Below are positions 1 through 64,000 of a stretch of 64,000 nucleotides of DNA, piece by piece. The translations under genes were made by a program, and so were the position numbers. Each line of letters opens with the position of its first letter. Positions within the stretch are counted from its first letter, which is position 1. The notes beneath the pieces are model-generated. The model searched no databases. It was not told where the DNA came from and was given only the letters and a program-made list of their open reading frames with translations. This DNA is from Natronospira proteinivora. GTDB taxonomy: Bacteria > Pseudomonadota > Gammaproteobacteria > Natronospirales > Natronospiraceae. Where the stretch lies: positions 1,426,001 through 1,490,000 of the forward strand of contig NZ_JALJYF010000001.1 in assembly GCF_024170465.1 (NCBI RefSeq), given 5' to 3'.

Positions 1-1064
1 ACCGCCATCGCACAGAGTACCAAGCGCAAGCTTTCCCTGCTGCAACTGGCCGAAGAACTCGGCAATGTGTCCAAGGCCTGCAAGATCATGGGCTACCACC
101 GGGACACCTTCTACGAAGTCAAAAAAGCCTTTAAAGTCGGGGGCGTAGCTGCCCTCGTCGAAGAACGGTGGGGGCCCAAGAATCCCCATCCCAACCGGGT
201 CTCCGAGGAAATCGAGAACGAGATCCTCGACTTCTGCCTCAAACAACCCACTTACGGGTCCCAGCGCGTTGCCAACGAACTCCGCCTCCGAGGCATTGAG
301 GTCAGCCCGTCCGGGGTCCGAGGCGTCTGGCTTCGCCACGAGCTGGAGACCCGCTACAAGCGGCTCCTGCGGCTAGAACAGAAGGCCCAGGAAACCACCC
401 ATGTTCTGTCAGACGAGCAAATCCGACTGCTGGACCGCCACTCCCCGGAATTCCGGATGCGCCATGTCGAAACCAGTGCGCCGGGCGAGTTTCTGAACCA
501 GGACACCTTCTACTGGGGCCAACTCAAAGGTGTCGGCAAGATCTACGTCCAGGTCGTTGTCGACGCTTTCTGCTCGCTAGCTTTTGCGAAAATGTACACC
601 TCCAAGATGCCCGTCACCGCGGCCGATACACTGTACGACCGCGTCCTGCCGTTCTATGAGGCCCTCGGCGTGGCCGTGAAAACCATCCTCACCGACAACG
701 GCCGAGAGTTCTCCGGTCGTCCCGAGCAGCACCCTTATCAGCTCCTGCTCGCTCTCCACGACATCGAGCACCGGACCACCAAGGTTCGCTGTCCTCGTAC
801 CAACGGTTTCGTCGAACGGATGAATCGAACTCTGCTAGACGAGCACTTCCGCACCAAGGACGCGAGAAGTGGTATGAAACCGTTGAGGAAATGCAGGCTG
901 ATCTCGACAAGTTCCTGCATTTCTACAATCACAAACGCAGCCACCAAGGCTATCGTCTGAAGGGCCGCACGCCGATTCAGGCTCTCAAGGAGGCCCTAGG
1001 CCGAAAACGGCTGCCACCGATCATCCCAAAAGAGGATGAAAACGCTGCCGATCAGGCAGCATAA
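1..1064 (+). pseudogene. IS481-type transposase, frameshifted and cut by the window edge
   Basis: The reading frame is already open at base 1, so the true start lies outside the window. It encodes an N-terminal helix-turn-helix region, then an rve/DDE integrase core in which the acidic triad can be placed in NQDTFYW, LTDNGREF and FVERMN. This layout is typical of IS481-family transposases. Around 857-860 (AAGGACGCGAG) one base appears to be missing. The frame as written runs on to a stop at 958-960 with nonsense residues, whereas the shifted frame gives REKWYETVEEMQADLDKF, HFYNHKRSHQGY and TPIQAL, the usual end of these enzymes, and stops at 1062-1064. The gene is therefore broken unless the lost base is a sequencing error. 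Confidence 0.85.
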
Positions 1065-1113
1065 TGTGAGCTGCCGGAGACCCTGAGTGTCGGGTAATAA
1101 CTAAACTAGTACA
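1..1113 (+). mobile_element. IS481-family insertion sequence, right part with probable terminal end
   Basis: The element covers the transposase fragment plus about 50 bases after its stop. Downstream the sequence reads GAGTGTCGGGTAATAACTAA and ends in CTAGTACA near 1113. Read inwards on the other strand this begins TGTACTAGTTTAG, in line with the TGT...ACA ends common in this family. The left end lies outside the window, so neither the inverted repeat nor a target duplication can be checked. The element borders the RHS island. Confidence 0.55.
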
Positions 1114-1146
1114 CCCGGGGGAAGTCTATCGTCGTTCTTTAGCACA

Positions 1147-1677
1147 TCAAGGCCTTCGATCTCTAGAAACATACACCATCACCTTATGCTTCCGAAGATC
1201 GATATTGATATTATTAGCATCAACTACTATCTTTTGTTTACCACAAAAAAAACGCCCCAAAGGCGAAAAACGATATATAGTCTTAGACCACACCCCACCT
1301 TGATCCCAGGCCCAACCAGATTCCTGAAGATCTACCAACCTCTCAAAACCCAAACCATTCTGAGATACATTCACCTTCACGTGCCCTGAAACTGAACCGC
1401 GCGCGTTTCGCATGCTTTCAACCTGAACTGGAGGGTCAATCCTAAAACCGATTTCTCTGGCATAAAATCGATTACAAGGCACCTCAAGCTCTATACGAAA
1501 TGAATCCGCGCCATACCAATCTGGTTCTTGATAAGCAACCATTGGCACACCAAAAAACCCATCTTTCATAGGAATAAACAATAAGACTGCTAACACCAAC
1601 GCAACCAAGGAAAATAAAATAGCAAAGGCACTCATAAATGGACGTCCCTTCATTTTTTTTGAGAATAACCCAATCAT
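1147..1677 (-). CDS. Small membrane-anchored protein, candidate immunity protein of the displaced RHS tip
   Basis: This 176-residue protein matches no family I recognise. Residues about 15-37 form one strong hydrophobic segment (AFAILFSLVALVLAVLLFIP), followed by about 135 polar residues, so it is probably a single-pass inner-membrane protein with a periplasmic domain. The start codon at 1677 overlaps by ATGA the stop (1676-1674) of the frame-restored RHS tip just upstream. Such coupling to an RHS C-terminal tip is the usual place for an immunity gene. The base composition is clearly more AT-rich than the housekeeping genes, which suggests transfer. The immunity role is inferred from position only; membrane anchoring would suit protection against a toxin acting in the periplasm. 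Confidence 0.6.
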   Translation of the reverse strand: MIGLFSKKMKGRPFMSAFAILFSLVALVLAVLLFIPMKDGFFGVPMVAYQEPDWYGADSFRIELEVPCNRFYAREIGFRIDPPVQVESMRNARGSVSGHVKVNVSQNGLGFERLVDLQESGWAWDQGGVWSKTIYRFSPLGRFFCGKQKIVVDANNINIDLRKHKVMVYVSRDRRP

Positions 1678-2548
1678 AAGCCGCCCCTAACAGTACTGAC
1701 AAAATCTTGGCAATTATTCCCACCGAGACTACTTGGTCTCAACCTATAGTCTTCCGCCTGAAAATCACCTCGAATCTCATCAATAACACTCATAATCTCA
1801 TCTTTACTGGCATCAATATCTTCACATCTTGAGTACTCGCTTATATCTTCCCCTTGATATATCCATCCGTACCAAAGCCTATATCATCGCCATCATCGAA
1901 AATAATATGCTCGTGACCTATCACTGTATTAAAATTTCTATCCACTTGATTCCCAATCACGCCAACCCGGACTGCCCTGAGCGGACGGAAACATGCTTGC
2001 GCTGACAACCCCCACATATCAATCCAATTAACCGGATCATTGAGCACATACCCATAAAGATTCGGCCCATCCCCATCGAAGCGAATCGGATCCTTGGCGG
2101 TCCACCGCCCGGTTTGGGGGTCATAATCTCGCGCCCCAAACCGAACCAAGCCGGTATGCTGGTCATAGATGCCGCCGGCAAAGCCGAATGGTTGAAACCC
2201 GGGATTGCTGTCTTCCAGCACCCGCCCAAATTCATCATAGTCCAAACGCTGGACGATTTCGCCAGAGTCGGCGTGGACGACCAGACGGACGGAGCCCAGG
2301 TGGTCGGCGATGAGGCGGTAGCGTTCACCGTCCTGGATCATATAGTCCGGGACGTTGGGGCGGGTGCCGTAGATAAACCGGGCAATGACATTGCCATCAC
2401 CATCCAACTCGGATACGGGGTTAAGCTGATCCTGGTAGAGAAAGCCCTGTACCAGCTCACCGTTGATCTGTTTGCCGACTCTGCGGTTGCGGCCGTCGAT
2501 CAGGTAGTCGATTTCCACATCCCCCGGCAGATGGAGAATACTTATCAA
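1674..2548 (-). pseudogene. Displaced (orphan) RHS core plus toxin tip, frameshifted near its end
   Basis: The open frame 1841-2548 begins with a doubtful TTG and no ribosome site. From [17 protein letters not shown] to LYGYVLND it repeats the last part of the RHS core of the large gene next door. After [10 protein letters not shown] it diverges into a different tip with [19 protein letters not shown] and stops at 1841. The other frame continues without stops for about 50 codons ([18 protein letters not shown] ... LGGNNCQDFVSTVRGGL) to a TGA at 1674-1676. Adding one G to the GGGG run at about 1850-1853 joins the two parts. The H...NC motif pair resembles permuted papain/NlpC-P60/LRAT-like hydrolases (inference). 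It is probably a silent cassette, usable only after recombination with the main RHS gene. Confidence 0.75.
2033..2530. repeat. 498-bp direct repeat of RHS core, copy A (displaced tip)
   Basis: This segment encodes the stretch from [13 protein letters not shown] to [11 protein letters not shown] and pairs, at a constant offset of 1,689 bases with no indel that I can see, with 3722-4219 in the large RHS gene. The proteins are nearly identical. Both copies lie in the same direction. Confidence 0.85.
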
Positions 2549-2621
2549 GGTAGCCCAGTCAAAAGCATCTTATTTGTTATGCCAGGACTTGAACGCAAAA
2601 ATCTTAAACTTACTTAACCTC

Positions 2622-3341
2622 TTATGTACGCTTCTTTAGAGAAGAATACTCCGAAAAACACTCTGTAAACATCCCATATCGAATCATGCGATCATAAGTC
2701 GCCCGGCAGCACCACGATTGCTCAGACTCCAGCCCCCTCCTAATTTTTATGCGAATAGCGCCTTCATCAAGCCAAACAGGAAGCCGCCAAAACGAATCAG
2801 TCCACCCGAGGGTTCTACGAGGACCAATAACCAAACGGAACAAAAGAGCAACTTTTCTGCTAGCAACACGCACAATACGGGAGTATCCTACGATATTCGG
2901 ATATCCAAGCCTATTTAGAATAAACTCGGCAGTTACCAAGCCTTCCTGAGACGACTTCTCTAGTGCGTCAACAATATCTATCTTACTCGGGTATCGCTCA
3001 TACACCATCAGGCAATACGCTCTCATATAAAACATGAATGCCTGATTAACACTCGACAGACGCCCCTCAACACGGGAAACATCAGGAATTACCGCATCCT
3101 CCCGGCCCAGAGCATAAGCTAACTCCAAAAGGCCTGCCAATAGATCCGGATCATGGCTATCCAACAACCTCTCAACTAACCCATCTGCCCGGAACTCAGA
3201 GCGATCATCGTTAAATGCACCCCCAACAATACAAACAAGCAAGGCTAACGCGGCACAGTCGCAATCGATGCTATCATCGATCATTTTTTCAAAATACTGC
3301 TCACCACCTAATAATAACTTAATTAGCTCTAAGTTAATCAT
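2622..3341 (-). CDS. Unknown protein, candidate immunity protein of the resident RHS tip
   Basis: The protein has 239 residues, no signal peptide and no obvious transmembrane segment. It looks mostly helical; a stretch such as ALEKSSQEGLVTAEFILNRLG (about 127-147) resembles Sel1-like or TPR-type helices, but I cannot assign a family. Its ATG (3341-3339) overlaps the TGA of the large RHS gene (3340-3338) as ATGA, so translation is probably coupled. A small unrelated gene directly behind a polymorphic RHS tip is usually its immunity gene; that role is inferred from position. The sequence is AT-richer than the chromosomal backbone, as is the tip itself. Confidence 0.7.
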   Translation of the reverse strand: MINLELIKLLLGGEQYFEKMIDDSIDCDCAALALLVCIVGGAFNDDRSEFRADGLVERLLDSHDPDLLAGLLELAYALGREDAVIPDVSRVEGRLSSVNQAFMFYMRAYCLMVYERYPSKIDIVDALEKSSQEGLVTAEFILNRLGYPNIVGYSRIVRVASRKVALLFRLVIGPRRTLGWTDSFWRLPVWLDEGAIRIKIRRGLESEQSWCCRATYDRMIRYGMFTECFSEYSSLKKRT

Positions 3342-6300
3342 GGTGCATTCCTAAATATCTCATAGATAGCTTGTGCCCTTGATCTTGGCACCCGCACACT
3401 TCGTTCTATTCTTTCACGCCTAGACAATTCGTCATACCGAACCAAATCATCTATGCTAACTCCTTTCGGCGGACCAAGGATAGATGCCGCTTCCAATGTA
3501 ATCTGCGTTCCTGCGACAATCTTGGAAGTACCAGCAACTGCGCAAGCTCCGCCAGCGCCAACTGCGCCTACAGCCCCCGCACTACTAACTGCTGCCATAA
3601 CGCCAGCGCCGCCCTGCACCGCTCTCATTTGTTCCATATCACGCACAGGCACATGATGCTCCTCTCGCTTGAATAGGTTAAGCGTATAACTAAAAAGCCC
3701 TTCTGGATCTAAAGCATTTACAGAATCATTCAACACATACCCATAAAGATTCGGCCCATCCCCATAAAATCGAATCGGATCCTTGGCCGTCCACCGGCCG
3801 GTTTTTGGGTCATAATCCCGCGCCCCGAAGCGCACCATCCCTGTATGCTGATCATAAATCCCACCTGCGAAGCCAAACGGTTGGAAGCCCGGGTTCGTAT
3901 CCTCTAATACCCGTCCAAATGCATCATAGTCCAGTCGCTGGACGATTTCTCCGGTGTCGGCATGGATGACCAGGCGGACGGAGCCCAGATGGTCGGCGAT
4001 AATGCGATAGCGTTCACCGTCCCGGATCATATAGTCGGGGACATTAGGGCGAGTGGCGTAGATGAAGTAGCTGACTACATTGCCATCACCATCCAACTCG
4101 GCTACGGGGTTGAGGTGGTCCTGGTAGAGAAACCCCTGTACCAGCTCACCGTTGACCTGTTTGCCGACTCTGCGGTTGCGACCGTCGATCAGGTAGTCGA
4201 TCTCCACGTCCCCTGGCAGGTTGACGTGGCGCAGGTTGCCGAAGGCGTCGTAGTCGAATTCAGTTCGGGTGCCGGCTTCAATCCAGGCCTGGAGTTCACC
4301 ATTGCGGCTGTATTCGTAGCTGCGGGCTCCATAGGTGAGCAGGCGATCCTGGTCATCGTAGCTACCGGTTTCGGTGCCATTGGGGCCGGTGCGGCTCAGA
4401 CGGTTGCCGTTGGCATCATATTGGTAGCTGGCATAGACGCTCCCATCGCGGTAGACCGTCTCCAGCCGGCCCGCCTCGTCATAGTGGTAGGTCCAGCTAC
4501 GGGTAGCTTCCGCGGTGGTTTCGGTCTTGGAAGTGATGCGACCCATGGCGTCGCGTTCGTAGTCAACCTGAAAAATCGACTCGCCAAGTGCTTCGGTGGT
4601 CAAGCCGGACAGGGCCTGGAAGGGGCCATAGTTCCAGTATTCAACTGTCTCTCCAAGGGCAATCTCATCTACCATGCCTGTCTCCAACTCCCGGGCAATG
4701 CTCATATCAGCTGCCCGGGTCATCAGGCCATCATCATCGTATCCGAAATCGACAGTCTGGCCGTCGATGGTAAGTGCCTGCATCCAGAGATTCTCGTCCC
4801 AACTTCGAGAAACGGTTCCGCTAACAGGGCCGTCCCAGCTTTCGGATACCGGTAAAAAGCCATCGTACTCCAGGCCCAGGTCGATGCCGGCGGGTGCGTC
4901 GACTCGGCTGAGCTGCTCGGTACCGGCGTGGTAGTGGTAGTCATAACGCCCGACAGGGGCCTGGATCGCGGAGAGGCGGCCGCCGTCATCGTATTCCAAG
5001 TCGATGATCTTCCCATCCGGGCGGGTGATGCGGGTAAGATCCCGGTCCAGATTGTAACGGTAGTAGGTGGCCCACTCACCTCCATCGAGATCGGGTGGCA
5101 GATAGCCGGTTTCCAGGTCGCCGGCGTCATACTCGAATCGGTGAACCGAACCGTGCGGTGCCTCCAGGCGGGCAAGGTTACCGGCCATATCGTAGTCGTA
5201 ATGGATACGGTTGCCATCACCTCGATCTTCCCAAAGCACACGCCCGAATTCATCGAGCCGTGACTCCATCGGGTTACCGATCGGTCGCTGCACGGTGACA
5301 TGGTCTCCGCCGTCTTCCATGGCCTGATACTCGAGGGTGATTGCCCTCTCCTCTTCGCCGGAACGGGTGCGCGCGGACACGATCCGTCCGTGATCGTCCC
5401 ACTCCAGCTCCGTGGTGAGACCGGCAAACGCTGTGGCAACGGGCCGGCCGCTGGCATCACTCGTTACCACGGTTTCCCGCCCAGCCGGTGTGCGATGCTC
5501 GTGGCGGCGCTGCTCCGGATAGAAGGAAGACTCAAACAGCCGGCCATTCACCTGGTATCGGTCCCGGAGTTCATCATAGTCGAACCAATCCTCGCCCGGT
5601 CCAATCGACTCCCGTTCCACTTCAGTTTGGTATTCCAGGCCGGAAGGCAAAGTGAGCGAGAAACGGCTTATACGTTCCACGCCACTCCCGAGCCGTTGGT
5701 CCATGTCCATAGTGGTTTCCACGACGGTGCCATCCGGATGATGCCGGGTACGGCTTCGGTCTTCGCGGACGACTTCCAGGGATTCGCCACCCCAAGGCAG
5801 TATACGGCGGAGTTCTTTATCACCGCCTCGGCTTTCGGCACTCGCCACTGTCCGTCGATCTTCAGCGCTTACCAGGCTCACCTGGAGCCGATCATCGCTC
5901 GCTATGGGGTTTTCCAGAGACCAACCACCCTCTCGGGCATCGCTTGTCTCAAGCAACAGACCCTCGCTGTCGTAGCTGCGGGAATAATGCAATTGGTCAT
6001 TGCGATCAGCCGCCAGAATCAGTCCGCCAGGGCTATAGGAAAAATCCCAATCGCCTTCCGCTGTATTCTCCAAGCGGGTGATATGGCCCTCCTCATCGAG
6101 CTGGAAGGGGTGGGCCACTGAACCGACTCGTATGACCCCATCAGTGTCCGTCAACCAATCGATGACAATATCGTCGGCCCGATGACGATTGACACGGATC
6201 AGCCGCCCATCGTCGTCATACTCGAAGGCCGTCGTTTGCTCCCCCGTTAGTCCATCGAGGGTGGAGAGGTGGCGGCCCCGGGTGTCGAACTCATAGATTT

Positions 6301-9300
6301 CGCGACCATCGGGATCCGGCACCATCAGGACTCCCTCGTCCGCGGATGGGACATTGGATCGAAGGCGCCAAAGGGCCCGAGGATGGGACGTACTGGAGAA
6401 GTAGACATTGCCATCCGGCCCCAACCGGATGGCATCAGGGCTCAGTCTGACGCTATGCGCGGGCTGTTCCCCCACGCTGGGATCCAGTGAGCCCTCTTCG
6501 CTACCCGCGACATACTGAAGAATCCCGTCCCCATCCACATAGTAGATGTAGGCACCGCCTCCCAGATAGAAACCACCGTGCTCATCCGGCGCGATACCAC
6601 TAACCCCGAATCCAAGTCGAACGTCAGTAGCCGGCAGGCCCGACTCCCGCTCTTCGGAACCGCCACCGGCCACAATCTCTGACTCACCGTTGTCCGTTCT
6701 ACGGCTTACCCGGCCAAAGTGATTCCCAGTATAAAGACGATCATCTGGGCCCACGGCCCGCATGCCGAAACCACCACCGATCCGGGTCAACCGACCGTCC
6801 GGGAACCAGCGGAAAGTGTAACTGGGCGATCTGAAGATCAACCCGCCATCGCTGAGGGCATACAGGTCTTGCGTTGTCCCGAACCGGGCTTCCAGCGCAT
6901 CGACTTCCTCGTCCCGGAGATTTCCACCCCCGGCGATCCGCTCCACATCACCGTCAGGCGAAATACGGTACACCCTGGCCGATTCTGAGCTGCCAGCCCC
7001 TGAAAGGCGGCTTGTGCTGATGTAATACTCACCGTTCTCACCGATGGCCACGCCTCGAATCCTTGATGGAAAGCGATACTCGGACACGCGATCAAGATGC
7101 CCTTCCGGACTGAGGCGAACCAAGTAGCGCCGACTGCCGAATAATATCGATCCATCGTCGGCAAAGGTGAACTCCTCTTCATCGCCGAGGGGATCCCCCG
7201 CTTCATAGCGACGGATGTCCTCGCCAACCGAGTTCACCATCACCGGCTCCACGACCAGGTGACTGGCCGACTGCTCAAACCGTCGGCCATCACCTGTCTC
7301 GATCACCCCGTCGACCATGCCGAGTCGATGGTGGCCGTCAAGCGTCCACTGGCCAATGGAGCCCAACGGTTGATAGGGGGATTGGAGGATAAGGTCCTCG
7401 GTCTTGCTGATCTCTCCGGTATTCGCGGAACGGTCCCGCCCGCCCATTGAGGCACCCGCTTCGCGAACCGCTCCAAACACGCGGCGCCGATCTTGACGGG
7501 CGATGACATATTTCAATCGATAAACATACACCACGCCCACTTCCGCTGGCGCCTCACCGACGACGGGCCGGCCATAGGCATCAAGGCCGTCCCATGTGAA
7601 CGATACCTGTTGGTCCGTTCTCAGGGACACGTTTTGAGTAAACACCTGCCCGGCAACTCTCAGGTAGGCATAACTGGACACAAGATCGTCATGATCCACT
7701 GAGTTTCCGGTCACTGTGAGATTTACCGTGCGGGGCGTACGATAGTCCCCAGTGGCACGTCGGCTGGTGTAATTCAGCCTCACCCCTTCCTTGCCCAGAG
7801 AAACCTGGTCGATCACGGCCTGGTTCTCGGCCTCAATGATAGAACCGCATTTGCGTGTACAGTCATCTTCGTAGCGCCGAATCACATCCTCCAGTTCAGG
7901 CGGGAACAACAATGGCTCGGGGAAAATCCAGTTCCAATTGATATCCCATGCGGTGAAATGGTCGATGGGGGTACGCCAAAGGCTGTCACCAGGGGCGTAA
8001 CGGGCGGCCAGCACACCAAGCTCCTTGGCATCAATACCAAGTTCGGCCAATTCTTCCTCCGTGGCGGCTTCACCATCACCGCTGACATCCAGCACGGCCT
8101 GATCACCCTCCGTCGCAAGCAATTCAATGACGCGTCCATTATCCGAAGGAATCCAGGCGGCCTTCTCCCGGTCATACCAGCCGGCCGGGGCATACCCGCC
8201 GGTAGGGAAATCCAGAAAGTTGTCTACATAGAAGGCAAGCGGTTGCGAAAAACGCACATGCTCCGCGCCTGCTTCGATGGCCTGATCCACGCTCAACTCA
8301 ACCGCATAGGTATAGGCGGTCTGGCGGGGCAACTCACCGGGCATGGCCGCCGGACCATTCTCGCCGACGGTGTATTCCGTCGCCCGGAAATCCAGGCTAT
8401 CGAGAGGCTGCGTGGTCCCATCCGGCAATTCCATTTCCGCCGTCACACCCTCGGGGAATACCACCGTCGCCTGGCGACTGCCGTCGGCATCCTCAACCAC
8501 TTGTCCGGCAGCCACTTGTTGAGGGGCATTCGGGCCCATATCTATGGTCGTCACTTTGGGGTCCAGCGGCGTGAGAACGATATCGTCCGCATGGGCCCAG
8601 TCCTCCCAGCCGGGCGTTAACCGCCGTTGCAGGGGCAGATAACCTTCCTTGAGGTACTCAACCACGACGGGACCCCCGCCATTGACCGCCAAGTCGAAGC
8701 GACCATCACTGCGACTCAGCGTATGCCCGAAATGGGCCTTTCCGAGAATTTGAATCTTCGCGCCCGCCAGGGGTTCGCCGTCCCAATCCAGCACACGACC
8801 GCGGAGAACGGCGATGCGGTGGGGTTCAAAAACGGCGGGATCCACATCCCGTTGGATCGGGTTAGCACCTTCCCAGAGAAAGGAAACCGCATTGTGCATC
8901 GGGGTCGGGACCGTCTTGTCCAGTTCGGGGGCCACGAGGGACGGGTCGGGGGGTAAATCACCGCCGTCATCCACCTCAATGGTCTCGCTTTCATTGCCGG
9001 CCCGATCCCGGACAGTGATCTCATAACGGTCACCAGCTTGGCCAGGGATATCGGCACTGAAGCTACCATCATCATGAACATGTGCCTCTACGGACTCCCC
9101 CGTTCGACTATTGGTAATCAAGACGGTACTGCCCGGCTCCGCACTGCCCGGCTCTCCTTCTATATGCACGTTGCCATCGCCGTCAGGGGCAACTATATGA
9201 ATCAGGCCGGGATTCACCGGTCCAGGTGGTGTTGTATCGAGATTAACCACGACGGTCTTTTCAGTGACATTGCTGGCGAGGTCCTCTGCTCGTAGCTGGA

Positions 9301-10906
9301 TCTCGTTCTCGCCTTCCGCCAACTGAATTTCCGTCTCAAATGAGAAGGCCTCATCGAGTTCAAGCAACTGGCCATTGATCAAGACATCAGAGAGTTTATC
9401 TGTTGAGCCCGCAATGGTTATCACTGGCTCATTGGTCCAGCTGTTGTGCCCAGGCTGGGTCAGCGAGATAGCAGGAGGAACAGTATCAATTGTGAAAGCA
9501 ACGGGCACGGCCTCTGAACGCGCACCGGCGGCATTGGCCACACTGATCTCAATCTCATATGTACCGTCATCGAAGGGCTCTATCGGGACACACTGGGCTG
9601 CCACGCTATCGGCATCGCAATCCATCTCGAGGGGCTGACCGTCCATGACGAAGCGAAGGCTGTCGGGGTCAACATCGTTGGCATGATTTTCGTATGTGAG
9701 TTCAAAAACCGGCAAAGGGGTATTGGTGAAGGCCCCGTCTTCGGGGCGGATCACCGTGAGCTCGGGGGGATGCTCGTCCCAATACGCCACAAGGTCACGC
9801 AAGCGGGCGGCACCGAAGCGCCCCTGCTCCACCGTAACGGAGTGCACACGGTCTCCCTGTTCATTAAAGGCGCGGAGCTGGTTTCGGTTGGAAAGCCAAA
9901 TCAGGCCATGCAGGCGGTCCACCGTCAAGTTGTCAATCCTGGCGCCGAACCATTGGGAGAAGGGTTCCTCTTCAAGGAGGCGTTCGCGGCCCTCGACATC
10001 ATAGAGCCGCAAACGACGATGGTCGGCTACCCAGATCCGGCCGTCATCAGCCGCCGCAAGGAAATTGGCCTGCCGGAACCAATTGTCACCCGCACTTGCC
10101 AGAAGATTGCCCTGGACGTCATAGCGGCGCAGCTGGTCCCCGGCAACTACCCGCAAGCGATCCTGCCCCGGCTCATAAGCCACCAGCCGGGCCTGGTTAG
10201 CCGAGTCCAGGGAGACCGATAGCGTCTTTTCGGCAGCGTCATCGAATGCGGCCAGTTCCCGCCCCATGGCCAGCCAAAGTCGACCGCGTTCGCGATCGAG
10301 GGCTGAATCCCGGATAAGACGGCCGGTAGGTACGGTGCGGACATGGTCGCCATCCAGTGTGTAGCGATACACATGCAGCAATCCAACGAGCCAGAGGGCC
10401 TCATGATCACGATCCACATACATTGCCTGGACCCCGGGGGCCCAGGCGCCCTCAAGTCGGAAACGGTCAATAGATTCGCCGTTTACGTGGCGGATATCCA
10501 TCCAGACATCCGGGACGATGGCCATGTCTTGTTCGGCGTCCGCAGATAGGGCCTGGTGCTCCGAACGCAACAAGACCGCCAGTTCGGACGACTCGGGATC
10601 AGCCGTGTTTACTGGCGCCATCGCCTCATTGGATCCAAGCGTGGTGCGATTAAGCAGCCACAGCTGCCTTCGGTCGGGATCGAGGGTAAGGCGATAAATG
10701 AAACCAACATCTTGATCGGTATTGCGAACCTCCCCCAGTACCGGAGACACCTCAACCAGCATTCGGGGGAAGCCACCCCATATCCCCCCCAGCTCGGATG
10801 GAGGATCCTCCGGGTCAGCGGAGGAGACGGTAATCTGGGTTAAAACAATCAGGCACAGGAGTACGACGACGAAGGCCATAACGACCCAACGAGAGACAGA
10901 TGACAT
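3338..10906 (-). CDS. Giant RHS/YD-repeat protein with a Sec signal and a polymorphic C-terminal tip
   Basis: The start chosen is the ATG at 10906, because AAAGGGGGAATCAA lies directly upstream and a signal or anchor segment (VVMAFVVVLLCLIVL) follows; a start 19 codons earlier is less likely. The product is 2,522 residues. In order I see the signal segment, a beta-propeller-like region with repeated DxxxxxLWL units (about 40-380), Ig-like domains (about 390-560), a carboxypeptidase-regulatory-like domain (GRVLDWDGEPLAGAKIQI, about 715-780), a second NHL-like propeller (RGVAIGENGEYYIS), long YD repeats, and the RHS core ending [16 protein letters not shown] and NALDPEGL. The last about 119 residues are a variable tip with a Gly/Ala-rich hydrophobic stretch. 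I see no PAAR domain. RHS proteins of this kind deliver their tips to neighbouring cells; the export route here is unclear. Confidence 0.9.
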   Translation of the reverse strand: MSSVSRWVVMAFVVVLLCLIVLTQITVSSADPEDPPSELGGIWGGFPRMLVEVSPVLGEVRNTDQDVGFIYRLTLDPDRRQLWLLNRTTLGSNEAMAPVNTADPESSELAVLLRSEHQALSADAEQDMAIVPDVWMDIRHVNGESIDRFRLEGAWAPGVQAMYVDRDHEALWLVGLLHVYRYTLDGDHVRTVPTGRLIRDSALDRERGRLWLAMGRELAAFDDAAEKTLSVSLDSANQARLVAYEPGQDRLRVVAGDQLRRYDVQGNLLASAGDNWFRQANFLAAADDGRIWVADHRRLRLYDVEGRERLLEEEPFSQWFGARIDNLTVDRLHGLIWLSNRNQLRAFNEQGDRVHSVTVEQGRFGAARLRDLVAYWDEHPPELTVIRPEDGAFTNTPLPVFELTYENHANDVDPDSLRFVMDGQPLEMDCDADSVAAQCVPIEPFDDGTYEIEISVANAAGARSEAVPVAFTIDTVPPAISLTQPGHNSWTNEPVITIAGSTDKLSDVLINGQLLELDEAFSFETEIQLAEGENEIQLRAEDLASNVTEKTVVVNLDTTPPGPVNPGLIHIVAPDGDGNVHIEGEPGSAEPGSTVLITNSRTGESVEAHVHDDGSFSADIPGQAGDRYEITVRDRAGNESETIEVDDGGDLPPDPSLVAPELDKTVPTPMHNAVSFLWEGANPIQRDVDPAVFEPHRIAVLRGRVLDWDGEPLAGAKIQILGKAHFGHTLSRSDGRFDLAVNGGGPVVVEYLKEGYLPLQRRLTPGWEDWAHADDIVLTPLDPKVTTIDMGPNAPQQVAAGQVVEDADGSRQATVVFPEGVTAEMELPDGTTQPLDSLDFRATEYTVGENGPAAMPGELPRQTAYTYAVELSVDQAIEAGAEHVRFSQPLAFYVDNFLDFPTGGYAPAGWYDREKAAWIPSDNGRVIELLATEGDQAVLDVSGDGEAATEEELAELGIDAKELGVLAARYAPGDSLWRTPIDHFTAWDINWNWIFPEPLLFPPELEDVIRRYEDDCTRKCGSIIEAENQAVIDQVSLGKEGVRLNYTSRRATGDYRTPRTVNLTVTGNSVDHDDLVSSYAYLRVAGQVFTQNVSLRTDQQVSFTWDGLDAYGRPVVGEAPAEVGVVYVYRLKYVIARQDRRRVFGAVREAGASMGGRDRSANTGEISKTEDLILQSPYQPLGSIGQWTLDGHHRLGMVDGVIETGDGRRFEQSASHLVVEPVMVNSVGEDIRRYEAGDPLGDEEEFTFADDGSILFGSRRYLVRLSPEGHLDRVSEYRFPSRIRGVAIGENGEYYISTSRLSGAGSSESARVYRISPDGDVERIAGGGNLRDEEVDALEARFGTTQDLYALSDGGLIFRSPSYTFRWFPDGRLTRIGGGFGMRAVGPDDRLYTGNHFGRVSRRTDNGESEIVAGGGSEERESGLPATDVRLGFGVSGIAPDEHGGFYLGGGAYIYYVDGDGILQYVAGSEEGSLDPSVGEQPAHSVRLSPDAIRLGPDGNVYFSSTSHPRALWRLRSNVPSADEGVLMVPDPDGREIYEFDTRGRHLSTLDGLTGEQTTAFEYDDDGRLIRVNRHRADDIVIDWLTDTDGVIRVGSVAHPFQLDEEGHITRLENTAEGDWDFSYSPGGLILAADRNDQLHYSRSYDSEGLLLETSDAREGGWSLENPIASDDRLQVSLVSAEDRRTVASAESRGGDKELRRILPWGGESLEVVREDRSRTRHHPDGTVVETTMDMDQRLGSGVERISRFSLTLPSGLEYQTEVERESIGPGEDWFDYDELRDRYQVNGRLFESSFYPEQRRHEHRTPAGRETVVTSDASGRPVATAFAGLTTELEWDDHGRIVSARTRSGEEERAITLEYQAMEDGGDHVTVQRPIGNPMESRLDEFGRVLWEDRGDGNRIHYDYDMAGNLARLEAPHGSVHRFEYDAGDLETGYLPPDLDGGEWATYYRYNLDRDLTRITRPDGKIIDLEYDDGGRLSAIQAPVGRYDYHYHAGTEQLSRVDAPAGIDLGLEYDGFLPVSESWDGPVSGTVSRSWDENLWMQALTIDGQTVDFGYDDDGLMTRAADMSIARELETGMVDEIALGETVEYWNYGPFQALSGLTTEALGESIFQVDYERDAMGRITSKTETTAEATRSWTYHYDEAGRLETVYRDGSVYASYQYDANGNRLSRTGPNGTETGSYDDQDRLLTYGARSYEYSRNGELQAWIEAGTRTEFDYDAFGNLRHVNLPGDVEIDYLIDGRNRRVGKQVNGELVQGFLYQDHLNPVAELDGDGNVVSYFIYATRPNVPDYMIRDGERYRIIADHLGSVRLVIHADTGEIVQRLDYDAFGRVLEDTNPGFQPFGFAGGIYDQHTGMVRFGARDYDPKTGRWTAKDPIRFYGDGPNLYGYVLNDSVNALDPEGLFSYTLNLFKREEHHVPVRDMEQMRAVQGGAGVMAAVSSAGAVGAVGAGGACAVAGTSKIVAGTQITLEAASILGPPKGVSIDDLVRYDELSRRERIERSVRVPRSRAQAIYEIFRNAP
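3722..4219. repeat. 498-bp direct repeat of RHS core, copy B (inside the main RHS gene)
   Basis: Partner of 2033-2530 in the same orientation. It lies at the 3' end of the core-coding part of the large RHS gene, just before the variable tip. Recombination between the copies would remove 1,689 bases, including the present tip and the 239-residue downstream gene, and fuse the main protein to the displaced tip. Confidence 0.85.
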
Positions 10907-11140
10907 TTGATTCCCCCTTTCTGGCTGGCTTGCATTCCTTTGCGCCCGCTCCCCAGCGGACATAAAATCCCTTTTTTAAAGGCTCTCAAATACCAGAAAT
11001 TAGTCAACACTGAAAAGTAACTTTTCTCTCAAATCCCGACGAACGGCAACATCAACCACACTCGGCGCTTGGAACGATCCAGGCCTAAAACCAAACATGC
11101 TTTCTTGTGACACAAACGTCATTTACCGCGGGATCCATGA

Positions 11141-11167
11141 AAAAGGGGCCGCGTCAGCGGCCCCTTT
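11141..11167 (-). terminator. Intrinsic terminator of the OmpA-like lipoprotein gene
   Basis: Perfect 8-bp stem GGGGCCGC / GCGGCCCC (11145-11152 and 11157-11164) with loop GTCA. On the minus strand it is followed by a run of T. It lies about 30 bases after the stop of the gene at 11194. Confidence 0.85.
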
Positions 11168-11193
11168 CGTTTCCCACGACATGATCGAATGGA

Positions 11194-11886
11194 TCAATCT
11201 TCAGTGAGCGGTACCAGGGTGAGTTCCACGCGTCGGTTTTGCTGGCGGCCCTCTTCGCTGTCGTTGCTGGCCACCGGCTGGTCTTCGCCGTAGCCCACTA
11301 CCAGCATGCGTTCTTCGGTCACGCCCTGGGAGAGCAGATAGCGGGAAACGGACTGGGCGCGGCGTTCGGAAAGGCGCTGGTTGTAACTGGCCGCGCCAGT
11401 GCTGTCGGTATGGCCGGAGACTTCGACGATGGTCTGGTCGAACTCTTCCAGGACGATGGACACCGAATCCAGCACTTCATAGAAATCCGCCCGCACGTCA
11501 GCACTGTCAAAGCCGAAGGTAATGTCTCCCGGCATGTTCAGGTGGATATGATCCCCGTCCCGGGTGACGGAAACATCGGTGCCTTCCAGCTGCTCGCGCA
11601 AGGCATCTTCCTGGCGGTCCATATAGGCGCCCACGGCACCGCCGCTCAGGGCGCCCACGCCAGCACCGATCAACATGCGTTTTTTCCGGTCGCGGCGATC
11701 ACTTGCCGTAGCTGCACCCAAAACGGCGCCACTGATCGCACCGATCACCGTGCCCGTGGTGGCCCGGGCGGTACGCTCCTCGCCGGTGTATGGATCCAAG
11801 GTGGTGCAGGCACTCAGAGCGAGCGCGGCCACCAGACCCAAAAGCAAACCGAAGACAGGGGATGAGAAAGTTCCTTGATGAGACAT
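11194..11886 (-). CDS. yiaD: OmpA-family outer-membrane lipoprotein with glycine zipper (YiaD-like)
   Basis: The protein has 230 residues. It opens with a lipoprotein signal peptide ending in LSAC (Cys about 27), so it should be lipidated and anchored to the outer membrane. A glycine-zipper region follows (TGTVIGAISGAVLGA, then GAGVGALSGGAVGAY). The C-terminal half is an OmpA peptidoglycan-binding domain with VSGHTDSTGAASYNQRLSERR and QQNRRVEL. The start is supported by AGGAG seven bases upstream. It stands alone, with its own terminator downstream and a tRNA terminator upstream. Related lipoproteins (YiaD/YfiB type) link the outer membrane to peptidoglycan; the exact ortholog is not certain. 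Confidence 0.9.
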   Translation of the reverse strand: MSHQGTFSSPVFGLLLGLVAALALSACTTLDPYTGEERTARATTGTVIGAISGAVLGAATASDRRDRKKRMLIGAGVGALSGGAVGAYMDRQEDALREQLEGTDVSVTRDGDHIHLNMPGDITFGFDSADVRADFYEVLDSVSIVLEEFDQTIVEVSGHTDSTGAASYNQRLSERRAQSVSRYLLSQGVTEERMLVVGYGEDQPVASNDSEEGRQQNRRVELTLVPLTED

Positions 11887-11955
11887 GAGTCGACTCCTGA
11901 TGATCCGATTTTCCCTGCGTGATTGTAAGCCAGAAACAGCCTCAAATGAGAAACA

Positions 11956-11990
11956 AAAAAAGGCGGAGGGCTCGCAAGCCCTCCGCCTTT
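11956..11990 (-). terminator. Intrinsic terminator downstream of tRNA-Met
   Basis: A perfect 14-bp stem AAAGGCGGAGGGCT / AGCCCTCCGCCTTT (11959-11972, 11977-11990) with loop CGCA. It follows the tRNA on the minus strand and runs into seven T. Confidence 0.9.
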
Positions 11991-11996
11991 CATGAT

Positions 11997-12073
11997 TGGT
12001 GGCTATGGGTGGACTTGAACCACCGACCCCAGCATTATGAATGCTGTGCTCTAACCAACTGAGCTACATAGCC
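11997..12073 (-). tRNA. tRNA-Met (anticodon CAT)
   Basis: On the minus strand the sequence starts GGCTATGTAGCTCAGTTGG, has the anticodon stem-loop CAGCATTCATAATGCTG with CAT, the T-arm GGTTCAAGTCC and an encoded CCA end. GGCTATG pairs with CATAGCC to form the acceptor stem. It is elongator-like rather than initiator, since it lacks the CGCGGGG start of tRNA-fMet. It lies about 135 bases after ychF on the same strand. Confidence 0.95.
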
Positions 12074-12208
12074 ATAAACCGAACTGTTGCCGATCTATAC
12101 CGATAATCGACAGGCCGCGAATTTTCCCTTCACCGCCGGTTTTTGTCAAGTCCGCGGCCCACTTACCAGGCCCCCGGGAGGGCCCCGATGCGCGGCGAGG
12201 CGAAGGCT

Positions 12209-13300
12209 TCAGACATTGAAGCGGAAATGCATGATGTCGCCTTCCTGGACAATATAGTCCTTGCCCTCCAGGCGCCATTTGCCCGCATCCTTGGCCCCGT
12301 TCTCTCCGCCGCAATCCATGAAATCCTGGTAGCTGACGACTTCGGCCCGGATGAAGCCCTTTTCGAAGTCGGTGTGAATCACGGCAGCGGCCTTGGGCGC
12401 GGTGGAACCGGCCTTGACCGTCCAGGCCCGCACTTCCTTTTCCCCGGCGGTGAAGTAGGTCTCAAGCCCCAGCAGACGGTAGCCGGCCCGGATCACCCGG
12501 TTCAGGCCCGGCTCTTCCATGCCGGCATCTTCCAGAAACTCCTGCTGCTCATCCTCGGCCAACTGGGCAATCTCGGCCTCCAGGGCGGCACACACCGGCA
12601 CCACCTCGGCGCCCTCTTCCTCGGCCCGGGCCACCACTTTATCCAGATGGGGATTATTCTCGAAACCGGACTCATCCACATTGGCGATGTACATCAAGGG
12701 CTTGGCCGTAATCAGATGAAGATCACGAATCGCCAGCACCGAGTCCTCGTCCAGCTCCAGGCTACGCACCGGCAGGCCCTCGTCCAGATGGGCCTTGACC
12801 TTCTCCAGCACGGTCAGCCGGGCCCGGGCGTCCTTGTCCCCGGACTTGGCCACCTTCTGGGTGCGTTGAAGATTTTTCTCCACAGTATCCATGTCGGCCA
12901 GGGCCAGCTCGGTACCGATGGTTTCGATATCGGCCAGGGGATCAATGCGCCCGGCAACATGGGTCACATCCTCATCCTCGAAGCAGCGCACCACCATGGC
13001 GGTGGCATCCGTCTCCCGGATATGGGCCAGGAACTGGTTGCCCAAGCCTTCCCCCTTGGAGGCCCCGGCCACCAGTCCGGCAATATCCACGAACTCCATG
13101 GTGGTGGGAATGACCTTCTGGGGTTTGACGATCTCGGCGATGCGCTCCAGGCGAGGATCCGGCACCTGAACCACCCCCACATTGGGATCGATGGTGCAGA
13201 AGGGATAGTTCTCGGCCGGGATCTCGGCCGCGGTGAGGGCATTGAACAGCGTAGATTTACCCACGTTAGGCAGGCCCACGATGCCGCATTTGATTCCCAT
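12209..13300 (-). CDS. ychF: Ribosome-binding ATPase YchF (Obg family)
   Basis: The 363-residue length is usual for the family. The protein has the P-loop GLPNVGKST at residues 9-17, the switch region with [20 protein letters not shown], and the C-terminal TGS-type domain ([19 protein letters not shown]) ending in the conserved [11 protein letters not shown]. YchF binds and hydrolyses ATP rather than GTP, associates with ribosomes and acts in stress responses. The N of the atypical NVDE motif replacing NKxD is visible in IANVDES. It begins 14 bases after the end of pth and belongs to the prs-rplY-pth-ychF string. Confidence 0.97.
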
Positions 13301-13314
13301 AATTGACTCTCTTG

Positions 13315-13896
13315 TTATTCAGTCCGGGTGTGCAGGCGGTTCATACCGGCCTCGAGCCCGTCATCGAGTATGGCCGGCAAGGCCTCGGCGGCGGCGATAA
13401 TGCCCTCCCGAATCCGGGCTTCATCCTCGCTGGAGGGTCGCTTGAGAACATAGCCCACCACGCCACTGGCATGGCCCGGGTGGCCGATACCAATACGCAG
13501 TCGACGGTAATCCTTGCCCACATGGGCATGCAGATCCCGCAGGCCATTATGCCCACCATGACCGCCACTCCATTTGAGCCGGATCACCCCGGGGGGCAGG
13601 TCCAGCTCATCGTGTGCCACCAGGATCTCTTCCGGGCGCAACTTGAAGAAGTCCATCACCGCACGAACGGACTGGCCGCTGCGGTTCATGAAAGTCATGG
13701 GCTTGAGCAGCCGGACCTCATGAGCACCGACAAAGACCTTGCAGATCTCGCCGTGGAATTTACGTTCGCCGGTAAAGCGCCCGCCATGACGGTCCGCTAG
13801 CTCATCCACCAGCCAAAAGCCGGCATTATGCCGGGTGGAAACGTAATCGGCCCCGGGGTTCCCGAGGCCGACCACGAGCTTGATGCGCTCTGACAT
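13315..13896 (-). CDS. pth: Peptidyl-tRNA hydrolase
   Basis: This 193-residue enzyme recycles tRNA by cutting the ester bond in peptidyl-tRNAs released early from ribosomes. The family signatures are visible: [19 protein letters not shown] near the N terminus, with the catalytic His in [15 protein letters not shown] in the middle, and [10 protein letters not shown] with the catalytic Asp. The tail [17 protein letters not shown] is also typical. It sits between rplY and ychF in the standard gammaproteobacterial order. Confidence 0.97.
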
Positions 13897-13974
13897 TCCT
13901 GCTGTCTCCAGAGAAGCGGGCAGCCACGCCCCATCGGCCTTGATGACCGACGGAACATGGCCGCCATCGCGGCC

Positions 13975-14640
13975 TTATTCGCCGCCCTCTTCCTTCTTGG
14001 ATTCTTCTTCCTCGCCTTCGCCGCCTTCCTCGTCTTCTTCCAGGTCTTCCTTGGCAGCGCGCGGCTGATGAATCGAGACCACTTGCTGGTCGTGATCATC
14101 GCCGTGCATCAGCTCCACCAGCTCCACACCGGAGGGCAGCTTGATGTCGGAAAGGTGCAGGGAATCGCCGATATCCAAGGTGCTCACGTCCACCTCGATG
14201 TACTCGGGCAGGTCCTTGGGCAGGCAGCTCACTTCCACGTTCACCATATCGTGGGTCACCACACCGCCATTGAGCTTGACGCCGGGGCATTCCTTCTCGC
14301 CCTCGAAATGCAGGGGCACCTGCATGCGTAGCTTTTCCTTGGCGCTGATCCGCTGCAGGTCCAGATGCTCCACCACAGTGGGCTTGTAGACGTGACGCTG
14401 CAGATCCTTCAGCACGGCCTTTTCTGTCTTGCTGCCCACTTTGATATCAAGAATGTGGGAGAAGAAGGCCTCATTTTTGAGATGGTTAACCAGTTCATCG
14501 TGGTCCACGGAAATCACTACCGGCTCTTTGCTGCCGCCATAGATAATCCCGGGGACACGGCCCTGACGACGCAGGCGGCGGCTCGCACCTTTCCCCTTGT
14601 CGTCACGGACTTCGGCATTCAGGGTAAATTGATCACTCAT
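13975..14640 (-). CDS. rplY: 50S ribosomal protein L25, long Ctc/TL5 form
   Basis: The protein has 221 residues: an N-terminal L25 beta-barrel (MSDQFTLNAEVRDDKGKGASRRLRR, residues 1-about 95) that binds 5S rRNA, then the C-terminal TL5/Ctc beta domain, and a strongly acidic tail of Glu, Asp and Lys (about 195-221). E. coli L25 lacks the second domain, while the long form is common elsewhere. The acidic tail is longer than in typical members and would suit a salt-adapted cytoplasm, which is inference. It follows prs by about 110 bases. Confidence 0.95.
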   Translation of the reverse strand: MSDQFTLNAEVRDDKGKGASRRLRRQGRVPGIIYGGSKEPVVISVDHDELVNHLKNEAFFSHILDIKVGSKTEKAVLKDLQRHVYKPTVVEHLDLQRISAKEKLRMQVPLHFEGEKECPGVKLNGGVVTHDMVNVEVSCLPKDLPEYIEVDVSTLDIGDSLHLSDIKLPSGVELVELMHGDDHDQQVVSIHQPRAAKEDLEEDEEGGEGEEEESKKEEGGE

Positions 14641-14751
14641 GATGTTCTCCGTATCGGACTTGGCCGATCGTTTTCGATTAGGAAGGAGGTCTCCCGCGAC
14701 CAGGATTGCCCCTTCACCTCAGTCTCCGCCCAAATGGACGGACTATCGGTC

Positions 14752-15723
14752 TCACTCCGCGTAGAGCGAGATCACCGATTCTTCTTCGCTGATCCGCCGC
14801 ATGGTCTCGGCCATGAGATCAGCGATGCCCAGTTGACGAATCTTGTCACAGGCCGCGGCATTCTCCCGCAGCGGTATGGTGTCGGTCACCACCAATTCAT
14901 CCAGCACTGAACCACTGATATTGTCGATGGCCTTGCCGGACAAGACCGGGTGGGCAATATAAGCTTTCACCTCGGCCGCACCCTTTTCCTTCAGCGCCGC
15001 TGCCGCCTTGCAGAGTGTGCCGGCGGTATCCACCAGGTCGTCGACGATCACGCAGATCTTGTTGTCCACATCACCGATGATGTTCATCACCTGGGACTCA
15101 TTGGCCTTGGGACGCCGCTTATCGATAATGGCCAGATCGGAATCGTTCAGCCGCGTGGCAAAAGCCCGGGCACGATCCGCCCCGCCCACATCAGGGGACA
15201 CCATAATCAGTTCCCGGTTCTCCCGTTCCGCCCGCTCTTTCAGAGTCCGCATATCATCCAGCAGCACCGGCGAGGCATAGACGTTATCCACGGGGATATC
15301 GAAAAAGCCCTGGATCTGGTCGGCATGCAAATCCATGGTCAACACCCGGTCCACCCCGGACGAGGTAAGCAGATTGGCCACCAGCTTGGCGGTGATGGGC
15401 ACCCGGGCTGCCCGGGGACGACGATCCTGGCGCGCATAGCCGAAATAGGGAATCACCGTAGTGATACGCCCTGCCGAGGCCCGATAGAGGGCATCCACCA
15501 TGACCAGCAGCTCCATGAGGTTCTCATTGGAGGGCGGGCAGGTGGACTGGACAATGAAGACATCCCGGCCACGGACATTTTCCTGAATCTCGACTGCCAC
15601 TTCACCATCGCTGAAGCGGTCCACCTTGGCTTTTCCCAGGGACAGCCCCAGACGTTCGGCGATACCGGCGGCAAGGTCCGGGGTGGCGTTCCCGGCGAAA
15701 ACCATCATGTTTGTTGCGGACAC
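14752..15723 (-). CDS. prs: Ribose-phosphate pyrophosphokinase
   Basis: The enzyme makes PRPP from ribose 5-phosphate and ATP for purine, pyrimidine, histidine, tryptophan and NAD synthesis. The start is taken as GTG at 15723 with AGGGGG upstream, giving 323 residues ([18 protein letters not shown]). The open frame continues upstream through the tRNA-Gln gene, which cannot be coding. Family landmarks are [16 protein letters not shown], the flexible loop YARQDRR, the metal-binding [11 protein letters not shown] and the PRPP-binding site [13 protein letters not shown]. It lies between tRNA-Gln and rplY. Confidence 0.96.
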
Positions 15724-15848
15724 CTGGAGCCCCCTTGCGTGCTGACTGAATCGATAGAACGAAACGAATGGCGACTGGATGGGTTCGCCCGTGTCCATTC
15801 GCCTAGGGAGACGGGCCGGCCGGCCTTCACACCGGCCGCAAACAAATG

Positions 15849-15878
15849 CCCGGCCGCACCTGGGCAGATGCGGCCGGG
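15849..15878 (-). terminator. Hairpin terminator after tRNA-Gln
   Basis: A perfect 10-bp stem CCCGGCCGCA / TGCGGCCGGG (15849-15858, 15869-15878) just after the tRNA on the minus strand, followed by a broken T-run (CATTTGTTT). It probably limits read-through from the tRNA into prs, but the weak T tract makes it uncertain. Confidence 0.6.
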
Positions 15879-15887
15879 CCGATAAAA

Positions 15888-15962
15888 TGGCTGGGGCGGC
15901 AGGATTCGAACCTGCGCGTGACGGGATCAAAACCCGCTGCCTTACCGCTTGGCTACGCCCCA
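15888..15962 (-). tRNA. tRNA-Gln (anticodon TTG)
   Basis: The minus strand reads TGGGGCGTAGCCAAGCGG at the 5' end, with the anticodon loop GTTTTGATC carrying TTG, the T-arm GGTTCGAATCC and an encoded CCA. The unpaired-first-base acceptor TGGGGCG / CGCCCCA is typical of tRNA-Gln. It lies between ispE and prs, as in Pseudomonas-type genomes. The window also carries gatCAB. Confidence 0.95.
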
Positions 15963-16110
15963 TTTGTAATCACGCCCTGGCCCCACCGGGCCCCGGGCTC
16001 AGCGTTCTGCCGCTTGCCCTCCAGCAAGCTGGATCCCAGCAACGCTGCAACGGCGCGAGATTATATCAGCTGAAATGGCTGCCGTGTACCCCCGGGTTGT
16101 CAACGCCCAA

Positions 16111-16980
16111 TCAACCCAACGCGTCCAGATACAAGCGCAAACTGGAACGGTTCATCCCGCGACACAAAAAGCCCTGCCAGGCGTCCGGCAGCAGGGACAG
16201 CGCCTGACGTCCCAGGGAGACGTCAGACAGTGCGGCAAACACGCAAGCCCCGGTTCCCGTCAGGCGGGCATCACCGTAGCAGGCCAGCCAGCGCAGAGCT
16301 TCCGCCACGGCCGGGTATTGGGCCGCCGCAATGGGCTGAAAATCATTGCGCCCCCCGTGGCTCAGATAGTCATCCAGAGTGATGGTTTCCGAGGATCGGC
16401 TCAGTGCCTCGGAATGAAACAGGGTCTTGGTGGAGACCGCGCAATCCGGATAAATCACCAGGAAAACGGGTTCGGGCAGATCGGAGATCACTTGAAAACG
16501 ATTCCCTCGCCCCTCAGCCCAGGCGGCTTGCCCATGCACAAAAACCGGTACATCCGCCCCCAGCTCGCCACCGATATCGGCCAGTTGCTCATCGGAGTAC
16601 GACAATCTCCAGAGCCGGTTCAGGGCATGCAGCGTCGTCGCGGCATCGGAACTGCCACCACCCAGGCCCGCTTCGGCTGGAATCTGCTTGTCGAGACGGA
16701 TATCCACGCCGGGCAGGTCCCGACCCGAGACTTCTCTCAGGTATTTGGCCGCGCGGACCACCAGATCCTGGTCCTCATCGAGACCGGGCAAGCCCCCCGA
16801 ACGATGGATGGCCTTGTCATGGCGCAGGGTAAAACCCAGGCGATCGCCCAGATCCAAAAACTGAAAGAGGGTCTGCAGATCATGATAGCCGTCGTCACGA
16901 CGACCCAGAACATGCAGGAACAGGTTCAATTTAGCCGGGGCGGGCCAATCCAGGGCGTGTCTCTCCTTCCCCTCAGACAT
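16111..16980 (-). CDS. ispE: 4-diphosphocytidyl-2-C-methyl-D-erythritol kinase
   Basis: This GHMP kinase of 289 residues phosphorylates CDP-methylerythritol in the non-mevalonate isoprenoid pathway. It starts with the substrate-binding motif APAKLNLFLHVLGRRDDGYH (about 14-33), has the ATP-binding glycine loop PAEAGLGGGSSDAATTL (about 102-118) and the third motif LTGTGACVFA near the end. It follows lolB after a 33-base gap on the same strand and precedes tRNA-Gln. Confidence 0.97.
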   Translation of the reverse strand: MSEGKERHALDWPAPAKLNLFLHVLGRRDDGYHDLQTLFQFLDLGDRLGFTLRHDKAIHRSGGLPGLDEDQDLVVRAAKYLREVSGRDLPGVDIRLDKQIPAEAGLGGGSSDAATTLHALNRLWRLSYSDEQLADIGGELGADVPVFVHGQAAWAEGRGNRFQVISDLPEPVFLVIYPDCAVSTKTLFHSEALSRSSETITLDDYLSHGGRNDFQPIAAAQYPAVAEALRWLACYGDARLTGTGACVFAALSDVSLGRQALSLLPDAWQGFLCRGMNRSSLRLYLDALG

Positions 16981-17013
16981 GTGCGGTGCTTCCCCATGAA
17001 GTGGAGGGGGAGC

Positions 17014-17679
17014 TTATCGTTCCTGCGCTTCCGCCGACAAGGGTGATAGACGGGACTGCAGGGGCTGAGAATCCCCCACGGTCCAGTCACGCACCCGGAT
17101 CCGCAAACGAACGGACTCGTTCTCCACGGTAATACGATGGGGCAACATCAACTCGCCCACATCGCCGTAATCTTCATAATGGATTTCCCAGCCAAGCTGC
17201 TCCAGCTGAACCAGGCGGCCCAGGGCATCGATTTCCTTGTCCGCCGTCGGCCCCTGGGGGGCCGGCATCCCCACCATCCACCAGCGCAGCATGCCCAGTG
17301 GTACCCGCCAGCCGGTCTGACGTTCCAGCTCCACCTCGGGGTGTGCCGTCTCCCAGACATCTCCGCGGCTATTCTCGATGATCATGCCTTCCTCGCTGCC
17401 GCGGATTCGGGTGGTGCCGATCCCGAAGGTGCCCCGCAAACGGAAGTCCATGTAATCGGTCCACTGGGACCAGCGAAGTGAGGCCGTCCAGCCATCATCC
17501 TCACTGCGCAGTGCCACCCGCCCATCCAGCGACCAGGCCTGGAGCGCCAGCAGGGCCCGCTGGTGCTCCTGCCAGGCGGCTTCGTCCGGCGGCCCCTCGG
17601 GCACGGGCGCCATGCGGGCACAGCCCGCCAATAACAACAGCACGAACAATCCACTCAGGACTCTTGTAGTCGTTCCCAT
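17014..17679 (-). CDS. lolB: Outer-membrane lipoprotein LolB
   Basis: The start at 17679 gives 221 residues beginning MGTTTRVLSGLF, with lipobox LLAGC placing the lipid-modified Cys near residue 19. LolB takes lipoproteins from periplasmic LolA and inserts them into the outer membrane. The rest of the chain has the LolB pattern: WSLDGRVALRSEDDGWTASLRWSQ, FGIGTTRIRG and a C-terminal beta-rich part ending in LRIRVRDW. The gene begins inside the last 25 bases of the TPR gene and is followed by ispE, the usual partner. Confidence 0.92.
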   Translation of the reverse strand: MGTTTRVLSGLFVLLLLAGCARMAPVPEGPPDEAAWQEHQRALLALQAWSLDGRVALRSEDDGWTASLRWSQWTDYMDFRLRGTFGIGTTRIRGSEEGMIIENSRGDVWETAHPEVELERQTGWRVPLGMLRWWMVGMPAPQGPTADKEIDALGRLVQLEQLGWEIHYEDYGDVGELMLPHRITVENESVRLRIRVRDWTVGDSQPLQSRLSPLSAEAQER

Positions 17680-19349
17680 GTCTCTCTCAGCAGCATGTTT
17701 TCGGGCCAACGTTCAATCGCCGCCTCTTGTAGTTTGCGGGCCCGGGTACGCTCACCCTGGACCCAGCGGATTTCCATCAGATGAGCGGCGATTTCCGGCG
17801 ATTGCGTCCGTTCCCAGGCCCGCTCCAGCCAACGGCGGGCCTGGGCCATGTCCCCCTGGCGATAGGCCACCCAGCCCATGCTGTCCATAATGGGGCCATT
17901 GTCGGGCCGCTTTCTCAAGGCCTGGCGAATCAGTCGCCGTGCTTCGCGCAAATCCCGGTCCTGGTCCGCGAGACTGTAGCCCAGAGCATTGAGCACATTT
18001 GCCTCCTCGGGCCACAGGGAATAAGCCCGTCTCAGCCAGTCCACCGCCTGCTCATTATGGCGATCCCCGGCCAATACCCCCAGGGCGCATTGGTAATGGG
18101 CCTCGGCATCCCAGGGGCGTTTATCCAGGGCCCGGCGACACAGTGATTGCCCCACCTCACTTGGACCACGCTGGGCCAGAATAGCGCCTGTGGTTACGCG
18201 AAAACCGTGGCGCTCCTCCAGCATGCGGCTCTCGAGGACTTCCAGGCGTTCCCGGGCTTGTTCCGTCTGCCCCGATTCAAACAGTAGCGCAATAACCCGG
18301 GCCCGGGCCTCAATATGATCCTCGCCAGACTGAATCCGATCATACCAACGGATGGCCTCACGATAGTGACCCTGTTCCTCGGCAACGATCCCCATCTGCA
18401 GCCAGACTTGCCGAACCCGAAAGCCCTGATTGAGCAATTGCTGCAACCGGGCCTGGGCAGCATCCAGTTCACCGGAATGGATTTCCACCAGAGCCAAGGC
18501 ATATTGCAGCGACAATGCCCCCGGATCCTTACTCAGTCCCCAGCTCAAGAGCTCTGCCGCCTCACCCACTCTGTCTTGCTCCCAGAGCAAGGTCACCAGC
18601 TCCAGTGCTTCACTGGTTCTGTCACGACCGGCACCGTAGATATCCTGGGTCTTGAATGAGGACACCCGAATGCCCAAGGCCCGTTTGGCCTCGGATCTCC
18701 CCTGAGCCAAGCGAATCCGCAGATTCAGCCATTCCAGGGCCGGATCCTGTCCGTCCAGGCGCAGGCCACGGCGGGCATGACGTGCGGCATCATCCAGACG
18801 ATCCAGATCCATGGCCATGCGGGCCAGAGCCCATTGCGCAGGCATGGAATCCCGGTCCTTCGCCAGCTCCCGGACCACCTCCCAGGCACGCCAGCGACGG
18901 GGCAATCCCTGTAACTCATGGACGAGTGTTTGCCAGTCACTGGCCACAGCTTGCTCACCCAGCCAATGGGACAATGCCTCCACGGCGGCCTGCTGGTCCC
19001 CGGCCATCAATTCACTGATCCCGAGATACCAGTTGGCCTCGGTGCTGTCCTCGTCCAGCTCGGCCCATCGACGGGCGGCAGACAGGGTATGGGGCCAGTG
19101 TTCAGTCCGTACCCCGTAGTGGGTGGCTTCCCGGGCCAGGCGCAAGGAAGCCCCCTGGGCCATGGCAGCCGCATACTGCTTGCCGGCCTGTTCGGGCTCA
19201 CCCCGGGCCCGGGCAATCTCCGCCAGAAGGATATGCTCACTCAGGCTAACCCGGTCCGGTGGGGGCGCATACGAGGATGGCGGGGTGGCGCAAGCAGCAA
19301 GAAAACAAGCCAGGCACACAAGTAATGTATAATGCGCGCGAGTCGCCAA
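17655..19349 (-). CDS. TPR-repeat lipoprotein
   Basis: The product is about 564 residues of tetratricopeptide-like helices (for example WLGLGISELM-type pairs, EGNVLNALGYSLADQ, NGPIMDSMGWVAYRQGDM). Start choice is uncertain. TTG at 19349 gives MATRAHYTLLVCLACFLAAC, a compact lipoprotein signal with LAAC; an ATG at 19421 would add 24 residues and would overlap the hemA start codon on the other strand. I prefer the TTG. The gene heads the lolB-ispE unit and overlaps lolB. Similar TPR lipoproteins sit divergent from hemA in Pseudomonas, but their function is unclear to me. A scaffold role at the outer membrane is only a guess. Confidence 0.85.
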   Translation of the reverse strand: MATRAHYTLLVCLACFLAACATPPSSYAPPPDRVSLSEHILLAEIARARGEPEQAGKQYAAAMAQGASLRLAREATHYGVRTEHWPHTLSAARRWAELDEDSTEANWYLGISELMAGDQQAAVEALSHWLGEQAVASDWQTLVHELQGLPRRWRAWEVVRELAKDRDSMPAQWALARMAMDLDRLDDAARHARRGLRLDGQDPALEWLNLRIRLAQGRSEAKRALGIRVSSFKTQDIYGAGRDRTSEALELVTLLWEQDRVGEAAELLSWGLSKDPGALSLQYALALVEIHSGELDAAQARLQQLLNQGFRVRQVWLQMGIVAEEQGHYREAIRWYDRIQSGEDHIEARARVIALLFESGQTEQARERLEVLESRMLEERHGFRVTTGAILAQRGPSEVGQSLCRRALDKRPWDAEAHYQCALGVLAGDRHNEQAVDWLRRAYSLWPEEANVLNALGYSLADQDRDLREARRLIRQALRKRPDNGPIMDSMGWVAYRQGDMAQARRWLERAWERTQSPEIAAHLMEIRWVQGERTRARKLQEAAIERWPENMLLRETWERLQES

Positions 19350-19419
19350 GTGCCGAGGCCCATTGAAAGACCGGGCCCAATGGCTTGGTTTGAGATGCAC
19401 CACCCGAATACCTTCCTTC

Positions 19420-20697
19420 ATGTCGCTGATTGCTCTAGGAATCAACCATAACACGGCCCCCGTGGAGATCCGGGAGCAGCTCAGTTTCTCTGAACAGGAG
19501 CTGGGACGGGTGCTACGTGAACTGTCCGCCTTGCCGGGTGTGCAGGAAGTGGCTGTGCTTTCCACCTGCAACCGGACCGAAATCTACGGCAGCCTGGACG
19601 AGCAAGGGGGGCAGGCCCTGGTGGACTGGCTAACCCAGCGTCAGCAGCACAACGACCAGGACAATGATCTTCACCAGGCCCTCTACCAGTTCAGTGACGC
19701 GGATGCGGTACGACACGCCATGTCGGTGGCTTGCGGCCTGGATTCCATGGTTCTGGGTGAACCGCAGATCCTAGGCCAGATGAAACAGGCCTATGAGGCC
19801 GCCCTGGAGGCCGGCACGGCCCAGCGCACCCTGCACCAGCTTTTTCAGGGCAGTTTCTCGGTAGCCAAGCAGGTCCGTACCGACACCGGCATCGGCCAGA
19901 ACCCGGTATCGGTGGCCTATGCCGCCGTGGATCTGGCCCGTCAGATCTTTGCCGACTTCGAAAAGCACACCGCCCTTTTGATCGGCGCCGGCGACACCAT
20001 TGAACTGGCCGCCCAGCACCTGGCGCGCCGGGGAATCGGTCGCATGATCATCGCCAACCGGAACCCCGAACGGGCCCGGCTGCTGGCAGCGGGCTTCAAG
20101 GGTTACGGCATCGGACTGGAGGAAATCCCGGCCCATCTGGCGGAAGCGGACATCATCATCGCCTCTACCGCCAGTCGGGAGCCCATCCTCACCCGCCCCA
20201 TGGTCAAGGAAGGCTTTCGCAAGCGCCGCCACAAACCGGTCCTAATGGTGGATATTGCCGTGCCCCGGGATATTGAAGCCGACGTGGCCGAGTTGCCGGA
20301 TGTTTTCCTCTACACCATCGACGATCTCCAGGAGACCATCCGGGAGAACCTGGCCAGCCGGGAACAGGCCGCGGCCCGAGGGCTGGAGATTATCGAAGCC
20401 CGGGCCCATCATCTGGCAGCCGCCCTCAACAGCATGGATGCGGTGCCGGCGATCCGCACCCTCAGAGACGAGGCCACTGCCCAGCGGGATCGAACTCTGG
20501 CCCAGGCCAAGCGCATGCTGGCGGCCGGCCGCGCCAGCGAAGATGTGCTGGACTACATGGCTCATACCCTGACCAACCGCCTACTCCATCAACCCACGGT
20601 ACAACTGCGGGAGGCCGCCGAACGGGGTGAGCGGGAGACCCTGGCCGTGGCCCGGGAATTATTCGGTCTCGACAATGACGGCAAGGACGAGGAATGA
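19420..20697 (+). CDS. hemA: Glutamyl-tRNA reductase
   Basis: The enzyme reduces glutamyl-tRNA to glutamate-1-semialdehyde, the first committed step of C5 haem synthesis. The ATG at 19420 gives 425 residues. The N-terminal catalytic domain has STCNRTEIY with the active Cys at position 50, followed by [17 protein letters not shown]. The NADPH domain contains [16 protein letters not shown], and a helical dimerisation domain closes the protein. It overlaps prfA by ATGA, a conserved coupling in gammaproteobacteria. Confidence 0.97.
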
Positions 20698-21776
20698 AGG
20701 ACAGCATTCATCGGAAACTGGAACAACTTGAGGAGCGTTTCGAAGAACTCTCCGGCCTCTTGGCTGAGCCGGATGCGGCCAATGATCAGTCCCGCTTCCG
20801 GGACCTCTCCAAGGAATATGCCCGCCTGGAACCAGTGATAGCCGCCTTCCGTGAGTATCAACAGCAAAAGACCGACCGGGCGGCCGCCGAAGAAATGAGC
20901 CGGGATTCCGATCCGGCCGTTCGCGAGATGGCCGAGGACGAACTGGGCGCGGCCGACGACAGGCTGGGCGAGCTGGAAGAACAATTGCTGCACCTCATGG
21001 TGCCACGGGACCCCCACGACGACAGCAATCTCTATCTGGAAATTCGGGCAGGCACCGGGGGCGACGAAGCCGCCTTGTTTGCCGGGGATCTATTTCGCAT
21101 GTATTGCCGTTATGCCGAAACCCGAGGCTGGCAGGTGGAAGTACTGAACGAGAGTCCGGGTGAAGTGGGCGGCTATCGGGAGATCATCAGCCGGGTGGTG
21201 GGCGATGATGCCTACGCCCATCTGAAATTCGAATCCGGCGCCCATCGGGTGCAACGGGTGCCCCAGACGGAATCCCAGGGCCGGATCCATACCTCCGCCT
21301 GCACGGTGGCGGTGTTACCCGAAATCGAGAGCGCCGTGAACATCGAGATCAACCCCAATGACCTGCGGGTGGATACCTTCCGAGCCGCGGGCGCCGGTGG
21401 CCAGCATGTGAACAAGACCGATTCGGCCATCCGCCTGACCCACCTGCCCACCGGGGTGGTAGTGGAATGCCAGGAAGAGCGCTCCCAGCACAAGAACCGG
21501 GCCCGAGCCATGAGTCTGCTGCAGTCCAAGCTGGAAGCGGCCGAGCAAGCCAAGCGCCAAGCCAGCGAGACCGAAACCCGCCGCAAGCTGGTGGGCAGCG
21601 GCGACCGCTCGGAACGGATCCGAACCTACAACTTTCCCCAGGGCCGAGTCACGGACCACCGAATCAATCTGACCGTGCATCAGCTGGAGAGCATTCTGGC
21701 GGGACAACTGGAAATGGTGATTGATCCGCTCATGCAGGAAGACCACGCAGAGCGCCTGGCGAGCATGGGCGGCTAA
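20694..21776 (+). CDS. prfA: Peptide chain release factor 1
   Basis: The 360-residue protein recognises UAA and UAG stop codons. The stop-recognition tripeptide PxT appears in [16 protein letters not shown] (about 187-202) and the peptidyl-hydrolysis motif GGQ at residues 235-237 in [13 protein letters not shown]. The Gln is normally methylated by PrmC, whose gene lies 3.7 kb downstream, separated from prfA by a block of opposite-strand genes. The start overlaps the hemA stop. Confidence 0.97.
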
Positions 21777-21777
21777 C

Positions 21778-22398
21778 TTAGTCCCGGCGGAACCAGCCCA
21801 CAATGGAAAGCCGTTCGTGATGAGTGGTCAGCACTTCGTGGGGCAGATTGGCACTCATGAAACAAACGAAACGACCCACAGCCGGCTCCACATCCTGGAC
21901 CGCCTGCCCTTCCGGGTAGAGCCTTAGCTGTCCGCCCCATTCCGCCCGCCAGCTCGGGTTCAGATACAACACCGTGGAGACCACCCGGGCATCGTCATCC
22001 CGGAAACGGTCCACATGGCGCTCGTAATGAGCCCCGGGCGGGTATACCGCGTAATGACCTTCCCAGTGACGCAGGCCAAGGAAAAGGGATTGATTCAGAG
22101 CCAGGCGCAGCTGTTCAAGCTGATCCAGCCACAACCGCTCCGTACCCCGGGCGGCGGTGTCGTTCAACCAGCAAAGCCGGTCACCGCGAACCGCCCTCAC
22201 CCGGGCCCGGGTAGCAGCGCGACCCACTGCCGCATCCCGGAAACTGCCGGATTTAAGGCGATAACGAAGCCGCCGACGCAGGCGCGCCGACTGCTCCCCG
22301 TCCACCAGGGAATCGGTGACGCCCCAACCCTGCCGGGCTAGGGCGTCCACCAAACCGTCCAGATTGGGCTGCAACCTACTGGATCTGTTGCTGTTCAT
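21778..22398 (-). CDS. 2-oxoglutarate/Fe(II) oxygenase
   Basis: The chain of about 206 residues has the iron-binding HxD...H triad (H128 and D130 in YERHVDRF, H187 in LPHEV) and the 2-oxoglutarate-binding Arg in HERLSIVGWFRR. The fold pattern (YPPGAHYERHVD, VVSTVLYLNPSW, GGQLRLYPEG) is that of prolyl-4-hydroxylase-like oxygenases, which hydroxylate protein side chains. The substrate cannot be told. It overlaps the end of sseB by about 23 bases and converges on prfA with only one base between stops. Confidence 0.85.
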   Translation of the reverse strand: MNSNRSSRLQPNLDGLVDALARQGWGVTDSLVDGEQSARLRRRLRYRLKSGSFRDAAVGRAATRARVRAVRGDRLCWLNDTAARGTERLWLDQLEQLRLALNQSLFLGLRHWEGHYAVYPPGAHYERHVDRFRDDDARVVSTVLYLNPSWRAEWGGQLRLYPEGQAVQDVEPAVGRFVCFMSANLPHEVLTTHHERLSIVGWFRRD

Positions 22399-22861
22399 CA
22401 CCCTCGGGGGCTTCGGGAATATTCTCCAGCCATCCCCGGCCCACTTCCCGCTTCAAAGTCTTCACTCCCTCAGCCGAGATCTGGATCCCCACGGGCAAGC
22501 CTGGATTGATAACCAGACCCATGTTCTCTCCCATATTATCCAGCAGCATGGGAGCGGGGAAGGGGGTAGGGTACTCATAGCCCTCACGCTTACCGAGGAA
22601 ACCTTCACAACGTTCTTTGCCAGTAAACAAGGTCAGCAGTTGTTCGCCTTCCTCATTTGTGGCCATCAGACTTTGCACCTTGGACAGAGAATCGCCCGGC
22701 TCCAACTTGCGGTTGAGAACCATCCAAAGATTGGCGCGCAAACTAGCTTGAAAAATGGTTCTCAAGGAGACCATACCGTCACGCCCGGACTGGATCAGAA
22801 ACTCCAGTTCGTTGCGGATTTCAAAATCATCTTCCTTCGGAATGGGGTTTTCTTCAGCCAT
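22376..22861 (-). CDS. SseB-family protein
   Basis: This 161-residue protein matches the SseB N-terminal domain pattern: a helical start (NELEFLIQSGRDG), the strand-rich centre with ANLWMVLNRKLEPGDSL and LTLFTGKERCEGFL, and NPGLPVGIQISAEGVKTLK. In E. coli, sseB overexpression alters serine sensitivity; the biochemical role is not known. It lies between the transsulfuration pair and the 2OG oxygenase on the same strand. The serine link is interesting next to cystathionine enzymes, but coupling is inference. Confidence 0.75.
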   Translation of the reverse strand: MAEENPIPKEDDFEIRNELEFLIQSGRDGMVSLRTIFQASLRANLWMVLNRKLEPGDSLSKVQSLMATNEEGEQLLTLFTGKERCEGFLGKREGYEYPTPFPAPMLLDNMGENMGLVINPGLPVGIQISAEGVKTLKREVGRGWLENIPEAPEGDEQQQIQ

Positions 22862-22892
22862 GCTTGTCTCCTAAACGATAAAGTAGGGTGAA

Positions 22893-24062
22893 TCAGCGGA
22901 TGGCACGCAGGGCGTGATCCAGATCCGCTTTCAGGTCATCCAGGTCTTCAATACCCACCGAGAGGCGCACCAGGGTGTCGCTGATCCCCAGCTTCTCCCG
23001 GTTGGCCTTGGGCACCGAGGCGTGGGTCATGATGGCCGGATGCTCGATCAGGCTCTCCACGCCACCCAGGCTTTCAGCCAGGGCAAACAACTCGGTGTTC
23101 TCCAGAAAATCACGCGCCTGGTCCAGGCCGCCCTTGAGCCAGATGGTAATCATTCCACCAAAGGCCTTCATCTGGCGCTTGGCCAAATCATGCTGGGGAT
23201 GGCTCTCCAGCCCGGGATAGGCCACCTTCTCGACCTCCGGGCGGGCCTCCAACCATTGGGCCAGTTCCAGGGCACTCTCACAATGCCGCTCCATACGCAG
23301 GGACAGGGTCTTGAGACCGCGCAACGCCAGGAAGCTGTCAAAGGGGCCGCTGATGGCACCGGCCGAATTCTGCAGAAAGCCCACATCATCCGCCAGTTTC
23401 TCATCCTCGCCGATCACCACCACGCCACCGACCATATCGGAATGACCATTGAGATACTTGGTGGCCGAGTGCATCACCATGTCGATGCCATGGGTGATGG
23501 GCTGCTGCACATAGGGGGTGGCAAAGGTGTTGTCCGCCACGGTCAGAATGCCGTGCTTCTTGCCGATGGCGGCAATGGCGTCCAGATCCACCAGTTTCAG
23601 CACGGGGTTGGTGGGGGTCTCCACCCAGATCATCCGGGTTTCCGGACGGATAGCCGCTTCCACGGCCGCCGGATCGCGCATGTCCACGAAGCTGAAATCC
23701 AGACCGGCGGAGCGCTTGCGGACATTCTCGAACAGGCGATAAGTGCCACCGTAGAGATCATCCATGCAGATTACATGGCTACCGGAATCCAGCAGTTCCA
23801 GAATCGTGGCGGTGGCCGCCATGCCGGAGGCAAAGGCGTAGCCGCGGATCCCTTCCTCCAGGTCCGCGACGCAAGCCTCGTAGGCGGCGCGGGTCGGGTT
23901 CTGGGTACGGGAATACTCATAGCCCTGGTGCTCGCCGGGACTGGACTGCACATAAGTGGAGCTTGCGTAGATGGGGGTCATGATGGCGCCGGTACTCGGA
24001 TCCGGTTTCTGGCCCGCATGAATGCCCCGCGTGGCCAGGCCATGGCGCTTTTTCTCAGACAT
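22893..24062 (-). CDS. Cystathionine gamma-lyase / gamma-synthase (PLP-dependent)
   Basis: The 389-residue enzyme belongs to the Cys/Met-metabolism PLP family. It shows GLATRGIHAGQKPDPSTGA at the N terminus, TPIYASSTYVQ, the substrate-pocket YxRxxNP-type motif in YEYSRTQNPTR, and the PLP lysine in MHSATKYLNGHSDMVGG. With the cystathionine beta-synthase just upstream (9-base gap) it most likely acts as a gamma-lyase in reverse transsulfuration, turning cystathionine into cysteine. Gamma-synthase activity cannot be ruled out from sequence alone. Confidence 0.9.
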   Translation of the reverse strand: MSEKKRHGLATRGIHAGQKPDPSTGAIMTPIYASSTYVQSSPGEHQGYEYSRTQNPTRAAYEACVADLEEGIRGYAFASGMAATATILELLDSGSHVICMDDLYGGTYRLFENVRKRSAGLDFSFVDMRDPAAVEAAIRPETRMIWVETPTNPVLKLVDLDAIAAIGKKHGILTVADNTFATPYVQQPITHGIDMVMHSATKYLNGHSDMVGGVVVIGEDEKLADDVGFLQNSAGAISGPFDSFLALRGLKTLSLRMERHCESALELAQWLEARPEVEKVAYPGLESHPQHDLAKRQMKAFGGMITIWLKGGLDQARDFLENTELFALAESLGGVESLIEHPAIMTHASVPKANREKLGISDTLVRLSVGIEDLDDLKADLDHALRAIR

Positions 24063-24071
24063 AAACCTTCC

Positions 24072-25445
24072 TTAATCCTTGATGGTATTGCCCCGGCGCA
24101 GATAACCCAGCAGATCACTGCGGGTCACCATGCCGAGAAACTGTGATTCGTGAACCACCGCCAGGGCGGTGTCGATTTCCAGCCGTTCAGCCAGGTGGGG
24201 AATGGGCAAATCCACTTCCACGGAGGGAAAACCGGGATTCATCACTTCACCCACCGGGCGATCAAAGCCCTGCCCGGATTCCCGGATTCCCCGGATCAGG
24301 TCGCCTTCATTGAGCCCGCCCAGCATGCGATCCCCTTCCACCACCGGCAGCTGGGAAAAGCCGTTATCCCGCATGCGCTTGTGGGCGGTGGCCACGGTAT
24401 CCTGACGGGAGACGGCCACGGTGGCCCTATCCTCGTGGGGCCGGCTGATGAGATCCCGCAGATCCCCGTAACGTTCCCGCTCGATAAAGCCCTGTTCCCA
24501 CATCCAGTAATCGTTGTACAGGCGGGAGATGTAACGATTGCCGGTGTCACAGGCCAAGGTCACCACATTCTTGGGCTCGCTCTGATCCCGGCAGTAGCGC
24601 AGGGCCGCCGCCAGCAAGGTACCGGAAGATGAACCGGCCATGATGCCTTCCTCGGACAAGAGCTGGCGGGCAGTGAGAAAGGCCTCCTTGTCGGGCACCG
24701 AATAGGCCTTTTTGACAAAGCTCAGGTCCGCCACATCGGGGATGAAATCCTCACCGATGCCTTCCACCTGCCAGGAGCCGGCCTCCCCCATTTCCCCTTC
24801 ATTGATATAGCGGGTCAGGACCGAACCTTCCGGGTCGGCCACGATCAGCTCCACATGGGGGGCATGTTCACGAAACCAGCGCCCCAGGCCGGTCACGGTG
24901 CCGCTGCTACCCACACCGATGACCACTGCATCCACCTTGCCGTCCAGCTGTTCATAGATTTCCGGTGCGGTGGTCCGCTCGTGGGCCAGGGCATTGTCCG
25001 GATTGCCGAACTGATTGATGAAATAGGCATTGCGCTCTTCGGCAATGCGCAGGGCCATATCCTGGTAGTACTCGGGGTGGCCCTTGGCCACGTCCGAGCG
25101 GGTCAGAATCACTTCCGCCCCCATGGCCCGGCAACTGGCGATCTTTTCCGGGCTCATTTTGTCGGGAATGATCAGCACCAGGGGATAGCCCTTCTGACGG
25201 GCCACCAGGGCCAGGGCCAGGCCGGTATTACCGGCGGTGCCTTCCACGATGGTCTCGCCGGGCTTGAGGTCGCCTCGTTTCTCGGCCTCCTCGATCATGG
25301 TCCGGGCAATCCGGTCCTTGACCGAGTGGGCGGGATTATTCAGTTCCAGCTTGGCAAAAAGGCGACATGAACCCGTGTCCAGTCGCTTCAGTTCCAGCAT
25401 GGGAGTGCGCCCGATCATTTCCAGCGCATTTTGATAAATCTGCAT
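24072..25445 (-). CDS. cbs: Cystathionine beta-synthase with C-terminal CBS domains
   Basis: Taking the ATG at 25445 gives 457 residues. The PLP-dependent core (about 1-310) has NPAHSVKDRIA with the PLP lysine, EGTAGNTGLALA with the phosphate-loop, and GVGSSGTVTGLGRW. After it come two CBS repeats (about 335-455) that in related enzymes bind adenosyl ligands. It condenses homocysteine with serine (or O-acetylserine) to cystathionine. It is the first gene of a minus-strand unit with the gamma-lyase, probably forming reverse transsulfuration. An upstream start eight codons earlier is possible. Confidence 0.9.
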   Translation of the reverse strand: MQIYQNALEMIGRTPMLELKRLDTGSCRLFAKLELNNPAHSVKDRIARTMIEEAEKRGDLKPGETIVEGTAGNTGLALALVARQKGYPLVLIIPDKMSPEKIASCRAMGAEVILTRSDVAKGHPEYYQDMALRIAEERNAYFINQFGNPDNALAHERTTAPEIYEQLDGKVDAVVIGVGSSGTVTGLGRWFREHAPHVELIVADPEGSVLTRYINEGEMGEAGSWQVEGIGEDFIPDVADLSFVKKAYSVPDKEAFLTARQLLSEEGIMAGSSSGTLLAAALRYCRDQSEPKNVVTLACDTGNRYISRLYNDYWMWEQGFIERERYGDLRDLISRPHEDRATVAVSRQDTVATAHKRMRDNGFSQLPVVEGDRMLGGLNEGDLIRGIRESGQGFDRPVGEVMNPGFPSVEVDLPIPHLAERLEIDTALAVVHESQFLGMVTRSDLLGYLRRGNTIKD

Positions 25446-25516
25446 GCTTCCTCCACCGGCGCACGACAAAGCCGCTTATTGTACGCCAAGCGGCCCTGAG
25501 ACGGTAAACTGTGCCC

Positions 25517-26368
25517 ATGAATAACTCCTCATCCAAGCGCCTGGACCAGTTGCAGCAGTGGGCTGTACGGGAACTGAGCGGAGTCAGCGACGAACCCCGG
25601 CTGGAGGCCCGTATCCTGCTTGCTCACGCCAGCGGCCTGGGCAACACCACCCTGATTGCCTTCCCCGAGCGGGAGGTGAGCGAAACGCAAGCGCGGTCCT
25701 TTCAGGCCCTGGTCAGACGACGTGCCCAGGGGGAGCCGGTGGCCTACCTGACTGAAGGGCGAGCATTTTGGACCCTGAACTTGAAAGTCGGGCCCGCCAC
25801 GCTCATCCCCCGGCCGGAAACCGAACGCCTGGTGGAGCTGGCCGTTGAGAAACTGCCCCGGGAAGGCGTACGGGCCCTGGACATGGGCACCGGCAGCGGC
25901 GCCATCGCGCTTGCCCTGGCCAGCGAACGCCCTGCCTGGACGGTACTGGCCAGTGAAATTAACCCCGACACCTTGGCAATGGCCCGGGAGAACGCCCGAA
26001 ACCTGGGGCTGACCATCGAGCTTATCCAGTCGGACTGGTTCGAGGCCATCCAGGAAAGGGAGCTGGACCTGATCGTCTCCAACCCCCCTTATATCCCCGA
26101 CAACGACCCGCATCTGGGCCAAGGCGATCTTCGCTTCGAGCCCAGTGGCGCCCTGGCGGCCGGGGCCGATGGCCTGCGAGACATCCGTCGCCTGGTCGAG
26201 GACAGCCCCCACCATCTTCGCTCGGGAGGCTTTCTGATGCTGGAACACGGCTTTGACCAGGACCAGGCCGTTCGCGAGCTGTTGGAAGGGGCAGGCTTTT
26301 GCCGGATCGAGACCCACAAGGATCTGGCCGGGCACCCGCGGATCACTACTGCCTGCTTGTACAAGTAA
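25517..26368 (+). CDS. prmC: Release-factor glutamine methyltransferase
   Basis: This 283-residue enzyme methylates the GGQ glutamine of release factors with S-adenosylmethionine. The N-terminal helical domain is followed by IPRPETERLVE, the SAM-binding loop LDMGTGSGAIALALA and the catalytic NPPYIPDND. A GTG two codons earlier is an alternative start. prmC normally follows prfA directly; here four minus-strand genes lie between. The stop codon falls in the loop of a 14-bp inverted repeat. Confidence 0.95.
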   Translation: MNNSSSKRLDQLQQWAVRELSGVSDEPRLEARILLAHASGLGNTTLIAFPEREVSETQARSFQALVRRRAQGEPVAYLTEGRAFWTLNLKVGPATLIPRPETERLVELAVEKLPREGVRALDMGTGSGAIALALASERPAWTVLASEINPDTLAMARENARNLGLTIELIQSDWFEAIQERELDLIVSNPPYIPDNDPHLGQGDLRFEPSGALAAGADGLRDIRRLVEDSPHHLRSGGFLMLEHGFDQDQAVRELLEGAGFCRIETHKDLAGHPRITTACLYK

Positions 26369-26385
26369 TAGTTGTACAAGCAGGC
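26351..26385. repeat. Perfect 14-bp inverted repeat over the prmC stop codon
   Basis: Arms GCCTGCTTGTACAA (26351-26364) and TTGTACAAGCAGGC (26372-26385) with a 7-base loop that contains the prmC stop. No T-run follows, so it is not a standard terminator. Each arm carries a copy of CTTGTACAAG or a near copy, a 10-bp palindrome in its own right. Confidence 0.8.
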
Positions 26386-26464
26386 AAATTAAGGCAACTT
26401 TCTGCTCAACCAAGGGTTTCCCCCTTGAATGGGCAAAATTTTCACCGAAAAAACGACACAATTC

Positions 26465-26490
26465 ACTTGTAATCGTACAAGTATAGTATA
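26465..26490. promoter_or_regulatory. Palindrome ACTTGTA-N4-TACAAGT with a TATAGTATA element
   Basis: The 7-bp arms lie at 26465-26471 and 26476-26482 and repeat the CTTGTA/TACAAG theme of the inverted repeat 80 bases upstream. TATAGTATA directly after it (26482-26490) could be a -10 region. I see no good -35 at the right distance, so an activator- or repressor-controlled promoter is only a suggestion. Confidence 0.35.
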
Positions 26491-26494
26491 GGCT

Positions 26495-26707
26495 TTGAAC
26501 TGTGCTCCACAGCCATGTGGGCACCGCCGGATCCGGGTAGCTCCCCCCTGCCCCATCCGGTGGCCGACGGCAAGAAGCACACAAAACGTCGGCGATTAGA
26601 AGAAGCCGGGACAACCGGCCACCCTTCCGACAGGCGAACGCTGCAAGGATGCAGATGATGCAAGCAACTCCCCACCGGGACCCTTACCCCAGGGTCCCGT
26701 TTTTTTT
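26495..26707 (+). ncRNA. Putative structured small RNA between prmC and moeB
   Basis: No ORF here looks like a protein. From about 26520 the plus strand can form four stem-loops in a row: CACCGCCGGAT with ATCCGGTGG (26522-26532, 26555-26563, one mismatch), CCGACG with CGTCGG (26564-26569, 26587-26592), GCCGG with CCGGC (26605-26609, 26615-26619) and CTGCA with TGCAG around an AGGA loop (26641-26654). A strong terminator closes the row. The AGGA in a loop resembles a CsrA/RsmA site. It does not match 6S, 4.5S, RNase P or tmRNA as I know them. The alternative is a structured 3' end of the prmC transcript. The 5' end is a guess from the TATAGTATA element. Confidence 0.35.
26676..26707 (+). terminator. 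Strong intrinsic terminator upstream of moeB
   Basis: A perfect 9-bp stem CGGGACCCT / AGGGTCCCG (26676-26684, 26691-26699) with loop TACCCC, followed by eight T. It ends about 17 bases before the moeB start, so moeB needs its own promoter or read-through. Confidence 0.95.
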
Positions 26708-26724
26708 GGCGTTACAATGGGGGG

Positions 26725-27462
26725 ATGGATACCATTCGCTATGCACGCCATCACGCCCTGCCGGGCTTCGGAGAGGCGGCCCAGGACCGGCTTGGACAAG
26801 CCCGCGTCCTATTGCTGGGCGCCGGGGGGCTGGGATGCGCCACCGCCGCCTATCTCACCGCCAGCGGCGTGGGTGAACTTCGAATCGCCGACTTCGACAC
26901 CGTCGATCTGGCCAATCTTCAACGCCAGATTCTCTACCGCAGCGAGCAAACGGGCCAGGATAAAGTCGATGCGGCCATGACCCACCTCTCGGCCCTGAAC
27001 CCTGAGATCCGGCTCATCGCCCTGCGCGAAAGAATGGACGAGGATTCCCTGCGCGCGCAGGCCGCCGAGGTGGACCTGATCGTGGATGGCTGCGATAACT
27101 TTCCCACCCGCTTTGCGGCCAATCGGGCCGCCGTGGCCACGGGCACGCCCCTGGTCTCGGGCGCAGCCATCCGCTGGCAGGGCCAGCTGGCCGTTTTCAC
27201 CCCGGACACCGGCTGCTACGCCTGCCTATTCGAGGAAACCGCCGTGGAGGAGGACATGGGCAACTGTGCGCAGAATGGAGTGTTATCGCCTCTGGTGGGG
27301 GTAGTGGGCAGCTTGCAGGCAGTGGAAGCCATCAAGCTGTTGACCGGCCAGGGCCGGCACACGGCCGGCCGACTTCTGCGCTATGATGCCTTTTCCGGTG
27401 AGTGGCGCCAGAGCAGATTCGCCAAAGACCCCAATTGTCCCGTGTGTGGAGACCCGGCATGA
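26725..27462 (+). CDS. moeB: Molybdopterin-synthase adenylyltransferase (MoeB/ThiF/HesA family)
   Basis: The protein has 245 residues: a nucleotide-binding loop LLLGAGGLGCATAAYL (about 29-44), DFDTVDLANLQRQILY, the adenylating DGCDNFPTRF, and two Cys pairs for zinc (CYAC and CPVC). MoeB activates the C-terminal glycine of MoaD by adenylation; ThiF does the same for ThiS, and sequence alone does not fully separate them. Its place after prmC supports MoeB, as in Pseudomonas-type gene order. It overlaps the next gene by ATGA. Confidence 0.88.
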   Translation: MDTIRYARHHALPGFGEAAQDRLGQARVLLLGAGGLGCATAAYLTASGVGELRIADFDTVDLANLQRQILYRSEQTGQDKVDAAMTHLSALNPEIRLIALRERMDEDSLRAQAAEVDLIVDGCDNFPTRFAANRAAVATGTPLVSGAAIRWQGQLAVFTPDTGCYACLFEETAVEEDMGNCAQNGVLSPLVGVVGSLQAVEAIKLLTGQGRHTAGRLLRYDAFSGEWRQSRFAKDPNCPVCGDPA

Positions 27463-27962
27463 GTGAAGGCCTTGTTGAAGAACAGGACCCCTTGAGCCGC
27501 CTGGATGTGGCGGACAATCAAAAGGCCCTGCAGCATTACCTGCTGGACTGCATTCCCCTCTTGCAGCATATGGCCGTGCAGGTGGATTCGGTGGATCGCG
27601 AGGCCGTGCGCATCAGCGCCCCACTGGCCCCCAACAGCAACCATATTGGTACGGCCTTTGGTGGCAGTCTGCACGGACTCGGAACTCTAGCCGCCTGGGG
27701 TTTTCTCTGGGTCATGCTGCGGGATCAGCCCGATGTGAGCCTGGTTATCCGGGACAGTCACATGCGCTATCAGAATCCGGCCACCGACCGGCTTTCCGCC
27801 ATCTGCGAGCCCCCCAATGTGGGTCTGCTCAACCAGTTCCTGCGCGCCATCCAGCGCCGCAACAAGGCAGCCATTGATCTCACCGCCCGGGTGGAAAGCC
27901 AGGGGCAGAGCTGCGCCGAGTTTCAGGGCACATTCGTGGCCATTCGCAAACGAAGCAAGTAA
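27459..27962 (+). CDS. YiiD C-terminal-type thioesterase (hotdog fold)
   Basis: The ATG at 27459 overlaps the moeB stop and gives 167 residues. The chain shows the hotdog-type pattern seen in the C-terminal domain of E. coli YiiD: IPLLQHMAVQVDSVD, APLAPNSNHIGTAFGGSLHGLGTLAAWG and a beta-sheet finish with ARVESQGQSCAEFQGTFVAIRK. It is predicted to cleave acyl-CoA-like thioesters; the substrate is unknown. It converges with hslO, whose stop begins at the next base, so transcription from both sides meets here. Confidence 0.75.
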   Translation: MSEGLVEEQDPLSRLDVADNQKALQHYLLDCIPLLQHMAVQVDSVDREAVRISAPLAPNSNHIGTAFGGSLHGLGTLAAWGFLWVMLRDQPDVSLVIRDSHMRYQNPATDRLSAICEPPNVGLLNQFLRAIQRRNKAAIDLTARVESQGQSCAEFQGTFVAIRKRSK

Positions 27963-28859
27963 TCAGTGGCGGGTAGTGGAACCCTGGCTATCGCCGGCCG
28001 CATCCGGGGCGATGAACAGATTCTCCGCATCCACCGCATCAAACTCGTACTGGCGGCCACAGAACTGGCAGGCCACGCTTACCTGCCCCTGTTCGGCGAC
28101 AATATCCCGGACTTCTTCCTGACCGATCCGGCGCAGCACATCGGCGATCTTGTCCCGGGAACAGGTACAACGGAAGGCCACCGGATGAGCTTCAAAGAGG
28201 CGGACATCATCTTCATGGTAAAGCCGGTGGAGCAGCTGCTCCACCGGCAGATGGCATAACTCGCCCTCGCTGACCGTCTCGGCCAGTGTCACGGTATGCC
28301 CCCAGCCGGCATCGTCCTCATCCTCGCCGGGCATCACCTGCAGCAACATGCCGGAAGCCGCATCATTATCGGCCGCCAGCCACATGCGCGTGGGCAGTTG
28401 CTCGGAGCGGGCGAAATACCCTTCCAGGCAAGCACCCAGGCTGTCGCCCTCCATGGGCACGATGCCCTGGTAGCGTTCAGACCGGCCTTCCTGCTCAATG
28501 GTGATGGCCATGGTGCCCTCGCCCACCAGATCCCGGAATCCGGCCTCATCGGGCAGCACTTCCTCGAACTGGGCCGTGCCCCGAATCACCAACTCGCTGG
28601 TGCATTGAACCACCAACAGACTGATGGGTCCCTGTCCCTGAACCTGCAGGGTCATGGCCCCGTCAAACTTCAAGGTGGAGGCCAACAGACTGGACGCCGC
28701 CATGGCCTGACCCAGCAGTTGGCGGACCGGCTCTGGATAATCCTGATGCTCCAGTGCTGCCTGCCAGCTGGCATCCAGGCGCACCACCTCCCCGCGAACG
28801 GGATACGCTTCAAACAGGAAGCGGTGCAGGCTGTCTGTCTGTTTGCCTGCCTGAGCCAT
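27963..28859 (-). CDS. hslO: Redox-regulated holdase chaperone Hsp33
   Basis: The 298-residue protein binds unfolding proteins after oxidation. Its zinc-binding redox switch is intact: C231 and C233 in CTCSRD and C264 and C267 in CQFC. The N-terminal domain with FLFEAYPVRGEVVRLDASW and TMAITIEQEGRSERYQGIVP is also typical. It begins 3 bases after the gatB stop and so lies at the end of the gatC-gatA-gatB unit. Confidence 0.96.
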   Translation of the reverse strand: MAQAGKQTDSLHRFLFEAYPVRGEVVRLDASWQAALEHQDYPEPVRQLLGQAMAASSLLASTLKFDGAMTLQVQGQGPISLLVVQCTSELVIRGTAQFEEVLPDEAGFRDLVGEGTMAITIEQEGRSERYQGIVPMEGDSLGACLEGYFARSEQLPTRMWLAADNDAASGMLLQVMPGEDEDDAGWGHTVTLAETVSEGELCHLPVEQLLHRLYHEDDVRLFEAHPVAFRCTCSRDKIADVLRRIGQEEVRDIVAEQGQVSVACQFCGRQYEFDAVDAENLFIAPDAAGDSQGSTTRH

Positions 28860-28862
28860 GAA

Positions 28863-30299
28863 TCAGCCTTCCAATTTCTTCTTGAGCAGTTCGTTGACCT
28901 GCTGGGGATTGGCCTTGCCCTTGGTGGCCTTCATCACCTGACCGACAAAGAAACCAAAGAGCTTGTCCTTGCCGCCGCGGTACTGTTCCAGTTGCTGGGG
29001 ATTGCTCTCCATCACCTCATCGATAATGGGTTCGATGGCCGAGGCATCGGTAATCTGCTTGAGCCCCTTCTTGTCGATGATGGCATCGGCATCCCCTTCT
29101 CCGGCCCACATGGCCTCGAAGACTTCCTTGGCGATCTTGCCGGAGATGGTCTTGTCCTCGATCCGCTTGAGCAGACCGGCCAGACCCTCGGCATTGACGG
29201 GGGCCTCATTGATTTCCACGCCATCCTTGTTCAGGAAACCGGAGAAATCGCCCATCACCCAGTTAGCCGCCAGCTTGGCATCGCCGCCTGAAGCCTTGAC
29301 CACCGACTCATAGAAATCCGCCATCTCCCGGGTAGCGGTGAGCACAGCGGCATCATAGGCCTTGAGCCCGTAATCCTTCATGAAGCGATCCCGCTTCTCG
29401 TCGGGTAACTCGGGCAGATCCGCCTTCACCCCATCAATAAAGCTCTGCTCGATTTCCAGGGGCAGCAAATCCGGGTCCGGGAAATAACGATAGTCATTGG
29501 CCTCTTCCTTGGTCCGCATGGAGCGGGTTTCGCCCTTGCTGGGATCAAAGAGACGGGTTTCCTGGATTATCTTGCCGCCGGATTCCAGCACATCAATCTG
29601 GCGCTCTACTTCGTAATCAATGGCCTTTTCCACGAAGCGGAAGGAGTTTACGTTCTTGATTTCTGTGCGGGTGCCGAATTCTTCCTGACCCTTGGGGCGA
29701 ACCGAGACATTGGCATCACAACGGAAGGAGCCTTCCTGCATATTGCCGTCACAAATCTCCAAATAGCGCACCAGGGAGTGCAGCTTCTTCATGTAGGCAA
29801 CCGCCTCCGAGGAGGAGCGCAGGTCCGGCTCGGAGACGATTTCCAGCAGCGGCGTCCCGGCCCGGTTGAGATCGATACCGGTCATGGTCTCGAAACCCTC
29901 GTGAAGGGACTTGCCGGCATCCTCTTCCAGATGGGCCCGGGTCACACCGACGGTCTTGATCGTGCCGTCGTCCAACTCAATATCCATGCTGCCTTCGTAG
30001 ACCACCGGCAGCTCGTATTGGCTGATCTGATAACCCTTGGGCAGATCAGGGTAGAAGTAGTTCTTGCGGGCGAAAACAGAGCGCTCGGCAATCTTGGCGC
30101 CAACGGCCAAACCCAGCTTCACCGCCATACCCACCGCTTCCTTGTTGAGCACCGGCAGCATGCCCGGATAGCCCAGATCAATCAGGGAAGCCTGGGTATT
30201 GGGTTCAGACCCGTAGGTGGTGGAACTGCCGGAGAAGATCTTGCTCCGGGTACGCAGCTGAGCATGAATCTCAAGCCCGATGACGGTTTCCCATTCCAT
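28863..30299 (-). CDS. gatB: Aspartyl/glutamyl-tRNA amidotransferase subunit B
   Basis: GatB is the kinase/transamidation subunit of GatCAB, which converts Glu-tRNA-Gln or Asp-tRNA-Asn to the amide. The product of about 478 residues starts [15 protein letters not shown], with the metal and ATP-binding residues in the cradle domain ([15 protein letters not shown] and [13 protein letters not shown]) and the C-terminal helical YqeY-like tail ([16 protein letters not shown]). A GTG two codons upstream is an alternative start. It is 53 bases after gatA and directly before hslO. Confidence 0.97.
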
Positions 30300-30352
30300 A
30301 ATCACATTCCAGTTCTAACCGTAGGAGACCCTTTAAGCGGGTCAATGAGGGT

Positions 30353-31807
30353 TCACTCGATGCCGGTCGGCATCTGCCGATGCCAGTCCGTCTGCTGCTG
30401 GTACTGATGCGCCACATTCAGCAGACGACCTTCATCGAAGAAATTACCAATGATCTGCAAGCCCACCGGCAGCTTGTTGACGAAACCCGCCGGTACGGAA
30501 ACCGCAGGCAGACCCGCCAAATTCACTGCAATGGTGTAGATGTCATTGAGATACATGGTGATGGGATCATCGGTCTTCTCGCCGATCCCGAAAGCGGGGG
30601 TGGGCGTGGTGGGCCCCATCAGCACATCCACCTCCTCAAAGGCACGAATAAAATCATCCCGGATCAGCTTGCGGGTTTTCTGGGCCTGCAAGTAGTAGGC
30701 ATCGTAATAACCGGCGGACAAGACATAGGTGCCGGTCATCACCCGGCGCTTGACCTCGGGCCCGAAACCTTCACCCCGGGAGCGCTCGTAAAGATCCAGC
30801 AGATCCTTGGGGTCCTCGCAACGATAGCCGAAACGAACCCCGTCAAATCGGGACAGGTTGGAGGAACACTCGGCCGGCGCCACCACATAATAGGTGGGCA
30901 CGGAAAGATTCAGATTGGGCAGATGCACTTCCCGGATCTCGGCGCCCATCTGGCGATAGACATCCAGGGCCGTTTCCACAGCCTTGCCGGTTTCGGCATC
31001 CAGTCCTTCATCAAAGAACTCACTGGGCACGCCAATCTTCAGGCCCTTGAGGTCATCCCCCAGGCTGGCGCAGTAGTCCGGCACGTCCTTCTCGGCGGAG
31101 GTGGAATCCCGCTCGTCGAATCCGGCCATAACCTGGGTCAACAGCGCCGCGTCTTCGGCGCTCTGGGTCAGGGTGCCGGCCTGATCCAGGCTGGAGGCAA
31201 AGGCGATCATGCCGTAACGGGAAACCCGCCCATAAGTGGGCTTGAAGCCGGTTAGTCCGGCCAGGGCCGCGGGCTGGCGAATGGAACCGCCGGTATCGGT
31301 ACCGGTGGCCGCCGGCGCCATGCGGGCCGCCACAGCGGCCGCGGATCCCCCGGAAGAGCCGCCCGGCACCCGGGTCTCATCCCAGGGGTTCTTCACCGGG
31401 CCGTAATAACTGGTCTCATTGGAGGAGCCCATGGCGAACTCGTCCATATTGGTCTTGCCCAAGGTCACCACCCCGGCCTGGGCCAGGCGCTCCACCACCG
31501 TGGCGTCATAGGGGGAGACAAAATTGTCCAACATCCTGGACCCGCAACTGGTCTTGATGCCGCGGGTACAGAAAATATCCTTATGCGCCAGCGGCAAGCC
31601 GGTGAGCGGCCCGCCTTCACCGGCGGCAAGACGCTTGTCAGCTTCCCGGGCCTGGGCCAGGGCTTGGTCCGGCGTGGGCGTAATAAAGGCGTTGTAGCGC
31701 TCATCCAGCTTTTCGATCCGGTCCAGATAATGGCGGGTCAATTCTTCACTGGAGACATCACCCTTTTTCAGGGCGGCGGCAAGTTCGGCCAAAGTCTTGT
31801 CGTACAT
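30353..31807 (-). CDS. gatA: Aspartyl/glutamyl-tRNA amidotransferase subunit A
   Basis: The 484-residue amidase-signature enzyme liberates ammonia from glutamine for GatB. The Ser-cisSer-Lys triad is in place: Lys in LAHKDIFCT and the serines in [32 protein letters not shown]. Length and the C-terminal [15 protein letters not shown] are standard. It lies in the gatC-gatA-gatB order, 43 bases after gatC. Confidence 0.97.
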
Positions 31808-31850
31808 GCTCGGTGATCCTGTTGATGAACGGCTGGGCGTCGAGGCGACG

Positions 31851-32138
31851 TTATTCGAGGACGCGGGGCACCAGATACAGACCGGCTTCGGTGGCTGGCG
31901 CGTTCTGCTGGTACTCGTCGCGATGGTTTTCCTCGGTGACCCGGTCCTCCCGCAGGCGCTGGGCCATGTCCACGGGATGGGCCATGGGCGTCACATCAGC
32001 GGTATCGGCCTGGCCGAGCTGATCCACGAAATCCACGATGCGAGAGAGGTTTTGGGCGTAATCATCCACATCCCGCTCGTCGATACGCAGACGGGCGAGA
32101 TGGGCAATATGGCGGACTTCGTCCGGACTGAGCGACAT
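31851..32138 (-). CDS. gatC: Aspartyl/glutamyl-tRNA amidotransferase subunit C
   Basis: The short protein of 95 residues wraps between GatA and GatB and stabilises the complex. The typical start [19 protein letters not shown] and the central [19 protein letters not shown] are visible, as is the [10 protein letters not shown] stretch. It is the first gene of the minus-strand gatCAB-hslO unit and is divergent from mreB. Confidence 0.95.
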
Positions 32139-33519
<1,381 letters not shown>

Positions 33520-33587
33520 GGCAACCATTCAGCGGCATACTGGCAAGACCACCTCGTTACGCGGGGCATGCAAACCTGACCTTCAGA

Positions 33588-33609
33588 CGGCGGCCCGCAG
33601 GGGCCGCCG
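33588..33609 (+). terminator. GC-rich hairpin between mreB and mreC, possible attenuator
   Basis: Perfect 9-bp stem CGGCGGCCC / GGGCCGCCG with loop GCAG in the 109-base mreB-mreC spacer. It lacks a T-run, so it may act as a partial terminator or RNA-stability element that lets mreB be made in excess over mreC and mreD. Confidence 0.45.
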
Positions 33610-33628
33610 CCTCTGATTGAGGTGCCTG

Positions 33629-34600
33629 ATGGCCTCCGCATTTAGCAATACGCGCAATCCCAAGCTATTCGGGACCGGCCCATCCCCTTTGATCAGAGCC
33701 GGCATGCTGGCGCTATTGTCCATTGTCATTATTGCCCTGGACCACCGGGAAGGCCATCTTGACCGGGCCCGACAGGCCCTGTCGGTGCTGACCTATCCCA
33801 TTCAATTGATGGTGGACCTCCCGCATAGCGCCCTGGAACGTGCCTCGGAAAGCCTGGCCACACGAGAGTACCTGCTGAGGGAAAACCGGGTCTTGCAGGA
33901 GCGCCAGCTCGAACTGAGTGCTCGAACTCAGCGTCTGGAAAGTCTGGAAGCGGAAAATGAAAGGCTAAGGGAACTGTTGCAGTCCGGCGCTCGGGTGGGA
34001 GAGCGGATTCTGGCCGCCGAGCTGCTGCAGGTGGATTTGGATCCCTTCCGGCATCGCGTTGTGGTGGACAAGGGCAGTCGGGATGCGGTCTACCCGGGTC
34101 AGCCCCTGCTGGACGCGGACGGGGTGATGGGGCAGGTTACCCATACCGGCCTGTTCGGCGCGGAAGCTATCCTGATCACCGATCCCAGTCATGCCATTCC
34201 GGTGGAAGTGAACCGCAACGGCTTGCGGACCATTGCCCTGGGGACCGGCGACATCACCCGCCTGGACCTGCCCTATCTACCCAATAGTGCCGATATCCGT
34301 CCCGGTGACCTGCTGGTCACCTCGGGACTGGGCATGCGGTTCCCGCGTGGCTACCCCGTGGGCACCGTGACCGATGTCCGCCGACGGCCCGGTGAAACCT
34401 TTGCCGCCATCCATGCCGAACCCACTGCGGCCCTTAATCGCAGCCGGGAAGTCCTGCTGGTCTGGCGGGCGGACGGCACGCCCTTTGAGCGGGACCCGCT
34501 GGGCGAACCCCCGCTGCAGCGGGACATGAGGGACGAGGAAAGCCTGCCGGGTGATGACAGCCCGCCACCCGTGCCGCCAGAGGAGCCTGTGGATGAGTGA
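33629..34600 (+). CDS. mreC: Rod-shape-determining protein MreC
   Basis: The ATG at 33629 has GAGGTG at a suitable distance and gives 323 residues. One membrane segment (AGMLALLSIVIIAL, about 28-41) is followed by a coiled coil (REYLLRENRVLQERQLEL ... LEAENERLRELL, about 80-120) and the periplasmic double beta-barrel domain with DPFRHRVVVDKGSRDAVYPGQP and PGDLLVTSGLG. The tail is rich in Pro, Glu and Asp. MreC links MreB filaments to PBP2 and RodA. Its stop overlaps mreD. Confidence 0.96.
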   Translation: MASAFSNTRNPKLFGTGPSPLIRAGMLALLSIVIIALDHREGHLDRARQALSVLTYPIQLMVDLPHSALERASESLATREYLLRENRVLQERQLELSARTQRLESLEAENERLRELLQSGARVGERILAAELLQVDLDPFRHRVVVDKGSRDAVYPGQPLLDADGVMGQVTHTGLFGAEAILITDPSHAIPVEVNRNGLRTIALGTGDITRLDLPYLPNSADIRPGDLLVTSGLGMRFPRGYPVGTVTDVRRRPGETFAAIHAEPTAALNRSREVLLVWRADGTPFERDPLGEPPLQRDMRDEESLPGDDSPPPVPPEEPVDE

Positions 34601-35081
34601 TCAGCCCGCCCAAGGGCGCTGGGCCATCATGCTGTCACTGCTGGCCGCCCTGATGCTGAATATCTGGCCATTGCCCGAGATGGCTCAGCTGCTTCGTCCT
34701 GACTGGGTTGCCCTGGTTCTGATCTACTGGATCCTGGCCATTCCCCATCGGGTCAATGTGGGCACCGCCTGGCTGGCCGGACTGGTGCTGGATGCCCTCA
34801 CCGGCAGTGTCCTGGGTCAGCATGCCCTGGCACTCGCCGTACTGGCTCTGCTGGTGTCAGGGATTCACCTGCGCGTCCGGGTCTTTCCAGTCTGGCAACA
34901 AGCGATCACTGTCATGGCACTTTTGACCGTTTACGAGGTCATTCTCTTGATGGTTGAGGGTGCCACCGGGCAACTTCACAACCTGGAATGGCGCTGGGCC
35001 CCGGTACTCACAGGGACGCTTTTCTGGCCCTGGGTCCTGTTTCTGCTGCGTTTTTTGCGGCGCCGATTCAACGTCGCATAG
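34593..35081 (+). CDS. mreD: Rod-shape-determining membrane protein MreD
   Basis: The ATG at 34593 lies within the last codons of mreC and gives 162 residues. Four to five hydrophobic segments can be seen (IMLSLLAALMLNIWPL, WVALVLIYWILAI, LALAVLALLVSGI, ITVMALLTVYEVILL, LTGTLFWPWVLFLLRFL). Sequence conservation in MreD is low, but position and topology settle it. It is followed by mrdA after three bases. Confidence 0.93.
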   Translation: MSDQPAQGRWAIMLSLLAALMLNIWPLPEMAQLLRPDWVALVLIYWILAIPHRVNVGTAWLAGLVLDALTGSVLGQHALALAVLALLVSGIHLRVRVFPVWQQAITVMALLTVYEVILLMVEGATGQLHNLEWRWAPVLTGTLFWPWVLFLLRFLRRRFNVA

Positions 35082-35084
35082 GCC

Positions 35085-36974
35085 ATGTCGGACCTGCACA
35101 TTCGCAATCAGAATAAGGATCGCCGCCTGTATTTCAATCGGGCGGTCCTGGCAGCGGTGGTCGCAACCGGGCTGTTGCTGCTGCTTGTGACGCGAATGTT
35201 CATCCTTCAGGTAGTGGATTATCAGCATTACTCGACCCTGGCCGACGGTAACCGGGTTCGCGTGGAACCCATTCCACCGACCCGGGGCCTGATTTATGAC
35301 CGGGAAGGCCGGGTGCTGGCCGAGAACCTGCCCACCTATCAGCTGGAGCTGATTCCCGAGCAAGTAGAGGATGTCCATCAGACCATCCAGGCCCTGGGTG
35401 AAATCATCGACATCCAAGAGCAGGATCAGGAGCGCTTCTTCCGCCTTCTGGACAGCCAGCGCCGTTTTCAGCCCGTCCCCATCCGCCAAAACCTCAGCGA
35501 TGAAGAAGTCGCCCGTTTCTCCGTGGAGCGACAACGCTTTCCAGGCGTGGATATCCGGGCCCGGCTGGCCCGGCATTATCCCTACGGGGAGAAGATGTCC
35601 CATATCGTGGGCTATCTGGGTGCCATCAGCCGGCAAGACCTGCAGCGCATCGATCGCAGCCGTTACAGCGGCACCACCCGGATCGGCAAGGCCGGCATCG
35701 AATTTTCCTATGAACCGATTCTCCACGGTGGTGCGGGCAGTCGCCGGGTGGAAACCAATGCCCAGGGCCGGGTCATTCGTACCCTGGACGTGCGCGAACC
35801 CGCCGTGCCGGGGGATGACCTCTATCTAAGCGTGGACGCGGAACTGCAGCGAGTGGCCTGGAATGCTCTGGAAGGTCACTCCGGCGCCGTGGTGGCACTG
35901 GACCCCCGGGACGGGAGCGTGCTGGCCAAGGTCAGTCGTCCCGCCTTCGACCCCAATCGCCTGGTAGCCGGCTTGCAGAGCGAGGCCTTCCGCGACATGC
36001 AGAATGACCCGGAACGCCCCCTGTTTAATCGGGCCACCCGGGGTCGCTATCCTCCGGGCTCCACCATCAAGCCTTTCCTGGCCCTGGCCGGCATGGATGC
36101 CACGGACGTGGACCCGGATGACACCATCAATTGCACCGGGGAGTTCCATCTGGAAGGCCGGGATCGCCCCTTCCGGGACTGGCTGAGGCGAGGCCACGGC
36201 CCCACTGACCTGCACAAGGCGGTGGTGGAGTCCTGCGACATCTACTTCTATAAGCTGGCCATGGAACTGGGGATAAATAATATCCACCGCTATCTGACCC
36301 AGTTTGGTCTGGGGGCCCAGGCCAGCATCGACATCCCGGGGGAAAGCGCCGGCGTCATCCCTTCCCGGGAATGGAAACGCCGAACCATGGGGGAAGGCTG
36401 GTACCACGGGGAAACGGTCATCGCCGGTATCGGTCAAGGTTACATGCTGTCCACCCCCCTGCAGCTGGCAAAAGCCACCGCCGGCATGGCCAATCATGGC
36501 TACCTGCACAATCCACGAATTCTGATGGGCACGCGCAATGCCTTTACCCGGGAATATGAAACCATGTCACCGCCGGAGGCCTATCGATCCGAACTGCTGG
36601 CGGCCATTTCCGATACCCGCTGGGAGCGAGCCATCGATGCCATGGTGGATTCGGTCCATGGCGAACGGGGAACGGCCCGATCCATAGGATTCAGCTCCCC
36701 TTACTCCATTGCCGGCAAGACCGGAACCGCCCAGGTCTTCGGGTTGGAAGAAGATGAAGAATACGATCACGAGGGGCTTGCCCGTCACCTGAGGGATCAC
36801 GCCCTGTTCATTGCCTTCGCCCCGGCGGAGAACCCGACCATTGCAATCTCGGTGCTGGTGGAACATGGCGGTGGCGGGGGCTCGGTGGCGGCACCAGTAG
36901 CCCAAAAGGTGATGGATTACTACCTGCTGAAACGAAACAACGACGATCAGGCGGGGAACGACGATGCCGATTGA
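35085..36974 (+). CDS. mrdA: Penicillin-binding protein 2, peptidoglycan transpeptidase
   Basis: PBP2 cross-links new peptidoglycan during elongation. The 629-residue chain has an N-terminal membrane anchor (AAVVATGLLLLLVTRMFI, about 22-39), the pedestal domain (PPTRGLIYDREGRVLAENLP), and the transpeptidase domain with the active-site SxxK in PPGSTIKPF, SxN in SCDIY and KTG in AGKTGTAQVFG. It overlaps rodA by 11 bases, fitting their function as one glycosyltransferase-transpeptidase pair. Confidence 0.97.
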   Translation: MSDLHIRNQNKDRRLYFNRAVLAAVVATGLLLLLVTRMFILQVVDYQHYSTLADGNRVRVEPIPPTRGLIYDREGRVLAENLPTYQLELIPEQVEDVHQTIQALGEIIDIQEQDQERFFRLLDSQRRFQPVPIRQNLSDEEVARFSVERQRFPGVDIRARLARHYPYGEKMSHIVGYLGAISRQDLQRIDRSRYSGTTRIGKAGIEFSYEPILHGGAGSRRVETNAQGRVIRTLDVREPAVPGDDLYLSVDAELQRVAWNALEGHSGAVVALDPRDGSVLAKVSRPAFDPNRLVAGLQSEAFRDMQNDPERPLFNRATRGRYPPGSTIKPFLALAGMDATDVDPDDTINCTGEFHLEGRDRPFRDWLRRGHGPTDLHKAVVESCDIYFYKLAMELGINNIHRYLTQFGLGAQASIDIPGESAGVIPSREWKRRTMGEGWYHGETVIAGIGQGYMLSTPLQLAKATAGMANHGYLHNPRILMGTRNAFTREYETMSPPEAYRSELLAAISDTRWERAIDAMVDSVHGERGTARSIGFSSPYSIAGKTGTAQVFGLEEDEEYDHEGLARHLRDHALFIAFAPAENPTIAISVLVEHGGGGGSVAAPVAQKVMDYYLLKRNNDDQAGNDDAD

Positions 36975-38082
36975 CACCCTGCACAATGGGCAGAATCCAA
37001 GCTATGGCAGCCTCGCCGTCCTGCGGCTGGATGGCTTGCTGATTGGGGGACTGCTGGCCCTGTGCGGATTCGGCCTGGTAGTACTTTACAGCGCCGGGGG
37101 AGAAAGCAGCAGTCTCTTGCTCCGCCAAATGACCCACATGGGCCTGGGCCTGGCCATCATGGTGGTCCTGGCCCAACTGCCCCCCGTTCTATTTCTTCGC
37201 TGGGCGCCCTGGCTTTTTCTGCTCGGCCTGGGCTTGCTGGTGGCGGTATTACTGGTCGGGGAGATGGGCAAGGGAGCTCAGCGCTGGCTGGATCTGGGCA
37301 TTGTCCGTTTCCAGCCAAGCGAGATGATGAAGCTGGTGGTTCCCCTGGCCATCGCGTGGTACCTGCATGAACGGCCCATGCCGCCCCGTTGGTGGCAAGT
37401 GCTTTTGGTCCTGGCCTGCATCATGCTGCCGGTTGGCCTGATCGCCCTACAACCCGATCTGGGTACATCCCTGCTGGTGGCCACCGCCGGCTTCTTCGTG
37501 CTCTTCCTGGCGGGCCTGCGCTGGCGCTACATGGTTGCCGGACTGCTGATCCTGGCCGCCGCCCTGCCCTTGCTATGGGCCAATCTGCACGAATACCAGC
37601 GCCAGCGGATTTTAACCTTCCTTAATCCCGAGTCCGACCCCCTGGGTACCGGTTATCACATCATCCAGTCCAAGATCGCCATCGGTTCCGGCGGGTTCTT
37701 CGGCAAGGGCTGGACGGAAGGGACCCAATCCCAGCTCCAATTCCTGCCCGAGCGGTCCACCGACTTCATCTTTGCGGTCATGGGAGAAGAGTTCGGCCTG
37801 ATGGGGGTTATCATTCTGGTACTCATCTATCTCTTCATCTTCTGGCGAGGCATGGTGCTGGCATTGCGGGCCCAGGACAACTTCGGCCGACTGGTGGGGG
37901 GCAGTCTCATGCTCACCTTCTTCGTTTATATCTTTGTCAATACCGGCATGGTCACCGGCCTGATGCCCGTGGTGGGGGTCCCCCTCCCCATGGTCAGTTA
38001 TGGCGGTACTTCCATGGTGACCCTTATGGCCAGTTTCGGTATTCTCATGAGCATTAACGGCCATCGTCGCTTCATGTCATAG
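36964..38082 (+). CDS. mrdB: RodA, SEDS-family peptidoglycan glycosyltransferase
   Basis: This polytopic membrane protein of 372 residues polymerises lipid II during elongation. It has about ten hydrophobic segments and SEDS signatures: GAQRWLDLGIVRFQPSEMMK, ALQPDLGTSLL, the region with QSKIAIGSGGFFGKGW, and LPERSTDFIFAVMGEEFGL. The end VPLPMVSYGGTSMVTLM is also conserved. It is translated from inside the 3' end of mrdA. Confidence 0.97.
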   Translation: MPIDTLHNGQNPSYGSLAVLRLDGLLIGGLLALCGFGLVVLYSAGGESSSLLLRQMTHMGLGLAIMVVLAQLPPVLFLRWAPWLFLLGLGLLVAVLLVGEMGKGAQRWLDLGIVRFQPSEMMKLVVPLAIAWYLHERPMPPRWWQVLLVLACIMLPVGLIALQPDLGTSLLVATAGFFVLFLAGLRWRYMVAGLLILAAALPLLWANLHEYQRQRILTFLNPESDPLGTGYHIIQSKIAIGSGGFFGKGWTEGTQSQLQFLPERSTDFIFAVMGEEFGLMGVIILVLIYLFIFWRGMVLALRAQDNFGRLVGGSLMLTFFVYIFVNTGMVTGLMPVVGVPLPMVSYGGTSMVTLMASFGILMSINGHRRFMS

Positions 38083-38097
38083 GAGCCCACCCAGGGA

Positions 38098-39081
38098 ATG
38101 AAAAGCGTCCTGTTCTCAACATTACTGTTCTGCCTTTCCACATCCATGCCCCTTGCGGCCCAAACCGCTTACCATGAGCGGCAGGACGTACAAGCCTTCG
38201 TCAACGAGATGGTGGTAGAACACGGCCTTGACCGGGAATGGCTGCTTTCGGTTCTGGCCGATGTGGAGCAACGCGAATCAGTACTGGAAGCCATTGCCAG
38301 CCCGGCCGAGGCCATGCCTTGGTATCGCTACCGTCCCATCTTCATGACCGATGCCCGAATCCAGGGGGGCGTGGATTTCTGGGAGGAACACGAGCATACC
38401 CTGCGGCGGGCCGAAGAGACCTTCGGGGTGGACGCCGCCATGATTGTGGCCATCATTGGCATCGAAACCTATTACGGCCGTCACCAGGGTACCCACCCGG
38501 TATTGGACTCTCTGGTTACCCTGGGCTTCGACTATCCTCCGCGGGCCGCTTTCTTTCGCAGCGAGCTGGGCCAGCTGTTCCTGCTCGCCGACGAGGAAGA
38601 CCTGGACATTCATACACTCAAGGGCTCCTACGCCGGCGCCATGGGGGCCGGTCAGTTCATTTCATCCAGCTACCGGACCTACGCCGTGGATTTCAGCAAC
38701 AGCGGCCAACGGGACCTGTTCAATGACTGGGAAGATGCCATCGGCAGCGTTGCCAACTATTTCTCCGAACACGGCTGGCAACGGGGAGAAGCGGTGGTAG
38801 TCCCGGCCATCCTGCCCGATGACCTGGAGATGGAGAAACCGGCCCCGCTGACACGAAAAAAAGCCGGCAGCTTGAGAGAAGCCGGGCTCGTCTTCACTCA
38901 GGGCGTGGATAACGACAAGCAGGTCCTGCCGGTTCGCCTGGAGCTGGAGGATGAAAATGCCTGGTGGGTCGGACTCAATAACTTCTGGGTGATCACCCGC
39001 TACAACCATAGCCCGCTGTACGCCATGGCCGCCTGGGAACTGAGTCGGGCCATTGAGCAGGAGAAACGTGACCGTGGTTGA
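38098..39081 (+). CDS. mltB: Membrane-bound lytic murein transglycosylase B
   Basis: The protein has 327 residues and a signal peptide (LFSTLLFCLSTSMPLAA). No clear lipobox Cys at the cleavage site is present, so it may be soluble (SltB-like) rather than lipidated. The catalytic Glu lies in MIVAIIGIETYYGRHQGTH; further marks are GSYAGAMGAGQFISSSYRTYAVDF and DAIGSVANYFSEHGW. It cuts glycan strands to leave 1,6-anhydro ends. It follows rodA by 15 bases and overlaps rlpA. Confidence 0.93.
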   Translation: MKSVLFSTLLFCLSTSMPLAAQTAYHERQDVQAFVNEMVVEHGLDREWLLSVLADVEQRESVLEAIASPAEAMPWYRYRPIFMTDARIQGGVDFWEEHEHTLRRAEETFGVDAAMIVAIIGIETYYGRHQGTHPVLDSLVTLGFDYPPRAAFFRSELGQLFLLADEEDLDIHTLKGSYAGAMGAGQFISSSYRTYAVDFSNSGQRDLFNDWEDAIGSVANYFSEHGWQRGEAVVVPAILPDDLEMEKPAPLTRKKAGSLREAGLVFTQGVDNDKQVLPVRLELEDENAWWVGLNNFWVITRYNHSPLYAMAAWELSRAIEQEKRDRG

Positions 39082-39853
39082 ACAGCATCCTTCACGAAAC
39101 ATTGTGCTGCTGGGTAGCCTGTTGCTACTGGCTGCCTGCGCCCCACTGGAAGTCCAGGACAGTGGCCCCTCCAGTCCGCCGGAGGGTCTGGACCAAGTTC
39201 AGGAGCCCATTCCGAAGGAGGAGCCTCGCAGTCCCTACGGCAACCCGGACCGCTATGAAGTCTTTGGTCAGACCTACCATGTGCTGGATTCCGCCCAGGG
39301 CTATTCCGAGGAGGGCATTGCCTCCTGGTACGGCAAGAAATTTCACGGCGAGCGAACCAGCAGCGGCGAGACCTATGACATGTACGCCCTCACCGCGGCC
39401 CATACCAGCCTGCCCCTGCCCACTTATGTGCGGGTCACGCATCTGGAAAACGACCGCAGCATCGTGGTGCGGGTCAATGACCGGGGTCCTTTCGCCCACA
39501 ACCGCATCATCGACCTGTCCTATGCCGCCGCCCACCGCCTGGACATGGCCGATGCGGGAACTGCGCCGGTGCGGGTAGAAGCCCTCACCGGCCAGTCCGG
39601 CCAGGCTCAGGTAGGCGACGAACCGGTCCATATCCAGGTGGGCGCCTTCCGGGATGGTGATAATGCCCAGGATCTGAAGCGGCAACTGGAGTCCCGTGAC
39701 ATTACCCCCATCCGGATCCAGCAGGAGGGCAATGGCCGGCGGGCCGTACACCGGGTGCAAGTCGGACCGATTTCCGGGGAACAGAACGTGGAAAATCTGC
39801 TCCAACGTCTGCGTGAAGCGGGAATCCACGAAACCCGCCTGATTCGTTCCTGA
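39068..39853 (+). CDS. rlpA: Septal-ring lytic transglycosylase RlpA with SPOR domain
   Basis: The GTG at 39068, just after AGGAG, gives 261 residues; an in-frame ATG-like start further up lies deeper in mltB. A lipoprotein signal ends LLLAAC (Cys about 24). The double-psi beta-barrel domain has EGIASWYGKKFHGERTSSGE and VNDRGPFAHNRIIDLSYAAA with the catalytic Asp. The C-terminal SPOR domain (HIQVGAFRDGDNAQDLKRQL to the end) binds denuded glycan at the septum. It removes stem-less glycans in Pseudomonas, which is known from the family. Confidence 0.93.
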   Translation: MTVVEQHPSRNIVLLGSLLLLAACAPLEVQDSGPSSPPEGLDQVQEPIPKEEPRSPYGNPDRYEVFGQTYHVLDSAQGYSEEGIASWYGKKFHGERTSSGETYDMYALTAAHTSLPLPTYVRVTHLENDRSIVVRVNDRGPFAHNRIIDLSYAAAHRLDMADAGTAPVRVEALTGQSGQAQVGDEPVHIQVGAFRDGDNAQDLKRQLESRDITPIRIQQEGNGRRAVHRVQVGPISGEQNVENLLQRLREAGIHETRLIRS

Positions 39854-39889
39854 CAATCGCCAGCACAATGAATCCTATTTCCCGCGATT

Positions 39890-39908
39890 GCCTGCTAAAA
39901 TAGCAGGC
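39890..39908 (+). terminator. Small stem-loop in the rlpA-dacA gap
   Basis: Stem GCCTGCT / AGCAGGC with loop AAAAT, followed by TTCGCTT. It lies 36 bases after the rlpA stop. The T-run is poor, so termination is likely partial. Confidence 0.4.
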
Positions 39909-39952
39909 TTCGCTTGTACCAACACCATGGACCCAATCAGGTAGACCCAACG

Positions 39953-41098
39953 ATGACCTTCTCTGCTCGCAACCTGAGATACCTCGCCGCCGCCACTTTC
40001 ATGCTGGTGAGCGGCTCACTCCTGGCCAGCCCCATTCCTTCCGCCCCCTCGGTGGACGCCAACAGCTATGTGCTGATGGACTTTCACAGCGGTGGGCTCC
40101 TGGCGGATATGGAGCCGGATAAATCCGTGGAACCGGCCAGCATTACCAAGGTCATGACCGGCTATGTGGTATTCAGTGCCCTGGAAAGCGGCAGTATCAG
40201 CCTGGATGACCAGGTCATTGTCAGCGAGCGGGCCTGGCGCATGCCCGGATCACGGATGTTCGTTGAAGTCGGGCGGGAAGTCACCGTCGAGGACCTGCTC
40301 CAGGGCATGATCATTCAGTCCGGCAACGATGCCAGTGTCGCCCTCGCCGAGCACGTGGCCGGCTCCGAGGCCGCCTTCGTGGACATGATGAACCAGTATA
40401 CCCAGCAGCTTGGCATGGAAAACACCAGCTATGCCAACAGCACCGGGCTGCCGGATGAGAACCAGTACACCACGGCCTACGACACGGCTCTGCTGGCCCG
40501 GGCCCTGATAAAGGACTTCCCCGATTACTACGACTGGTACTCAGAGCGGGAATTTACCTACAACGGCATCCGGCAGAACAACCGCAATACCCTGTTGTGG
40601 CGGGATGATTCCGTGGACGGCATCAAGACCGGCCATACCCGCTCGGCCGGTTACTGCCTGGTCACCTCGGCACAACGCGACGATGCCCGCCTGGTATCCG
40701 TGGTGATGGGCTCCAGCAGCGAGCGCTCCCGGGCCGATGCGAGTCAGACCCTGCTCAACTACGGTTTTCGATTCTTTGAAACCCACAGGCTTTATGCCGC
40801 CGGCGAAAGCCTCGCCGAAGAACGGGTCTGGGGTGGCGCTGCGGACTCGGTGCCGCTGGGCCTGGAGGAAGCCCTTTATGTCACCGTCCCACGGGGCCGC
40901 TACAACGACCTTGAGCCGATCATGAACATCAGCGGGCGCCTGGATGCCCCAATACGCGAAGGGGATGAGCTGGGCACCGTCCGGGTCAGTCTGGATGGCG
41001 AGACCGTCGCGGAACGTCCGGTCTTTGCAAAGAATGACGTGGCTTCCGGCAGCCTGTGGCGCCGCCTGGTGGATCGCGTCAAACTCTTCTTCGAATAA
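39953..41098 (+). CDS. dacA: D-alanyl-D-alanine carboxypeptidase (PBP5/6 type)
   Basis: This low-molecular-weight PBP trims the terminal D-Ala from pentapeptides. The ATG at 39953 gives 381 residues with a signal peptide (about 1-25). Active-site motifs are SxxK at S63-K66 (ASITKVMTG), SxN in SGNDAS and KTG in DGIKTGHTRSAGY. The C-terminal PBP5 beta-domain follows, and the end RRLVDRVKLFFE is the amphipathic membrane anchor. It is followed after 14 bases by a D-amino-acid transaminase gene. Confidence 0.96.
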   Translation: MTFSARNLRYLAAATFMLVSGSLLASPIPSAPSVDANSYVLMDFHSGGLLADMEPDKSVEPASITKVMTGYVVFSALESGSISLDDQVIVSERAWRMPGSRMFVEVGREVTVEDLLQGMIIQSGNDASVALAEHVAGSEAAFVDMMNQYTQQLGMENTSYANSTGLPDENQYTTAYDTALLARALIKDFPDYYDWYSEREFTYNGIRQNNRNTLLWRDDSVDGIKTGHTRSAGYCLVTSAQRDDARLVSVVMGSSSERSRADASQTLLNYGFRFFETHRLYAAGESLAEERVWGGAADSVPLGLEEALYVTVPRGRYNDLEPIMNISGRLDAPIREGDELGTVRVSLDGETVAERPVFAKNDVASGSLWRRLVDRVKLFFE

Positions 41099-41112
41099 AC
41101 CCGGACGAGACC

Positions 41113-41988
41113 ATGGCCCAACCATTCCCCATCGCCTGGTTCAACGGCCGATTCCAGCCGCTGGAGGAGATCCGGCTGTCGCCCCTGGATCGGGGATTTC
41201 TATTCGCCGACGGCGTCTATGAAGTTATCCCGGTCTATCAGGGGCACCCCTTCCAGCTGGAAGCCCATCTAGACCGGCTGGATTACAGCCTGGACGGGAT
41301 CCGTCTGCCGAATCCCATGAGCCGGCAGGACTGGCGGGAGATGGTGGAAACCCTTATCCAGGGAAATGGGGGGGGTGACATGACCATCTACTTCCAGGTG
41401 ACTCGTGGTGCTGACCATCAGCGGGATCACGGTTTCCCCGGCGATGACGTGGAAGCCACCCGCTTCGCCATGGCCAGCCCCCTGCCAGTGCTACCCGAAC
41501 GGATTCGCCGGGAAGGGGCCCGGGCCTGCCTGGTGGCGGACACGCGCTGGGCCCGTTGTGATATCAAGAGCATTGCCCTGCTGCCCAATGTCCTGGCCAA
41601 GCAACAAGCCCGCGAGCAGGGCGCCGATGAAGCCCTTTTTCACCGGGATGGTGAGCTTGTGGAAGGCAGCTCCACCACCCTGTTCCTGGTGGTGGATGGT
41701 GTCATCCTCACACCGCCCAAGAGCCACGCCATCCTGCCCGGCATTACCCGGGACGTGATCATCGAACTGGCCAAGGAGGCCGGTTTGTCTGTACGGCAGG
41801 AAGCCATTCCGCTAAGCCGTCTGTCGCAGGCCAGCGAAGCCTGGATCTCCAGCTCCAGCCGGGAAATGGTGCCCCTGACCCGAGTGGGAGAGCAGCCCAT
41901 CGGCCAAGGTGATCCCGGTCCGGTATGGAAACGCCTGCAGGATGCCTTGGTGAAAACCTCCAGACAGAACCGCAGTGAACCGGCATGA
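41113..41988 (+). CDS. dat: D-amino-acid transaminase (class IV PLP enzyme)
   Basis: This 291-residue fold-type IV aminotransferase probably interconverts D-alanine and D-glutamate. It opens FNGRFQPLEEIRLSPLDRGFLFADGVYEV, as D-amino-acid transaminases do. The PLP lysine lies in RCDIKSIALLPNVLAKQ and the acidic catalytic partner in EGSSTTLFLV. A branched-chain or aminodeoxychorismate-lyase role is less likely. It sits between dacA and ybeD, a common gammaproteobacterial arrangement that ties it to D-Ala turnover. It overlaps ybeD by ATGA. Confidence 0.88.
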   Translation: MAQPFPIAWFNGRFQPLEEIRLSPLDRGFLFADGVYEVIPVYQGHPFQLEAHLDRLDYSLDGIRLPNPMSRQDWREMVETLIQGNGGGDMTIYFQVTRGADHQRDHGFPGDDVEATRFAMASPLPVLPERIRREGARACLVADTRWARCDIKSIALLPNVLAKQQAREQGADEALFHRDGELVEGSSTTLFLVVDGVILTPPKSHAILPGITRDVIIELAKEAGLSVRQEAIPLSRLSQASEAWISSSSREMVPLTRVGEQPIGQGDPGPVWKRLQDALVKTSRQNRSEPA

Positions 41989-42263
41989 GCAAGCAGATCG
42001 ACGAACACAATACACCGCTGGAATTCCCCTGCGACTTTCCCTTGAAGATCATGGGTCGGGATGAAGCCGGGTTCCGTGAACATGTCATTGAGATCGTCAG
42101 CCGTCAGGCCGGCGCGGACTCGGTGGTGGCTATTCGTGACCGGGAAAGCCGCGGTGGCCGTTTCATTTCCCTGACCGTGACCGTGCGGGCCCAAAGCCGG
42201 CCTCAGCTGGATGATATCTACCGGGCACTGCACGCCTCCGACCGCGTGCTCATGACCCTCTGA
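41985..42263 (+). CDS. ybeD: DUF493 family protein YbeD
   Basis: The 92-residue protein has the ferredoxin-like DUF493 pattern: [30 protein letters not shown] and [27 protein letters not shown]. It resembles small regulatory ACT-like domains. Its constant place next to lipB gave rise to the idea of a link with lipoate metabolism; function is unproven. The start overlaps dat. Confidence 0.92.
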
Positions 42264-42267
42264 TCAC

Positions 42268-42918
42268 ATGGCCACTCCTTCTCACCAACTGCCCCTCCCC
42301 CCCCCGGAATTCAGCGACCTGGGTCGTCGCGATTTCGACCCGGTCTGGGCGGAAATGAAGACCTGGACGCTGTCTCGGGACGGCAGCGAACCGGACCGGA
42401 TCTGGCGTGTGGAACATCCGCCGGTCTTCACCCTGGGACTGGCCGGCAAACATGAACATGTCCTGGCCCCGGGTGACATCCCGGTGATTGACATCGACCG
42501 TGGCGGACAGGTGACCTATCACGGCCCGGGTCAGCTGATAGTCTATCCACTGATCAATCTACGCCGCCTCAAGTTGGGAATCCGGGCCTTGGTGGAAGCC
42601 CTGGAGCATGCCGTGGTCGATACCCTGGCCGACTACGGCATCCCCGCTGCCAACCGACCCGACGCCCCCGGAGTGTATGTGGAAGGCCGCAAGATTGCGG
42701 CCCTGGGCTTACGAGTCCGAAACGGCTGCACTTACCATGGTCTGGCCTTCAACGTGAATATGGACCTATCCCCATTCAACCGCATCAATCCCTGCGGCTA
42801 TGCCGGTATGGAAGTCACCCAGGTTTCCGAGCAGGGCGGTCCGTCGGATCCGGACGTGGTCTGGCAGGATCTTCAACCCCATCTAATCCATCGCCTGGGT
42901 TATCCATCCCCGAAGTAA
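42268..42918 (+). CDS. lipB: Octanoyl-[ACP]:protein octanoyltransferase
   Basis: The 216-residue enzyme transfers octanoyl groups from ACP to lipoyl domains. Family marks are [36 protein letters not shown], the catalytic Lys in [11 protein letters not shown] and the acyl-accepting Cys in [12 protein letters not shown]. lipA, which usually follows, is not found in this window. It is closed by a hairpin at 43032-43060. Confidence 0.96.
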
Positions 42919-43031
42919 GCAACACCTGATCTCCCACCAGTAGCGACTACCGTTTCTCCTGTACCACGTCTTGCGCTGCGGGCCGAGCCGAACATGCGTC
43001 TTTAAACCAGCGATGAGACCATCCCTCAGAA

Positions 43032-43060
43032 GAAACCGGAGCCATATAGGCTCCGGTTTC
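43032..43060. terminator. Bidirectional hairpin between lipB and the DUF429 gene
   Basis: A perfect 12-bp stem GAAACCGGAGCC / GGCTCCGGTTTC with loop ATATA in the gap of two convergent genes. T-runs are short on both sides. Confidence 0.65.
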
Positions 43061-43067
43061 TTACGCG

Positions 43068-43835
43068 CTATGAATCGGTTTCTTCAGCGGGACGCCGGGT
43101 CCAGATCCACCCTTCCACCGCCAGATCCTCATCCAGCTGCGGTGGCGCCATGGCCCGACCCTCAATGAAATCCAGGCCGGCCAGGCAGCAATGGGCCGCA
43201 TCCAGCACATCAGCCTGGGCCAGCATGGCCTGAGCCGCCGTGGAACGGGCGGCAGGCGGTTTCAGCTGTTCGGACCAGCCATTCATGATTTCATCCCGCA
43301 AAGCCTGCTGTGCGGCGGGCTTGTAGCGCTTCCACGGCAGGCCATGCACTCTCAGGGTGGCGGCCGGGTAAACCTCGATTACACCGCCTTCCTCACCGGC
43401 ACCCGGATGCCAGAGCAGGGGCAGACGACGACCACTTTCCTGTCGCAATGCCGCAAGCAAAGAAAGCGCCGCCCGGGCAGTGCGGGCAATGAAATTGGCG
43501 CCCACTTCCATGGGGCGACAGCCCGTCTGTGCCTGGATGAAGCGGTCACAACGGCGATGGAAAAGAGCATCGGCGGACGCTGTCATGGCTTCTCCCGCCC
43601 GATGGTCGGCCAAGGCCCGTCCCAGGTCCCGCGGCCAGCCCAGGGGAGCATCCAGACAGATCAGGGGCCGCTCAAAGAGGGCCAGCCATTGGCTAAGTCG
43701 CGCCACGGGCGACAAGTGAGCCCCATTACAGGCTTCGATCAGCTGCCAACGCTCCTGCCCCGGACACGCCAGGGCCAGACCGGTCTTTTCAGGGGCCGTG
43801 GCACAATCCACCCCGATAATGGCATCCCAAGTCAT
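43068..43835 (-). CDS. DUF429 family protein (RNase H-like fold)
   Basis: The ATG at 43835 has AGGAGG upstream and gives 255 residues. It opens with MTWDAIIGVDCATAPEKTGLA, where the Asp in GVD matches the RNase H-type first acidic residue, and continues with ICLDAPLGWP, RRCDRFI and GGVIEVYPAATLRVHGL. These are DUF429 features; the biochemical role of the family is not known to me. The start overlaps murU by ATGA, so it is the third gene of the amgK-murU unit, which is an unexpected partner. Confidence 0.8.
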   Translation of the reverse strand: MTWDAIIGVDCATAPEKTGLALACPGQERWQLIEACNGAHLSPVARLSQWLALFERPLICLDAPLGWPRDLGRALADHRAGEAMTASADALFHRRCDRFIQAQTGCRPMEVGANFIARTARAALSLLAALRQESGRRLPLLWHPGAGEEGGVIEVYPAATLRVHGLPWKRYKPAAQQALRDEIMNGWSEQLKPPAARSTAAQAMLAQADVLDAAHCCLAGLDFIEGRAMAPPQLDEDLAVEGWIWTRRPAEETDS

Positions 43836-44524
43836 TGGGCCTCCTCGCCACTCATCCCTCTCAGAAGACGATGCTCCAGCTCCGATAGCCGCTCCGGCGT
43901 ACCCACATCCAGCCAAAGGCCTGCATGATGGACGCCGCCCACCCGGCCGGCACGAGCCGCCTCTCGCAGCCTCGGGGCCAGGGGCCACGCCCCGCCGGGG
44001 GCATCGGCAAACAGGCGAGGATCATAGACCCCCACGCCGGAGAAGGTCAGGCGCTGCCCGCCCTGCTCACTGACCCGGCCCGCCCGGAGACCAAAATCAC
44101 CATCCGGGTTGTGCGAGGGGTTATCCACCAAGAGCAATGTGGCCAGATCGCCGGGCGCCAGGGCAATACCATCTAGGGGGGCATCACAGAACACATCGCC
44201 ATTGACCACCATGAAGGGCTCGCTGCCCAAAAGCGGCAACGCCCGCTGAATACCGCCCCCGGTTTCCAGTGCTGGCCAGCCCTCTTCAGAATATCGGATG
44301 GTCACCCCCAACCGACTGCCATCCCCCAGGGCAGTCCGGATCTGATCCCCCAACCAGCCCAGATTGATCACAATCTCTCGCCAGCCGAAATACGCCAGGC
44401 GTTCAATCTGATGCTCGATCAACGGCCGTCCGGCCACACTGAGCAAAGGCTTGGGGCATTGGTCTGTCAGCGGTCGCATCCGCTGTCCGCGACCTGCTGC
44501 CAGCACCATGGCCCGCCGGCTCAT
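43832..44524 (-). CDS. murU: N-acetylmuramate alpha-1-phosphate uridylyltransferase
   Basis: The 230-residue nucleotidyltransferase has LAAGRGQRMRPLTDQCPKPL at residues 8-27, the metal-binding Asp in VVNGDVFCDAPL, and WLDVGTPERL near the end. With AmgK it forms the anhydromuramic-acid recycling route that yields UDP-MurNAc without de novo synthesis; in Pseudomonas this gives intrinsic fosfomycin resistance. It overlaps amgK and the DUF429 gene by ATGA on each side. Confidence 0.92.
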   Translation of the reverse strand: MSRRAMVLAAGRGQRMRPLTDQCPKPLLSVAGRPLIEHQIERLAYFGWREIVINLGWLGDQIRTALGDGSRLGVTIRYSEEGWPALETGGGIQRALPLLGSEPFMVVNGDVFCDAPLDGIALAPGDLATLLLVDNPSHNPDGDFGLRAGRVSEQGGQRLTFSGVGVYDPRLFADAPGGAWPLAPRLREAARAGRVGGVHHAGLWLDVGTPERLSELEHRLLRGMSGEEAQ

Positions 44525-45537
44525 ACCGCTGCTCCCCGGGCTTCACCAGGGGCAAAGTGAAGCAGCGGTGCCAAACATTCGGCCAGCTCCGTGTTCCCCC
44601 GGGCCCTTTCATCCGCTGCCGAGGCCCGCAGGTACTGGAAGAAACGGGGCACATCCTTGAGGTAATGGGGTTTTCCATCCCGACGTGCAATCCGGGCAAA
44701 GATGCCAATCACCTTGATATGACGATGAGCCGCCATCCAACAACAATCCGATAGAAACGCATCCTCGGATTCAGGCAGTGGCAGGCCCTGGGCCCAGGCC
44801 TGGCGATAATAGGCCAGCAAGCCCTCGGTGACCTTGCCCGGCTCAAAACTGTAGAAGGCATCCATGAACAGGCAAACCGGGTCATAGCTAATGGGCCCCT
44901 GTACCGCATCCTGAAAATCAATCACCCCTGGCAAAGGCGGAGAGGCCATCAGGTTGCGGGGCATAAAATCCCGGTGCACAAAAACCCGAGCCTGGGCCAA
45001 AGCGCGGCGACAAAGGGCCTCGAAGCTTTCGGCGAATCGCTGCTGCTCGGTCTCACATAGGCGCAGACCTAAAACCTCGGCCAAATACCAGTCGGGAAAC
45101 AGCCGCAATTCCCGCATTAGCAGGTCCTGGTCATAGACGGGCAACCCATCGCTGGCCGTATGCGACTGCATGCGGACCAGGGCGGGGATTGCCGCTGCCA
45201 TCAATGGGGCGGGGTCGCTGTGGGCAAAGGCTTGCAGATAGGTCTCACGGCCCAGATCCTCCAGCAGTAAAAAACCCTGCCGGCGATCCTGGGCCAGCAC
45301 CGCCGGAACACGGATCCCGGCAGCCATCAAACGGGCGCCCACGTTCAAAAACGGACCCAGATCTTCCTGGCCAGGCGGGGCATCCATGGCCACCCGGGGG
45401 ACATCGGCCACGCCCTCGATTCGAAAATAACGTCGAAAGGAGGCATCCACCGAAGCGGGCACCATACGAATATCCGCCTCTGGATACAGGGCAGACAGCC
45501 ACTCTCGCAGTGCCCTGGCTCGGGCGTCTTCGCTCAT
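44521..45537 (-). CDS. amgK: N-acetylmuramate/N-acetylglucosamine anomeric kinase
   Basis: The 338-residue protein has an aminoglycoside-phosphotransferase fold. It begins with DASFRRYFRI as the phosphate-loop region, then FLLLEDLGRETYL, and the catalytic loop VHRDFMPRNLM followed by GVIDFQDAVQGPISYDP. AmgK phosphorylates MurNAc and GlcNAc at C1 to feed MurU. It is the first gene of this minus-strand unit and is divergent from lptD. Confidence 0.92.
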   Translation of the reverse strand: MSEDARARALREWLSALYPEADIRMVPASVDASFRRYFRIEGVADVPRVAMDAPPGQEDLGPFLNVGARLMAAGIRVPAVLAQDRRQGFLLLEDLGRETYLQAFAHSDPAPLMAAAIPALVRMQSHTASDGLPVYDQDLLMRELRLFPDWYLAEVLGLRLCETEQQRFAESFEALCRRALAQARVFVHRDFMPRNLMASPPLPGVIDFQDAVQGPISYDPVCLFMDAFYSFEPGKVTEGLLAYYRQAWAQGLPLPESEDAFLSDCCWMAAHRHIKVIGIFARIARRDGKPHYLKDVPRFFQYLRASAADERARGNTELAECLAPLLHFAPGEARGAAV

Positions 45538-45710
45538 GGGAGATATCCTTCCTGCTCATTCCGCAAGGGATACAGATTACACAGACTGGGCTTGGAGGCA
45601 CAGGGGGCCACGGCGGGGCTTGCAGGGGAAGTCAGCTTATGCGAGTTTACCGCGCGCCCATATCCGGCCATTATGATGGTCATCCTGCCCACCCAGGGAA
45701 GTAAACAGCG

Positions 45711-48050
45711 GTGTCCTTGCAGCAAAGGCTGAAAAAAATCAGTGGCCCCCAAGGGCTGACCACTTCCGGCACCCTGGCCGGAAGTGGTGCACCAACGACG
45801 GTAGCACTACTGCTCATGCCGCTGCTGCTGTTGCTGCTGCCCCCCACCGCAATGGCCCAGCTGGAGCCAGAGGAGCCCCAGCCATGGCGGCTATGCCCGG
45901 CCTGGCCCCCGGAACGCCCCTCGGAAACCGTGGGACCGCCACCCGATCCGGACACTCCGATTGAAGTACTGGCCGACTACCAGGAATCCATTGTCGACGA
46001 CTTCTCGCTGTTCCGGGGTGATGTCCATCTGAGTCAGGGCACCCGCCATCTCAAGGCGGACGAAATGCTGTATCGCTCGCGCGACAACCAAGTCAGCCTG
46101 TTTGGTGATGTTTCTTTCATGCAGAATGACCTGGCCTTCACGGGGACGGAAGCCAGCTTTGACCTGACCGAGGACCGGGGGGAATTTCAGCAGGCCGGCT
46201 TCCGTCTGCTGGATCGCCATGCACGAGGAGAGGCGCAAACCCTGAACCGACCGGACGGGGAAACCACCCTGCTGGAAGACCTGATGTACACCACCTGCCC
46301 GGAGGACAATCGGGACTGGGAAATGCATGCCCGGGAACTGCGATTGCATCATGATCAGGGGCGCGGCGTTGCCCGACACATGCGGCTGGATTTCAAGCGC
46401 GTGCCCTTTTTCTATACCCCCTGGCTGAGCTTTCCCATCGATGATCGCCGCAAGACCGGCTTTCTATTCCCGGATTTCGGCCGCTCCAGCCGTCACGGCA
46501 CCGAGTTTGCCCTGCCCTGGTACTGGAACATCGCACCCAATTTCGACACGCTACTGACTCCCCATTACCGCAGCGAACGGGGCACTCAGCTCTACACCGA
46601 AACCCGCTATCTGACCCAGCGCAATGAGGGCCAGTTGAACCTGGATTACCATCCGAATGACCGAATATATGGGGACGACCGCTACTACTACAACTACCGC
46701 CACGAAACCCAATTTCCCCGCAGTTGGCAACTGAATGCCAATATCCAGCGTGCATCAGACCCAGATTACTTTCTGGATCTGGACAGTGGCCCGGGGGCCC
46801 GTTCGCGAACCTATCTACCCCAAACGGTCACATTGAGTCAGAACACCGACTGGTACCGTTTCAGCAGTCGTTTTCGCATGTTCCAGACCATCGACGATGA
46901 GATAGAGCAAGCCGACCTGCCCTATCGGGAAATGCCGGATCTGCAGCTGAATTCGGATTTACCCATCGGACAGAGTCCCTTCCATGCGGAGCTGCGCAAC
47001 CGTTTTACCCGTTTCGAACGGGCCGACGCCATTGAAGCGGACCGCCTGCATCTTCATCCCCGGGTCAGCGCCCGCTTTGGCCCCCCCGGCTGGTTTGTCC
47101 AGCCTTCTTTGGGTGCCCAGTACACTCAGCATGATCTGAAGCACGCGGCACTCAATGAGGATGAAGACAGCGTGGTATTCACCCCGGGCGAGTCCCTCAG
47201 CCTTAGCCGCAGTACACCCGTATTCAGTCTGGATTCGGGACTGGTAATGGAACGCCCCTTCGCCGGCAGTGACCGCCTGGTCCAGACGCTGGAGCCCCGG
47301 CTGTTCTACCTCAACGTCCCGGCGGATGCCGAACAGAACCTGCTGCCGCGGTTCGATACCCGGGAAATGGACTTCACCTTCGCCAGCCTGTTCATGGAGG
47401 ACCGTTTCGTGGGACCGGACCGGCTGGGAGACGCTAACCAACTGGGGGTAGCCGTAACCTCCCGGATCCTGGACCGGGCCTCGGGGCGCAACCTCTTGAG
47501 CGGCAGCCTGGGCCAGATTCGCTACTTTGATGACCGGGAAGTACAGCTTGGCAACGATCAGGTGGTGGACCAGCCACGCTCCGAGCTGGCGGGTGAACTG
47601 CAATTATCGCCCACCGAGAGCCTGAGCGCCCGAACCACCGTGCTGTGGGACCCGGAAGATCGACAAACCACCCGCAGCGCGATACAGTTCCAATATCGTC
47701 CCGAGCCCCGGCAGGTGGTCAATATCGGCTACAGGAATCGCCGGGACCGTCTTGACCAGGTTGACGTCTCATTCGCCTGGCCCGTGACAGATCGCATCCG
47801 CTTCTTTGGCCGCTGGAATCATTCCCTCCAGGATGATGAAACCCTGGACCGTTTCGCTGGTCTGGAATATGAGAGTTGCTGCTGGGCGTTGAGATTCACC
47901 TCTCGACGCCATATCTACAATCGGGACGGGGATGTGGACCGTTCCTTCATGATCCAGCTGGAACTCAAGGGAATGGGCGGCGTGGGTCAGACGGTGGACT
48001 CCTTCCTGGAGGAAGAAGTCATGGGCTACGGCTATCGCGAATACGACTAA
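45711..48050 (+). CDS. lptD: LPS-assembly outer-membrane protein LptD
   Basis: The 779-residue protein inserts LPS into the outer leaflet together with LptE. It starts with GTG, has a signal peptide ending near AMAQ (about 50), an OstA-like beta-jellyroll (about 80-200) and a C-terminal barrel. The disulfide cysteines are all present: C62, C196 and the adjacent pair C723-C724 in ESCCWALRF. surA, encoding the chaperone that helps LptD fold, follows after 14 bases. Confidence 0.96.
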   Translation: MSLQQRLKKISGPQGLTTSGTLAGSGAPTTVALLLMPLLLLLLPPTAMAQLEPEEPQPWRLCPAWPPERPSETVGPPPDPDTPIEVLADYQESIVDDFSLFRGDVHLSQGTRHLKADEMLYRSRDNQVSLFGDVSFMQNDLAFTGTEASFDLTEDRGEFQQAGFRLLDRHARGEAQTLNRPDGETTLLEDLMYTTCPEDNRDWEMHARELRLHHDQGRGVARHMRLDFKRVPFFYTPWLSFPIDDRRKTGFLFPDFGRSSRHGTEFALPWYWNIAPNFDTLLTPHYRSERGTQLYTETRYLTQRNEGQLNLDYHPNDRIYGDDRYYYNYRHETQFPRSWQLNANIQRASDPDYFLDLDSGPGARSRTYLPQTVTLSQNTDWYRFSSRFRMFQTIDDEIEQADLPYREMPDLQLNSDLPIGQSPFHAELRNRFTRFERADAIEADRLHLHPRVSARFGPPGWFVQPSLGAQYTQHDLKHAALNEDEDSVVFTPGESLSLSRSTPVFSLDSGLVMERPFAGSDRLVQTLEPRLFYLNVPADAEQNLLPRFDTREMDFTFASLFMEDRFVGPDRLGDANQLGVAVTSRILDRASGRNLLSGSLGQIRYFDDREVQLGNDQVVDQPRSELAGELQLSPTESLSARTTVLWDPEDRQTTRSAIQFQYRPEPRQVVNIGYRNRRDRLDQVDVSFAWPVTDRIRFFGRWNHSLQDDETLDRFAGLEYESCCWALRFTSRRHIYNRDGDVDRSFMIQLELKGMGGVGQTVDSFLEEEVMGYGYREYD

Positions 48051-48064
48051 ATCAAGAGTTGACC

Positions 48065-49351
48065 ATGAAACATCAGATTATTATCGGCACCGCATTGCTA
48101 CTGGCCCTGGCGGTAACCTCCCTGGCCGCCAATACCCCACTGGACCGCATCGTGGCCGTGGTGGATGATGAGGTCATCCTGGATTCCGAGCTGCAGGAAC
48201 GCATTGAGTCCCTGCGCGTGCGCATGGGGGATCAGGGCACCCAATTACCCCCCGAACAGGACTTGCGGCAGCAGATGCTGGAGCAAATGATCAATGAGGA
48301 AGTTCAACTGCAGCGGGCCCGGCGAGCAGGCCTTCGGGTCAGTGACGACGAGGTAAACCAGGCCCTGGCACGCATAGCATCCCAGAACGATGTCACCCTG
48401 GCCCAGCTGCCGGACATGCTGGCATCGGAAGGCATTGAATACGGCAGCTTTCGCGAAGAAATCCGGCGGGAACTGATCCAGCAGCAGGTACAACAACGAA
48501 TGCTGTTTCGCGAGGTCACCGTTTCCGAACGGGAAGTTCAGGAATTCCTGGCCGAAGCAGAGGCCCAAGGTGACCTGGACGCCGAATACCAGGTGTTCCA
48601 TATCATGATCGCCGCGGATTCCGAAGGTGATGCCGAAGAAACCCGGCAGGCCCGGGAAAGGGCCCAGGACATCCGCCGCCAGCTGGATGACGGTGCTGAC
48701 TTTGCGGAGCTCGCCATCGCCCATTCCGACAGCCGAACAGCGCTGGAGGGTGGCGACATGGGCTGGCGCTCCGGCCCTGAACTGCCCAGCGTGTTCGCCG
48801 AACAGGTTGTCGACATGGGAGAAGGTGATATTGCCGGACCCCTCCGCACCTCCAGTGGCTACCACCTTATCAAGCTCAACGAAGCCCGCCGTGGCGATGC
48901 CGTCATGGTGCCCGAACGTCGGGCCCGCCATATCCTGCTCTCCCCTTCCGAGGTGCGGCTCCCTGAAGCCGCCCGGCTCAAACTGGTGGAGCTCCGTCAG
49001 CGCATTGAAGACGGTGAGGATTTTGCCGATCTGGCCCGGGAATATTCCGAAGATCCCGGCTCCAGCGCTCGAGGCGGAAACCTGGGCTGGCAAAGCCGGG
49101 GCTCCTTTGCCCCGACTTTCGAGCAGGCCCTGGACGGCCTGCAACCTGGGGAGATCAGCGAACCGATCGAAACCCGCTTTGGCTGGCATATCGTCGAATT
49201 GATGGAAACCCGTGAACAGGACCGCACCCTGGACGCCCGCCGCAATCAGGCCCAGCAAATGATTCGTGCCCGCAAGGCCGAAGAGCGCATGGACACCTGG
49301 CTGCAGCAGCTGCGGGACGAAAGCTATATTGAAATCCGGCTGGATGGCTAG
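48065..49351 (+). CDS. surA: Periplasmic chaperone and peptidyl-prolyl isomerase SurA
   Basis: The ATG at 48065 gives 428 residues with a clear signal peptide (IIIGTALLLALAVTSLAA). After the helical N domain (LDRIVAVVDDEVILDSEL) come two parvulin repeats: EYQVFHIMIAAD ... GDMGWRSGPELP and RARHILLSPSEV ... GGNLGWQSRGSFAPTFEQAL. It assists outer-membrane beta-barrel folding, including LptD. The next gene is pdxA, as usual. Confidence 0.97.
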   Translation: MKHQIIIGTALLLALAVTSLAANTPLDRIVAVVDDEVILDSELQERIESLRVRMGDQGTQLPPEQDLRQQMLEQMINEEVQLQRARRAGLRVSDDEVNQALARIASQNDVTLAQLPDMLASEGIEYGSFREEIRRELIQQQVQQRMLFREVTVSEREVQEFLAEAEAQGDLDAEYQVFHIMIAADSEGDAEETRQARERAQDIRRQLDDGADFAELAIAHSDSRTALEGGDMGWRSGPELPSVFAEQVVDMGEGDIAGPLRTSSGYHLIKLNEARRGDAVMVPERRARHILLSPSEVRLPEAARLKLVELRQRIEDGEDFADLAREYSEDPGSSARGGNLGWQSRGSFAPTFEQALDGLQPGEISEPIETRFGWHIVELMETREQDRTLDARRNQAQQMIRARKAEERMDTWLQQLRDESYIEIRLDG

Positions 49352-49375
49352 GCGCCATCCTGACCCCGGCATCTC

Positions 49376-50392
49376 ATGGCTTCTGACATCCATCAAGCGG
49401 CGCCGCTGGTCCTAAGTTGCGGGGAGCCAGCCGGTATCGGACCGGATCTGGTGCTGGAGCTGGGCCGGCAGTCGCGACCTTACCCGCTGGTGATTCTGGG
49501 CGATATCGACTGCCTGGCACAGCGGGCCAATGCCTTGGGGCTGGAAATCGCACTGCGCCCCTGGTCCGGTGGAAGCACCGCTGACCGCGCCGGGGAGCTG
49601 TCCGTATTGCCCATTCCCACAGCGCAACCGGTCACACCCGGCCGGCTCGATCCCCAAAACGGCCCGCATGTCATGCACCTGCTGGAAGCCGGGGTGGATG
49701 GCTGCCTGGATGGCCGCTTTTCGGCACTGGTGACCGCCCCGGTTCACAAGGGCAATATCAACCAGGCCGGCATTCCTTTCTCCGGTCACACGGAATTCCT
49801 GGCCGAGCGCTGCAAAGCTGGTCAGCCGGTGATGATGCTGGCCTGTCCCGGCTTGCGCGTAGCCCTGGTCACCACCCATCTACCCCTGAGGGCGGTTGCC
49901 GACGCCATTACCCCGGATCGACTCAAACGGGTAATCCGGGTACTGGATGGGGGCCTGAGAAAGGATTTCGGTATTAACCGCCCGCGCATCTTGGTCTGCG
50001 GTCTCAATCCCCATGCGGGAGAAGACGGCCATCTGGGCCAAGAAGAAATCGAGGTTATCGAACCGACCCTGGGATCCCTGCGGGAAGAAGGGATCCATCT
50101 GGTCGGGCCCCTGCCGGCCGATACCCTGTTCAACCCGGACAAGTTGCTTGAGGCCGATGCGGTATTGGCCATGTATCACGACCAGGGTTTGCCGGTGCTC
50201 AAGCACAAAGGCTTTGGACGCGCAGTGAATATCACCCTGGGTCTCCCCATGATTCGGACATCGGTGGACCACGGCACCGCCCTGGACCTGGCCGGCAGCG
50301 GCCGGGCCGATTCCGGCAGCTTGCGGGAAGCCGTGGCACTTGCCTGGCAGCTGGCCACCCGTTCAACCGCGGCACAGGCGAGTGCATCATGA
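49376..50392 (+). CDS. pdxA: 4-hydroxythreonine-4-phosphate dehydrogenase
   Basis: The 338-residue enzyme works in pyridoxal-phosphate synthesis (deoxyxylulose 5-phosphate-dependent branch). Typical stretches are [62 protein letters not shown] and the metal ligands in [13 protein letters not shown], followed by [13 protein letters not shown]. It overlaps rsmA by ATGA. Confidence 0.97.
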
Positions 50393-51171
50393 CTGAACAC
50401 CGGGCCCGAAAACGTTTCGGGCAGCACTTCCTCCACGATCCGCGGGTCATTCAGCGAATCGTCAGCGATATCAGGCCCAGGCCCGAAGATCGACTGGTGG
50501 AAATCGGCCCCGGGCTGGGAGCACTGACCCTGCCCTTGCTCCAGGCCCATGGTGAGCTGGATGCCATCGAAATCGACCGGGATGTAATCGAGCACCTTCG
50601 AGAGCGATGCCGACAAGCCGGGACATTGCGTATTCATTCCGTGGACGCCCTGAAATTTCGCCTGAGCGAGATCGGCGAAGGGCCATTCCGGGTGGTAGGT
50701 AATCTGCCCTACAACATTTCCACGCCTTTGATGTTCCATCTCTTCGCCCAGAAACATCAGATCGTGGACATGCACTTCATGCTGCAGAAGGAAGTAGTGG
50801 ATCGCATGGTGGCCGAGCCCGGGGGCGCGGATTACGGTCGCCTGGGCATTATGACCTCCCTTTACTGTCATGCCGAACACCGCTTCGACGTGCCGCCCGG
50901 CGCCTTCCAACCCCGGCCCCGGGTGTACTCCAGCATCGTGCGGCTGGTTCCCCGTGAACAACCGCTGTGTGTGCCTGAGGCAGAGACGGCCCTGGCCGAT
51001 ATTGTCCGCCTGGCCTTCTCCAAGCGCCGCAAGACCCTGCGCAACGGGCTCAAGGGCCATGTGAGCCCGGAAACCATGACCTCCGTGGGCGTGGACCCCT
51101 CGGCTCGCCCGGAAACCCTGCCGCCCCAGGCCTTCGCCCGACTGGCTGAGGCGGCTTTGTCACACGCTTAG
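50389..51171 (+). CDS. rsmA: 16S rRNA (A1518/A1519) dimethyltransferase
   Basis: The 260-residue enzyme dimethylates two adenines near the 3' end of 16S rRNA. It has [15 protein letters not shown], the SAM loop [15 protein letters not shown], the catalytic [12 protein letters not shown] and [12 protein letters not shown]. The C-terminal helical domain ends normally. apaG usually follows directly, but a universal-stress gene is placed between them here. Confidence 0.97.
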
Positions 51172-51240
51172 GCCACCACGTATCCAGCGGCCTCGCCATT
51201 CCCCTATACTGAGGACCAGCTTCATGATCCGGGGGAAAAA

Positions 51241-51675
51241 ATGAGCCTTTACCAGCATATTCTGGTTGCCACCGACCTCACCGAGGAGAGCGATCAAGTC
51301 CTCTCCAGGGCCATGGCCCTGGCAGATACGGCCGGGTCGGCGATTTCCCTGTTGCACGTGGTGGAATATGTGCCCGTGGACCCGGCTGGCGAAGCCCTGC
51401 TGCCGCCGCCGGTGGATATGGAAGAAGAACTCTTGGCCAGTGCTCGGGAGAAACTCTCGGAGTTGGTCCAGCGCGCAGGCGCCCACCCCCGGCAATCACT
51501 GGTGGAAATCGGCCAGACCAAGGCGGAGATCAAGCGTATCGCGGGGGAGATCGAGGCGGATCTGATCGTGCTGGGCAGCCGGGAACGCCACGGCCTGGCC
51601 CTTCTCATGGGCAGCACGGAACGGTCCGTGGTCCACAATGCTCCCTGTGATGTGCTGGCCGTGCGACTTCGGTAG
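51241..51675 (+). CDS. Universal stress protein (UspA family)
   Basis: The 144-residue protein opens MSLYQHILVATDLTEESDQVL and ends with the ATP-loop-like VLGSRERHGLALLMGSTERSVVHNAPCDVLAVRL. The G-x2-G-x9-G-S/T pattern is only partly kept: GSRERHGLALLMGST. It could be an ATP-binding or a non-binding member. Its site between rsmA and apaG is unusual. Confidence 0.9.
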   Translation: MSLYQHILVATDLTEESDQVLSRAMALADTAGSAISLLHVVEYVPVDPAGEALLPPPVDMEEELLASAREKLSELVQRAGAHPRQSLVEIGQTKAEIKRIAGEIEADLIVLGSRERHGLALLMGSTERSVVHNAPCDVLAVRLR

Positions 51676-51713
51676 AATGCCCGGCTCTTCTTCAGAGCCT
51701 GCACAGGACGTTC

Positions 51714-52097
51714 ATGAGCAACAGCAACATCCACGATATCCGCGTCGAAGTGGACACCCGTTTTCTCCAGGGCCAATCCAACCCCGGCAAGGCCCGCTAT
51801 GTGTTTGCCTACACTGTCACCATTCACAACCAAGGTGAAGTGGCAGCCAAACTGCTCAAGCGCCACTGGCTGATTACCGATTCCAATGGCAAGGTTCAGG
51901 AGGTGCGCGGCGACGGTGTGGTGGGTGAATACCCCTATCTACAGCCAGGCCAGAATTACGAATACACCAGCGGCACTATCCTGGAAACGCCGGTGGGTTC
52001 CATGGAAGGTAGTTATCTGATGGAAAGTGATGATGGCGACACCTTTGATGCCATCATCCCCCCCTTCCGCCTGGCCGTGCCGGGCGTGGTCAACTGA
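51714..52097 (+). CDS. apaG: ApaG (CorD) protein
   Basis: The 127-residue protein forms a fibronectin-III-like beta sandwich. It shows IRVEVDTRFLQGQSNPGKARYVFAYTVTIHNQG, LLKRHWLITDSNG, the pyrophosphate-binding-like GDGVVGEYPYLQPGQNYEYTSG and MEGSYLM. Its role is not settled; mutants in enteric bacteria affect Co2+ resistance. It is followed by apaH. Confidence 0.96.
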   Translation: MSNSNIHDIRVEVDTRFLQGQSNPGKARYVFAYTVTIHNQGEVAAKLLKRHWLITDSNGKVQEVRGDGVVGEYPYLQPGQNYEYTSGTILETPVGSMEGSYLMESDDGDTFDAIIPPFRLAVPGVVN

Positions 52098-52117
52098 AAT
52101 CCATTAGAGGAACCGTC

Positions 52118-52969
52118 ATGGCAATATTTGCCATTGGTGACATACAGGGCTGTCATTCCGACCTGGCTCGCCTTCTGGACCGGATCAACTTCGACCCGGC
52201 CGAAGACCGGGTCTGGTTCGCCGGTGACATTGTCAACCGGGGCCCCGCCTCACTGGAAGCGCTGCGATTTGTGCGCAAACTTGGTAAACAAGCCATTACC
52301 GTTCTTGGCAATCACGATATGCACCTGCTGGCCATTGCCCATCAGGATCAACCCAATCTGAAATCCAAGGACACTCTGGCCGAGATTCTGTCGGCACCAG
52401 ACGCCGGCGAGTTGCTGGACTGGCTGCGTCACCGCCCCTTCCTCCACCACGATCCAGAGCTGGGCTACGCCATGGTCCATGCCGGCCTGCCCCCTCAATG
52501 GAACATGCAACAGGCCGAGGCCCAGGCCCGGGAACTGGAACAGGTCATGCAGGGCGAGCATTACCGGGATTTTCTGGCTGTGATGTATGGCAATGAACCG
52601 GACTACTGGGATCCGAGCCTCAGTGGCATGGACCGTCATCGTTTCCAGATCAACTGTTTTACCCGGATGCGCTTTGTGGACGCCCATGGACGTCTGGACC
52701 TGAAAACCAAATGCGCCCCGGGCGAACAAGCCGACGGCTTGTATCCCTGGTACGCAGCTCCCGGTCGAGCCACGGCTGATCACCATATTCTTTTTGGACA
52801 CTGGTCCACCGCCGGCCAGGCCAAGGGCCTGAATTACAGCCGCTACAATGTTTACCCTCTGGATACCGGCTGTGTCTGGGGCGGCAAGCTCACCGCCTTC
52901 CGCCTGGATGAAGACGGCGGCTGGGCCAGCATTGACTGCAGCGGACAACTGACGCCTGGCGAGGCCTGA
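52118..52969 (+). CDS. apaH: Symmetrical bis(5'-nucleosyl)-tetraphosphatase
   Basis: This 283-residue metallophosphoesterase hydrolyses Ap4A to two ADP and can decap Np4-capped RNAs. Motifs are AIGDIQGCHSDLARLL, WFAGDIVNRGPAS and VLGNHDMHLLA, then AMVHAGLPPQW and FGHWSTAGQ. It ends the lptD-surA-pdxA-rsmA-usp-apaG-apaH string. Confidence 0.97.
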   Translation: MAIFAIGDIQGCHSDLARLLDRINFDPAEDRVWFAGDIVNRGPASLEALRFVRKLGKQAITVLGNHDMHLLAIAHQDQPNLKSKDTLAEILSAPDAGELLDWLRHRPFLHHDPELGYAMVHAGLPPQWNMQQAEAQARELEQVMQGEHYRDFLAVMYGNEPDYWDPSLSGMDRHRFQINCFTRMRFVDAHGRLDLKTKCAPGEQADGLYPWYAAPGRATADHHILFGHWSTAGQAKGLNYSRYNVYPLDTGCVWGGKLTAFRLDEDGGWASIDCSGQLTPGEA

Positions 52970-53016
52970 GCGGCAATTCGCCCAGAAATTTCATGCATGA
53001 GCAAGGGAGCTGGATG

Positions 53017-53805
53017 ATGGATATGAACCTCAAAGGCAAGCATGCCCTGGTCTGTGGCAGCAGCCAGGGGATTGGCCAGGCCGCCGCCATGGCCCTGGCT
53101 GAACTGGGGGCCACGGTAACCCTCACAGCCCGCAGCGAAGCCACCCTTAAGAAAGTCCATAAGGCCCTGCCCCGTCCCGCCGATCAAGACCATGGCTGGT
53201 TCACTTCCGACTTTGACCGCCCGGAAGCCTTGGAGACTCTGGTCAAGGCCCGGGTTGAAGAAGGCCGGCGTTTTCACATCCTGATCAACAATTCCGGCGG
53301 TCCGGGCGGCGGGCCAGCCCATACGGCCATGAAAGATGAATTCAACAATGCCTTCCAGCGCCACCTGATCTGTAACCAGATTCTGGTCCAGGCCCTGCTG
53401 CCGGGCATGCGGGAAGATGGCTATGGGCGGATTATCAATATCATCTCCACCTCGGTGAAAGAACCCATTCCCGGATTAGGTGTCTCCAATACTGTACGGG
53501 GCGCCGTAGCCAGTTGGGCCAAGACCATTGCCACCGAGCTGGCCCCCGATGGCATCACGGTGAACAACATCCTGCCCGGCTTCACCCAGACCGGACGCCT
53601 GAAAAGCCTGTTTGAAGGCAAGGCCGAGAAAACCGGCAAATCCTTCGACGAAGTGGAACAAGGCGCCTTGGCCCAGGTACCCATGGGCCGCTTTGGCCGG
53701 CCCGAGGAAACCGCGGCCGCCATCGCCTTTCTGGCCTCCCCGGCCGCCAGCTACATCACCGGTGTGAGCATCCCGGTGGACGGCGGCCGCACCAAGGGCA
53801 TTTAA
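53017..53805 (+). CDS. Short-chain dehydrogenase/reductase at the head of the 3-hydroxyanthranilate cluster
   Basis: The start at 53017 is chosen from AGGGAG seven bases upstream (262 residues); ATGs at 53014 and 52993 are alternatives. It has the cofactor loop CGSSQGIGQA, NNSGGPGGG in place of the usual NNAG, and the end VSIPVDGGRTKGI. The catalytic Ser is expected in NIISTSV, but the usual YxxxK is not obvious: the matching region reads LGVSNTVRGAVASWAK, in which the Tyr is replaced. Such SDRs are annotated as oxidoreductases of unknown substrate. It is followed by aldehyde-dehydrogenase and deaminase genes. Confidence 0.8.
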   Translation: MDMNLKGKHALVCGSSQGIGQAAAMALAELGATVTLTARSEATLKKVHKALPRPADQDHGWFTSDFDRPEALETLVKARVEEGRRFHILINNSGGPGGGPAHTAMKDEFNNAFQRHLICNQILVQALLPGMREDGYGRIINIISTSVKEPIPGLGVSNTVRGAVASWAKTIATELAPDGITVNNILPGFTQTGRLKSLFEGKAEKTGKSFDEVEQGALAQVPMGRFGRPEETAAAIAFLASPAASYITGVSIPVDGGRTKGI

Positions 53806-53814
53806 TACAAAGAT

Positions 53815-53883
53815 CGTAGGAGCGGATTTATCCGCGATCCTGCCTGCTGCGAACCCAAATCGCGGCTAAAGCCGCTCCTACGG
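53815..53883. repeat. REP-like palindrome 1
   Basis: CGTAGGAGCGGATTTATCCG opens the unit and CGGCTAAAGCCGCTCCTACG closes it; the outer arms are complementary and each half has its own small hairpin. It fills the SDR-aldehyde dehydrogenase gap. Confidence 0.85.
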
Positions 53884-53908
53884 CGGGCATCCATCCAAGA
53901 GGCGAAAC

Positions 53909-55351
53909 ATGGACCAGATCGAGCATTACATTGGCGGTGAGCTGAAAGGCTCGGATAACTGGCTGGATAATGTCGAGCCGGCAAGCGGTCAGCGCTCCGG
54001 GCAGATTGCGGACGCTGGCAGTGCTGAACTGGATGCGGCCGTTGCAGCCGCCAAAGCCGCCTTCCCCACTTGGCGCCGCACACCGGGGGCGGAACGGGCC
54101 CGCTGGCTGAACCGCCTGGCCGATCTGATCGAGCGGGACCTGGACGCCCTGGCCCGGGCCGAATCCGAAGACACGGGCAAGCCCATCACATTGGCCCGCA
54201 GTGTGGACATCCCAAGGGCAGCGGCCAATCTGCGCTTTTTCGCCGGAGCGGCCAGCCAGTTCGCCAGTGAATCCCATCTCATGGAAGACGGGGCCATCAA
54301 CTGGACCCTGCGCGAACCCCACGGTGTGGTGGCCTGTATCTCGCCCTGGAATCTACCCCTGTATCTTTTTACCTGGAAGATTGCCCCTGCTCTGGCGGCC
54401 GGCAACTGCGTCATCGGCAAGCCTTCCGAAGTTACGCCCAAAACGGCCTGGCTGTTCTCCATGCTTTGCATCGAGGCCGGCCTGCCGGCGGGCGTGCTCA
54501 ACATCCTGCATGGCCGGGGCCCAGGCATCGGTGCGAAGTTGATCGAGCATCCCGCGGTCAAGGCCATCTCATTCACCGGGGGCACCGCCACCGGCCGCGA
54601 AATCGCCCGCGTGGCCGCCCCCCAGTTCAAGAAACTCTCCCTGGAGCTGGGCGGTAAGAACCCTACCCTGGTGTTCGACGACTGCGACTGGGAAAAGACC
54701 CTGGATGAGACCCTGCGGGCCAGCTTCGCCAACCAGGGCCAGATCTGCCTCTGCGGCTCCCGACTGCTGATCCAAAAAAGCATTTATGACGATTTCCGGG
54801 ATGTCTTCGTGGAACGGGCAAAGACACTGACCCCGGCCGATCCGTCGGACCCCGAGACCCGTCAGGGCGCAGTGGTCTCAAAAGCCCACTACGACAAGGT
54901 GCTTGGCTGCATCGATACCGCCCGTGAGGAAGGGGCCCACATCCTCACCGGCGGCGAGGCGATCAAGGTACCAGGCCGCTGCCAGGACGGCTGGTTCATC
55001 CAGCCTACCGTGATCGAAGGGCTGGATGCTCACTGCAAGACCAACCAGCAGGAAATCTTCGGCCCAGTGGTGACGCTGATGCCCTTCGAGGACGAGCAGG
55101 AAGCCCTGGCCATCGCCAATGGCGTGGACTACGGCCTGGCTTCCAGCATCTGGACCCAGGACATCCACCGCGCCCACCGACTGGCCCGGAATATCGAATC
55201 CGGCCTGGTCTGGATCAACTGCTGGATGCGCCGGGATCTCAGGGTCCCCATGGGCGGCATGAAACAATCCGGCGTCGGCCGGGAAGGCGGCATGGAAGCC
55301 ATGCGCTTTTTCACCGAGGCCAAGAATGTGACCGTGGCGTTTGATGAATAA
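53909..55351 (+). CDS. 2-aminomuconate 6-semialdehyde dehydrogenase
   Basis: The NAD-dependent aldehyde dehydrogenase has 480 residues, with SPWNLPLYLFTWKIAPALAAG, the catalytic Glu in LELGGKN (E246) and the nucleophile in NQGQICLCGSR (C280). The assignment as AmnC/NbaE-like, oxidising 2-aminomuconate semialdehyde to 2-aminomuconate, rests on close resemblance to this ALDH group and on the neighbours: a RidA-type deaminase, 3-hydroxyanthranilate dioxygenase and ACMS decarboxylase. A hydroxymuconate-semialdehyde substrate is also possible. Confidence 0.88.
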   Translation: MDQIEHYIGGELKGSDNWLDNVEPASGQRSGQIADAGSAELDAAVAAAKAAFPTWRRTPGAERARWLNRLADLIERDLDALARAESEDTGKPITLARSVDIPRAAANLRFFAGAASQFASESHLMEDGAINWTLREPHGVVACISPWNLPLYLFTWKIAPALAAGNCVIGKPSEVTPKTAWLFSMLCIEAGLPAGVLNILHGRGPGIGAKLIEHPAVKAISFTGGTATGREIARVAAPQFKKLSLELGGKNPTLVFDDCDWEKTLDETLRASFANQGQICLCGSRLLIQKSIYDDFRDVFVERAKTLTPADPSDPETRQGAVVSKAHYDKVLGCIDTAREEGAHILTGGEAIKVPGRCQDGWFIQPTVIEGLDAHCKTNQQEIFGPVVTLMPFEDEQEALAIANGVDYGLASSIWTQDIHRAHRLARNIESGLVWINCWMRRDLRVPMGGMKQSGVGREGGMEAMRFFTEAKNVTVAFDE

Positions 55352-55373
55352 CAAACAATCCCGCGAGCACCCC

Positions 55374-55459
55374 CGTAGGGGCGAATTTATTCGCGATTTG
55401 AGCCGGAACCCGACAACCGAGCAGACCGAGGTCAATCGCGAATGAATTCGCTCCTACGG
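55374..55459. repeat. REP-like palindrome 2
   Basis: Begins CGTAGGGGCGAATTTATTCG and ends GAATGAATTCGCTCCTACGG. The inner about 60 bases are the same as in repeat 3. It fills the aldehyde dehydrogenase-RidA gap. Confidence 0.85.
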
Positions 55460-55488
55460 CAAGGGGGCGATAAAAACAGGAGCAAGCA

Positions 55489-55914
55489 ATGAGCGACCAA
55501 GACAGCATCGTCAACAGCGGCAAGGCACCCAAACCGGTGGGCCTTTACCCCCATGCCCGGCGGGTGGGCAATCTGCTGTTTCTTTCTGGCGTGGGGCCCC
55601 GCTCGGCCACCAGCAAGGAAATCCCGGGGGTGACCCTGGACGATGCCGGCAATGTCGTGGATTACGACATCGAGGCCCAGTGCCATTCGGTCTTCCAGAA
55701 TGTCCGCCACATCCTGGAAGAAGCCGGCTCCAGCTGGGAAAAGCTGGTGGATGTGACGGTCTTTCTGACCAACATCCCCGACGACTTCAAGGCCTACAAC
55801 AAGGTCTATGCCGAGTATTTCGCCGACAACCAACCGGCCCGGACCACGGTGGAGATCAACCGCCTGCCCACCCCCATTGCCATCGAGCTGAAATGCATTG
55901 CTACAATTGAGTAA
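55489..55914 (+). CDS. RidA-family protein, probable 2-aminomuconate deaminase
   Basis: The 141-residue protein belongs to the YjgF/YER057c/UK114 group: [42 protein letters not shown], and the end [23 protein letters not shown] with the conserved R and E. In bacterial 3-hydroxyanthranilate and 2-aminophenol pathways a RidA-like enzyme (AmnD/NbaF) deaminates 2-aminomuconate, and the place next to the semialdehyde dehydrogenase supports this. A general imine deaminase role remains possible. Confidence 0.82.
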
Positions 55915-55924
55915 ACAGGCCAAC

Positions 55925-56010
55925 CGTAGGAGCGGATTTATCCGCGATTGGAGCCGGAACCCGACAACCGAGCAGACCGAGGTCAATCGCGAATGAATTC
56001 GCTCCTACGG
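55925..56010. repeat. REP-like palindrome 3
   Basis: Begins CGTAGGAGCGGATTTATCCG and ends GAATGAATTCGCTCCTACGG, with the same centre as repeat 2. It fills the gap before the dioxygenase gene. Confidence 0.85.
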
Positions 56011-56051
56011 TGCCGCTAATCACATCCGGGGATACCCCCAGGAGGCTGACA

Positions 56052-56567
56052 ATGCCCTTACCCAGCGCCTTCAACTTCCAGAAATGGATTGACGAACACC
56101 GGGACGAGCTCAAGCCGCCGGTGGCCAACAAGCGGGTCTTCAAGGATTCCGAATTCATCGTCATGGTGGTGGGCGGGCCAAACACCCGCAAGGACTACCA
56201 CTACGATGAAGGGGAGGAGTTCTTCTACCAGCTCGAGGGCGAGATGGTGCTGAAGATTCAGGAAGACGGCAAGGTCCGTGACATCCCCATCCGGGAAGGG
56301 GAGATTTTTCTGCTGCCGCCCAAGGTTCCCCACTCCCCCCAGCGCTTCGAAAACAGCATCGGTCTGGTGATTGAGCGGGAACGGCGCCCGGATGAGCAGG
56401 ACGGACTCATGTGGTTCTGCGATAACTGCAACCACAAGCTCTATGAAGAATACTTCCATTTGGAAAACATCGAGACCCAGTTCCCACCGGTGTTCGATCA
56501 TTTCTTCAAAAGTGAAGAGAACCGCACCTGCGATAACTGCGGCGCCGTGATGCCGGAAAAACCCTGA
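56052..56567 (+). CDS. nbaC: 3-hydroxyanthranilate 3,4-dioxygenase
   Basis: The cupin enzyme opens the ring of 3-hydroxyanthranilate to 2-amino-3-carboxymuconate semialdehyde. The ATG at 56052 follows AGGAGG and gives 171 residues. Fe(II) ligands are H50, E56 and H94 ([24 protein letters not shown]), with substrate-binding R45 and R98. The bacterial-type C-terminal rubredoxin-like iron site has two CxxC pairs (C123/C126 and C160/C163). Confidence 0.95.
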
Positions 56568-56580
56568 AGAGCGAAACCGC

Positions 56581-56643
56581 CGTAGGAGCGGATTTATCCG
56601 CGAAGAATCCGAGATTCAGTCGCGAATGAATTCGCTCCTACGC
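56581..56643. repeat. REP-like palindrome 4
   Basis: Begins CGTAGGAGCGGATTTATCCG and ends GAATGAATTCGCTCCTACGC with a shorter centre than copies 2 and 3. It fills the gap between the dioxygenase and decarboxylase genes. Confidence 0.85.
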
Positions 56644-56668
56644 AGAAGAAAGGTAAAGAGCCCGGACA

Positions 56669-57688
56669 ATGACAAAAAGCCTGAAGATCGACATCCACAC
56701 CCACATCCTTCCTCCGGATTGGCCCAATCTAAAAGAACGCTATGGCTATGGCGGTTTTATCCAGTTGGAGAACTGTGGGCCCGGCTGCAAGCAGATGGTC
56801 AAGGATGGGGAGAAGTTCCGGAAGATCGGGGCCAATTGCTGGGACCCGGATGCACGCCTCCATGATTGTGCCGAGCATGAGGTGGATGTTCAGGTGCTTT
56901 CCACCGTGCCGGTCATGTTCAGCTACTGGGCCAAACCGGAACACACCCTGGATCTGTCCCGACTGCTCAATGACCACATTGCCGGTGTAGTGGCCGAGCA
57001 GCCCAAGCGTTTCATCGGCCTGGGCACGATACCCATGCAGTCACCGGATCTGGCGGTGAAGGAACTGGAACGCTGCATGAAGGAGCTGGGTCTGGCAGGT
57101 ATCCAGATCGGCTCCCATATCAATGACTGGAACCTCAATGAACCGGCCCTGGATGAAATCTGGGCGGCCTGTGAGGAATTGGGTGCGGCCGTCTTCGTCC
57201 ATCCCTGGGACATGATGGGTTCGGACACCATGAAGCAATACTGGCTGCCCTGGCTGGTAGGCATGCCGGCGGAAACTACCCGGGCCATTTGCTCCATGAT
57301 CTTTGGCGGGGTCTTTGAACGCTTTCCCAAGCTGCGGGTAGCGTTTGCCCATGGGGGCGGCTCCTTCCTCCCTTCCATTGGCCGTATCGAGCATGGCTTT
57401 AATGTCCGCCCGGATCTCTGCGCCGTGGACAATGAGGTTAATCCCAGGGATTATCTGGAGCGGCTGTACTTCGACTCCCTGGTACATGATCCCAAAGTCC
57501 TGCAATTGATGCTGGACATGGTGGGGCCGAAAAAGATCGCCCTGGGCACGGACTATCCCTTCCCCCTGGGTGAGCTGGAACCAGGCAAGCTGATCGATTC
57601 CATGGGCTTCCCCCTGGAGACCCGGGATCGCCTGCTGCACGGCACAGCACTGGAATGGCTGAACCTGGACAAGGACCGCTTCTTGTGA
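56669..57688 (+). CDS. 2-amino-3-carboxymuconate-6-semialdehyde decarboxylase
   Basis: The 339-residue amidohydrolase-fold zinc enzyme (ACMSD) diverts the unstable dioxygenase product from quinolinate to 2-aminomuconate semialdehyde. Metal ligands are visible as H10 and H12 ([10 protein letters not shown]), with [28 protein letters not shown] and [12 protein letters not shown] giving the later His and Asp. The stop overlaps the cyclase-family gene by GTGA. Confidence 0.93.
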
Positions 57689-58506
57689 GTACCCCCGTTC
57701 TCGACTGGCAAGGCGCTCGCTTCGACATGAACCCGGCCCGGGCCGTGAGCCTGGCGATTCCCCTGGATTTCGAAGGCCCGCAGCCCGGTTTCTTTGGCGC
57801 CCCCCCGGCCCGTCGAAAGGCCTTGGAATCCGGCGGCTTTACCGGCGACACCCGCGCCGGCGGCACCTGCAATTGCGAAGTGTTGGAGATTACACCTCAT
57901 TGCAACGGCACCCATAGCGAATGCGTGGGCCATATCACCGAAGACCGGGCCACCGTCGCGCAACAAGTTGGCACGGTGCTCTGCCCCGCACTGCTTGTGA
58001 GCATTCACCCCGCGCGCCTGGATAGCAGCGAAGAAACCGGCCCGGCCAAGGCCAAGGGAGGGGACGCGGTCATCACGCGTACCGCCCTGCAAAGCGCCTG
58101 GGAGACCCTGACCCCGGCAACACCCCCCCAAGGCCTGGTGATTCGCACCCTGCCCAATGATCCCGGCAAACAAAGCCGTGACTGGATGGATGATCCCGCC
58201 CCCGCCTGGCTCAGTCGGGAGGCAGCAAAATGGTTGGTGGACCAGGGCGTCGACCATCTACTCGTGGACATGCCCTCCGTGGACCGAGCCGATGATGACG
58301 GTGAGCTGCTTGCCCATCGCATCTTCTGGGGCCTTCCCCCGCTCTCTCGCAAGCTCATGGAATCCACGCGGCCCTACGCCAGCATCACCGAGATGATCTT
58401 CGCCCCGGACTCAGTTAGCGATGGGCTATACCTGCTGGATCTCCAGTTTCCGAGCTTCACCACCGATGCCGTCCCCAGCCGTCCCCTTCTGTATCCAACC
58501 GCCTAA
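57685..58506 (+). CDS. Cyclase-family (KynB-like) metal hydrolase
   Basis: Starting at the GTG that overlaps the ACMSD stop, the product has 273 residues. The metal motif reads [13 protein letters not shown] (H72, H77, E79, H83). This resembles the HxGTHxDxPxH motif of kynurenine formamidase and related cyclases, but Glu replaces Asp and the spacing differs. Given its neighbours it may be an arylformamidase or may act on a later intermediate; the variant motif speaks for caution. KTG-type or other domains are not seen. Confidence 0.75.
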
Positions 58507-58529
58507 AGTCCACATTCCTACCAGACTCG

Positions 58530-59498
58530 TCAGTCCGCCGCTTTACGCTCACTCCCGGACGTGTCGAGCAAGACTCGGAGGCGATCAGCATTCGTCATTT
58601 CACCATTCAGTCCCAGCCACGTGGCCCGCTCTCCATCCTTACCGCGCCAGTACAAGCGGTAATTCGCCCCCGCAATGGGCGTCAGAACCCGCTCCCACCA
58701 CTTGGCCGGGCGAAAGCCCGTGATCGCATTCAGCGGAATATGGCACTCGGTACCCAGTCCTCGGAAATGCAGCTGTTCTTGGTCCGCCTGGATGCGGATG
58801 AAAGCCACCCGCATGCTCAGCACCACATGCAGAGCAATAAGGGTCAGGAAAGCATTACCAACCACCCCTGCATTGGCCATAAAGCCCAGGCCCAGGGTGC
58901 CGGCCACGGTGGCAACCGCCATGCCTGTCATCACCACCATCATTAGAACCGCCAGCCAACGACTGCTCCGCGGCGAGTAAACCAGAAAGCCGGATTCAGA
59001 ATCACCGTCCTCAAACGACGGTCTCGGATCAGTGGGGGCGAACATGAAGGAATACCACAGCCCCATCAACAGGCCGAAAAACAGACCATGGAAAACAAAC
59101 ATGCCAGCCAGCAACACAGGGCCCATGGTGGCCAGGGAACCGGACAGCAGGTGGAAGATCAGCATCAGCACCGCAAAGGCCAGCCCCATGATGAGACCGC
59201 CACGGCGGAAATCCCGCCAACGGCCCTGGCGCTGAACCCGGGCCAGCTCCTTGGCCGGGCCGAAATCCGCCACCACACGTTTTGCCGCGACCTCCCGGGA
59301 AAGGCCCTCCGCCACGGCCTGGTCTCGAGCCTCCAGCAAATTGTCCCGGATTTCGCTCAGGTACAGGCGGCGTACGGAGGCACTACCCAAGCAATATCCG
59401 TCCAACTCTTCCAGGTAGGAATCCATAACGGCATCCCCGGTTGCTAGGTCATTGGGGAAGCGGGGACTGGGCAATCGCAACACACTGAACCAATTCAT
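58530..59498 (-). CDS. HAAS-domain membrane protein
   Basis: The protein has 322 residues. The N-terminal part (about 25-85, EELDGYCLGSASVRRLYLSEIRDNLLEARDQAVAEG) is like the HAAS/permease-prefix signalling domain. Several membrane segments follow (GLIMGLAFAVLMLIFHLL, LLAGMFVFHGLFFGLLMGL, a pair near 180-235), then a PH-like C-terminal end. Its start overlaps the PadR gene by ATGA. PadR-HAAS pairs are common regulatory-membrane units; what this one controls is unknown. Confidence 0.8.
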   Translation of the reverse strand: MNWFSVLRLPSPRFPNDLATGDAVMDSYLEELDGYCLGSASVRRLYLSEIRDNLLEARDQAVAEGLSREVAAKRVVADFGPAKELARVQRQGRWRDFRRGGLIMGLAFAVLMLIFHLLSGSLATMGPVLLAGMFVFHGLFFGLLMGLWYSFMFAPTDPRPSFEDGDSESGFLVYSPRSSRWLAVLMMVVMTGMAVATVAGTLGLGFMANAGVVGNAFLTLIALHVVLSMRVAFIRIQADQEQLHFRGLGTECHIPLNAITGFRPAKWWERVLTPIAGANYRLYWRGKDGERATWLGLNGEMTNADRLRVLLDTSGSERKAAD

Positions 59499-59872
59499 TT
59501 TTCATCCTCCCTTGACGGCTCTGACCCAGACCGCAGTACGGTCCGTTCAAGCAGGGCGGCGATCCGTCGCCATTCGACAATACGCCCTGCCAGAAAGGCC
59601 TCACCATCGGTCGTCAAACGATAGTACTTGCGTGGACTGCCCCGACTGCCGGGTTCCCGATAGGAATCCAACAGTCCGCGGGCCTCCAGGCGGTGAAGCA
59701 GGGGATAAAGCGTGGCCTCCTTGACCAGGCCAGCATCTTCCCCCAATCGCAGCTGCAACTGCTGGCGGATTCCAAAGCCGTAGTCGGGCTCATTACTAAG
59801 GACGTCCAGGACCAGGGTGTCCAGCAAGCCCTTGAGAATCTGTCCATCCGATGCGTTTTGTTTTTTCATCAT
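59495..59872 (-). CDS. PadR-family transcriptional regulator
   Basis: The product is about 125 residues (ATG at 59872, or 59869). The winged helix has LKGLLDTLVLDVLSNEPDYGFGIRQQL, ATLYPLLHRLEARGLLDSY and GSPRKYYRLTTDGEAFL, the standard PadR pattern with recognition helix and wing. It probably represses its own operon. No Shine-Dalgarno sequence is evident, and a promoter-like element places the transcript start at or next to the ATG. Confidence 0.9.
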   Translation of the reverse strand: MMKKQNASDGQILKGLLDTLVLDVLSNEPDYGFGIRQQLQLRLGEDAGLVKEATLYPLLHRLEARGLLDSYREPGSRGSPRKYYRLTTDGEAFLAGRIVEWRRIAALLERTVLRSGSEPSREDEK

Positions 59873-59879
59873 GGAATAT

Positions 59880-59908
59880 ACTTTACATTGCAAAGCTTAT
59901 TATCACAA
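59880..59908 (-). promoter_or_regulatory. Sigma-70-like promoter of the padR-HAAS unit
   Basis: On the minus strand TTGTGA (59908-59903) and TAAAGT (59885-59880) lie 17 bases apart. Transcription should begin near 59873, i.e. at the start codon. CTTTACATTGCAAAG between the boxes is a short palindrome and a candidate PadR operator. Confidence 0.5.
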
Positions 59909-60033
59909 GGTTAATTATGGGATACCGCCCGTCCGGGCGCGGGAACCGGCAGTCTGGCGCCATCTGTTTGCAAGCCCCTGATACCTCTAAGGTAGTGCAT
60001 TCTTATTTCTCGCCGAGCTGCCGACGAATCACC

Positions 60034-61242
60034 ATGATAAAAACCATACCCGTCCGCGAGCTGCGCCCCGGGATGTATTTGCAGCAGCTGGGTGAATCCT
60101 GGCTCAAGCACCCCTTTTGGCGGAACAGCTTCCTGATCGAAAGCGAGGAGCAAATTCGCCAGATTCGCGAAGCCGGGATTCAGCAAGTCACCATTGACAC
60201 CAGCCGTGGCCAGGTCGCCGAGGCCGCCAACGACGGCGGCAGTGAACAAACGCCAAGCGAGGCAGCCAAACCAACCGCCAAGAGATCCCGGCAACGCCCT
60301 CGCCGCGTTGCCTTTGAGGATGAGCTGGAAGAAGCCCGCCGCCTGCGCCGCCAGTCGGCCAAAGCCGTGAAGACGATGCTGACCCAGGCCCGCATGGGGG
60401 AAATGGTCCACACCGAAGACATGATGCCCTACGTGGAGCAAATCTCTGATTCGATCATGCGCCAGCCCTCTGCCATGCTGGGCCTCGTTCGAATCAAGAA
60501 TTCCGATGAATACACCTATATGCATTCGGTTGCGGTCTGCGCGCTAATGGTTGCCCTGGCCCGACAAATGGGCTTCAAGGAAAGCGAGGTCCAACAGGCG
60601 GGCATGGCCGGACTTATGCACGACATGGGCAAAGCCTATGTACCCAACGACATTCTCAACAAGCCCGACCGCTTGACCGAGGAAGAATTCCGCATTATCC
60701 AAACCCACCCGGAAAAGGGCTACCAGGCACTTCTGCAAGGCGGAAAGGCATCGGAGATAGTGCTGGACGTAGTACGTCATCACCATGAAAAGATGGATGG
60801 CCAGGGCTACCCACGCGGATTGGATAAGAGCTCCATCAGCCTGTTCGCCCGGATGGGTGCAGTATGCGACGTGTATGACGCGGTCACATCGGACCGTCCC
60901 TATAAACCGGGCTGGGCCCCGGCCGAAGCCCTAAGCCGGATGGCGCGATGGACGGGAAGTCAGTTTGATGAGCGGGTATTCCAGGCGTTCGTGAAAACCA
61001 TCGGCATTTATCCGACGGGCTCATTGGTTCGGCTCAGCTCCGGTCGCTTGGCGGTAGTACTGGACCAGGGCACAAAAGACCTGCTAAAACCTCGGGTCAA
61101 GGCTTTTTACTCAAGCAATGCCGGCACTCACATCCCCCCCACCGTCATTGATCTGGGACGCCCAGGCGTCAGCGAACGCATTGAAAGCCGGGAAGATCCC
61201 AAGCAGTGGGGCTTCGACAAGCTGGAAGCGCTTTGGGCATGA
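60034..61242 (+). CDS. HD-GYP domain cyclic-di-GMP phosphodiesterase with DUF3391 N terminus
   Basis: The ATG at 60034 gives 402 residues. The N-terminal DUF3391 domain (TIPVRELRPGMYLQQLGESWLKHPF) is followed by a basic/acidic linker (about 65-100) and the HD-GYP domain: H164, the HD pair at 196-197 (LMHDMGK), HHE at 250-252 and GYP at 258-260 (DGQGYP). All metal ligands appear present, so it should hydrolyse c-di-GMP to pGpG or GMP. It is divergent from padR and has no obvious operon partner. Confidence 0.93.
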   Translation: MIKTIPVRELRPGMYLQQLGESWLKHPFWRNSFLIESEEQIRQIREAGIQQVTIDTSRGQVAEAANDGGSEQTPSEAAKPTAKRSRQRPRRVAFEDELEEARRLRRQSAKAVKTMLTQARMGEMVHTEDMMPYVEQISDSIMRQPSAMLGLVRIKNSDEYTYMHSVAVCALMVALARQMGFKESEVQQAGMAGLMHDMGKAYVPNDILNKPDRLTEEEFRIIQTHPEKGYQALLQGGKASEIVLDVVRHHHEKMDGQGYPRGLDKSSISLFARMGAVCDVYDAVTSDRPYKPGWAPAEALSRMARWTGSQFDERVFQAFVKTIGIYPTGSLVRLSSGRLAVVLDQGTKDLLKPRVKAFYSSNAGTHIPPTVIDLGRPGVSERIESREDPKQWGFDKLEALWA

Positions 61243-61288
61243 GCTTTAGCTGACACAACGATAAGGCAGGTGTGACCGCTCGCTCCAC

Positions 61289-61678
61289 TCAGCACCCACC
61301 ACCACCGCCACCACCATCGCCGCCAAAGCCACCACCAGTACCGGGCCCCTGCGTGCTTCGACCCAGCTCCGGGAATATCACCACCAAGCGAATCACGAGA
61401 TAGAGAGCCGCCAATAGCACATAGGCCGGGAGGTAGGCGCCTTCCAGCATTTCGTCACCGTGGAGATCAACCTTCGGGATGGCGAGCATAATCGTGACCA
61501 GGGCAAAGCCGATTTGATTCCCCATCGCCCACCAGGAGGTTATCGCCAAAAACAGCAAGGCTCCCACCAACCAAACCGCTTCAGGCAGCCCCGAAAACAG
61601 CCATCCGCTCACGGCCAGGAAAACCAACCATCGAAAGGCGGTAAGGGGCCAGTTATCGACTGCAAAGTCCATGACCAT
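61289..61678 (-). CDS. Small membrane protein with Gly-rich tail ending in Cys
   Basis: I do not recognise this 129-residue protein. It has about four hydrophobic segments (TAFRWLVFLAVSGWLF, AVWLVGALLFLAITSWWAM, IGFALVTIMLAI, LPAYVLLAALYLVIRLVVIF) and ends with a tail of glycines closing in GGGGGGGC. The tail recalls the Gly/Cys-rich ends of some secreted or sorted proteins, but none of the named sorting signals fits exactly. The cytochrome c gene lies 16 bases upstream on the same strand. Confidence 0.7.
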   Translation of the reverse strand: MVMDFAVDNWPLTAFRWLVFLAVSGWLFSGLPEAVWLVGALLFLAITSWWAMGNQIGFALVTIMLAIPKVDLHGDEMLEGAYLPAYVLLAALYLVIRLVVIFPELGRSTQGPGTGGGFGGDGGGGGGGC

Positions 61679-61693
61679 GGAACCTCAATGGCT

Positions 61694-62236
61694 TCATCGG
61701 GGCTGTGATTCCCCCACTTCACGTGGATGCGGGTCGTGTTCGCGGCGCTCTTCCACTTCGGCCGGTGTAATCGCCTCATGGTGTTCCGGCAAGGCTTGCT
61801 CGTTATCCCAGGCATGGGCGAGATAATTAAGAAGCTCAGCCAATTGCTCGTCGGAGAGCTGGTCAAAACCCGGCATAAAGCCGTTGTAGCTCACACCCTG
61901 GATCACCGTCTCCCCTGCCACGCCATGCACGAGAACGTCGATCAGGTAAGTCCGACCACCGTCACGATCCAGCATTTCGGGGACATGACCAGCAAGTGGT
62001 GGAAAATCGCCCTCCCGGCCCTGCCCGTCCCCACCATGACAGGCCATGCAATTGGCTTCGTAGAGGGTATAACCGAGCTCATGCCCTTCCAGGCCTTCCT
62101 CCACAGCGTGTTCACCCCGCTCTCCATCCGCAATGAAAAGGGCGTAACCCACAATCCCGGCCACCACACTCACTGCCAGAACCACGATACTGAGCAACGT
62201 ACTGTTTCCCTTCACTCTATGCCTTGGGTACTGCAT
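61694..62236 (-). CDS. Membrane-anchored c-type cytochrome
   Basis: Starting at 62236 gives 180 residues; a TTG ten codons earlier, overlapping the preceding stop, is possible. One N-terminal anchor (LLSIVVLAVSVVAGIVGYALFI) is followed by a single class I cytochrome domain with haem site CMACH (about residue 70) and the distal Met expected in NGFMPGFDQLSDEQLAELLNYL. The C-terminal tail is rich in Glu and His. It is a likely periplasmic electron carrier; its partner is not apparent here. Confidence 0.88.
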   Translation of the reverse strand: MQYPRHRVKGNSTLLSIVVLAVSVVAGIVGYALFIADGERGEHAVEEGLEGHELGYTLYEANCMACHGGDGQGREGDFPPLAGHVPEMLDRDGGRTYLIDVLVHGVAGETVIQGVSYNGFMPGFDQLSDEQLAELLNYLAHAWDNEQALPEHHEAITPAEVEERREHDPHPREVGESQPR

Positions 62237-62262
62237 GGTCGAAAAAAACCTCTTGCCGTCAA

Positions 62263-63072
62263 TCAAGCCTCATCCAGCCCGGCCTCAGCGTCACTACCCA
62301 CCTGTTCACCCAGACTGGCGGACTCCGAATAGCCCTGCCGTTTCAAGCTGTTCAAGGCCTGGATGATCTCATTGAGACTGACCACTACGCCCAGGCGGCC
62401 CGCCTGCCTATAATGGTCCCGGCTGTCCGAAAAACGCTCACCTTTCTGGTATTGGCGAATATGGGAACACACATCCTTGAGCCGGGTATGCAGCTGGATC
62501 AAGGCAGAGACCAGATCGGGGTCCATGTACTCGGAGTACTTCATATTAATGATTTCCCAGAGATCATTGGCCTTATCATTGAACCAGCTATAGGCATTGT
62601 CCGTGAACAGGGAGTTCTCCTGTAGCTCAGCCAGCAAATCATCACCTTCCAACGTGGCCATGCGATCGAGAAAACGGCCTCTTTCGCTGCGCGCGCGCTC
62701 AACTCGCTCATGGGTGGATGCACCCGCTGCCGGGTCGGGATTGAAATGAAATACACGGGTGGTGACACCATCCCTTAGGCGGTTCACGTTTCGCCGGATC
62801 AGATAATCCACATGCGCTCGAACCACCCGCCAGCGCTTGTCCTTGGCTCGAACCAGCAAGGTGTCGATAATAAACAGTGTAAATGCCGCCCCCAGCAACT
62901 CGGTAAACAGCCCCAGGGTCAATTCCTCATGCACTTCCTGGATAAACCAGAGCAATGTCATGGTGAAAAAGATGGCAAGATAAACCGCCAGGGGGATTTC
63001 AGAACGGCTGAAGAAGGAGAATCGCCCTCTATCGGGTTTACCCTGCTCTGTCTCAATGGACTCATCGCTCAT
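62263..63072 (-). CDS. Unknown two-helix membrane protein
   Basis: The 269-residue chain has two hydrophobic segments near the N terminus (EIPLAVYLAIFFTMTLLWFI and LGLFTELLGAAFTLFIIDTLL, about 25-70) and then a long soluble, mostly helical part with many charged residues. I cannot place it in a family. It is the first gene before the cytochrome c and the Gly-rich membrane protein on the minus strand. Confidence 0.7.
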   Translation of the reverse strand: MSDESIETEQGKPDRGRFSFFSRSEIPLAVYLAIFFTMTLLWFIQEVHEELTLGLFTELLGAAFTLFIIDTLLVRAKDKRWRVVRAHVDYLIRRNVNRLRDGVTTRVFHFNPDPAAGASTHERVERARSERGRFLDRMATLEGDDLLAELQENSLFTDNAYSWFNDKANDLWEIINMKYSEYMDPDLVSALIQLHTRLKDVCSHIRQYQKGERFSDSRDHYRQAGRLGVVVSLNEIIQALNSLKRQGYSESASLGEQVGSDAEAGLDEA

Positions 63073-63108
63073 GAGCGACTCCTTAAAAAGGGGACATCAG
63101 GTTGGGAA

Positions 63109-64000
63109 TCATTGGGGTCGACCATCCAACTCATAGGGCCCCTGACTGAATGCCAACCCGGTAATACGGCCTTCCTCGTTCCGAAGGAATCGAATCTCAA
63201 GATCGATATCCTCCCGGACAAAGCGTTCATCGCCTACATAATCCATCTCCACAGCCGGCTGTTCCTGCTGCGGGGTAGACGCTTGCAAGTAGAGGGTCCC
63301 ATCCTCCCCGAACAGACGCAAAACCATATCCATAAAGGGGCCATCGTCATCATAAAGGGCGTATTCACCCTCGAAGTCGGACAAGGGCGGCCGATCCTCG
63401 GATGCCGTTGGGCGTGGGCTGGGGGTGCGCATCTCGACCTCCGGATCCAGAAGGTGGAGTGCCAGATCGGTCAGCCCGCCCTGCGTGGCAAGCCCGGTAT
63501 CGGCCAGAACGACTACCCCTACGCCCCGCTCCCGGTCAATGGCCAGTTCTGCTGTCATGCCGGCAGTGCCCCCATTGTGAAAGAGGATGCTGCGATCGTT
63601 GAACGGTAACAACAACCATCCCCAGGCCATATCCTGATCACTGGGCGAGGCAAGCTGCTCATGGCTTGTGCGAATGGCCTTTCCGAGAGATCCATCCGGG
63701 GCATGGAGATTGGCCTGAGTAAAACGAATCATATCTTCCAGGCTGGCGCGCACCCCGCCCACGCCGGCAAGATTGTCGGAAAATCCCCAGGGAGTGACCG
63801 AATTGCCTAACTGATCGTGGCCTTGCACCACCGGGCCATCCAGGCTGGTGGCGGCCATTTCCAATGGTGAAAAAATATGCTCATCCAGCAGCGTCTGGAA
63901 ACCCTCGCCACTGCGGTGGGTGATGGCCAGGGTCAGCAGCATGGCGCCAAAGTTGGAATACTCGAATGCTTCCCCGGGTGGCCGCGTGAGCTCCGTATCC
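63109..64000 (-). CDS. Serine hydrolase of the beta-lactamase/class C type, N terminus outside the window
   Basis: The frame is open to the window edge, so the first part, including the SxxK motif, is missing. The part present starts DTELTRPPGEAFEYSNFGAML, which carries the YSN motif of class C beta-lactamase-like hydrolases, and later LFHNGGTAGMTAE, equivalent to the KTG/HNG box. The C-terminal part is a beta-rich accessory domain (FEGEYALYDDDGPFMDMVLRLFG). It may be an esterase or D-aminopeptidase; a true antibiotic beta-lactamase is unlikely with this motif. Confidence 0.88.
   Translation of the reverse strand, partial: DTELTRPPGEAFEYSNFGAMLLTLAITHRSGEGFQTLLDEHIFSPLEMAATSLDGPVVQGHDQLGNSVTPWGFSDNLAGVGGVRASLEDMIRFTQANLHAPDGSLGKAIRTSHEQLASPSDQDMAWGWLLLPFNDRSILFHNGGTAGMTAELAIDRERGVGVVVLADTGLATQGGLTDLALHLLDPEVEMRTPSPRPTASEDRPPLSDFEGEYALYDDDGPFMDMVLRLFGEDGTLYLQASTPQQEQPAVEMDYVGDERFVREDIDLEIRFLRNEEGRITGLAFSQGPYELDGRPQ

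Follow-up and report, generated by a model that had tools for sequence, protein, structure and literature searches.

The prmC-moeB gap and its features

Natronospira is a genus of soda-lake bacteria, and prmC and moeB are household genes. We analysed a window of 64,000 nucleotides of Natronospira proteinivora DNA, to which all positions refer; it starts within an apparent transposase gene (positions 1-600, judged by eye). In this window the prmC stop codon (26368) and the moeB ATG (26725) are separated by a gap of 356 bases. The initial annotation saw no credible open reading frame in the gap, and the comparison agrees with it in that no reading frame is common to the three Natronospira species. 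A small protein gene, either alone or as part of a dual-function RNA, is exceedingly improbable: a 47-codon frame does begin with an ATG at 26515, but no frame is kept across the species, with stops and frame-shifting single-base length changes in the core, and they share no common start codon. The features that were assigned to the gap are the following.

26350..26386, plus strand: long hairpin that spans the stop codon of prmC (TGCCTGCTTGTACAA / TTGTACAAGCAGGCA), from direct sequence
26465..26492, plus strand: conserved promoter-like block ACTTGYNNTNGT-N10-TATAG, from sequence comparison
26499..26707, plus strand: predicted small RNA of about 209 nt, its start placed from the -10-like element and its end from the terminator
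26502..26524, plus strand: hairpin SL1; one relative has a hairpin at the equivalent place, and the sequence is not conserved
26525..26562, plus strand: hairpin SL2, apical part C-rich (CUCCCCCC), from folds
26563..26593, plus strand: hairpin SL3, in whose stem two pairs are changed on both sides within the genus, from folds
26598..26605, plus strand: purine-rich single strand AGAAGAAG, compatible with an Hfq site of the ARN-repeat type
26605..26619, plus strand: hairpin SL4, GCCGG/CCGGC, from folds and covariation
26620..26637, plus strand: near-invariant linker CACCCTTCCGACAGGCGA, a candidate pairing region, from the alignment
26641..26654, plus strand: hairpin SL5, CUGCA-AGGA-UGCAG, whose ARGGAU fits the CsrA-site consensus, from folds
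26666..26675, plus strand: conserved single strand AACTCCCCAC 5' of the terminator, from alignment and folds
26676..26707, plus strand: intrinsic terminator with a 9-bp stem and eight T; the stem sequence varies and the pairing is kept

The perfect 9-bp terminator just before moeB that had been described earlier is present as CGGGACCCT-TACCCC-AGGGTCCCG (26676-26699) followed by eight T (26700-26707), and its stem is the longest among four terminator-like sites in 3.5 kb, a distance in which shuffles predict 2.7 such sites of any strength. It is preceded by successive plus-strand stem-loops, as claimed, although these number five and not four, and the AGGA loop is that of the last of the five (26641-26654). 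On the RNA strand, positions 26495-26707 fold at -88 kcal/mol compared with -68.9 +/- 4.4 for shuffles (z -4.38, with 0 of 200 shuffles as good), while the opposite strand of the region gives a z of -2.2. ARN repeats are one type of Hfq site, and the purine-rich single strand between SL3 and SL4 is a candidate for it. On all main points the initial annotation of the element is accurate.

The hairpin across the prmC stop codon (26350-26386) is a perfect 15-bp stem that probably forms the end of the prmC transcript and lies outside the small RNA. Its halves, TTGTACAAG, look like the palindrome of the promoter-like block.

Upstream of the predicted start there is a -10-like TATAGG (26487-26492), and the sequence element that was said to sit at the start of the RNA is found as TATAGTATA at 26482-26490. 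The block 26465..26492 also includes the palindrome ACTTGTA-ATCG-TACAAGT (26465-26482), which exists as claimed; it lies just upstream of the start that had been given for the RNA and is not conserved in the third species, GTACAA being retained in two of the three. With the palindrome only partly conserved, we can do no more than infer that the RNA is regulated. Without mismatch, ACTTGYNNTNGT-N10-TATAG occurs once per genome in all three Natronospira genomes, always at this RNA; one mismatch allows one more site in two of the three genomes, and the reversed control gives none. Because these three sites served to define the pattern, its uniqueness is informative and its presence is not. A standard scan detected no sigma-70 promoter upstream of the RNA. 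The usual spacing between -35 and -10 elements is 16-18 bases. Here the gap from TTGYNN to TATAG is 14 bases, conserved and unusual, and may point to an activator or another sigma factor. By comparison, this putative promoter, free of mismatches in all three genomes and at this locus alone, speaks in favour of a separate transcript start.

Conservation and folding in three Natronospira species

All three Natronospira genomes, that of the window and those of both other species examined, carry this RNA between prmC and moeB; the PrmC proteins of the two relatives are about 56-57% identical to that of the window. Conservation along the three-species alignment is uneven. The spacer upstream of the RNA (26380-26439) has drifted, with 10 of 60 columns invariant, and the prmC coding sequence (26100-26339) retains about half of its columns (120 of 240). 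The promoter block (26460-26499) keeps 21 of 40 and the 5' hairpins (26500-26599) keep 28 of 100, and in the core (26600-26639) 34 of 40 columns are invariant. This distribution points to a functional RNA whose 5' half changes fast and which has an upstream signal of its own.

The folds of the three orthologues have z values of -4.0, -5.0 and -3.4, and none of 200 shuffles was as good for any of them. In alignment A3, double changes occur in 5 of the 17 named pairs, a count that was matched by 2 of 500 shuffles, with slid controls giving 0 to 2; with only three orthologues there is little covariation to judge by, and the shuffle counts should not be read as probabilities, so this result is supportive rather than proof. 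SL3 has two doubly changed pairs when it is read from the folds as well. For this reading the arms of the stem-loops were taken from the folds by eye, with SL1 omitted and SL2 of the third species represented by 5 pairs only, so that pairing is in that count by construction. The stems are kept with compensatory changes, which is the conserved pairing in relatives that a separate RNA had been predicted to have.

It is very unlikely that the gap is ordinary untranslated DNA that consists of the 3' end of prmC and a terminator and lacks a separate RNA. G+C-rich gaps often contain hairpins, but prmC apparently has its own hairpin at its stop codon, and plain spacer is not expected to show a core more conserved than coding sequence, a conserved promoter-like block and covarying stems.

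SL5 is the weakest of the conserved stems, as it is not picked by RNAalifold and is absent from the minimum free energy (MFE) fold of the third species; it was retained on account of the outer pair, which reads U-A, G-C and C-G across the three species. The same outer pair bears on the idea that the RNA binds CsrA and that the ARGGAU in the SL5 hairpin loop titrates or recruits this protein. The loop reads AGGA, AGGA and GGGA at the equivalent place and is closed by an A-U pair, and CsrA is encoded in all three Natronospira genomes. RNAs of the CsrB/RsmY type titrate CsrA, and the present RNA is like CsrB, CsrC and RsmY in having an ARGGAU hairpin and in coming from a genome that encodes CsrA. 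It differs from them in having one common site instead of many, and the MFE folds contain 1, 1 and 0 GGA hairpin loops. The passages of PMC9111926 that deal with CsrA recognition give the published site as ARGGAU in a hairpin loop and describe multiple CsrA sites on CsrB and CsrC, whereas the SL5 site is the only one common to the three species. Additionally, shuffling alone produces a GGA hairpin loop in 45 of 200 and 23 of 200 cases, the third species' MFE fold is without one, RNAalifold on the core favours other pairs at SL5, and none of the Rfam families was matched at the gathering score. We rate the CsrA reading as unlikely.

The position of the terminator raises the question of whether the element is a cis-acting leader of moeB, an attenuator or riboswitch in which the terminator halts transcription unless a signal stops its formation. 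The T-run ends 17 bases 5' of the moeB ATG, moeB is the next gene in all three species, and in each of them the 5' arm of the terminator can partly pair upstream without the 3' arm, two of them using the adjacent C-run. This alternative pairing is about 4 bp, however, far weaker than the 8-9 bp of the terminator, and differs in the third species; the alternatives are short and dissimilar among the three species and include no conserved antiterminator. The distance from the RNA to moeB also varies among the species, and the three have TACAAT, TAAAAT and TAGAAT boxes in the interval from the terminator to moeB, so that the gene may possess a promoter of its own. Elsewhere in the order, the moeB loci that were read are without the RNA. 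We consider a moeB leader rather improbable.

The gap very probably holds a conserved gene for an independent small RNA of about 209 nt. The free-standing RNA that had been proposed is supported by comparison, given the conservation of the promoter-like block, the fold and the intrinsic terminator, and the non-coding character of the sequence.

Distribution and known RNA families

An Rfam search of the window and both relatives, at gathering and permissive thresholds, gave no credible match. The best match within the RNA was potC, at 19.5 bits compared with a cut-off of 44, which is attributed to chance. The RNA is similar in length to 6S RNA (RF00013), but the 6S gene is elsewhere in all three genomes, and the only match to this family in each genome is at that other place.

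A covariance model (R1) was built from the three Natronospira RNAs and run over 19 genomes of the order. The three Natronospira loci scored 130.8, 116.9 and 107.9 bits, and the next best matches, spread over 15 of the 19 genomes when E up to 1 was allowed, scored 19.9 bits and below. Over 369 genomes of the class, R1 gave one further match at E <= 1e-4 (28.2 bits, E 2.1e-5). This match, positions 1501-1580 of locus L043 from a distant gammaproteobacterium, contains a 33-base stretch with 79% identity to the RNA of the window. By eye the locus has no terminator of similar strength and no matching neighbour; of its family relatives, one gave an unrelated 18-bit match and another none. On this evidence the L043 match is probably due to chance.

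The exact core pattern was found in six contigs of the genome_contigs collection, of which only PWMQ01000076.1 from Natronospira sp. CSSed10_283R1 scores with R1, at 107.9 bits. Among the remaining contigs, 14.4 bits is the maximum for three, and two are absent at E up to 1. The RNA was not found in plasmids, and two viral contigs that carry a 16-base core had R1 scores not above chance. In the sister genus of the family, the assembly breaks in moeB at a contig end, and a search for prmC did not recover the true gene, the best candidate being 31% identical. No convincing relative was found outside Natronospira, and the RNA appears to be genus-restricted as far as the searches reach, with the sister-genus locus being broken. 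Among the papers mentioning Natronospira that a literature search listed, none has small RNAs as the subject of its title or of the abstract shown.

Candidate modes of action

We infer the transcription, targets and mechanism of the RNA from its sequence and from known systems. It has traits of trans-acting sRNAs in general, namely an intrinsic terminator and a non-coding sequence of conserved structure. The closest comparison is with sX13 of the Xanthomonadaceae, which in the sections of PMC3771888 that describe it is 115 nt long, has three C-rich hairpin loops, lies downstream of polA and uses its C-rich loops to act on G-rich motifs near start sites. Set against that description, both RNAs are free-standing and strongly structured, carry C-rich unpaired motifs, belong to one lineage and keep a constant neighbour gene while the flanks vary. 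The Natronospira RNA differs in its length of about 209 nt, in its location between prmC and moeB, and in having one conserved C-rich hairpin loop together with C-rich linkers. An Rfam scan of this stretch up to E = 10 gave no sX13 homology, although Rfam may not contain an sX13 model.

By analogy with sX13, the RNA would expose C-rich stretches in the SL2 loop, in the ACCCUUCC linker and in the ACUCCCC before the terminator. These would pair with the G-rich ribosome-binding sites of several mRNAs and block their translation, as sX13 of Xanthomonas does. We give this pairing mechanism about an even chance, and the combination of a free-standing trans-acting sRNA gene with C-rich pairing slightly less than that. 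Unpaired CCCC runs amount to 13, 13 and 9 nt in the three species compared with shuffle means of 3.4, 4.3 and 4.5; of 200 shuffles, 5, 5 and 30 had totals this large, so that the third species shows a weak excess. The linker CACCCUUCCGACAGGCGA hardly varies. Its near-full complement (at most two mismatches) has 4, 10, 5 and 8 sites in the window genome (G000), the two relatives (G002 and G001) and the sister genus (G003), the RNA gene itself being counted in G000, G002 and G001; the reversed control has 10, 11, 11 and 8. There is no enrichment, and so no target was found among near-full complements in these four genomes.

The moeB 5' G-run GGGGGGA (26719-26725) could pair with the C-rich loop UCCCCCC of the RNA (26542-26548), and moeB could then be a target in trans. 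This idea is weak because ribosome-binding sites are often G-rich.

The predicted sRNA gene is new and belongs to a familiar type of regulator; it would provide a concrete, previously unannotated regulatory RNA gene in Natronospira. A lineage-restricted RNA at a fixed place between two conserved genes offers a usable case for the origin of sRNAs, and also for asking whether the C-rich kind arose on many separate occasions. A more speculative proposal, which we regard as a long shot, is that a new sRNA family was born in Natronospira that combines C-rich stretches directed against ribosome-binding sites with a CsrA-binding hairpin and a 14-base-spaced promoter that perhaps needs a dedicated activator. 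If true, such a family would link regulation by base pairing with the Csr system.

Some further observations concern the neighbouring genes. The TACAAT directly past the RNA terminator is 6 bases 5' of the moeB ATG (TACAATGGGGGGATG, window 26713-26727; TAGAATGGGGGAATG in the relative L005) and is a possible promoter for a leaderless moeB transcript. Likewise, prmC has a TAAACT 6 bases ahead of an ATG. A second moeB-like gene is located outside the window in the same genome, about 100 kb upstream (C1:1349624-1350358); it is 45% identical to the window moeB, and a second copy is also present in both Natronospira relatives and in the sister genus.
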